Shown one piece after another: positions 1 through 32,988 of a stretch of DNA of 32,988 nt (position 1 is its first letter; each line of letters begins with the position of its first letter). The notes beneath the pieces are model-generated. The model saw only the letters and a list, made by a program, of their open reading frames with translations, was not told the origin of the DNA and did not search any database. The position numbers and the translations under genes were made by a program. The DNA is taken from contig CAMCCS010000009.1 of assembly GCA_945873295.1 (NCBI GenBank), forward strand, positions 1-32,988, read 5' to 3'. This stretch comes from an uncultured Clostridia bacterium (GTDB lineage: Bacteria > Bacillota > Clostridia > Oscillospirales > Oscillospiraceae).

Positions 1-3000
1 GCGTTGCCAACACCGGGGGTGCTGCGCACGTTCGCGGTGAAGAAGCACCGGGCGATGGTTCCGGCAGTGCCGGCTCCGGTGACGCTGGTTCCGGTAATGG
101 TCACATAGCTGGTGCAGATCCAGCCCTGATCGATCCGGCCCCAGATCATGCCGTCCACAAGTTTCTGCTCATAGATGACCACATTGGCGCCTTTCTTCAG
201 CGTGCCGACCTTGGAGTAGGCCTGGCTGGCACCGGCGCGGATGTTCACCTCATTGACATAGTTGACGAAGCCAACCGCGACAGCGCCGGAGGGAACAGAC
301 GTCATAATGGTCGTGCTGCCGGAGGAGGTGCCGCCGGTGATGCCGGAGGTGGAACCGTTGGACTTGGTGCTCAGGTCGATGTAGCTCATGGCAACCCAGC
401 CCTGATCGATCCGGCCCCACAGAGCGCCGTCCTTAGTGGTCTGCTCATAGACGGTAACAGCGGTGCCCTGCTTCAGAGTGGTAACCAGGGTGTTCCGCAC
501 GCCGGCGGCGCTGCGGACATTCAGGGAACCGGTGTTCACCACGGTTCCGGCCGCACCGGTGATGGGGGTAGTGACCGTTCCGCCGTTGCCGGAGGGATCG
601 GTAGGATTCGTAGGATTGGTGGGTGCCGTGGGTGTGTTGGCACCGGCCAGGGTAATACCGGCCAGGTTGCCCCAGTATTCCTTGCCCTCGGAGGTCTTGA
701 TCTTGCCCCAGACAGCGTTATCCTTCAGCCGCCGCTGGATAATGGTGACCTTAGCGCCGCTGCGCAGAACCTGCTGCACTTCCGGATTTTCGACATCTGC
801 GTAGAGATTCACCATATCCACATTGACGGTACCGGTGACCTTGTCCTGGGCGACCTTGGCAAGATTGATCCAGCCGGTGAAGCTGCCCTTGGTGACCTTG
901 CCCCAGGTAATGCTGTCGGCGTACTTCCACTCGCTGATGGTGACCTTGGCATTCTTCTCCAGGACCAGAACATCGGCAGCGGAGGAAACGGGAGTAGCCT
1001 TCATGCTGACGGATTCAGTGACGGTGCCCGTGATCGAGGGAGAAACCGTCAGGCTTTCCACGTTGCCGGTGGGCTTAACATCCAGCTTCAGCTGGTGGAG
1101 CATCACATAACCGGCGACGGAGGACAGCTTGCCCCAGACGTACACGCCGTCCACATACTGACTGTCCGCTTCAATGGTGACCTTGGTGCCGGAGCCCAGG
1201 ACACCCTTGGTGCTGCTGTCAATATTCTTATCGGAATAGATGTTGATGGAGGACGCGTTTACCGTACCGGAAACAGCAGGATAGGAAACATTGGTGCTGT
1301 CCGCCTTGACCCAGCCAATCAGATCCCCCAGAGTGACCTTCGCCCAGATCTGGCCGTTGCCAATGGTACGGTCAACGATGGTGAATTCCGTGTCCTTGGG
1401 CAGCTTGGCAATAACGGTGGAGCTGGGATTGGCCGTCGCGTGAACATTCAGCGTGCCGGCTGCCTTGACAACGGCATTCACGGACACATTGGTATAGGTG
1501 GTAATGGGCTTGCCGGGTTCGGTGCCGGGCTTGTCCAGAGCGCCGTCATCCAGCTTGATGTAATCGCCGTAGACCCAGCCGGTGCCGGAGACATGGAACC
1601 ACTGGCCGCTCTTCTCGGTTACAGCAACCCGGGTATTTACGGGGATGGTGGTGACAAGCTTGCTGGTAACCTTTGCCTCGCTGCGGACATTGACCGCTCT
1701 GGAGCAGTTGACGACGGTGGCGTTCAGATCCGCGGAAGAAGATCCATCGGAGCTTCCGGCATCGAGAACAACGTACTGCAGGCTGATCCAGCCCTCCAGG
1801 CCGTCCTGATTGATACGGCCCCAGCCGTTCTTCATTTCAAAAAGCGTGACCTTAGTACCGTTTTTCAGAGAACCGACCTTGTTGGTAACGGTGACCTTGG
1901 GTTCAGAACGGACGTTCAGGTTAATGTTGCTGGAAACCGTGCCGGTAGCAATGGCGGAACCGCCGGAGGTGCCGCCGCCCAGGCTTGCCAAGGAGACATA
2001 GGACAGATCCACGTACAGCTTCTCCAGGGTTGAACTGAGGCCATACTTGGCAAAATCCTTCTTCTGGATCACGCCCCACTTGAGGTTCTTACCCTCGGTA
2101 TCCTTCACATGGGCTTCGTAGAAAGTAATCGCGGTGTTCTTGGGGAGGGTGCCGACCTGATTCGCGGAAGCCTTGGCCGCGTCACGGACTATAATGCCCT
2201 CGGCGGCAATAACGGTACCGGTGTCGATGACCTTACGGGTGTCCTCCACAGGCAGAGAACCGGCGCCAATAACCTGCACCAGGGAAATCGATGGAGAAGC
2301 GGCGCCCAGATTGGCGTAGATCCACTCGTCCTTATCGGGCTTGATCTTCATCCAGCCGTCCGTATTCTTCTGGTACACATAGATGGTAGAATTGTAAGGC
2401 AGGGAGTAGAGCTCCGCGCTGTCGGTGCTGGCGCCGATGCGAACTTTCATGGGAACGCTGCTCTTGATGGTGCCGACATACTTCAGGCCGGGATAGCCGG
2501 TGGAAACAGGCACGCTGCTGGGGTTCAGCTCGATGCTGGCAGTCTTGACATAGAAGGTGCCGGTGCCCAGACGGGAGTCTTCAAACGCGCACCACTCATC
2601 GCCGTCGATGAAGGTAGAGGCAGGGGTGAAGTCAAAGCCCTTGACCAGCAGGTAAGCCGCGCCGCCGGAAGTGGACATTTCGGTGTAGACAGGGGTCAGA
2701 TCGTACTTAATCCGGGCCGTGTAGGCAGTGGGAGCGGTCTTGTTGGTAGTCCGGGTCTCCACGTGACCGCAGACCTGGCAGGTACGCTCTTCCGTGCCGT
2801 TTTCGCCGGAGGTGGCATACTTGGTAATCTTCCAGTCGTTGAAGCTGTGGGAAGGTGCTTTGTAGGAGTCTGCAACGATATGGGTCAGGGTGCAGCCCTC
2901 CACGTTACAGGTCACATAGGTGTAGCCGTAGGCGGTGCAGGTAGGAGACTGAACGTGATTCACCCACTGATGATTGGCATCGGCGGTGGGATTCGCGGGA

Positions 3001-3377
3001 TCGGTAATACCCTCATGGATCTTGCAGACCCGAATATCGCCGCAGGTCTCGCACTGGAAGGTGATCTTCTCGGAATCGCTCTCGTCGTCAACCTTGACGT
3101 AATGATTGCCAGGGCCGTTCAGATCCCGGGGCTTGGTAAGGGCCGGGGTGGTGTAGCCGCAGAGCTTACATTTATAGGTCTTGGACTCACCATGCTCACA
3201 GGTGCCTTCGACTGTTTCGTCGGTGATCTCCACCATATTATCGGTCAGGCCGTTCGGTTTGGAAGAATCGTAGTGTTCGTGGGTACCTTCGTCTGCGAAT
3301 GCAGCCATCGGCATGACGGAAGCCATCATGGCAATGACCAGCAGCCAGGAGATAACACTAACCAGGCTTTTTTTCAT
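1..3377 (-). CDS. Large secreted SH3b-repeat surface protein (3' end beyond window)
   Basis: An open frame of at least 1,125 codons reads leftward without a stop and leaves the window, so the C-terminus is unseen. It starts at ATG 3377 behind an AGAGGAGG ribosome site. Residues 1-28 form a signal peptide (MKKS, hydrophobic core, cleavage after AFA). Residues about 55-207 carry four CxxC-type cysteine pairs (e.g. CKLCGY, CETCG, CQVCGH), suggesting a small zinc-ribbon-like or disulfide module. From about residue 300 onward there are ten SH3b-like domains and the beginning of an eleventh, recognisable by NVRS near the start and WGRI plus GWI near the end, separated by Gly/Ser/Thr-rich linkers. 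SH3b domains usually bind peptidoglycan. No catalytic domain is visible. It lies 59 nt after the lysozyme gene with no terminator between, so co-transcription is likely. Substrate and exact role are unknown. Confidence 0.85.
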   Translation of the reverse strand, partial: MKKSLVSVISWLLVIAMMASVMPMAAFADEGTHEHYDSSKPNGLTDNMVEITDETVEGTCEHGESKTYKCKLCGYTTPALTKPRDLNGPGNHYVKVDDESDSEKITFQCETCGDIRVCKIHEGITDPANPTADANHQWVNHVQSPTCTAYGYTYVTCNVEGCTLTHIVADSYKAPSHSFNDWKITKYATSGENGTEERTCQVCGHVETRTTNKTAPTAYTARIKYDLTPVYTEMSTSGGAAYLLVKGFDFTPASTFIDGDEWCAFEDSRLGTGTFYVKTASIELNPSSVPVSTGYPGLKYVGTIKSSVPMKVRIGASTDSAELYSLPYNSTIYVYQKNTDGWMKIKPDKDEWIYANLGAASPSISLVQVIGAGSLPVEDTRKVIDTGTVIAAEGIIVRDAAKASANQVGTLPKNTAITFYEAHVKDTEGKNLKWGVIQKKDFAKYGLSSTLEKLYVDLSYVSLASLGGGTSGGSAIATGTVSSNINLNVRSEPKVTVTNKVGSLKNGTKVTLFEMKNGWGRINQDGLEGWISLQYVVLDAGSSDGSSSADLNATVVNCSRAVNVRSEAKVTSKLVTTIPVNTRVAVTEKSGQWFHVSGTGWVYGDYIKLDDGALDKPGTEPGKPITTYTNVSVNAVVKAAGTLNVHATANPSSTVIAKLPKDTEFTIVDRTIGNGQIWAKVTLGDLIGWVKADSTNVSYPAVSGTVNASSINIYSDKNIDSSTKGVLGSGTKVTIEADSQYVDGVYVWGKLSSVAGYVMLHQLKLDVKPTGNVESLTVSPSITGTVTESVSMKATPVSSAADVLVLEKNAKVTISEWKYADSITWGKVTKGSFTGWINLAKVAQDKVTGTVNVDMVNLYADVENPEVQQVLRSGAKVTIIQRRLKDNAVWGKIKTSEGKEYWGNLAGITLAGANTPTAPTNPTNPTDPSGNGGTVTTPITGAAGTVVNTGSLNVRSAAGVRNTLVTTLKQGTAVTVYEQTTKDGALWGRIDQGWVAMSYIDLSTKSNGSTSGITGGTSSGSTTIMTSVPSGAVAVGFVNYVNEVNIRAGASQAYSKVGTLKKGANVVIYEQKLVDGMIWGRIDQGWICTSYVTITGTSVTGAGTAGTIARCFFTANVRSTPGVGN

Positions 3378-3436
3378 TTTCTTTTTCCTCCTCTTGTATA
3401 TACCCATTCATTGATTACTGTTTCATCGCCCGGTGC

Positions 3437-5719
3437 TCAGCTCCAGAGGCTGCCGCCGGTGCTTCCGGTGTTACTGTTGCCTCCGGAAACGGAATCCATT
3501 TTGACATAGGTCATGCAGATCCAGCGGTCGGTGCCGATCTTGCCCCAGCTCACACCGCTCACATTCTTGGTTTCGGTGATCGTTACCGCAGTGCCTGCGG
3601 CCAGGGTCCCTACCTTGGTATAGCCGGTGCCCGCGCCGCTGCGGACATTCAGAGTGGTGGTGACGGTTCCCTTTCCGGGTTCCGCGGTGGTACCGGAGGT
3701 CCCGGAGCTTCCGGTGCCGTCCAGATTGACATAGGCCAGGTTGATCCAGCGGTTGGTGCCAATCCGGCCCCACTTGGCTGTGCCAACGGTCTTGGTTTCA
3801 TAAATCGTAACCTTATCGCCGGAAGAAAGGCTTCCCACCTTGGCGAAATTGGTGCCCGCGCCGCTGCGGACATTCAGCCCGGTGGTGACGGTACCCGTCT
3901 GATTGCCGGTGGTGCTTCCGGTGCTGCCGGTGCTGCCGGAGCTTCCGGATTCGCCGTCCAGCTTCACATAGGTCATGCAGATCCACTGGTCGGTACCGAT
4001 CCGGCCCCAGCTTACGCCCCCAACGGTGGTCTGCTCGTACACGGTAACTTTTGCGCCCTTATTGAGATAAGTCACTCTGGCATTGTTCACACCCGCCGCT
4101 TTCCGGACATTCACACCGTTGCCGGTGACCGTGCCGGTCTTTCCGGTGGTCGTGGTGCTGTTGCCGGACGAACTGCCGTCGCCCCACAGGTCGGAGTTTC
4201 CATTGGAGCCGCTGTTGTTGGAGCTGCCGTCCATGGTCACATAGGTCAGGCAGATCCAGCGGTTGGTGCCGATCCGGCCCCATTCCACACCGCCGACGGT
4301 CTTCTTTTCCAGAATGGTCACCGCCGTGCCGGGAGCCAGGGAGCCTGTCCGGCTGTAATTCGTACCCGCACCGGAGCGGACATTCAGATTGGTGGTGGAA
4401 CTGACCTTACCGGTGTTTCCGGTGGAAGAAGTGCCGCTATTGGAGGAATTGGAATCGCTGTCCAGCTTTACATAATTCATGCAGATCCACTGGTTGGTGC
4501 CGATCCGGCCCCAGGGCGTGCTGCCCACGGTGGTCTGTTCATAGACGGTAACCTTCGCGCCCTTGTTGAGGCTGCCGACCCGGGTACTGCTGATACCCGC
4601 TGCCTTGCGGACGTTCACGCCGTTTCCGGTGACGGTGCCGGTCTTTCCGGTCTGGGTGGTGCTTTCGCCGGAAGAAGTGCCGTCACCCCACAGGCCGCTG
4701 CCGGAACCATCGGAGGGGCTGCTGTCCAGGGTAACATAATCCAGGCAGATCCAGCCGCCGTCGATCCGGCCCCAAACCTGGGTGCCCACGGTCTTCTTCT
4801 CGTAAATATTCACCTTGTCGCCGTTGTAGGCGGAGCCGGCGGAGGGGTAACTGGTGCCCGCGCCGGAGCGGATATTCACGGAGGTTCCGCACTTGACAGT
4901 ACCGGTAGCAATGACTTCTTCGGTGGCTACCGTACCGTCGGGAGCGGTCCACTGTGCGTACAGGGTCTTCCCGGCAACGGCAGTGGTCAGACTTTCCACT
5001 TTCTGCCCGCCGCTGGCAGCGGTATACCAGCCGCGGAAGGTATAGCCTGTCCGGGTGGGATCCTCCACCATAATGTTCACAGCAGTGTCGGTGCAGTAGC
5101 CCTGCATCTTATCCTCTCCGCTGTGACCGGGGGTGCCTCCGTTGGGATTGAAAATGACATATGTATAATTCGAAGGCATTGCCTTGTCATATGTACCTTT
5201 TAAGTACAAGTTTGCTTCGCTCATCCGGCGCTTCAGCAGTCCCGCGTTAGGTACGCTGGAAATGTTGGCCCACAGGCTGATGGCAAAGAGGAAGTCGTTT
5301 CCGGTCTTCCCTTCCGTCACGGCCTGACGCAGCCGGCCACTCGTGGTCATCCACTTTGTTCCGCAGTTGTAGGAAAGGGACGCCAGCGCGTCGAACTGGT
5401 TCTGGCTCAGGTACAGACCATACTTGGCAGCAAATTCATTCAGTGCATTTTCCACTTCCTGAAGCTCCAGCAGCATGGCGGCATGGGCTTCCTCTATGGT
5501 AATCGTGGCGCCCTGGGTGCTTTTTGTTCCGTAGCCGATGCTCCACTGGGTGTTGTCCCAGTATGCCGTATAGCTGAAGCCCTCATATTCTTTAATGAGA
5601 TTCACAGCGCTTTCGCTGGTCGTCATGGTGGAATCGGCAGAGGCCTTAACCGCCATACCGGGCAGGAAACTAAGAAGCATTGCAATGGCAAGCAGTCCAC
5701 TAATCATTCTGGCTTTCAT
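3437..5719 (-). CDS. Secreted GH24-type lysozyme with InlB-type repeat and six SH3b domains
   Basis: 760 residues, with a signal peptide in residues 1-28. Residues about 35-175 resemble phage-type lysozyme (GH24). Glu46 in the YEGF context is the likely catalytic acid, followed by WSIGYGT, where the usual Thr before IGYG is Ser. Later NQFDALASLSYNCG is typical of the family. Residues about 187-257 match an InlB B-repeat/Flg_new module (GYTFRGWYT, TLYAQWT). Six SH3b domains follow (NVRSGAG or NVRKAAG to WGRIGT, WICMTYV), with Ser/Gly/Thr linkers. The enzyme should act outside the cell on peptidoglycan, and the SH3b array probably fixes it to the wall. Start is ATG 5719 behind AAGGAG. Repeats 2 and 4, with their LWGDG linkers, are near copies 504 bp apart. 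Its distance from phage genes favours a housekeeping or surface enzyme over an endolysin. Confidence 0.85.
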   Translation of the reverse strand: MKARMISGLLAIAMLLSFLPGMAVKASADSTMTTSESAVNLIKEYEGFSYTAYWDNTQWSIGYGTKSTQGATITIEEAHAAMLLELQEVENALNEFAAKYGLYLSQNQFDALASLSYNCGTKWMTTSGRLRQAVTEGKTGNDFLFAISLWANISSVPNAGLLKRRMSEANLYLKGTYDKAMPSNYTYVIFNPNGGTPGHSGEDKMQGYCTDTAVNIMVEDPTRTGYTFRGWYTAASGGQKVESLTTAVAGKTLYAQWTAPDGTVATEEVIATGTVKCGTSVNIRSGAGTSYPSAGSAYNGDKVNIYEKKTVGTQVWGRIDGGWICLDYVTLDSSPSDGSGSGLWGDGTSSGESTTQTGKTGTVTGNGVNVRKAAGISSTRVGSLNKGAKVTVYEQTTVGSTPWGRIGTNQWICMNYVKLDSDSNSSNSGTSSTGNTGKVSSTTNLNVRSGAGTNYSRTGSLAPGTAVTILEKKTVGGVEWGRIGTNRWICLTYVTMDGSSNNSGSNGNSDLWGDGSSSGNSTTTTGKTGTVTGNGVNVRKAAGVNNARVTYLNKGAKVTVYEQTTVGGVSWGRIGTDQWICMTYVKLDGESGSSGSTGSTGSTTGNQTGTVTTGLNVRSGAGTNFAKVGSLSSGDKVTIYETKTVGTAKWGRIGTNRWINLAYVNLDGTGSSGTSGTTAEPGKGTVTTTLNVRSGAGTGYTKVGTLAAGTAVTITETKNVSGVSWGKIGTDRWICMTYVKMDSVSGGNSNTGSTGGSLWS

Positions 5720-5737
5720 AGGCTCTACACTCCTTAA

Positions 5738-5803
5738 CCTATCTTATGTATTGGTCTCACATTCTTCGAGTAAGGGTATCACAATCTTTAAGTAACGGTA
5801 TCA
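5738..5803 (-). repeat. Three phased 22-bp direct repeats in the lysozyme leader
   Basis: On the minus strand three consecutive 22-bp units (5803-5782, 5781-5760, 5759-5738) each begin TGAnACC. The cores are ACCGTTACT, ACCCTTACT and ACCAATACA. Units 1 and 2 agree at 18 of 22 positions, units 2 and 3 at 14 of 22. The first overlaps the -10 hexamer. The period equals about two helical turns, as expected for a protein binding in tandem. The core and period resemble binding sites of LytTR-family regulators, but the position downstream of the promoter would suit a repressor or a leader-RNA element better than an activator. Confidence 0.6.
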
Positions 5804-5828
5804 TAACATAGTTGGTGACAAATTGCAA
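5800..5828 (-). promoter_or_regulatory. Sigma-A-type promoter of the lysozyme/SH3b operon
   Basis: TTGCAA (5828-5823), a 17-bp spacer, then TATGAT (5805-5800) with an extended -10 TG. Transcription would begin near 5793, giving a leader of about 70 nt. Confidence 0.75.
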
Positions 5829-6020
5829 CCCCTAATTTGAAATTAATTACATTTTTGTTACTCTTTGTTTCTTAATTTTTTCTTACGGATTGATGTTCTT
5901 CCCCCACTTCCACCATAAATACATTTAGAACGCCCTTTCTGCTGCATGCATACAGAAAAAATCCCCGGGTCAGCATCCAAAGGCCTCCGCAGTTCACGGT
6001 TCTGCCCGCGCGGTCCGTTC

Positions 6021-6049
6021 TTGACTTTTCCCCTCCGGCTTGCTATACT
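6021..6049 (+). promoter_or_regulatory. mnmA promoter
   Basis: TTGACT (6021-6026), a 17-bp spacer and TATACT (6044-6049) with an extended -10 TGC. The rest of the 362-nt gap between the lysozyme gene and mnmA shows no coding sequence. Confidence 0.75.
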
Positions 6050-6081
6050 CCACATAAATGACGTAAAAAGGAGGATCCGGT

Positions 6082-7158
6082 ATGGAGCGGGTCATAATCG
6101 GAATGAGCGGCGGCGTAGACAGCTCCGTTGCCGCCTTTCTCATGCAAAAGGCAGGCTATGAATGCATCGGCGCCACCATGCGGCTGTACGACAGCAGCAC
6201 CGAGGAAAGCACCTGCTGTTCTCTGGATGATGTGGAGGATGCCCGTGCCGTTGCCAGCCGGTTGGGCATTCGCCACTATGTCTTTAATTTCAAGGACGAT
6301 TTTGACCGGCAGGTCATTCAGAAATTTGTAACCAGCTACGAACAGGGTCTGACCCCAAATCCCTGCATCGACTGCAACCGCCATCTGAAATTTGACCGGC
6401 TGCTCCGCCGGGCCCAGGAGCTGGGATGCAACTGGGTGGTTTCGGGGCACTATGCCCAGATCCGGCAGGACCCGGTCAGCGGCAGGTATCTAATGTATAA
6501 GGCAGCGGACAGGGCAAAGGATCAGACCTATTTTCTTGCCTGCCTGAATCAGGAGCAGATGGCGCACATTCAGTTTCCCCTGGGCGCCCTTACAAAAACC
6601 CAGGTCCGGCAGATCGCGGCAGAACATGGCTTTGTCAACGCCAGGAAGCGGGACAGCCAGGACATCTGCTTTGTTCCGGACGGTGATTACGGCGCATTTT
6701 TGCAGCGGTACACCGGAAAAACCTACCCGGAGGGGGATTTTCTGGATCTTCAGGGGCAGGTTGTCGGGCATCACCGGGGGGCGGCCTGCTATACCCTTGG
6801 GCAGCGGAAGGGCCTGGGACTTGCCATGGGTGCTCCCGTCTATGTCTGTGCTAAGGATATGCAGCGCAACACCGTTACCGTTGGCCCCAGTGAAGCTCTG
6901 TTTTCCCCTGCCCTCCGGGCCGGGGACTGGAACTGGTACCCTTTCCCCACTCTGACAGCACCCATGCGTGTCACCGCCAAGACCCGGCACAGCCAATTTG
7001 AGCAGCCGGCAACGGTCTACCCCGAGGAAAACGGCTTTGCCCGGGTGGAATTTGACCAGCCCCAACGGGCCGTCACCCCCGGACAGGCGGTGGTGCTCTA
7101 CGACGGTGATATGGTGGTAGGCGGCGGCACCATTACCATGGCGCTCCCCCAGCTCTAA
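6082..7158 (+). CDS. mnmA: tRNA-specific 2-thiouridylase MnmA
   Basis: 358 residues, the normal length. MnmA adenylates and then thiolates C2 of the wobble uridine 34 in tRNAs for Lys, Glu and Gln, using persulfide sulfur from a cysteine desulfurase. The N-terminus has the PP-loop ATP site SGGVDSS (residues 9-15). The paired catalytic cysteines are Cys98 in NPCIDCN and Cys196 in DSQDICF. The C-terminal part has the GQRKGLG and family beta-barrel region. ATG 6082 follows AGGAGG with a 7-nt spacer and its own promoter, so it is probably monocistronic. No desulfurase (nifS/iscS) neighbour is seen here. A second tRNA-thiolation gene, thiI, lies at 29619. Confidence 0.97.
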   Translation: MERVIIGMSGGVDSSVAAFLMQKAGYECIGATMRLYDSSTEESTCCSLDDVEDARAVASRLGIRHYVFNFKDDFDRQVIQKFVTSYEQGLTPNPCIDCNRHLKFDRLLRRAQELGCNWVVSGHYAQIRQDPVSGRYLMYKAADRAKDQTYFLACLNQEQMAHIQFPLGALTKTQVRQIAAEHGFVNARKRDSQDICFVPDGDYGAFLQRYTGKTYPEGDFLDLQGQVVGHHRGAACYTLGQRKGLGLAMGAPVYVCAKDMQRNTVTVGPSEALFSPALRAGDWNWYPFPTLTAPMRVTAKTRHSQFEQPATVYPEENGFARVEFDQPQRAVTPGQAVVLYDGDMVVGGGTITMALPQL

Positions 7159-7172
7159 GCTGCTTATTAAGG

Positions 7173-7221
7173 ATGAAAAACGCGTGCTCTTCCCCCGATA
7201 GGAAGAACACGCGTTTTTCAT
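7173..7221. terminator. Bidirectional terminator between mnmA and the ABC permease gene
   Basis: A perfect 14-bp inverted repeat (7173-7186 with 7208-7221), containing GAAAAACGCGTG and its complement, with an inner CTTCC/GGAAG stem. The T-run in the right arm serves mnmA and the A-run in the left arm serves the opposing permease gene, whose stop codon touches the stem base. Confidence 0.85.
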
Positions 7222-10200
7222 TATTCCACAGATTTCAGGGCTTCTGCCATATTGATCTTTTCCAATCTGAAATAGAAGAACAGATCCACAAGCAGCGCGG
7301 TGAGAATGGTAAGGATCACCGACCAGAGATAAGACGGCACCAAAAGTCTTGCCCGGAACCAGACAAAATCGATCCGGATCTGATCTATCACGAAGGCAAG
7401 AAGCAGCTTTCCCATAAGCAATCCCAGGACGGTACCCATGCCGCACAGAGCCAGGTTTTCCTTAAAGACATACATTCCTGTCTCCGTGGCGGTAAAGCCC
7501 AGAACTTTTATGGTTGCGATCTCCCGGATCCGCTCATTAATATTAATGTTCGTCAGGTTATAAAGTACAACCACAGCCAGCAGCGCGGCACAGAAGACGA
7601 CAACCACAACTACCAGGTCCAGGGCATCCATCATGCCGCTGACCATGGATGCCAGTTCCTCATTCACCGAAACGCTCATAACACCGTCCAGACCGCTGAT
7701 CCGTGCACCCGCGGAATAGGCGTCCGCCCCTTCCGGAAGAATCACATAAGCCATCTGATTTTCCGGAGCCTCTCCCCACTGGTTTTCCAGGGTGGAAGTA
7801 TCCACAATGGCATAGTTATAAACGTAGTTGTCATAGATACCGGAAACTGTCAGCTCGATTATACGCATATCCGGATCCCGGAGTGTCACCTGGTCCCCTA
7901 CCCGGATCCCCATGGATTCCGCCGCTCCCACGGACAGGAGTACCTCATTTTCTCCCGGAAAGGCGATTGGATCAGAACCCTCGCACAGGCTCTGATACTG
8001 AAGCAGTTCATCGGTGGCGGCGATCATATAAATATCCTTTGTCATTCCGCCGCCGTCCAGCTCCATGCTGGTCTGGTAGAAAAACATCGCCTGCTCCCCG
8101 TCGGAGAGCTCACCGAGAAACTCTGCCTGCTGCTCCGGTGTCCTGCCATCCCGGAAATAAACCGCCATATCATAGAGGCTGACTTCCTGGAACTGGGTGT
8201 CCGCGATATGTACGATGGTATCCCGAATGCCAAAGCCCGTCAGGAGCAGCGCGGTACAGCCGCCGATGCCCAGAAGCATCATGGCCATACGCTGGTGATA
8301 CCGGAAAATATTACGGATGGTCACTTTATTCAGGAAGCTGACCTTATTCCACAGTTTCAGCTTCTCAAATATCAGCTGTTTTCCGGTGGAAGGTGCCTTG
8401 GGCCGGATCAGCTCCGCCGGGACCTCCTGCAGCGACCTGCGGCAGCAATACCAGGTAACCAGCAGCATGGCACAGGTATACATGAGGAAGACCATAACGC
8501 ACAGCGGTAAATCCAGCTGCAGGCAGATCTGGGGATCCACATAGATAATGATCTTATAGGCTTCCCAAAGAATCACCGGGAAAATGACACTGCCGACCGC
8601 GACTCCCAGCAGGCAGCCCACCACCGCCGTACTGCCGGCATAAATCAGGTACTTGCTGATAATGGTGCCGCTGCCATAGCCCAGCGCTTTCAGCGTACCG
8701 ATCTGTGTGCGCTCCTCATCCACCATGCGGGTCATGGTGGTGATGCAGACAAGCGCGGCAACCAGCAGGAAGAACGCCGGGAATACCCGGGAAACGCCCT
8801 CCACAATGTCGGAGTTGCTGTCCAGGGAGCTGTAGCCCGGATTGCTGTTCCGGTCCAGAACGATTACATCGTTCTTAGTCATTTTATCAATGGTATGTCT
8901 GGCGTCTGTCAGCTCGGCCCATGCATCATTGAGCTCCGCCTCGGCGTCTTTCAGCTCCTGCAGAGCCTCATTTTTCCCGTCCCTGTATTCCTGCTTGCCC
9001 TCCAGGTACTTCTGTTTACCCTCCTCCAACTCTTCCCACCCGTCGGCAATCTCCTGTTCCCGCTGGGGAAGCATCTGCTCATAATCATCCAGCTGGGCCT
9101 CCCCCGCTGCGATCTGCGCCTCAGCAGCGGCAAACTGCTTTTCCATTAGAGCCTGGCTCTGGTTCAGCTCCAGAATTCCCATCTCAATCTGGCTCCGGGC
9201 ATTTTCCAGCTGATTCTTCGTTTCGTTCAGCTCCGCGATCTTCTCATCCAACTGGGCTTTTCCCGCCTGGGCTTCCTCCAGCTGCGCGGCATGGGCCTCC
9301 CGGCTGGCAATCATCTCATCCAGAGCAGCCTGGAGCTGGGCAATGGTTTCCTCGCTGGCGCCGAACTGCTCGGCATATTGGAGAGCCGTCTTGGATGCCT
9401 GAATCCCCGCATCCTCCGCGGCAATCACCGTTTCCAGCTGAATAATACCCACGCTGACCTCCGCGTTTTTGGCGGAAAGCTCCACCAGGGCAGCATTCAC
9501 CTGCTGCAGGTTGTCATTGACCGTCTGAAAGTTTTCCAGCAAGGTTTTGCTGGCGTCCGATATTTGTTTGTAAGCGGAAACCCGGCTGTTCGCCAGGGTT
9601 TTTCGGGCATTTCGCAGGGAAGTCCTGCCGTCACGAATCGTAACCTTGGCTTCGGCTATCTGTCTTTCGCCGTCCTCCAGCTGCCACTGGGCATGGCGAA
9701 GTGAATCCTCACCGTCCAGGAGTTCCTGAAAACCGTCCCGGAGCTTTTCTTCCGCTTCCGTCTTGCCCTCCCAGTATTCCAGATAACCCTCCGCATACTG
9801 GCGAATGCCATCGTTATACTGCTTTTTCGCATCCCGGCGCACATCATCCAGACGCTCCTGGGCAAGGGGCTCCAGCAGCGGCTCAATTTTATCCGCCATG
9901 GACTCCAAAGCATCGTTGTATTCGTCGGAATAGATCGCGTAGTCACCGGGGATGGTGATATGGATCTCCGTATAGTAGTCCGCGTCAAAAGCGTCCTCCG
10001 GAACGAAGTAATAATTGGCAATGCTACCGCTGCCCACCGAGGTACTGCCCCGGGAGTTGTCCATATACAAGGGCGTACTGACATAGCCCACTACGGTAAA
10101 GGTACGGTACCGCAGCAGGTCCAGGGAATCTTCGTCGTTGCACTGCGCAATGGTAATCTGCGTGCCAAGGATGCTGTCGTCATAGCGCTGTCCGTCGGCA

Positions 10201-10598
10201 AGGCACTCATCCGGCGCCTCGGGCATCCGTCCGCCCCGAAGCACAAGGCGGTTGATCTTCTCCGGTATGGAGTAAAAACGGTAGACCGCGTCCTCCCCCT
10301 CTTCGCTGCTGACAATGAGGTCCGTATAGAAGACGCCCTCTGCGTCTTCAACGCCCTCCATCCCGGCAACCGCGGAAACCTGGTCCCGGCTCCAGCCATA
10401 GGTGGACAGCAGCCGCAGATCAAACATATTCTGCGCGTCCGTATACTTCTGTCCCGTGGCGACCATGTCGGCTTTCGTAGTCCGAAGGCCCACGAAAATG
10501 GCGGCACCCAGGGCAATAATCACCGCAATCGCGATAAAACGCCCCATGGAACGGAAGATGGACTGGCGCAGGTTTTTGGCCATCATACTGCGTTTCAT
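7221..10598 (-). CDS. ABC transporter permease, FtsX/MacB type with long coiled coil
   Basis: About 1,125 residues. One membrane helix (residues ~18-37, FIAIAVIIALGAAIFVGL) is followed by an extracytoplasmic domain. Residues ~265-575 are rich in Glu, Gln, Ala and Lys with heptad character, a long coiled coil. There are then two FtsX-like four-helix permease segments (about 600-730 and 1000-1120) separated by a second soluble domain. The topology matches large Firmicutes exporters that pair with a MacB/LolD-type ATPase; cargo is not predictable. ATG 10598 overlaps the ATPase stop codon by one base (TAATG), pointing to translational coupling. An ATG two codons upstream (10604) is also possible but lies very close to the GGAG site. 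The coiled coil is unusually long and could bridge the wall or clamp a partner protein. Confidence 0.88.
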   Translation of the reverse strand: MKRSMMAKNLRQSIFRSMGRFIAIAVIIALGAAIFVGLRTTKADMVATGQKYTDAQNMFDLRLLSTYGWSRDQVSAVAGMEGVEDAEGVFYTDLIVSSEEGEDAVYRFYSIPEKINRLVLRGGRMPEAPDECLADGQRYDDSILGTQITIAQCNDEDSLDLLRYRTFTVVGYVSTPLYMDNSRGSTSVGSGSIANYYFVPEDAFDADYYTEIHITIPGDYAIYSDEYNDALESMADKIEPLLEPLAQERLDDVRRDAKKQYNDGIRQYAEGYLEYWEGKTEAEEKLRDGFQELLDGEDSLRHAQWQLEDGERQIAEAKVTIRDGRTSLRNARKTLANSRVSAYKQISDASKTLLENFQTVNDNLQQVNAALVELSAKNAEVSVGIIQLETVIAAEDAGIQASKTALQYAEQFGASEETIAQLQAALDEMIASREAHAAQLEEAQAGKAQLDEKIAELNETKNQLENARSQIEMGILELNQSQALMEKQFAAAEAQIAAGEAQLDDYEQMLPQREQEIADGWEELEEGKQKYLEGKQEYRDGKNEALQELKDAEAELNDAWAELTDARHTIDKMTKNDVIVLDRNSNPGYSSLDSNSDIVEGVSRVFPAFFLLVAALVCITTMTRMVDEERTQIGTLKALGYGSGTIISKYLIYAGSTAVVGCLLGVAVGSVIFPVILWEAYKIIIYVDPQICLQLDLPLCVMVFLMYTCAMLLVTWYCCRRSLQEVPAELIRPKAPSTGKQLIFEKLKLWNKVSFLNKVTIRNIFRYHQRMAMMLLGIGGCTALLLTGFGIRDTIVHIADTQFQEVSLYDMAVYFRDGRTPEQQAEFLGELSDGEQAMFFYQTSMELDGGGMTKDIYMIAATDELLQYQSLCEGSDPIAFPGENEVLLSVGAAESMGIRVGDQVTLRDPDMRIIELTVSGIYDNYVYNYAIVDTSTLENQWGEAPENQMAYVILPEGADAYSAGARISGLDGVMSVSVNEELASMVSGMMDALDLVVVVVVFCAALLAVVVLYNLTNININERIREIATIKVLGFTATETGMYVFKENLALCGMGTVLGLLMGKLLLAFVIDQIRIDFVWFRARLLVPSYLWSVILTILTALLVDLFFYFRLEKINMAEALKSVE

Positions 10599-11299
10599 TA
10601 CCATTCAATCTCCGCAATGTCCTGAGGCTTTTCGTTTATCTCCACGGAACAGACCGTTCCGTTCTTCACCCGGATTACCCGGTCGGCCATGCCCGTCAGG
10701 GCGCTGTTGTGGGTGATGATAATGACGGTCATGTTGTTTTTCCGGCCGGTATCCTGCAGGAGCTGCAAAATTGCCTTGCCTGTCTGATAGTCCAGAGCGC
10801 CTGTCGGCTCATCGCAGAGCAAAAGCTTGGGATTTTTCGCCAGAGCCCGGGCAATGGCAACCCGCTGCTGCTCACCGCCGGAAAGCTGGCTGGGGAAATT
10901 TTTCATTCTCGCTTCCAGGCCCACTTCCTTCATGACCTCCGCCGCATCCAGGGGGTGTGGGCAGATCTGATTCGCAAGCTCCACATTCTCCACTGCGGTA
11001 AGATTGCCGATCAGATTATAAAACTGGAACACAAAGCCCACGTCCAGGCGGCGGTACATGGTAAGCTGCTTTTTATTCATGGCGGACACTTCCTGACCGT
11101 CCAGGAAGACCTTTCCCTCCGACAGAGTATCCATTCCGCCCAAAATATTCAAAAGGGTTGTTTTGCCGGCACCTGAGGGACCGACAATGACAACCAGCTC
11201 CCCTTTTTCAATCTGGAAGCTGGCATCGTGGAGGGCACAGATGTCCACCTCGCCCATGTGATAGGTTTTTCCCACATTCTGGAATTCCACGAAAGCCAT
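10598..11299 (-). CDS. ABC transporter ATP-binding protein, LolD/MacB family
   Basis: 233 residues. Walker [10 protein letters not shown] (40-48), Q-loop FQFYNL (91-96), signature LSGGEQQRV (139-147), Walker B LLLCDEP (159-165) and H-loop ITHN are all intact. The family powers conformational work of FtsX-type permeases for export or lipoprotein/peptide handling, not classical channel transport. ATG 11299 follows GGAGG with an 8-nt spacer. The permease gene overlaps its stop codon, so the two form one transporter operon. No adjacent two-component system of the Bce type is present. Confidence 0.95.
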
Positions 11300-11327
11300 C
11301 CTCTGCGCCTCCCTTGCCTTTTTTCAT

Positions 11328-11357
11328 ATCATAGCACAGTTTCCGGAAAGTTTACAA
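11328..11357 (-). promoter_or_regulatory. ABC transporter operon promoter with palindrome
   Basis: TTGTAA (11357-11352), an 18-bp spacer and TATGAT (11333-11328) with extended -10 TGC. The spacer contains the palindrome TTTCCGGAAA, a possible operator. Confidence 0.6.
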
Positions 11358-11409
11358 ACTTTTTGTGAATTTCCGGGAAAAAGGAACCGGCAAAATAAAT
11401 TCATCGAAA

Positions 11410-11823
11410 TCACTTCCGGAATACCAGAAGCTTACTTCCCAGATAATTTACCACAACGACAATAATGCTGGTTATGATTTTCCACACATTGCCGTCCTGC
11501 CCCAACAGGTCCACAAAAAGGAGAAGAATTCCCGTTTCCAGCGCGCCGGATGCCACCCGGCAGCCCACAAAACGGGCAAACTCAGGCACCACGGTTTTTG
11601 CCGACCAGTCATGGCTTCGGAACACGAAAGGTTTATTTGTCAGATAGGCAAAAACCACGGCGAAAACCCAGGCAACAATATTACTGACGGAGGCAGAAAG
11701 GTGGAAAAGATTATAGCAGGGCAGATACACCGCATAGTTGACCAGAGTCGTTAATATGCCAAAAAACAGATAGCTGAGCGGCGCCCAATAGCGCTTTACA
11801 AGGTTTTTAAGCCAATTCAGCAT
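11410..11823 (-). CDS. GtrA-family membrane protein
   Basis: 137 residues with four predicted membrane helices (about 16-37, 44-62, 84-105, 114-133). N-terminal FFGILTTLVNYAVY and C-terminal NYLGSKLLVFRK are typical of GtrA proteins, thought to help move or flip polyprenyl-linked sugars during surface polysaccharide decoration. ATG 11823 is chosen because GGGAGG lies 8 nt upstream. A longer in-frame reading to 11940 would run through the promoter and has no ribosome site. An extended -10 (TGC TATACT, 11866-11858) with a poor -35 lies upstream. No glycosyltransferase partner is adjacent, so the sugar cannot be named. Confidence 0.88.
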   Translation of the reverse strand: MLNWLKNLVKRYWAPLSYLFFGILTTLVNYAVYLPCYNLFHLSASVSNIVAWVFAVVFAYLTNKPFVFRSHDWSAKTVVPEFARFVGCRVASGALETGILLLFVDLLGQDGNVWKIITSIIVVVVNYLGSKLLVFRK

Positions 11824-11857
11824 AGGATTTTCCTCCCGGGACATGATAGTTGTGGAT

Positions 11858-11866
11858 AGTATAGCA
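11858..11866 (-). promoter_or_regulatory. Extended -10 promoter of the GtrA-family gene
   Basis: TGC followed by TATACT on the minus strand, 35 nt before the start codon. No good -35 hexamer is visible. Confidence 0.45.
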
Positions 11867-11933
11867 CAAAGTCGGCCAAAGGTACAGCTTTTTTGCCGCC
11901 TGCAACAAAATTCATCTTTCAGAGAAATTACCA

Positions 11934-11962
11934 TTGACAATTCCTCAAATATTCGATATAAT
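11934..11962 (+). promoter_or_regulatory. Consensus promoter of the D-lactate dehydrogenase gene
   Basis: TTGACA (11934-11939), a 17-bp spacer and TATAAT (11957-11962): both hexamers match the sigma-A consensus exactly. Confidence 0.9.
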
Positions 11963-11975
11963 TTTATCGATAAAA
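11962..11975. promoter_or_regulatory. 14-bp palindrome over the ldh transcription start
   Basis: TTTTATCGATAAAA is a perfect palindrome beginning at the last base of the -10 hexamer and covering the expected start point, a good place for a repressor. It does not match the usual Rex site (TTGTTAA, gap, TTAACAA), so the regulator is unknown. Confidence 0.45.
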
Positions 11976-11992
11976 GGTAAGGAGTGATTGTA

Positions 11993-12982
11993 ATGAAACT
12001 TGCTTTTTTTGATACAAAGCCCTACGACATGCCCGGTTTTGATCGGTACGCGGTCCAGGCAGGCATTGAGATCAAATACTATGAGACCCGGCTGAACGAG
12101 GATACCGTTTCTCTTGCATCCGGCTTTGACGCTGTGTGCGTGTTTGTCAACGATACGGTGAACGCCAATGTAGTGAACAAGCTCAGCGACCTGGGTGTTC
12201 AGGTCATTGCACTGCGGTGCGCAGGATTCAACAATGTGGATATTCCCAGATGCTCTGGAAAGCTCCGGGTTTTCCGTGTCCCTGCCTACTCCCCCCACGC
12301 GGTAGCGGAGCACGCCATGGCGCTGCTGCTCACCATCAACCGCCGCACCCACAAGGCTTTTATCCGCACCCGGGAATTTAACTTCAGCCTTCAGGGTCTG
12401 GCGGGATTTGACCTGTACGGAAAGACTGTAGGCATTATCGGCACCGGAAAAATCGGCAGGGTCTTTGCGGATATTTGCCGGGGCTTCGGTATGCGGATCC
12501 TGGCCTATGACAAATTTCCCGCCCAAAATGCCGGGCTGGAATACGTAGATCTTCCCACCCTCTTCCGGGAGTCCGATATTATCTCCCTTCACTGCCCCCT
12601 CACCGATGAGACGGCCCACATTATCGATTCCGATTCCATCGCCATGATGAAAAAAGGTGTGACCATCATCAACACATCCCGGGGTGCCCTCATTAATACC
12701 GAGGATCTGATTACCGGAATCAAGGAAAAGAAGATCGGCGCGGCCTGCCTGGATGTTTATGAGGAGGAAGGGGATCTTTTCTACGAGGACTTCTCCGGCC
12801 ATATCGTTCAGGATGACAAGCTGGTGCGGCTTATCGCCATGCCCAATGTGATCGTCACCTCTCACCAGGCTTTTCTGACCCAGGAGGCCCTGGACAATAT
12901 CGCCGCCACCACGGTGGAAAACCTCCGCAAGTTTGAAGCCGGCATTCCCAGTCCGGAGACAGAAGTGGTGTTCCATTCGTAA
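11993..12982 (+). CDS. ldhA: D-lactate dehydrogenase (NAD-dependent 2-hydroxyacid dehydrogenase)
   Basis: 329 residues. It belongs to the D-isomer-specific 2-hydroxyacid dehydrogenases and most resembles fermentative D-LDH, reducing pyruvate to D-lactate while reoxidising NADH. Family signatures are LRCAGFNNVD (74-83), VPAYSPHAVAEHA (96-108), the nucleotide loop GTGKIG (150-155), NTSRG with catalytic Arg230, and SHQAFLT with catalytic His291. A Glu in YEEEG (256-260) completes the relay. ATG 11993 follows AAGGAG with an 8-nt spacer. A GTG nine bases upstream is inside the ribosome site and is rejected. The strong promoter with a palindrome at the start point suggests high but switchable expression, fitting redox balancing. 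Other 2-hydroxyacid substrates cannot be excluded. Confidence 0.92.
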   Translation: MKLAFFDTKPYDMPGFDRYAVQAGIEIKYYETRLNEDTVSLASGFDAVCVFVNDTVNANVVNKLSDLGVQVIALRCAGFNNVDIPRCSGKLRVFRVPAYSPHAVAEHAMALLLTINRRTHKAFIRTREFNFSLQGLAGFDLYGKTVGIIGTGKIGRVFADICRGFGMRILAYDKFPAQNAGLEYVDLPTLFRESDIISLHCPLTDETAHIIDSDSIAMMKKGVTIINTSRGALINTEDLITGIKEKKIGAACLDVYEEEGDLFYEDFSGHIVQDDKLVRLIAMPNVIVTSHQAFLTQEALDNIAATTVENLRKFEAGIPSPETEVVFHS

Positions 12983-13016
12983 GAGGCCTGAATAGAATGG
13001 TCCGGGAGGGATCCGC

Positions 13017-13118
13017 ATGGGTCTTGACGCATTCGCCGCGGCAGCCAGCAGCATTCTCGCCGCCTTTGGAATAACCGTCCTTTGTCTTTGGCTGCGAAAA
13101 AAGCTGAAAAAGATATAA
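13017..13118 (+). CDS. 33-residue membrane micro-protein
   Basis: A short frame with an ATG at 13017 preceded by GGGAGG (6-nt spacer) and closed by TAA at 13116. The product begins MGLDAFAAAASS, has one hydrophobic segment (about residues 5-26) and ends in a basic tail (RKKLKKI), the pattern of single-pass membrane micro-proteins with the tail in the cytoplasm. It sits 34 nt after the D-lactate dehydrogenase stop and directly before a terminator hairpin, so it would be on the ldh transcript. No family is recognised. It may be a small regulator or simply a conserved hypothetical protein. Confidence 0.6.
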   Translation: MGLDAFAAAASSILAAFGITVLCLWLRKKLKKI

Positions 13119-13124
13119 AAGGAG

Positions 13125-13161
13125 CACCCGGAAAAGCCGTCTGGCTGATCCGGGTGTTTTT
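13125..13161 (+). terminator. Intrinsic terminator after ldhA and the micro-ORF
   Basis: CACCCGG (13125-13131) pairs with CCGGGTG (13150-13156), with an inner AGCC/GGCT stem and a following T-run. A weaker T-run on the minus strand may also serve the opposing acetyltransferase gene. Confidence 0.8.
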
Positions 13162-13165
13162 CATT

Positions 13166-13621
13166 TTACAGGTTCCGTTCCAGGGTCACACCGCGAAGGT
13201 GAAAGCCCATCTTCCGGTAAAAAGCAAGGCCGTCTTCGTTTTCCACATAGGCACCCAGGCGCAGGCAGGTGCAGCCAAAGGCTTTGGCAAGGGCAGCAGC
13301 CTCCTGCATGATCTGCGTGCCGATGCCTTGGCTCCGGCAGTCCTCCCGGACACACAGCTCGTCCATCACAAACTCCCGATGAGCAACAAAGCCCGGAATG
13401 TCAAATGCTGCCACGTGGGCATTGATGTAGCCCACGATCTGTCCGTCCTGCCAGGCGCAGAAAAGCTCCTTTTTTTCAATGGCTTCCCGGAACCGTTCCT
13501 CGGGATACATTTGCTCCGCCATTCTGAAAAGGTCCGGCCGCCAGCCGATGTGAAGCCTGTGGACCTGCTCTGCCAGGGCATTGACCGTCTCCCGGTCCTC
13601 TGGCCTCGCAAGCTCCAGCAT
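13166..13621 (-). CDS. GNAT-family N-acetyltransferase
   Basis: 151 residues, the length of a single GNAT domain. The acetyl-CoA-binding motif A is CRSQGIGTQIM (residues ~99-109), preceded by the strand FVMDELCV and followed by ENEDGLAFYRKMGF, the usual motif B. The acceptor is not predictable. Its start ATG 13621 overlaps the tyrS stop by one base (TGATG), so it is translationally coupled to tyrS as the last gene of the T-box operon. A link to aminoacyl or peptide acetylation is possible but only inferred from position. Confidence 0.9.
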   Translation of the reverse strand: MLELARPEDRETVNALAEQVHRLHIGWRPDLFRMAEQMYPEERFREAIEKKELFCAWQDGQIVGYINAHVAAFDIPGFVAHREFVMDELCVREDCRSQGIGTQIMQEAAALAKAFGCTCLRLGAYVENEDGLAFYRKMGFHLRGVTLERNL

Positions 13622-14844
13622 CAGCCAAGCACCGCCTTGTGGAATACCTTCTTGCCCTTGCGCAGCTTAACACCGGCCTTCAGTTCTTCCTCGGTCACCT
13701 GTACCGTGGCGGCAGCGACTTTTTCATCGTTCAGGAACACGCCGCCCTGCTCCACCAGACGGCGGGCTTCCTTATTGGAGGAGGCCAGAGAGCAGGCAAC
13801 CATGAGATTCAGAATACCGATTTTACCGTCCGTGAGCTTATCCGCGGAAATTTCCGTTGTGGGCATATTGGCATCGTCTCCACCGCCGACAAACAGGGCT
13901 TTTGCGGCGGCCTGGGCCTTGGCTGCCTCTTCCTCGCCGTGGACCAGCTTGGTCAGCTCAAAGGCAAGAATCTCCTTTGCCTCGTTGATTTTGGCATCCT
14001 GCCAGGTATCCATTTCGTTGATCTGTTCCAGCGGCAGGAAGGTCAGCATCCGGATGCACTTCATAACATCGGCATCGGCTACATTACGCCAGTACTGGTA
14101 GAATTCAAAGGGACTGGTCTTATTGGGGTCCAGCCACACCGCGTTGCCGGCGGTCTTGCCCATCTTGTTGCCCTGGGAGTCCGTCAGCAGGGTGATGGTC
14201 ATGCAGTGGGCATCCTGACCCAGCTTCTTGCGGATCAGTTCCGTACCGCCCAGCATATTGCTCCACTGGTCGTTGCCGCCGAACTGCATGTTGCAGCCGT
14301 AGTGCTGGAACAGGTAGTAGAAGTCGTAGGACTGCATGATCATGTAGTTGAATTCCAGGAAAGAAAGGCCCTTTTCCATGCGCTGCTTGTAGCACTCCGC
14401 CCGGAGCATGTTGTTGACGGAGAAGCAGGCGCCTACCTCCCGCAGAAGCTCCACATAGTTGAGGTTCAGCAGCCAGTCGGCGTTGTTCACCATCTGGGCC
14501 TTGCCCGGCCCAAACTCAATGAAGCGCTCCATCTGACGCTTGAAGCACTCGGCATTGTGGTCAATGTCTTCCTTGGTCAGCATTTTGCGCATGTCGGTAC
14601 GGCCAGAGGGGTCGCCGATCATGGTGGTGCCGCCGCCAATCAGGGCAATGGGCTTGTTTCCAGCCATTTGCAGCCGCTTCATCAGGGTCAGCGCCATAAA
14701 GTGTCCGGCGGTCAGGCTGTCGGCAGTGCAGTCAAAGCCGATATAGAAGGTAGCCTTGCCGTTGTCGATCATCTCCCGGATTTCCGCCTCATTGGTAACC
14801 TGGGCAATGAGGCCCCGGGCAACCAGTTCATCATACAGTTTCAT
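13621..14844 (-). CDS. tyrS: Tyrosyl-tRNA synthetase
   Basis: 407 residues, the usual length for bacterial TyrRS. It charges tRNA-Tyr with tyrosine in the cytoplasm. The class I HIGH-type motif appears as TAGH (45-48) after YIGFDCTADSL. The tyrosine pocket and ATP region include GDPSGR (77-82). The KMSKS-type loop is KMGKT (227-231), with QFGGNDQWSN (187-196) before it. Residues ~341-407 form an S4 RNA-binding domain (RRLVEQGGVFLND). ATG 14844 follows the M28 peptidase stop by 15 nt with AAGGAA upstream. The operon leader carries a T-box whose features fit tRNA-Tyr. Confidence 0.97.
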   Translation of the reverse strand: MKLYDELVARGLIAQVTNEAEIREMIDNGKATFYIGFDCTADSLTAGHFMALTLMKRLQMAGNKPIALIGGGTTMIGDPSGRTDMRKMLTKEDIDHNAECFKRQMERFIEFGPGKAQMVNNADWLLNLNYVELLREVGACFSVNNMLRAECYKQRMEKGLSFLEFNYMIMQSYDFYYLFQHYGCNMQFGGNDQWSNMLGGTELIRKKLGQDAHCMTITLLTDSQGNKMGKTAGNAVWLDPNKTSPFEFYQYWRNVADADVMKCIRMLTFLPLEQINEMDTWQDAKINEAKEILAFELTKLVHGEEEAAKAQAAAKALFVGGGDDANMPTTEISADKLTDGKIGILNLMVACSLASSNKEARRLVEQGGVFLNDEKVAAATVQVTEEELKAGVKLRKGKKVFHKAVLG

Positions 14845-14859
14845 AAAGCATTTCCTTTC

Positions 14860-15792
14860 TTATTCCCCCTGGGACCGGCTGACCAGACTTGTCAGAGCGG
14901 CCCGCAGAATATTGACATTTGTTTGGTCCAATATGGTATCCCTCGCCGTATGGATACGGGAAAGATACAGCGCCAGCTTCCCTTTCCGCAGAGCGCAGAT
15001 GCCCACGCCGAGGGGAAAATTGCCCTGATCCGACGGGTAAACGGCAAAGCCCTTTTCCTTTAAGGATACCCGCTTCTCTCCGAAAAGGCCGCAGCAGGTG
15101 CGAAGCAGCGCCATCTTTTGCTTGTCCTTTTTCAGCTTCCCCGTGGGAAAGAATAAAATCTCATTTCCGTCACCTACACAGTCCAGATTCAGTACAATCT
15201 GTTTCTGAACCTGCGCCTTATGGGCCTTCCGGTAGGAAGCCGAGCCGATCACGCCCAGTTCCTCCAGGTCGAACAGGACAAAGCAAACCTTATCCCGCTG
15301 GTTTTTAGGCATCGTTCCGGCAATCTCCAGAAGCGTAACCACCCCGGAGGTATTGTCGTTGGCATTCCTGGGATTGGCAGGTCCGCACAGCAGCAGGGCG
15401 ATATTGACCCAAATAAGGATCAGGAAAACAAGCTGCCCGACAAAAAAGCTGTCCGTCAGCCAGCCCACGGCAATCCCCAGCAGGACAGCCGGAAGCAGAA
15501 TCACCGCTGTGACAACAAGCTGATACAATACAAAAAGGACAACATTACAGGGCGTAATGAGATTCGGGACCAGCATTCCCGCGCAGGTATCATAGTGGGC
15601 AGTGATCAGGAATTTTGCCTTTTCCGGGTCGCCGATCACAAGGTTCCGCGCGCCAAGGGAACCGGATTCTTCCCGGCATCCATAGCCGTTCCGGGAAAGC
15701 CAGTCTGACACTGCATTTCGAAACATTTGTTTCTGCTTTTTTGTTTTACGGACGGGAAACTGTTCCAAAACGTCCATAGGGTTTCCCAGCAT
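14860..15792 (-). CDS. Membrane-inserted M28-family zinc aminopeptidase
   Basis: 310 residues. All expected M28 metal and catalytic residues are visible: His66 and Asp68 (HYDTC), Asp146 (NDNTSG), Glu177-Glu178 (EELG), Asp204 and His281. Between HYD and NDN lie about 60 hydrophobic residues (~81-136) forming two or three membrane helices, so the catalytic domain is anchored by an insert and not by a terminal helix. M28 enzymes normally release N-terminal amino acids from peptides; which side of the membrane it works on is unclear. ATG 15792 is chosen because AAGGAG precedes it. A longer reading to 15870 would pass through the T-box terminator. It is the first gene after the T-box and lies 15 nt before tyrS. 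Confidence 0.85.
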   Translation of the reverse strand: MLGNPMDVLEQFPVRKTKKQKQMFRNAVSDWLSRNGYGCREESGSLGARNLVIGDPEKAKFLITAHYDTCAGMLVPNLITPCNVVLFVLYQLVVTAVILLPAVLLGIAVGWLTDSFFVGQLVFLILIWVNIALLLCGPANPRNANDNTSGVVTLLEIAGTMPKNQRDKVCFVLFDLEELGVIGSASYRKAHKAQVQKQIVLNLDCVGDGNEILFFPTGKLKKDKQKMALLRTCCGLFGEKRVSLKEKGFAVYPSDQGNFPLGVGICALRKGKLALYLSRIHTARDTILDQTNVNILRAALTSLVSRSQGE

Positions 15793-15817
15793 ACATTCTC
15801 TCCTTTCCGGGCAACAC

Positions 15818-16076
15818 AAAAAAGCCCCCTGTCCAAATCCGGACAGAGGGCGCAGAAAGCGCGGTACCACCTCATAATCGGCGCTTCCTCACGGACAGCG
15901 CCCTCACAGCGTCAGATAACGCCTACCGCTGTATCGGGCGAACCCGTCCTGCCCTACTGGATGTTCAGGCAAGCCACTCCGGGAGGTATTTGGGCGGTCT
16001 TTCCTGTTCCCTCGCACCAACCGGGAACTCTCTGGAGGAAAGGGGGCGCTTACTTCATCCCTTCACTGTGTTGACT
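15818..16076 (-). ncRNA. T-box leader, probably tyrosine-specific
   Basis: An untranslated leader of about 280 nt precedes the M28-tyrS operon. The T-box core TGGTACCGCG is at 15869-15860. The antiterminator pairs AAGCGC upstream with GCGCTT downstream of the core. The competing terminator pairs 15851-15841 with 15834-15824 (11 bp, one G-U) and ends in six T. Stem I shows the AGAGAG motif and apical GGTTGGTGCGAG. A TAC codon in AAATACC (15988-15986) is in the expected specifier position. The bulge TGGT would pair with an ACCA end, matching the A73 discriminator of tRNA-Tyr. Downstream tyrS supports a tyrosine readout. Uncharged tRNA-Tyr should switch the operon on. This fills the 360-nt gap before the M28 gene. 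Confidence 0.9.
15824..15851 (-). terminator. T-box-controlled terminator
   Basis: GCCCTCTGTCC pairs with GGACAGGGGGC, followed on the minus strand by six T (15823-15818). It overlaps the region used by the antiterminator upstream. Confidence 0.9.
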
Positions 16077-16081
16077 TTCCT

Positions 16082-16110
16082 ATCCTAACAAAAAGCGTCT
16101 GTTTTGTCAA
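16082..16110 (-). promoter_or_regulatory. Promoter of the T-box/M28/tyrS operon
   Basis: TTGACA (16110-16105), a 17-bp spacer and TAGGAT (16087-16082) with an extended -10 TG. The -35 lies two bases from a fragment of a repeat element. Confidence 0.75.
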
Positions 16111-16112
16111 GA

Positions 16113-16144
16113 GGCAACCTCCGAAAAGTGCTTTTTGCGGTTTT
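16113..16144. repeat. Fragment related to the palindromic element at 19038
   Basis: About 32 bp beginning GGCAACCTC and ending TTTTTGCGGTTT match the left end of the 19038-19198 element at roughly 27 positions. No matching right end is present, so this looks like a decayed or partial copy. Confidence 0.5.
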
Positions 16145-16152
16145 AAAGGTGT

Positions 16153-16500
16153 TCAAGAGACAGAGGAAACCAAATATCGGTTTCGGATCCTCCGGTAGCT
16201 TTTTACCAGCCACCAGATTCCCACAGTACAGGCAAGGCACAGCACAATCAGGGCCGCAATATTGCACCAGGAATACCACATTCCTACAATGCCCAATATC
16301 CCTGCCAGCCAGAAAGAGAAACTGTACTGCTTCCACATCCGGCCATTCTCCCGATTATAGGCCGGAATATCGGAAACGGTTCTGGGGTCAACTTCGCTGC
16401 CCGCCCAGAAGTGCATGGGTGTCTTCCGTCCGGCGGCCCACCTGCCGATTCCGTAAAACACTGCCCCGCTGCCCCAGCAGCAGACAATAAGAATTACCAA
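16153..16500 (-). pseudogene. Small membrane protein gene with 5' end displaced by a mobile element
   Basis: The remaining frame encodes about 115 residues with two to three membrane helices and the stretch GIGRWAAGRKTPMHFW, AGSEVDPRTVSDIPAYNREN, typical of a widespread Clostridia membrane family of unknown role. It now has only a TTG (16500) as possible start and no convincing ribosome site. A 310-bp palindromic element sits 8 nt upstream. Removing it together with one copy of the 10-bp duplication joins the ATG at 16845 to this frame and restores the N-terminus MDKSDIAGLVILIV, with a start overlapping the last codons of recN. The gene is therefore a 5'-disrupted former member of the recN operon. 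It could still be made at low level from TTG. Confidence 0.75.
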
Positions 16501-16517
16501 CCCGGCAATATCGCTTT

Positions 16518-16827
16518 CAGGTTATCGGCTTTAATAAGCTGATCGTGAAATTGTAAATTGGCGGGCCAATACCTTCCCCCGGGGGGAAGGTGCCCCGCAG
16601 GGGCGGATGAGGAATGGCGACATTTTCTGATCTGGGACGCAGGCAAATAAGAACGTACAGCTTTTCAAATTGTACCTTTTTTACGAACTACATACGAAAT
16701 CGTTCCATCTCGCCGTTCCTCATCAGTCTCGCTTCGCTCGACAGCTTCCCCCCGGGGGAAGCGATGGTGCTGCCGCACCGGTGCGTCACATACCAAATTG
16801 AGTGTGCTTACTAAAGCCGATAACCTT
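16518..16827. mobile_element. 310-bp MITE-like palindromic element with 10-bp target duplication
   Basis: Near-terminal inverted repeats (16519-16539 and 16806-16826) share AGGTTATCGGCTTTA and TAAGC with one mismatch in 21. The element is flanked by the direct repeat ATATCGCTTT (16508-16517 and 16828-16837). Inside are a second inverted pair (16606-16620 with 16710-16724, 14 of 15) and local hairpins such as CCTTCCCCC/GGGGGGAAGG. It has no transposase, so it would have been moved in trans. It fills the 336-nt gap between recN and the small membrane gene. Confidence 0.85.
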
Positions 16828-16836
16828 ATATCGCTT

Positions 16837-18513
16837 TTATCCATTTTCTTTCCGGTCCTCAGCCGGCGAAAGAAGCATTTCCTCCGCGCTTTTCAGGGTG
16901 GTTTCCGTAATATGGGTGCCGCCGATGATCCGGGCAAGCTCCCTCTTCCGGCCCTCCCGGTCCAGGGGGGTAACGCTGGTGTAGGTCCTGCCCCCCCGCT
17001 CCGCCTTGGAGATCAGCAGATGGGTATCCGCCAGCGCCGCCAGCTGGGGAAGATGGGTCACGCACAGCACCTGCTTGAACCGGGCCAGGGACTTGAGCTT
17101 TTCCGCCACCTTCTGAGCGGCACGCCCGGAAACGCCGGTATCCACCTCGTCAAAAATCAGGCAGCCGATTTTGTCCTTCTCCGCCAGAACATTCTTCATG
17201 GCAAGCATGATCCGGGCCAGCTCGCCGCCGGAAGCAACCTTACTCAAAGGCTTCAGCGCTTCACCGGCATTGGCGGACATGTAGAACGCCACAGCGTCCG
17301 CGCCGCTGGGCGTCAGCTCCAGCTCCCGGAACCGGCAGGAAAACTGCACCCTTGGCATATCCAGCTGGCTAAGCTCCGAAAGGATTCGCCGGGACATGGC
17401 TTCGGCGTTTTCCTGCCGGTTTTGGCGCAGGGTTTCCGCCTTTTCCCAGGCGGCAGCCTCCGCTTTTTCCAGCTTCTTTTTCAGTTTTTCCAGATGGTCG
17501 TCGGCAAATTCAATCTCATCCAGCTCTGCCCTGGCATGATCCAGATAGGCGAGTATGTCCTCGCAGGTGGCGCCGTACTTCCGGCGCAGCCGGTGCAGAA
17601 CATCGAGCCTTGACTCGATCCGCTCCAATTCGTCGGCGGAATAGCTCAGATTATCCCGGGCATCCCGGGCTTCCTCGGCAGCGTCCTCCACCTGGTATTT
17701 AAGGTCCGCCACCTTTTCATGGAGGGCGGCAAAGCTGTCACTGAACCGGCTGAGCCGGGCCAGGGCATACTCCGCCTGGGATAGCAGTCCCGCCGCGCCG
17801 TCGCTGTCGTCGTCCCCATAGAGGCACTGCACCGCCTCATCCATCCCCTGGGAAAGCTTTTCCGCGTTCTGCAGCAGCTTGCGCCGGTCCTCCAGCGCCG
17901 TATCCTCCCCGGCCTCGGGAGCCGCCTTTTCGATTTCGGCAATCTGGTATTTGAGGGTCTCCATCCGGCGGAGCTTCTCCCCCTCATCCATGGTCATCCG
18001 GTCGATCTGGCGGCGCAGGTCCGCAACGGTATCGTAGCTTTCCCGGTAGCTTTCCCGCAGGGCCTCATTTCCGGCAAAAGCGTCCAGAAAGGAAAGATGA
18101 TTTTCTTCATCAAAAAGCGCCGCGGAATCGTGCTGGCCGTGAATGTTGATTAACTGGATCCCCAGCTTATGCAGAATGGAAACCGTCACAAGGCATCCGT
18201 TGACCCGGCAGATATTCTTCCCGTCCAGAAAAATTTCCCGCTGGATCACCGTCTCCGGGTCATACGCCACCCCGTTTTCCGCAAACCAGGGAAGCTCCGG
18301 CACCTGGGTGAAAATGCCCCGGACAGATGCCTTCTGGGCGCCGGTCCTTATCATATCCCGGTAGGCCCGCTCTCCCACAATGGCGGATATTGCATCAATA
18401 ACGATGGATTTGCCCGCGCCGGTCTCGCCTGTGAGGACGTTGAACCCCCGGTCAAACGAAATATCCGCCTGCTCAATGACGGCAATGTTTTCAATGTGCA
18501 GCAGACTCAGCAC
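16837..18513 (-). CDS. recN: DNA repair ATPase RecN
   Basis: 558 residues, typical for RecN, an SMC-like protein that gathers broken DNA ends in double-strand break repair. Walker A GETGAGKS (29-36) is in the N-terminal half and the signature plus Walker B (LIFDEVDTGVSG, ~470) in the C-terminal half, with a long coiled coil between. The start is GTG 18513 behind AGGGGG with a 7-nt spacer. It follows argR by 17 nt. Its final codons carry the ATG of the ancestral downstream membrane gene, and its stop lies in the target duplication of the element at 16518, which left the RecN reading frame intact. Confidence 0.96.
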   Translation of the reverse strand: MLSLLHIENIAVIEQADISFDRGFNVLTGETGAGKSIVIDAISAIVGERAYRDMIRTGAQKASVRGIFTQVPELPWFAENGVAYDPETVIQREIFLDGKNICRVNGCLVTVSILHKLGIQLINIHGQHDSAALFDEENHLSFLDAFAGNEALRESYRESYDTVADLRRQIDRMTMDEGEKLRRMETLKYQIAEIEKAAPEAGEDTALEDRRKLLQNAEKLSQGMDEAVQCLYGDDDSDGAAGLLSQAEYALARLSRFSDSFAALHEKVADLKYQVEDAAEEARDARDNLSYSADELERIESRLDVLHRLRRKYGATCEDILAYLDHARAELDEIEFADDHLEKLKKKLEKAEAAAWEKAETLRQNRQENAEAMSRRILSELSQLDMPRVQFSCRFRELELTPSGADAVAFYMSANAGEALKPLSKVASGGELARIMLAMKNVLAEKDKIGCLIFDEVDTGVSGRAAQKVAEKLKSLARFKQVLCVTHLPQLAALADTHLLISKAERGGRTYTSVTPLDREGRKRELARIIGGTHITETTLKSAEEMLLSPAEDRKENG

Positions 18514-18530
18514 GGTGCTTCCCCCTTTCG

Positions 18531-18983
18531 TCAGTTGATAAGCGCCTTGATCTCACCGCAGAAAATCGCGGCGGAATTGGAATCCCGCAGAATAGCCACT
18601 ACAGTGTCATCCCCTGCCAGGGTTCCCAGAATGTATTCCGCTTTCATAGCGTCCAGGGCAGAAGCAGCGGCATTGGCAAGGCCGGGCAGGGTGTGGATCA
18701 CCACAATATTCTGGGCATAGTCAAAGCTTGTGACACACTCCCGGAAGATGGCGTTGAGCCTGTCCGTAAAAGGATTGCCCAGTTCCTTTTCCGTGATGGA
18801 ATAGCGGTAGGTTCCGAAGTTCGTCATTTCTTTTACGATCTTCAGCTCCTTGATGTCCCGGGAGATGGTTGCCTGGGTACAGGAGAACCCCGCCTCCTGC
18901 AGCTCCTGCAGAAGCTGCTCCTGGGTCTCCACGTTGGAAGTGGAGATGATCTCCATGATCTTCGCCTGTCTTTTTGCTTTCAA
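18531..18983 (-). CDS. argR: Arginine repressor ArgR
   Basis: 150 residues. The N-terminal winged helix contains QATISRDIKEL (37-47). The C-terminal hexamerisation and arginine-binding domain contains GTLAGDDTV (~124-132). ArgR represses arginine synthesis genes or activates catabolic ones when arginine is bound. A TTG start at 18983 is chosen: GAGGGG lies 7 nt upstream and the N-terminus KAKRQAKIMEII aligns with family starts. It sits between nadK and recN, as is usual in Firmicutes where argR adjoins recN. A palindromic element separates it from nadK. No arginine genes occur in the window. Confidence 0.95.
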   Translation of the reverse strand: MKAKRQAKIMEIISTSNVETQEQLLQELQEAGFSCTQATISRDIKELKIVKEMTNFGTYRYSITEKELGNPFTDRLNAIFRECVTSFDYAQNIVVIHTLPGLANAAASALDAMKAEYILGTLAGDDTVVAILRDSNSAAIFCGEIKALIN

Positions 18984-19037
18984 TTTCCGTCCCCTCTTTT
19001 TCTAAAATATAACGGATGATCGCTTTTGATTTGCTTT

Positions 19038-19198
19038 GGCAACCTCTAAAAACTGTTTTTTGCGGTTTCGGGCGAGAGATTTTGTTCTAACAAAAGTTTT
19101 GGAAAGTCCGGAATACTTTGTGTATTTCGAACTTTTCAAAACGCATGCTCCCGCAAAAGATCCGTCCAAAACCCAAAAGGGCAGTTTTTAGAGGTGCC
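19038..19198. mobile_element. 161-bp palindromic MITE-like element between nadK and argR
   Basis: Terminal inverted repeats GGCAACCTCTAAAAACTG (19038-19055) and CAGTTTTTAGAGGTGCC (19182-19198) differ by one extra base. Inside, 19096-19116 and 19122-19142 form a stem of about 21 bp with four or five mismatches and a 5-nt loop. No coding capacity. It lies in the nadK-argR intergenic stretch of the operon transcript and ends 3 nt from the nadK stop codon. Confidence 0.75.
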
Positions 19199-19201
19199 CC
19201 T

Positions 19202-20062
19202 TTATTTTTTGAACTTCGCGTTGACCACATCGTAAAAGCTGCGCTGCTTCAGCCGCACAAGCTTTGTTTCCAGCTTGGACCGGCGGACAGTCGTCACATC
19301 CCCCATGTTCAGGCGCAGGGCCTTTCCCCCGTCCACGGACAGATAGGCGTTGCGCCGGGCATTCCGGGCGAGCTCCACCGTCACTACCCGACGGTCGGAT
19401 GCCACAATGCACCGGGCCCCCATCTCGTGGGCACAAATCGGGGTGATGAGGATGTTTTCCGCCTCCGGCTCCACAATGGGACCGCCGGCGGAAAAGCTGT
19501 AGGCCGTGGAGCCGCTGGGTGTCGCCACAATCAGGCCGTCGCCGCCGCACTCCAGCGCCTGAACGCCGTCGCACTTTACCGTGAGATAAACAATCCGCGC
19601 CACAGCGCCCTTGGTAATCACCACATCGTTAAGAGAAATGTCATGGAAAATAATATCCCGGTCCCGCTGCACCGTCACATCCAGCATCCGGCGGCTCTCA
19701 ATGGTGAAGCTGTCCGTGCCCAGCAGCGCCAGCTTATCCAGCTCCGTGCTTTCCAGCTCCGCCATAAAGCCCATGGTGCCGATATTAACCCCCAGCAGCG
19801 GGATTCCCCGGCGGGTCGCGCTCTTTGCCATATGCAGTATGGTGCCGTCGCCGCCGAAGCAGACCACCAGGTCCGCCGTCTGCATCTCCCGGTCCAGACG
19901 GCTGAAATGCAGGTCCTTGGGAAGATCGTAGCTTCTGTCCACCTCAAAGGGCAGGCACAGCTTCACCTGCATACCCGCATCTTTCAGAATCTGAATAGCC
20001 TCCCGGGCAGTTCCAAAATTCTGATCCCGATACGGATTCGGGGTCACGATCACGTTTTTCAT
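19202..20062 (-). CDS. nadK: NAD kinase
   Basis: 286 residues. It phosphorylates NAD to NADP, supplying NADPH for biosynthesis including the DXP pathway started by the neighbouring dxs. The diagnostic GGDGT (70-74) follows VVCF. LLGVNIGTMGFMAE and ATPSGSTAYSFSAGG are the other conserved NAD kinase blocks. ATG 20062 overlaps the tlyA stop by four bases (ATGA), so translation is coupled. The stop is 3 nt from a palindromic element. Confidence 0.96.
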   Translation of the reverse strand: MKNVIVTPNPYRDQNFGTAREAIQILKDAGMQVKLCLPFEVDRSYDLPKDLHFSRLDREMQTADLVVCFGGDGTILHMAKSATRRGIPLLGVNIGTMGFMAELESTELDKLALLGTDSFTIESRRMLDVTVQRDRDIIFHDISLNDVVITKGAVARIVYLTVKCDGVQALECGGDGLIVATPSGSTAYSFSAGGPIVEPEAENILITPICAHEMGARCIVASDRRVVTVELARNARRNAYLSVDGGKALRLNMGDVTTVRRSKLETKLVRLKQRSFYDVVNAKFKK

Positions 20063-20874
20063 TCCTCGGCCCCCTTGTCCAGCGCCCTGTGGGCACCCTC
20101 CACAATTTCCTCCGGATCCGGGCGGAGGCTGTCTCCCTCACCCAGGGCCAGATGGGCCAGAAATTCAATATTGCCCTCCGGCCCCTTGACCGGGGACCAG
20201 GTCAGGCCCAGGACCCGGAAAGAAAGGCTGTCCGCCAGAGAAAGGAACCCTTCCAGCACTTCCCGGTGGGTGCTCTTTTCCCGGACAACACCTTTTTTGC
20301 CTACCTTTTCTTTCCCGGCTTCAAACTGGGGCTTGATCAGGCAGACCACCTGACCGGACTCTTTCAAAAGGGTCTTGATCACGGGCAGGACGATTTTCAG
20401 GGAAATGAAGCTCACGTCCACAACGGACAGGTCCAGCTTTTCTCCCAGCTGCTCCGATGTCACATAGCGGATATTGGTGCGCTCCATCACCACCACCCGG
20501 GGATCGGATCGGATCTTCCAGTCCAGCTGGCCGTAGCCCACATCGATGGCAAAGACCTTCCGCGCCCCCTGCTGCAAAAGGCAGTCGGTAAAACCGCCGG
20601 TGGAAGCGCCGGAATCGCTGCATACATAGTCCGTTGGCTGAATTCCAAAATCCCGCAGCGCCTTTTCCAGCTTCAATCCGCCCCGGCTCACATAGGGGCA
20701 GGCAGCCCCCCGGACCTCAATGGATACCGTTTCCGCAAAGGAGACACCGGGCTTGTCCGCTTTCTGACCGTCTACATATACAAGTCCGCTCATGATAATG
20801 CTCTGGGCCTTGGTCCGGCTGTCGGCGTAGCCCTGCTCCGTCAGCAGCACATCCAGTCTCTTCTTAACCTTCAC
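20059..20874 (-). CDS. tlyA: TlyA-family rRNA 2'-O-methyltransferase
   Basis: 271 residues from the GTG at 20874, which has GGAGGAGG upstream and overlaps the end of dxs by 11 nt. An upstream ATG at 20904 would add ten mostly basic residues without a ribosome site. Residues 1-60 form an S4 RNA-binding domain (KKRLDVLLTEQGYADSRTKA). The rest is an FtsJ-like SAM-dependent methyltransferase with the SAM loop DSGASTGGFTDCLLQ and IDVGYGQLDWK. TlyA methylates ribose 2'-OH groups of cytidines in 16S and 23S rRNA in some bacteria. Related proteins are sometimes called hemolysin A. The dxs-tlyA-nadK order is usual in Clostridia. Confidence 0.93.
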   Translation of the reverse strand: MKVKKRLDVLLTEQGYADSRTKAQSIIMSGLVYVDGQKADKPGVSFAETVSIEVRGAACPYVSRGGLKLEKALRDFGIQPTDYVCSDSGASTGGFTDCLLQQGARKVFAIDVGYGQLDWKIRSDPRVVVMERTNIRYVTSEQLGEKLDLSVVDVSFISLKIVLPVIKTLLKESGQVVCLIKPQFEAGKEKVGKKGVVREKSTHREVLEGFLSLADSLSFRVLGLTWSPVKGPEGNIEFLAHLALGEGDSLRPDPEEIVEGAHRALDKGAEE

Positions 20875-22744
20875 TTCGCAGCGCCTCCTCCGCGAACGCG
20901 GCAATGGCGCTGCTGTCCAAACCGCAGAAATGATACAGCTCCTTCATAGACCCGCCGGGGACATAATCCTTCCCCAGGTCCAGGCCCATTACCCGGCAGG
21001 TTTCATCCGCTTCCCGGAGCTGGGAAGCCAGGGCCTCCCGGATACCGGAACCGGCCGCCGTTTCCTCTGCCACAATGAGGGGTCGGCCCGGAGCCATTTC
21101 CCGGAGGATCTGCTCCACAGGAAATACGGAAAGAGTCAGAAGCCGCAGGACACAGGCGGAGATTCCGTTCTCTTCCAGAAGCTCCGCCGCTTCCAGAACG
21201 TTTTCCAGCATACTGCCGTAGGTCAGGAGTGTCACATCCGTTCCCTTTCGGTGGCAGCTGACGATGCCCCGGTTTTCCACCCCGGCAAAGCCCTGCCAAT
21301 CGGATTCCCGGCAGGACCCCTCCGTGCCCCGGGGATACCGGATGGCGACGGGTCCATTGTAGCTTTCCACCGCCCAGCACAGCATATCCCGCTGCTCGGC
21401 AAAGTTCACAGGCGCCAGAATCAGCATACCGGGGGCCATGCGCAGGAAGCCCACGTCAAACACACCATGATGGGTGGGGCCGTCGTCACCCACCAGTCCG
21501 GCACGGTCTATGGCAAGCACCACATGCAGGTGGAGCATACACACATCCTGAAAGATCTGGTCAAAGGAACGCTGGAGGAACGTGGAGTAAATGGCAGCCA
21601 CGGGTATCATCCCCTGCTTCGCAAGCCCCCCAGCCATGGAAACGGCATGCTCCTCCGCGATACCCACATCAAAATACCGTTTGGGATACCGGCGCATGAA
21701 GCCCAGCAGTCCGGTGCCGCCGGGCATGGCCGCCGTGATGGCGCAGACCCTGGGGTCCCGGGAGGCAAGCTCCAGCATGGTGTCCCCAAAGGAATCGGAA
21801 AAGGTCCGAACCTTAGGGCCCAGCTTTTTCCCCGTAACCGGGTCAAATTTGCCGATACCGTGGTATTTAGCCGGGTCCGCCTCCGCGAAAGGATAGCCGC
21901 AGCCCTTCTTGGTCACCACATGGACAAGCACCGGCTCTTTCATATCCCGGGCGGAGCGGAGCAGGCTGATAAGCCCGGGCAAATTATGCCCATCCACCGG
22001 CCCCAGGTAAGTCAGGCCCATATTTTCAAACATTGTCGCCGGAAGCAGGAACCGCTTCAGCCGGTTTTTCAGCTTGCTGCTGGCAACATAGATCCGCTCA
22101 CCCCAGGGAAGCTTCTTCATAACCTCCCGGTACCGGCGCTTGGCGTGAAGGTAATTTTCGCTGGAACGGATCCGGGACAGGTGCCGGGATAGGCCTCCTT
22201 CGCTTTTCCCGATGGACATTTCATTATCATTCAGGATAATAATCATGGGCTCATGGCTGACGGCAGCGTCATTGAGGCCCTCAAAAGCCATGCCGCCGGT
22301 GGCGGCGCCGTCACCCATCAGCGCAATCACATGGTAGTCCTCCCCCAGGAGCGTTCGGGCCCGGGCCATGCCCAGGGCAATGGATACGGAGCTGGACGCA
22401 TGACCGGCAATGAAAGCGTCCGAAGGGCTCTCCGAGGGTTTGGGAAAGCCGGACATACCACCAAACTGCCGCAGATGCGGAAAATCCGCCCGGCGGCCGG
22501 TCAGCAGCTTATGCACATAAGACTGATGACCAACGTCAAAAACCAGGCGGTCGACCATTGTATTAAAAACAGTCTCAATGGCAACGGTAAGTTCCACCGC
22601 GCCTAAATTTCCGGCAAGATGACCGCCGGTCTGACTGACGTTTGCAATAAGAAATTCCCGAATCTCCTGGCAAAGCTGAACCCGCTGCGCATCGTTCAGC
22701 CGTAGAAGATCCTCATGACCGTTTATTTTCTGTAGTATTTCCAC
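20864..22744 (-). CDS. dxs: 1-deoxy-D-xylulose-5-phosphate synthase
   Basis: 626 residues, normal length. It condenses pyruvate with glyceraldehyde-3-phosphate using thiamine diphosphate, the first step of the MEP isoprenoid route. Visible are GHQSY (72-76), GHAS (114-117), the thiamine-binding GDGAATGG (144-151) and the catalytic Glu in GIAEEHAV. The GTG start at 22744 has only a weak ribosome site and lies 15 nt after the OapA stop, so expression probably depends on coupling. With tlyA, nadK, argR and recN it forms the operon downstream of the OLE RNA. Confidence 0.97.
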   Translation of the reverse strand: MEILQKINGHEDLLRLNDAQRVQLCQEIREFLIANVSQTGGHLAGNLGAVELTVAIETVFNTMVDRLVFDVGHQSYVHKLLTGRRADFPHLRQFGGMSGFPKPSESPSDAFIAGHASSSVSIALGMARARTLLGEDYHVIALMGDGAATGGMAFEGLNDAAVSHEPMIIILNDNEMSIGKSEGGLSRHLSRIRSSENYLHAKRRYREVMKKLPWGERIYVASSKLKNRLKRFLLPATMFENMGLTYLGPVDGHNLPGLISLLRSARDMKEPVLVHVVTKKGCGYPFAEADPAKYHGIGKFDPVTGKKLGPKVRTFSDSFGDTMLELASRDPRVCAITAAMPGGTGLLGFMRRYPKRYFDVGIAEEHAVSMAGGLAKQGMIPVAAIYSTFLQRSFDQIFQDVCMLHLHVVLAIDRAGLVGDDGPTHHGVFDVGFLRMAPGMLILAPVNFAEQRDMLCWAVESYNGPVAIRYPRGTEGSCRESDWQGFAGVENRGIVSCHRKGTDVTLLTYGSMLENVLEAAELLEENGISACVLRLLTLSVFPVEQILREMAPGRPLIVAEETAAGSGIREALASQLREADETCRVMGLDLGKDYVPGGSMKELYHFCGLDSSAIAAFAEEALRSEG

Positions 22745-22759
22745 TGGTTACACGACCTA

Positions 22760-23350
22760 TCATGATTCTTTCTTTTTCCGAAACAGCGCGCGGAAGTGAT
22801 TCCAGGTATAAATCAGCTTTCCCACGCCGTGGACAATGGCGGTACAGGACCGAATGGCAAAGGTCTTGCCAATGGCTTTTCCCCCAACGGTCAGAGCCGC
22901 AACCAGCGCAGACATGACCAGGGACACCACCTGAGGCCAGGAAAAGGTAAAATGCGTCAGAATTTGGGACGCAATGGTGGCGGAGGCGGAGCCGGAAACG
23001 ACGCCGCAGATGTCGCCCACCACATCGTTGCAGATGGAGCTGACCCGCTCCGCGCTGCGAAGCAGGGAAATTGCCTCCCTGGCCCCGGGCACTTTTCGGG
23101 CCGCCATGGAGTGAAATGGTTTTTCATCGGCGGAGGTCACCGCCACGCCGATCACATCGAATACAATGCCCACCAGCACAATGGCCAGCAGGATCAGAAA
23201 CGCCACGGCAATGCTGCTGTTTTCCATGACCGCGTCAGAAAGCAGACTGATCGCACCGGAAACAAAAATAGTTGTTATAAAAATTGTAACGACCCATCGG
23301 GCGGTTTTATTGCGTTCCCGCTTGGATGTGCCGGAATCGGCCTTTGCCAC
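22760..23350 (-). CDS. oapA: OLE-associated membrane protein OapA
   Basis: 196 residues with three or four membrane helices (about 19-41, 46-72, 139-161, possibly 165-182), a basic N-terminus (KRERNK) and a basic C-terminus (RKKKES). The central loop DEKPFHSMAARKVPGAREA, then LLRSAERVSSICNDVVGDICG, recalls the DUF21/CorB-type region of CNNM magnesium transport proteins, without CBS domains. In organisms with OLE RNA, OapA is the membrane protein of this size encoded directly downstream of the RNA. It binds OLE and is tied to magnesium and stress phenotypes. The GTG start at 23350 follows AAAGGGG. Position between the structured RNA and dxs is the main argument. The alternative is a stand-alone CorB-like protein of unknown role. 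Confidence 0.82.
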   Translation of the reverse strand: MAKADSGTSKRERNKTARWVVTIFITTIFVSGAISLLSDAVMENSSIAVAFLILLAIVLVGIVFDVIGVAVTSADEKPFHSMAARKVPGAREAISLLRSAERVSSICNDVVGDICGVVSGSASATIASQILTHFTFSWPQVVSLVMSALVAALTVGGKAIGKTFAIRSCTAIVHGVGKLIYTWNHFRALFRKKKES

Positions 23351-23364
23351 TGCGATACCCCTTT

Positions 23365-23421
23365 AAAAAATCCCATGTCAGAACAGGCAAGGCGAAAACG
23401 GCAAGCCACTTCGGCATGGGA
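23365..23421 (-). terminator. Terminator-like hairpin between OLE RNA and oapA
   Basis: On the minus strand TCCCATG (23421-23415) pairs with CATGGGA (23377-23371), followed by six T (23370-23365), just before the oapA ribosome site. The loop is long (about 37 nt) with a smaller GGC/GCC stem. It could define the OLE 3' end and let only part of transcription pass into oapA and dxs. Confidence 0.6.
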
Positions 23422-23429
23422 ATCAAAAT

Positions 23430-24052
23430 GAAAATTGTATAAAACGGCGGCAGGCAGGATAAATCTTACGGCTTAGGTCGGGTTGGCTTTCCCCAAAGGA
23501 AACCTGCCGTTGCCGCGCAGGCCGTTTCCATTTCATTCCTGAGCCCGGAAGTTGCCAGTCCGGGTACCCGATTGCCACTTAGACCGTACTGCAATCCCCT
23601 GCCTGCCCAGCTACGACAGCCTAGGTGTTTTCCACGACAAAGCGCACTATGATCTTAGCCTCTTTTGCAAACATGGTTTCCAGGAGCGATAACGGCAGCT
23701 GCCATGGCCATGACCGCCGGCCGCCTGGTCCCCTTTTCCCGCATGTTCACTCAAGGCAGGCTACGCTGCACGCAGCAACGCGACTCTGCGCACTGCCTTG
23801 CAGGTTCATTTCCTGGCTCGTGCGCGGGCAGGCCCTTCCGGGTTCTCTCCGCCGTCGCACAATACCAGGTCTCCACGGAAACCGGGTCGTATGCCCCATG
23901 CCGTTGAGGCGCGCCCGGAATCCTTAACCCCCAGCATCCACCCTAAACTGGGCGTAAAAAGCAGACACCAGGGACTTCATCGCTGTGCCCTTCAAAGGAT
24001 TTTTAGGCCCTTCCTGGAAGATAGCCACTTTGACTAGGATACTGCACCGTTG
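23430..24052 (-). ncRNA. ole: OLE (ornate large extremophilic) RNA
   Basis: About 620 nt without a credible gene on either strand lie between a strong minus-strand promoter and oapA. Structure is dense. A 10-bp perfect long-range stem (23449-23458 with 23598-23607) encloses a 3' domain. A hairpin 23498-23529 pairs CCTGC/GCAGG and GGAAA/TTTCC. CCCGGA (23544-23549) pairs with TCCGGG (23559-23564). In the 5' half CCTGG and GTGCG (23812-23824) pair with CGCAC and CCAGG (23856-23869). OLE RNAs are about 600 nt, sit directly upstream of oapA, and neighbour dxs, argR and recN, all as here. RNase P RNA and tmRNA were considered, but their signatures (GAGGAAAGTCC, tag frame) are absent. Identification rests on size, structure and synteny, not on a covariance search. 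Confidence 0.82.
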
Positions 24053-24058
24053 CCGTAC

Positions 24059-24087
24059 ATGTTAACACATTTTGCGGAAATATACAA
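24059..24087 (-). promoter_or_regulatory. Promoter of the OLE RNA
   Basis: TTGTAT (24087-24082), a 17-bp spacer and TAACAT (24064-24059) with an extended -10 TG. Predicted start near 24052. Confidence 0.7.
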
Positions 24088-24193
24088 GTGTTTTTTCAAA
24101 AACTGTATATTTGCACAAACCTGTAGTGACGAATTGTATTTCTGAAACACAGCGTGCAGCCCCCTGTATCCCAGACAAATACACCCAATATAT

Positions 24194-24234
24194 GCTTAAC
24201 CGTTCCCAGCGGAAAACACCGGGAACGGTTAAGC
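24194..24234 (-). other. Perfect 14-bp stem without T-run after the Nudix gene
   Basis: GCTTAACCGTTCCC and its complement (24194-24207, 24221-24234) enclose a 13-nt loop 18 nt past the Nudix stop. No T-run follows on either strand, so it is either a 3'-stabilising stem, a factor-dependent stop or a protein site. The remaining bases up to the OLE promoter show nothing else. Confidence 0.55.
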
Positions 24235-24252
24235 GTACCCCATTCGAAAGGG

Positions 24253-24726
24253 TTATGGATTTTCTTCGAGAAACAGCTCCTCCACAATATCCGAGTGGGT
24301 CACGGGGATCCGCAGCTTCCGGACCTCTTCCGGCGTGAAGAAACGCAGTTCCTTGGATTCACGGCTCACCCGAAGCTCCGGCTCCTCCGGCAGATCCAGG
24401 GCATAGACCACAATGACCATCCGCCAGACACTGCCGTCCCGGTAGGCGGCAATCCGCCCCGGGTCACCGTAGACACGCAGCTTCCGGAAGCTTTCCGGGC
24501 GGACGCGAAGCCCCAGCTCCTCGTAAACCTCCCGGACAATGGCCTGCAGGCCGGTCTCCTGTTTTTTAACGCCGCCGCCCACCAGGCCCCACATATCGGA
24601 ATCCGTCCGCCGCTCCAGAAGCAGACGGCCCTTACAGGTAATAATGGCATTGGAGCCCAGCTTCGCCCGCTGGGTCGGCCTGGGCGCGTTTTTGGGATCT
24701 CCCCGGTAAAAGGTTACAATGGACAT
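24253..24726 (-). CDS. Nudix hydrolase
   Basis: 157 residues. The Nudix box is complete: Gly51, Glu57, then REVYEELGL (65-73), fitting GX5EX7REUXEEXGU. The preceding strands (NAIITCKGRLLLERR, MWGLVGG) are typical of ADP-ribose/NUDIX hydrolases acting on nucleoside-diphosphate derivatives; the substrate is not predictable. ATG 24726 is chosen because AGGAGG is 7 nt upstream. An in-frame ATG two codons earlier is too close to that site. It lies 11 nt after the deacetylase stop, so both are likely one transcript. Confidence 0.93.
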   Translation of the reverse strand: MSIVTFYRGDPKNAPRPTQRAKLGSNAIITCKGRLLLERRTDSDMWGLVGGGVKKQETGLQAIVREVYEELGLRVRPESFRKLRVYGDPGRIAAYRDGSVWRMVIVVYALDLPEEPELRVSRESKELRFFTPEEVRKLRIPVTHSDIVEELFLEENP

Positions 24727-24737
24727 ACCCATCCCTC

Positions 24738-26207
24738 CTAATTGTTGACGCTGTGGTGCGCAGTGGGGCTGTCGCTCTCAAGGGGCAGGAACTGATACCC
24801 CCGGTCCTGAGCCCAGAGGATAATATCCTCCACCGCGTCCACGCTGTAATCATGAATATCGTGCTGAAGCACAACGCTGACCCGGTGATTTTTAAGGCCC
24901 TCAATGACATTCTCCCGAACCTGCTTTGCCGTGCGGGCACTTCCCGCGTCGTCACTGTCCACGTTCCAGTCAAAGTATCGGAAGCCCGCGTCCTCCACCG
25001 CCCGGGTCAGGGTACTCATGATCCCCTTTGAGAACCGACGGCTGACCGTATTGGAGCTGCCCCCCGGGAACCGCATCAGCCAGGTCTCTACCCCGGTTTC
25101 CCGCCGGATAATATCCTGCATGGCATAAAGGTCCCGGAAATAGTCCTGGGGATCCGAATAGATCTTTTGATAGTCATGGCAGGTTGTATGAATGCCGATG
25201 CTGTGACCGTCGTCCACAATTTCCCGGAGAAGCTCCGGATTTTCATCCCCTACCACGAAAAATGTGGCTTTCACGCCGTACTTTTTCAGGACCCGGAGCA
25301 GGGCGTGGGTATAGGGCCCCGGGCCGTCGTCAAAGGTCAGGTAGATTACCTGTCCGTTGGGGGTCACCGTATCCTGCCGGGGAGCGCCGCGGACCGTAAA
25401 GTTCCGGGTCACAATGGATTCATTCCCCACGGCATCCCGGACTGTATAGGTCACGGGGTAGGTGCCCGGCGTCAGCCAGTCCACCACACCGGTCACCTCC
25501 ACCGCATCGGTCAGGTCCCCGTCCATATTGTCCTCGGCGGAGTAGCCGGGGTCATCAAAGCAGGAGCCCAGCAGGAAGCTGTAATCCGCTCCGCCATTTA
25601 AAGTGATCACCGGCGGGGTACGGTCCACAACGGGGATCTTCCGCTCCGCGTAGGCAGGGTTTCCCGAGGAATCCAGCACCGAGTAGGTCACCAGCCCCTC
25701 CGTTTCCACCCGGACGACCCGGTCCGTAATGTCCCCGTCAAAATTATCCGTCGCGGTATAGCCCGCTTCCTCATAAAGCTTTCCCGGCAGAAGATTCTCC
25801 GGATCGTCCGGTGTCAGGGTAATCACCGGGCACTGGGTATCCACCACCCGCACGAGTCTGCTGGCGCTGGCCCGGAGCGAACGCAGTTGGGCGGAATAGG
25901 TAACGGTATGCTTTCCCAGCCGGCCGTCTTCCACATCTGCCTCCACATGGATCGGGATCCGGGGGTCAAGGCCCTCCCTCCAGAATAAGCTTCCCCGAAG
26001 CACCGCCCCTGCGCCGGGGTCCGTATAAGTCTCTCCGTATTCCAGAATGACCTCGGACGGTCCCGCTGGAACCACGGTCAGGGAAAACTGGTTGACCCGG
26101 AACACAACCACCCACGCGGCAGCTGCCGCTGCCGCTAGCAATAAAAGCGCGATTACCCAGCGCCAGATACGGCGCTTCCGGATGGGCTGAAACAAATTCT
26201 CTTCCAT
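24738..26207 (-). CDS. Membrane-anchored polysaccharide deacetylase with Ig-like repeats
   Basis: 489 residues. A basic cytoplasmic tail and one membrane helix (16-36) precede three DUF5011/HYR-like beta-sandwich repeats (about 42-122, 123-195, 196-273; e.g. NFDGDITDRV, NMDGDLTDAV, TPPVITL). The C-terminal NodB domain (286-475) has TFDDG (291-295), the metal ligands His340 and His344, RFPGG (379-383), DWN (413-415) and LQHD with His449, so the active site is intact. Such enzymes remove N-acetyl groups from peptidoglycan or other surface glycans, often giving lysozyme resistance, which is notable given the secreted lysozyme at 3437. The promoter lies within the 249-nt gap to 26457, where only a weak TATAGT (26242-26237) is seen on this strand. 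Confidence 0.93.
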   Translation of the reverse strand: MEENLFQPIRKRRIWRWVIALLLLAAAAAAAWVVVFRVNQFSLTVVPAGPSEVILEYGETYTDPGAGAVLRGSLFWREGLDPRIPIHVEADVEDGRLGKHTVTYSAQLRSLRASASRLVRVVDTQCPVITLTPDDPENLLPGKLYEEAGYTATDNFDGDITDRVVRVETEGLVTYSVLDSSGNPAYAERKIPVVDRTPPVITLNGGADYSFLLGSCFDDPGYSAEDNMDGDLTDAVEVTGVVDWLTPGTYPVTYTVRDAVGNESIVTRNFTVRGAPRQDTVTPNGQVIYLTFDDGPGPYTHALLRVLKKYGVKATFFVVGDENPELLREIVDDGHSIGIHTTCHDYQKIYSDPQDYFRDLYAMQDIIRRETGVETWLMRFPGGSSNTVSRRFSKGIMSTLTRAVEDAGFRYFDWNVDSDDAGSARTAKQVRENVIEGLKNHRVSVVLQHDIHDYSVDAVEDIILWAQDRGYQFLPLESDSPTAHHSVNN

Positions 26208-26395
26208 ATACTCTCTCTTTTCCCGAAGTTTACATAACTATACACTATTTTGGGCAAAAAGAAAAGAGCCTTTCAAAAAAATTAAGGATTTTTTTGTTAT
26301 GCTCCTGCCGGCATCCGCGCTTTTCTCAAAATACAGGCATTTTTCAACTTTTATTTTTCCCGGATGTGGCAAAATACCGCTTTCCCCGGCTGTAC

Positions 26396-26424
26396 TTGAC
26401 ATTATTCACATTTCATAGTATAAT
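26396..26424 (+). promoter_or_regulatory. Consensus promoter of the LRR protein gene
   Basis: TTGACA (26396-26401), a 17-bp spacer and TATAAT (26419-26424), an exact sigma-A consensus. The leader is about 26 nt. Confidence 0.9.
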
Positions 26425-26456
26425 TGACCGAGATTTTTCCGGAATGGAGACTGCTT

Positions 26457-28172
26457 ATGAAAAAGTTTTTCCGAATTCTGGTCCCCGTGCTGATGGGCGC
26501 GCTGATCATCGCCAGCATCGGGTGGTACCTGTTTGTTTATGACCGGGACTTTACCCGGGATATGCTCCTGGCGCAGGCACGCTATCAGGATCTGCACGGG
26601 AACGCCCGCCTGTCCGCCTGGTTCTACGACCTAGCTTACGAGCACTCCGGGCGGGACGAAAATGTTGCCGTTGAGCTTGCCAACCAGTACAAGTCCGACG
26701 GGAACTACACCAAGGCTGAGGTTACCCTCTCCAAGGCCCTCTACACAAATCCCACCACAGAGCTGTATATCGCCCTTTGCAAAACCTATGTGGAACAGGA
26801 CAAGCTTATGGACGCGGTGTCTCTGCTGGAAAGCATCCAGGATCCCGCTATCCGGGCATCCATTGAAACCCTCCGTCCCGCCGCCCCTACCGCGGACTTC
26901 GAGCCGGGATTTTACAGCAAGTATATCAGCGTATCCCTGATTTCCCAATCCGGTACGGTGTACTGCACCACTGACGGAGACTACCCCTCCGTTGCCGATG
27001 CCCCCTATTCAAAGCCTGTTTCTCTGCCTGCTGGAGAGACCGTGATTCAAGCCATCTGTGTGGATGACACCGGTCTTGTCAGTCACCTTACCGTTCTCGG
27101 GTATACCGTCGGCGGCGTAATCGAGCCCGCGGTTTTCAAAGATCCCGCCATTGAGGCCTCCGTCCGGGAGCTGCTGGATATTGGTGAGGGAAAAATTCTT
27201 TATACCGACGCCCTGTGGGGAATTACGGAATTCACCGTGCCCACCAATGCCGCCAGCCTGGATGACCTGGCGCTCATGCCCTATCTTGTAAGCCTGACCG
27301 CCGCGGATCTGCAGCTTGATAATCTGGACGGCCTTTCCTCCCTGGCAAAGCTGGAGAAGCTGGACCTTTCCGGCAGCCGCTTCCCGGCTAACTGCCTGGA
27401 AACCGCCGCAGGCCTCCCCGCGCTGGAGGAACTGAACCTGTCGGCCTGCTCCTTAAGCACCATCTCCGGTCTGGAAGCCGCCGGCAATCTGCGCATTCTG
27501 AATATCAGCAACAACTCGGTCCGGAATCTGGAGCCCCTGTCCAGCCTCGTCTTCCTGACGGAGCTTTCCATGGATCACAACGCTCTGACTTCCCTGGATG
27601 CCATCTCCGCTCTGACGGCTCTTGAAACGCTGGATGTTTCCTACAATTCCCTGACCTCTCTGCAGGCCATCGGCGGCTGCGCCAAGCTCAGAACTCTGAA
27701 CGCCGCCGGAAACCGGATCTCCAACCTGTCCGGTGTTTCCCAGCTCGGCATGCTGAGCAGCCTGGCTCTGGACTACAACGTGCTGACAGACATTACCCTG
27801 CTGGGCTCCTGCACCGGTCTGACGGAGCTACGCATTTCCAACAACACCATTTCCGATCTGTCCGCTCTTGACGGTCTGACTGCCCTGGAGATCTTTGATT
27901 TCTCCTACAACCAGGTGGAATCCCTTCCTGACTGGCCCTCCAGTGCCAAGCTGCGGATTATTAACGGTGCCCACAACGTTCTTACCAGTATTGACGTTCT
28001 TGGCGGCATGGCGGATCTGACCTATGTCAGCATGGACTATAACGCCCTTACCAGCGTGGACGCTCTTGAAAACTGCGCCAACCTGGTTCAGGTAAATGTC
28101 TACGGCAATGAGATCGACGATGTTTCCGCCCTGACCGCCCACAATATCATCGTCAACTACGACCCAACCTAA
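26457..28172 (+). CDS. Membrane-anchored TPR-like/leucine-rich-repeat surface protein
   Basis: 571 residues from ATG 26457, which follows GGAG by 7 nt. A longer frame from 26424 would begin inside the -10 box. Residues 7-27 are a membrane helix with a KKFFR start. Residues ~35-130 are helical and TPR-like (DGNYTKAEVTLSKALYTNP). Residues ~165-218 resemble the chitobiase/hexosaminidase C-terminal-like module (YCTTDGDYPS, GETVIQAICVDDTG). A cap (ASVRELL, LYTDALWGITEF) then leads into about 14 internalin-type leucine-rich repeats of 20-23 residues (~265-565), with Asn ladders such as LDVSYNSLTSLQAI. It is likely an extracellular binding protein; the ligand is unknown. The methyltransferase gene follows after 15 nt. 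Confidence 0.88.
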   Translation: MKKFFRILVPVLMGALIIASIGWYLFVYDRDFTRDMLLAQARYQDLHGNARLSAWFYDLAYEHSGRDENVAVELANQYKSDGNYTKAEVTLSKALYTNPTTELYIALCKTYVEQDKLMDAVSLLESIQDPAIRASIETLRPAAPTADFEPGFYSKYISVSLISQSGTVYCTTDGDYPSVADAPYSKPVSLPAGETVIQAICVDDTGLVSHLTVLGYTVGGVIEPAVFKDPAIEASVRELLDIGEGKILYTDALWGITEFTVPTNAASLDDLALMPYLVSLTAADLQLDNLDGLSSLAKLEKLDLSGSRFPANCLETAAGLPALEELNLSACSLSTISGLEAAGNLRILNISNNSVRNLEPLSSLVFLTELSMDHNALTSLDAISALTALETLDVSYNSLTSLQAIGGCAKLRTLNAAGNRISNLSGVSQLGMLSSLALDYNVLTDITLLGSCTGLTELRISNNTISDLSALDGLTALEIFDFSYNQVESLPDWPSSAKLRIINGAHNVLTSIDVLGGMADLTYVSMDYNALTSVDALENCANLVQVNVYGNEIDDVSALTAHNIIVNYDPT

Positions 28173-28187
28173 AAAGGAGTCTTTCTC

Positions 28188-28940
28188 GTGGATTATACGG
28201 AAGTAAACGCCCAGACCATTGACCGTTGGGTCCGGGAGGGCTGGGAGTGGGGGGTTCCTGTTTCCCATCAGGCCTACCTGGATGCCGTGGCGGGAAACTG
28301 GGATGTGGTTCTCACCCCGATTAAGCCGGTGCCCAAAGCCTGGTTCGGTGATCTGAAAGGCAAGCATATTTTGGGCCTTGCCTGCGGCGGCGGACAGCAG
28401 ATGCCCATTTTTGCCGCTCTCGGCGCAGTCTGCACCGTGCTTGACTACTCCCCAGCCCAGCTGGAAAGCGAACGGATGGTCTCCCAGCGGGAGGGCTACG
28501 ACATCCGCATCATCCGGGCGGATATGACAAAGCCCCTCCCCTTTGATGACTGTTCCTTTGATCTCATTTTTCATCCGGTGTCCAACTGCTATGTGCGGGA
28601 AGTGCGGCCCATCTTCCGGGAGTGCTTCCGGGTTTTGAAGCCCGGCGGCGTCCTCCTGGGCGGCTACGACATGGGGATCAATTTCCTGGTGGATGAAAAG
28701 GAAGAACGGATCGTAAACAGTCTTCCTTTCGACCCCATTGCAAACCCTGCCCTTATGGCGGAGCTTCAGCAGTCCGACAGCGGCGTCCAGTTCTCCCATA
28801 CCCTGGAGGATCAGATAGGCGGTCAGCTTGCGGCAGGCTTTCAGATCACGGCCCTTTATGAAGACACCAACGGATACGGCAGGCTCCACGATATGGGAAT
28901 TCCCACTTTCGCAGCCATCCGTGCCGTCAAGCCCGAATAA
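28188..28940 (+). CDS. Class I SAM-dependent methyltransferase
   Basis: 250 residues with a Rossmann methyltransferase core: motif I ILGLACGGGQQ (61-71), acidic loop LDYSP, RADMTKPLPF and FRVLKPGGVLLGGYD. N-terminal NAQTIDRWVREGWEWG is shared by a family of Clostridia methyltransferases of unknown substrate, often labelled UbiE/Methyltransf_11. The GTG start at 28188 has AAGGAG 8 nt upstream. It is co-transcribed with the LRR gene. Substrate is unknown. Confidence 0.9.
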   Translation: MDYTEVNAQTIDRWVREGWEWGVPVSHQAYLDAVAGNWDVVLTPIKPVPKAWFGDLKGKHILGLACGGGQQMPIFAALGAVCTVLDYSPAQLESERMVSQREGYDIRIIRADMTKPLPFDDCSFDLIFHPVSNCYVREVRPIFRECFRVLKPGGVLLGGYDMGINFLVDEKEERIVNSLPFDPIANPALMAELQQSDSGVQFSHTLEDQIGGQLAAGFQITALYEDTNGYGRLHDMGIPTFAAIRAVKPE

Positions 28941-28950
28941 GACACGAATG

Positions 28951-29150
28951 GGGCTGTCTCACTAAGGTAAAACTCCACACAAAAAACTGTCATTCCGAGC
29001 CAGTGCGCACACTGGCGTGGGAATCTCCATCGTATTCGAGGCTGCATACCTCTAAAGATGGAGATTGCCACACCAGTGACGTCGGTCACTGGTTCGCAAT
29101 GACAGTGTTTTTGTTCATTCTGATGAAGGAGCTTCTTAGTGAGACAGCCC
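28951..29150. mobile_element. 200-bp MITE-like element with nested palindromes
   Basis: A 16-bp perfect terminal inverted repeat, GGGCTGTCTCACTAAG (28951-28966, 29135-29150). Nested inside are 28986-29005 with 29087-29106 (18 of 20) and 29010-29031 with 29057-29078 (20 of 22), plus local hairpins CCAGTG/CACTGG and CCAGTGAC/GTCACTGG. It lies between two convergent genes, starting 10 nt after the methyltransferase stop, and may act as terminator for both. No transposase and no clear target duplication. Confidence 0.85.
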
Positions 29151-29161
29151 ATTTTTTCTTT

Positions 29162-29638
29162 TCAGGCGTTTTTCTGCTGCTGCATTTCCAGCGCCAGACG
29201 GACTGCCGCTTCCACGGCGGCGGCACGGACCTCCTCCCGGCTGCCGGGGAAATGATACTCCCGAGACAACGTTCTTGCTTCGTCGCTGTAGCCGATGAAA
29301 ACCGTGCCTACCGGATTGCCGAAATCGTCACCTGTAGGTCCAGCCAGGCCAGTGACGGAGACCGCTATGTCCGCCTCCATCGTCTCCCGGGCACCTTTCG
29401 CCATAGCCTGCGCCACAGGCGCGGACACCGCTCCAACCGTATCAAGAAGCTTTCTGTCCACACGGAGAAAGTGTTCCTTGACCCAGTTGGTATAGCTGAT
29501 GATCCCGCCCTTATATACCGACGAGCTGCCGGAGACCCCGGTCAGGGCCGCCCCGATGCCGCCGCCGGTACAGCTCTCCGCCGTGACCAGGGTCTTCCCA
29601 GCCAGGGCGGATAGCAGCTCAGAGCAAAGCGCTGTCAT
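29162..29638 (-). CDS. pncC: CinA/PncC-type nicotinamide-nucleotide amidase
   Basis: 158 residues, the length of a stand-alone CinA C-terminal domain. Conserved ESCTGG (21-26), KGGIISYTNWVKE and SVTGLAGPTG are all present. The enzyme deamidates nicotinamide mononucleotide back to nicotinate mononucleotide, recycling a by-product of NAD-dependent DNA ligase. ATG 29638 is chosen for the AAGGTGG six bases upstream; it overlaps the end of thiI by 20 nt. Last gene of the comM-mazG-thiI-pncC operon. Confidence 0.93.
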   Translation of the reverse strand: MTALCSELLSALAGKTLVTAESCTGGGIGAALTGVSGSSSVYKGGIISYTNWVKEHFLRVDRKLLDTVGAVSAPVAQAMAKGARETMEADIAVSVTGLAGPTGDDFGNPVGTVFIGYSDEARTLSREYHFPGSREEVRAAAVEAAVRLALEMQQQKNA

Positions 29639-30809
29639 GGTAGGCCACCTTGATCTTTTCCACCCCGGCAATGGCCCGGGCGATCAGTGCCTCCCGGTCC
29701 AGGGGTTCCTCCGCGTGGAGCACGCCGCCCAGGGAGGGCTTGGTCTTGGGATGCTTGGGGGTAAATACTGTGCAGCAGTCCTCATAGGGCAGGATGGAAG
29801 TTTCCATGGTGCCGATCTTCCGGGCGATGGTGATGATCTCTTCCTTATCCATTCCTACCAGGGGCATGAAAACAGGAATATCCACCACGGCCCCGGTCAC
29901 CGCCATGGCCTCCATGGTCTGGGACGCCACTTGGCCCAGGTTCTCGCCGGTGATCAGGCAGCCGCAGCCGTCCTCCTTGGCAATGCGCTGGGCAATTTCC
30001 ATCATAAACCGGCGCATGACCAGGGTAAAGTATTCCTCCGGGCAGTTGTCCCGGATGGCCTCCTGAATTTCCGTAAAGGGCACCACATTCACCGTCATCC
30101 GGCCGCTGAACCGGGTGACGAGGCGGGCAAGCTCCAGAACCTTGTCCTTGGCAAGCTGGGAGGTATAGGGATAGGAGAAGAAATGCACCGTCTCGATCTC
30201 CAGGCCACGCTTTGCCATCATATAGGCCGCCACCGGGGAGTCAATGCCCCCGGAGAGCAAACACATGCCCCGTCCGCCCACGCCGGTGGGCAGGCCGCCG
30301 GCACCGGGCTCCGCCGGACCGTGGACGTAGGCCGAGAAATCCCGGACCTCCACATATACCGTATAGGCAGGATGGTGCACATCCACCTGGCAGCCCGGAT
30401 GGGCCTCGGCAATCCGTCCGCCGATCTCCTGGGAGATCTGGATGGAGGTCAGGGGGAACTGCTTGTCCGAGCGCTTGGACTCCACCTTAAAGGAGGCTGC
30501 CATATCCAGGTCCTCCCCCAGGTACGCTTCCACCGCTTCGAAAATTGCGTCCATGTTCTTCTCGCAGGGACGGCAGCGGCACAGGCTCACCACGCCGAAA
30601 ATGGACTTGCAGGCCTCCCAGGCTCCGTCCACATCGGCGCAGTCATCCTTGGGCTCCACATACACCGTGGACTGGAGGATATACACATCAAAGTTGCCGT
30701 AAGGCTTCATGCGCCGCCGGACATTCCCCCGGAGACGGTTTTCAAACTGGTGCTTATTGCCGCCCTTGAGGACGATCTCTCCCAGCTTCATCAAAAAAAT
30801 CTCGTTCAT
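29619..30809 (-). CDS. thiI: tRNA 4-thiouridine synthetase ThiI
   Basis: 396 residues: NFLD/THUMP RNA-binding region (~1-165) and a PP-loop ATPase domain with SGGIDS (186-191). It forms 4-thiouridine at position 8 of tRNA and may pass sulfur to thiamine thiazole synthesis. It lacks the C-terminal rhodanese domain of the enterobacterial enzyme, as is normal for Firmicutes. DCCTVFTPKHPKTKPS is the conserved C-terminal region. ATG 30809 lies 12 nt after the mazG-like stop. Confidence 0.96.
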   Translation of the reverse strand: MNEIFLMKLGEIVLKGGNKHQFENRLRGNVRRRMKPYGNFDVYILQSTVYVEPKDDCADVDGAWEACKSIFGVVSLCRCRPCEKNMDAIFEAVEAYLGEDLDMAASFKVESKRSDKQFPLTSIQISQEIGGRIAEAHPGCQVDVHHPAYTVYVEVRDFSAYVHGPAEPGAGGLPTGVGGRGMCLLSGGIDSPVAAYMMAKRGLEIETVHFFSYPYTSQLAKDKVLELARLVTRFSGRMTVNVVPFTEIQEAIRDNCPEEYFTLVMRRFMMEIAQRIAKEDGCGCLITGENLGQVASQTMEAMAVTGAVVDIPVFMPLVGMDKEEIITIARKIGTMETSILPYEDCCTVFTPKHPKTKPSLGGVLHAEEPLDREALIARAIAGVEKIKVAYHDSALL

Positions 30810-30821
30810 TTATTCCGCTCC

Positions 30822-31157
30822 TTACAGGTCTCCGGACAGCCGCGCCACAGACTTCTGGGTATCAAAGCCCTCCGGATACCGGTTTTTCAGTTTCTCAAGA
30901 TTCTCTTGGAATATGGATTCCAGGGGAATATCCAGCGCCGTAGCCGCCTCGGCAAGATACCAGGCCACATCCCCCAGTTCCTTTGTCAGGCGCTCTTTAT
31001 CCAGCGCATGTCCCTGGGCCAGCCACTTTTTCACAATGTCGATAGCCTCCCCGGACTCCCCGCACAAGCCCATCACGCTGTTGATAAGGACCTCTTTCCG
31101 GTCCAGGGCCGGATTCAATGTAGACATGGCCAGGCGCTGATATTCATTTACCGTCAT
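30822..31157 (-). CDS. MazG-like nucleotide pyrophosphohydrolase
   Basis: 111 residues, a single all-alpha MazG-like domain. Metal-binding ExxE (Glu34, Glu37 in CGESGE) and ExxD (Glu60, Asp63 in KELGDVAWYL) are intact. These enzymes hydrolyse nucleoside triphosphates to monophosphate and pyrophosphate, usually as house-cleaning of abnormal nucleotides. It lies 13 nt after comM and 12 nt before thiI. Confidence 0.88.
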   Translation of the reverse strand: MTVNEYQRLAMSTLNPALDRKEVLINSVMGLCGESGEAIDIVKKWLAQGHALDKERLTKELGDVAWYLAEAATALDIPLESIFQENLEKLKNRYPEGFDTQKSVARLSGDL

Positions 31158-31170
31158 GAAAACACCCCTT

Positions 31171-32688
31171 TTACCGGTTTCCCAGCTTGACTGCCCGGTA
31201 CTGAATGGCCTCCGCCAGGTGCATGGGCTGAATGTCCCGGCTGCCGTCCAGATCCGCTATGGTTCGGGCAACCTTTAAAATCCGGTCATAGCTTCTGGCG
31301 GTAAGGCCCATGGCGTCAAAGGCCTGGCGCATGAGCTCCGCGCATTCGTCGGACAACGCACAGAAGACCCGCAGTTCCTCCGGCCCCATCCGGGCGTTGC
31401 ACATACCGCTTTTTACCCCGTAACGGCTGTTCTGAATCTGCCGGGCAGCGTTCACCCGCTCCTTAATCCGTGCCGATGGCTCCGCCTCCGCCCGGACACG
31501 AAGCTCCTCAAAGTGGACGGCGCTGACCTCCACCATAATATCGATCCGATCCAGCATGGGGCCAGAGATCCGGCTCTGGTAGTTCTCTACCGACTGTTCG
31601 CTGCACCGGCACCTGCCGCTGGGGTCTCCGTACCAGCCGCATTTACAGGGGTTCATGGCACAGACCATCATAAATTCCGCCGGGTAGGTCACCGAGCCGC
31701 TGGCCCGGGAAATGGTCACGATACCGTCCTCCAAAGGCTGGCGCATCAGATCCAGAGAATCCTTTCGGAATTCCGGCAGCTCGTCAAGAAACAGCACGCC
31801 CTTGTGGGCCATGGAGATCTCTCCGGGCTTGGGATTGCTGCCGCCGCCCACCAGTCCGGCATTGGACACGGTATGGTGGGGCCCACGGAAGGGCCGCCGG
31901 GTCACAAGGGGATGCTTTGCCGTGAGAAGGCCCATTACAGAATAGATCTGGCTGACTTCCAAGGATTCCTCCCAGGTCATATCCGGCAAAATAGAGGGCA
32001 GGCGCTTGCTGAGCATGCTCTTTCCGGAGCCGGGAGGGCCGATGAGAAGAATATTATGGCTGCCCGCCGCGGCAACCTCCAATGCCCGCTTCACGTTTTC
32101 CTGTCCCAGTACATCCTTAAAGTCCGGACCGGTATCCCCGCTTTCCGCCGGGACCCAGACAGGCTCCGGGCAGATTTCAGTTTCCCCGTTCAGTCCCCGG
32201 ACCAGTTCCTCCACCGTATGCACGGGGATAATGACCGGCCCCCGGGCGAGAGTCGCCTCAGCGGCATTCTGAGCAGGAACAAAAAGCCTGCGGATTCCCT
32301 CCTGCTTGGCGGCAAGGGCCATGGGAAGCACACCGGACACGCTGCGAAGCTTGCCGTCCAGGCTCACTTCTCCCAAAAAGGCGTCGCCGGGCTCCGGCTT
32401 CTTTACCTCCCCGGAGGCGGCAAGAATACTCAAAAGAATGGGAAGGTCATAGTGGGTGCCCGCCTTTTTCTGGCTGGCAGGCGCCAGGTTTACGGTGATC
32501 CGGCTCACGGGAAAACGCAGTCCGCTGCTTTTCACCGCCGCCCGGACCCGCTCCCTCGCTTCTTTCACCGCCGCGTCCGGCAGGCCAACAATATCAAAGC
32601 CCGGAAGACCGTTGGAAATGAAACACTCCGCCATCACGCCGTTTCCGCGGATGCCGGTGATGCCCAGGGTGCGGACGCTGCAAACCAT
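31171..32688 (-). CDS. comM: YifB/ComM-family Mg-chelatase-like AAA ATPase
   Basis: 505 residues from ATG 32688 (GGGAGAG upstream), matching family length. The open frame continues to the window edge but that extension runs through a promoter. The N-terminal ChlI-like domain (GLPGFDIVGLPD, NLAPA) is followed by an AAA+ core with Walker A GPPGSGKS (217-224) and Walker B GVLFLDELPEF. A cysteine group NPCKCGWYGDPSGRCRC and arginine finger region SRISGPMLDRIDI come next, then a C-terminal Mg-chelatase domain. ComM relatives promote branch migration during natural transformation; in Clostridia the role is inferred. Confidence 0.94.
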   Translation of the reverse strand: MVCSVRTLGITGIRGNGVMAECFISNGLPGFDIVGLPDAAVKEARERVRAAVKSSGLRFPVSRITVNLAPASQKKAGTHYDLPILLSILAASGEVKKPEPGDAFLGEVSLDGKLRSVSGVLPMALAAKQEGIRRLFVPAQNAAEATLARGPVIIPVHTVEELVRGLNGETEICPEPVWVPAESGDTGPDFKDVLGQENVKRALEVAAAGSHNILLIGPPGSGKSMLSKRLPSILPDMTWEESLEVSQIYSVMGLLTAKHPLVTRRPFRGPHHTVSNAGLVGGGSNPKPGEISMAHKGVLFLDELPEFRKDSLDLMRQPLEDGIVTISRASGSVTYPAEFMMVCAMNPCKCGWYGDPSGRCRCSEQSVENYQSRISGPMLDRIDIMVEVSAVHFEELRVRAEAEPSARIKERVNAARQIQNSRYGVKSGMCNARMGPEELRVFCALSDECAELMRQAFDAMGLTARSYDRILKVARTIADLDGSRDIQPMHLAEAIQYRAVKLGNR

Positions 32689-32757
32689 AGCTTTCTCTCC
32701 CGTTCTCTCTTTTTTCATTCTGCCCGTGCACGACTTCACGCAGGGCAATCTTTTAAT

Positions 32758-32786
32758 AGAATATCGCATTTGTACAGAAAACGCAA
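32758..32786 (-). promoter_or_regulatory. Promoter of the comM-mazG-thiI-pncC operon
   Basis: TTGCGT (32786-32781), a 17-bp spacer and TATTCT (32763-32758). The leader contains a GCCC/GGGC stem-loop near 32715-32748. Confidence 0.55.
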
Positions 32787-32884
32787 TCTTTATTTTCAGA
32801 AAAGAGCCCTTGGGCCGCTGCCATTTCCCCGGGGGCCAGCTAACAAATTCCTCGGAAAATATCCAAAACAGGAGAATCTCCGGC

Positions 32885-32913
32885 TTTACAAACCCGACAA
32901 AAAGTGCTATGAT
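32885..32913 (+). promoter_or_regulatory. Promoter of nifJ
   Basis: TTTACA (32885-32890), a 17-bp spacer and TATGAT (32908-32913) with an extended -10 TGC. Confidence 0.7.
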
Positions 32914-32953
32914 AGAAACGACAAAAATTGAATCCTTTAGGAGGTAATTCGTT

Positions 32954-32988
32954 TTGGCAAGAAAATTTAAAACCATGGACGGCAACAC
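32954..32988 (+). CDS. nifJ: Pyruvate:ferredoxin oxidoreductase, N-terminal fragment
   Basis: Only eleven codons are in the window: TTG start at 32954 behind AGGAGG (9-nt spacer), reading MARKFKTMDGN. The KTMDGNT stretch is the very conserved beginning of single-chain pyruvate:ferredoxin (flavodoxin) oxidoreductases, which split pyruvate to acetyl-CoA and CO2 with reduced ferredoxin. It supports a strictly anaerobic fermentative host. The gene continues beyond the right edge. Confidence 0.75.
   Translation, partial: MARKFKTMDGN

Follow-up and report, generated by a model that had tools for sequence, protein, structure and literature searches.

A full-length OLE RNA and OapA locus from an uncultured Clostridia bacterium and its largely complementary distribution with MpfA among close relatives

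OLE is among the largest non-coding RNAs known from bacteria. A survey of Bacillota found OLE RNAs in 2,822 genomes and described variants of it from gut clades that are uncultured (PMC11332333). The GGCC palindrome of loop L9.3 is the kissing loop of the cryo-EM OLE dimer (PMC12286853). Conserved G-C pairs in P6 are required by the ribosomal protein bS21 (PMC12054373), and ArgR binds OLE RNA in Halalkalibacterium halodurans (PMC10898510). The protein partner OapA carries a distinctive DxxxD motif, which is absent from CNNM domains according to PMC11332333. An anticorrelation between OLE and the Mg2+ exporter MpfA across Bacillota has already been published, and the idea that OapA and MpfA are equivalent is also found in PMC11332333. 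The biochemical function of OLE has been unsettled for nearly twenty years.

Here we describe an ole-oapA locus in the window, by which we mean the whole stretch of 32,988 nucleotides analysed, and compare it with the corresponding loci of close relatives. The locus includes approximately 640 nt in which no minus-strand frame reaches 60 residues, and which the first-pass annotation had interpreted as a structured non-coding stretch encoding OLE. The Rfam covariance model RF01071 matches this region at 24066-23428 on the minus strand with 437.9 bits (gathering score 50; E 1.5e-125) and does so end to end, over model positions 1-616 of 616. The identity of the locus as a complete OLE RNA with OapA is near certain. 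The size and the density of structure are by themselves compatible with a different large structured RNA filling the gap, such as RNase P RNA, tmRNA or an unnamed class. This prospect is negligible, and those candidates are ruled out, because RF01071 matches from end to end and a search of both strands of 22500-24400 with relaxed filters, up to E 1, brought up no other Rfam family.

The annotation had also pointed to co-varying stems in related genomes as a check, and these are present. The alignment contains the window copy and 58 relatives (29 from the family draw, including the same-genus G049, and 29 from the genus search), which are the best-scoring copies with stored loci and a subset of the 41 family and 101 genus matches; 58 of the 59 sequences are distinct. 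The Rfam structure was fitted to the window copy and comprises 156 pairs. Both sides have changed in 96 of these among the 58 distinct copies, and the values observed were not attained in any of 500 shuffles. Overall 88.5% of cells pair, against 38.6-46.8% when the partners are slid by 1-3 columns; some excess over the slid controls is expected because an Rfam structure positioned through the window copy was used, and the observed excess is larger than that. The fit is uneven between helices, with pairing in 68.1% of cells for helix 10 and 74.6% for helix 18.

Individual elements of the RNA are strongly conserved. The GGCC palindrome of loop L9.3 (23706..23709, minus strand) is present at aligned columns in 58 of 59 copies and is offset by one in the remaining copy. 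Columns 182-184 of helix 3 form G-C pairs with columns 213-215 in 58 of 58 copies; we equate this helix with P6 by its position, apart from the numbering used in PMC12054373. In our reading of the covariance-model alignment the P7-P9 region of the window copy is complete, with loop insertions and no losses. Assignment to OLE variant 1 or 2 was rejected, as P7, P8 and P9 are neither shortened nor missing.

The 196-residue membrane protein that had been proposed as OapA is encoded at 22760..23350 on the minus strand, as the immediate downstream neighbour of ole. The assignment is upheld by the DxxxD motif and by a predicted CNNM-like fold without CBS or CorC_HlyC domains (the fold comparison, VIA, took in the 351 chains ranked highest by Foldseek). 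The two aspartates of the motif (D109 and D113; 23012..23026, minus strand) are invariant in the alignment columns of 35 of 35 OapA sequences; searching with a regular expression recovered DxxxD in 34 of 35, a shortfall that is probably due to slice limits. Searches of Pfam and NCBIfam returned no family above cut-off for the protein and no OapA profile among the matches. A weak match to the CNNM profile agrees with the predicted fold, and at E 0.1 OapA itself is the only CNNM match in the window's own genome.

The 41 of 150 family genomes that carry OLE are also those in which OapA was found. An OapA-like match in G064 was not counted (E 4.1e-4, 27% identity, inside a 1,073-residue frame). 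In two OLE-bearing family members the OapA match contains in-frame TGA codons, two in G036 (C10:7536-8075) and one in G082 (C41:16588-17106). These codons, the absence of the ole-oapA pair from related species, and the fragmented, 85.5% complete host assembly would all suit a locus in which ole and oapA are decaying or silent relics and the host depends on another Mg2+ exporter. We consider this very improbable for the window: all 616 model positions of OLE are spanned and the helices covary, the promoter region aligns with that of relatives, the OapA frame is open with invariant motifs, and no CNNM match beyond OapA was found at E 0.1.

Homologues of the soluble OLE partners are encoded elsewhere in the genome (85.5% complete, 237 contigs). 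OapB, which the annotation had suggested looking for, has a homologue at L007:10425-10727 that matches solved OapB (7k9b) with E 2.7e-7 over residues 7-88; by eye, the gene lies after map in a ribosomal-protein cluster. The OapC/YbxF homologue at L008:2714-3013 matches 3v7e with E 3.8e-16 and 4lck (YbxF) with E 5e-16, and by eye its gene lies before rpsL-rpsG-fusA. For bS21, an OLE partner in H. halodurans, there were 0 matches in this 85.5%-complete genome. The gap is likely due to incompleteness because 135 of 150 family genomes have bS21. Absence as a lineage trait was rejected, as 94 of the 96 high-quality family genomes carry the gene.

Downstream of oapA, the gene order dxs-tlyA-nadK-argR-recN given in the first-pass annotation agrees with Pfam. 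All five genes are on the minus strand. The first protein gene after oapA is dxs (20864..22744; DXP_synthase_N, E 1.9e-107), followed by tlyA (20059..20904, S4 and FtsJ methyltransferase; these are the ORF limits and the true start is probably inside), nadK (19202..20062), argR (18531..18983; Arg_repressor and Arg_repressor_C) and recN (16837..18513; SMC_N of the RecF/RecN/SMC type, named from place and length). Neither ispA nor xse lies directly upstream of ole, as had been noted; a NUDIX gene (24253..24732, minus strand; Pfam) and a polysaccharide deacetylase are found there instead. The order Nudix-ole-oapA-dxs is shared by the window and 7 of the 8 OLE-bearing Faecousia relatives checked, and the contig of the eighth ends first. 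Further out, the deacetylase (24738-26207, with Ig-like domains) is divergent from a gene at 26424-28172 on the plus strand for a leucine-rich-repeat protein with a chitobiase C-terminal-like domain. On the other side a T-box leader (window 15843-16075, minus strand, 106.8 bits) precedes an M28-family peptidase frame (14860-15870), and the gene after that frame (13621-14844) was identified by eye as tyrS.

Between ole and oapA lies a terminator-like hairpin with a U run (23365..23421, minus strand), as the first-pass annotation had proposed. The hairpin, at approximately 23421-23371, folds with -21.3 kcal/mol (z -2.76), and 2 of 200 shuffles are equally stable. The ole-oapA spacer is 77 nt in the window and 75 nt in the closest sister; the 31 Faecousia copies have a median spacer of 17 nt, and in 4 of them it exceeds 70 nt. 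The hairpin is local because most of these spacers are too short, and by eye it is common to the window and the closest sister alone among the 31 copies. The arrangement suggests that ole and oapA are probably co-transcribed in most species and that part of the transcripts in the window species may stop ahead of oapA. Longer spacers occur in two other Faecousia copies, L140 and L151 (94 and 181 nt), the latter with strong hairpins that by eye resemble a small inverted-repeat insertion. In genome G029 the pair is approximately 2.5 kb apart, and a 786-aa frame between the two genes (L189:1094-3454) was identified by eye as a solute-binding lipoprotein.

A promoter had been proposed upstream of the RNA, and a predicted one is present, with a -35 box TTGTAT (24082..24087), a 17-nt spacer and a -10 box TAACAT (24059..24064), all on the minus strand. 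The conserved -35 region is CTTGTATATTTC in the window (24077..24088, minus strand), with CTTGTATATTCA as genus consensus. This region, CTTG(T/A/C)ATATTCA with some variation, aligns across 31 Faecousia copies together with an extended -10, and it is recognisable in several other genera too. It is near-palindromic (TGTATATTCA/TGAATATACA). The inverted repeat AATATACA-N17-TGTATATT (24079..24111, minus strand) flanks the -35 box and is a possible operator; its upstream half is present in only some relatives. The OLE transcript should start near 24052, because the first approximately 15 positions of the Rfam model overlap the -10 box.

The promoter pattern is closely tied to OLE. A scan of 837,568 bases, made up of the window together with 80 ole loci, gave 52 matches to the combined pattern and 29 to exact CTTGTATATTCA, every one of them 30-70 nt before OLE; the OLE 5' motif was found in 68 loci, leaving 16 without the strict promoter pattern. 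The ole promoter is also the single match to CTTGNATATTY in 456,426 bases of the window's own genome. A general promoter consensus should have turned up elsewhere, so the -35 element is probably a dedicated site for a regulator or a sigma factor. In the sequence scanned, the ole-type -35 region was seen solely at ole and at three empty ole sites, which are described below. The ARG-box pattern that we take to represent an ArgR operator, TGAATNNNNATTCA, had 0 matches in the same 456,426 bases, which include the ole promoter and make up about one-fifth of the genome; no arginine-synthesis gene for its calibration was found within those bases. An ArgR operator at the ole promoter is a tempting possibility because the cluster contains argR and, in H. 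halodurans, OLE is a target of ArgR binding.

The host appears to group with gut Faecousia, a genus name that we apply tentatively; its genus group contains records labelled Candidatus Faecousia and Faecousia sp. Of 136 genomes in the genus, 101 carry OLE (34 of the 40 high-quality ones), as do 41 of 150 drawn from the family. The rarity of such a copy had been overrated. Because OLE is usual in the genus and widespread in Bacillota (PMC11332333 gives the 2,822 genomes cited above), the window copy is a normal member of a known system, correctly identified. At least 13 of the 101 genus matches are cut by a contig end (6 start in the first 14 contig bases and 7 are partial; G261 is unclear), and for five of them the cut is near model position 52-54. 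Metagenome assemblies may tend to break at OLE, and its absence from draft genomes needs care because the matches are so often cut at contig ends. Truncated variants within the genus were considered for the 7 partial matches and rejected, since all 7 are cut in this way.

Within the genus, OLE-OapA and MpfA are largely complementary. A CNNM match stronger than 1e-20 was counted as MpfA-type, and the Fisher tests that follow are uncorrected for relatedness. Such matches were found in 9 of the 41 OLE-bearing and 99 of the 109 OLE-lacking genomes of the family draw (p 5e-16) and in 13 of 101 OLE-bearing and 20 of 35 OLE-lacking genomes of the genus (p 7e-7). For the high-quality genus genomes the figures are 6 of 34 and 6 of 6 (p 2.4e-4), and all 40 carry at least one of the two systems. 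Seven further OLE-bearing family genomes have CNNM matches at 5e-7 to 9e-6 only, which were taken as OapA itself. A strict either-or rule is contradicted by the 15 OLE-lacking genus genomes (none of high quality) and 10 OLE-lacking family genomes that show neither. Pseudoflavonifractor sp. MSJ-30, whose record carries no MAG label, is probably an isolate belonging to the genus; G232, the genome taken to be this strain, has both. The architecture of CNNM, CBS and CorC_HlyC domains was confirmed in the six MpfA proteins tested, five from OLE-lacking genomes (G135, G151, G153, G175, G208) and one from OLE-bearing G049; the test left out those of G203 and G254. These proteins form two groups, G135, G151 and G208 in one and G175, G153 and G049 in the other, which are approximately 27-30% identical to each other.

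The place from which the pair is missing was identified in three OLE-lacking genomes. In G203, G151 and G135 approximately 220-250 nt, with no ole-oapA pair, separate the Nudix gene from dxs, the next gene; no OLE remnant was detected at these junctions at E 0.01. An ole-type promoter is left before dxs at each site, as CTTGTATATTCA...TATGATATCAT in G203 and as CTTGTATATACG...TGTGATAATAT in G151 and G135. The three genomes represent two lineages, with G151 and G135 forming one, and G203 has 8% contamination. The persistence of the promoter favours loss over gain, and deletion of ole-oapA is the simplest reading of these sites. In G175 and G153 the reading frames upstream of dxs are different ones, with no Nudix gene close to it, and gain is a possible alternative there. 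The inspection at dxs covered these five OLE-lacking genomes and did not extend to G208 and G254. No published report of empty ole sites within a genus was found in the literature searched, which did not extend to supplements.

The Dxs tree (86 rows, quick method, midpoint root) places OLE-lacking Faecousia in separate positions among OLE-bearing ones. G203 falls in a 36-row set (support 95), G151/G135 and G175 fall in a 16-row set (support 96), and G153 lies outside the rest. With outgroup genera counted, the starred branches require the OLE label to change at least 5 times across the tree. Repeated absence can be read from the tree and rates cannot, because most of its OLE-bearing rows were fetched for having OapA.

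These data bear on whether the complementarity could come from shared ancestry or assembly loss with no functional replacement. Some OLE genes may have been missed in drafts, given the matches cut at contig ends, and the Dxs tree contains few OLE-lacking lineages among rows mostly selected for OapA. The Nudix-dxs junctions that lack ole-oapA in three genomes, the scatter of OLE-lacking genomes on the tree, the involvement of two MpfA subtypes, and the presence of MpfA in 6 of 6 high-quality OLE-lacking genomes of the genus all argue against this explanation, which we regard as unlikely.

Functional replacement would fit a wider scenario, put forward tentatively. Repeated deletions may have removed the ole-oapA pair from the same place, its promoter being left to drive dxs directly, and MpfA of at least two subtypes may have taken over. 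OLE with OapA would then be an RNA-controlled exporter of the MpfA type, and the dedicated promoter element of ole would act as a controlled switch of the whole dxs-argR-recN cluster. Equivalence of OapA and MpfA, which we put at about even chances, would explain the presence of MpfA in high-quality relatives without ole-oapA.

For the window itself, the best overall explanation, and in our judgment a probable one, is an active OLE-OapA locus behind a conserved promoter, whose particle adjusts divalent-metal balance. A predicted conserved promoter would serve OLE RNA and OapA and then dxs-tlyA-nadK-argR-recN. By analogy with H. halodurans, the RNA most likely folds and dimerises through the GGCC kissing loop. 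It would bind OapA in the membrane, along with OapB, OapC and, probably, bS21, to form a particle that most likely responds to stress and tunes the balance of divalent metals and the processes tied to it. OapA appears to be a free-standing relative of the membrane-spanning domain found in the Mg2+ exporters CNNM/CorB/MpfA, and OLE RNA with the soluble partners may do the regulatory work of the CBS and CorC domains of MpfA. It is possible, if not our preferred view, that OapA is a working ion transporter for which OLE is an assembly scaffold or regulator and no catalyst. The CNNM-like fold, the weak CNNM profile match and the frequency of MpfA, an RNA-free protein, where ole-oapA is missing would suit such a division of labour. 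It sits less well with the occurrence of both genes in the same 41 of 150 genomes, for which reason the roles of OLE and OapA are inseparable in these data, and the conservation of OLE seems to go beyond what a scaffold would need.

A genus in which species have OLE only, both systems, or MpfA only (three of these with an empty site) supplies matched pairs on which genetics and comparative physiology can be done; comparisons spanning the phylum do not offer this. What is added here is a within-genus replacement series, through which the equivalence hypothesis of PMC11332333 becomes testable in near relatives.

Among known systems, the Mg2+ exporters of the CNNM family (MpfA/CorB/CorC) differ from the window OapA, which lacks both CBS and CorC_HlyC domains and contains DxxxD. 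OapA of H. halodurans is likewise a small membrane protein that adjoins ole and has DxxxD and a CNNM-like fold, a comparison that is by features, with the fold as given in PMC11332333, and not letter by letter. OLE variants 1 and 2, common in the gut clades TANB77 and RF39, share a gut bacterium as host; in the same source their P7-P9 region is shortened or P7 and P8 are missing, and their hosts largely lack OapB and OapC. Unlike them, the window copy has, in our reading, a complete P7-P9 region, and its genome encodes both proteins. The locus agrees with the full-length OLE class (RF01071) in model length, secondary structure and the GGCC of L9.3, as well as in oapA downstream, the dxs-tlyA-nadK-argR-recN neighbours, and homologues of OapB and OapC. 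It differs from that class in its gut host, in having neither ispA nor xse immediately upstream, and in the terminator-like hairpin before oapA.
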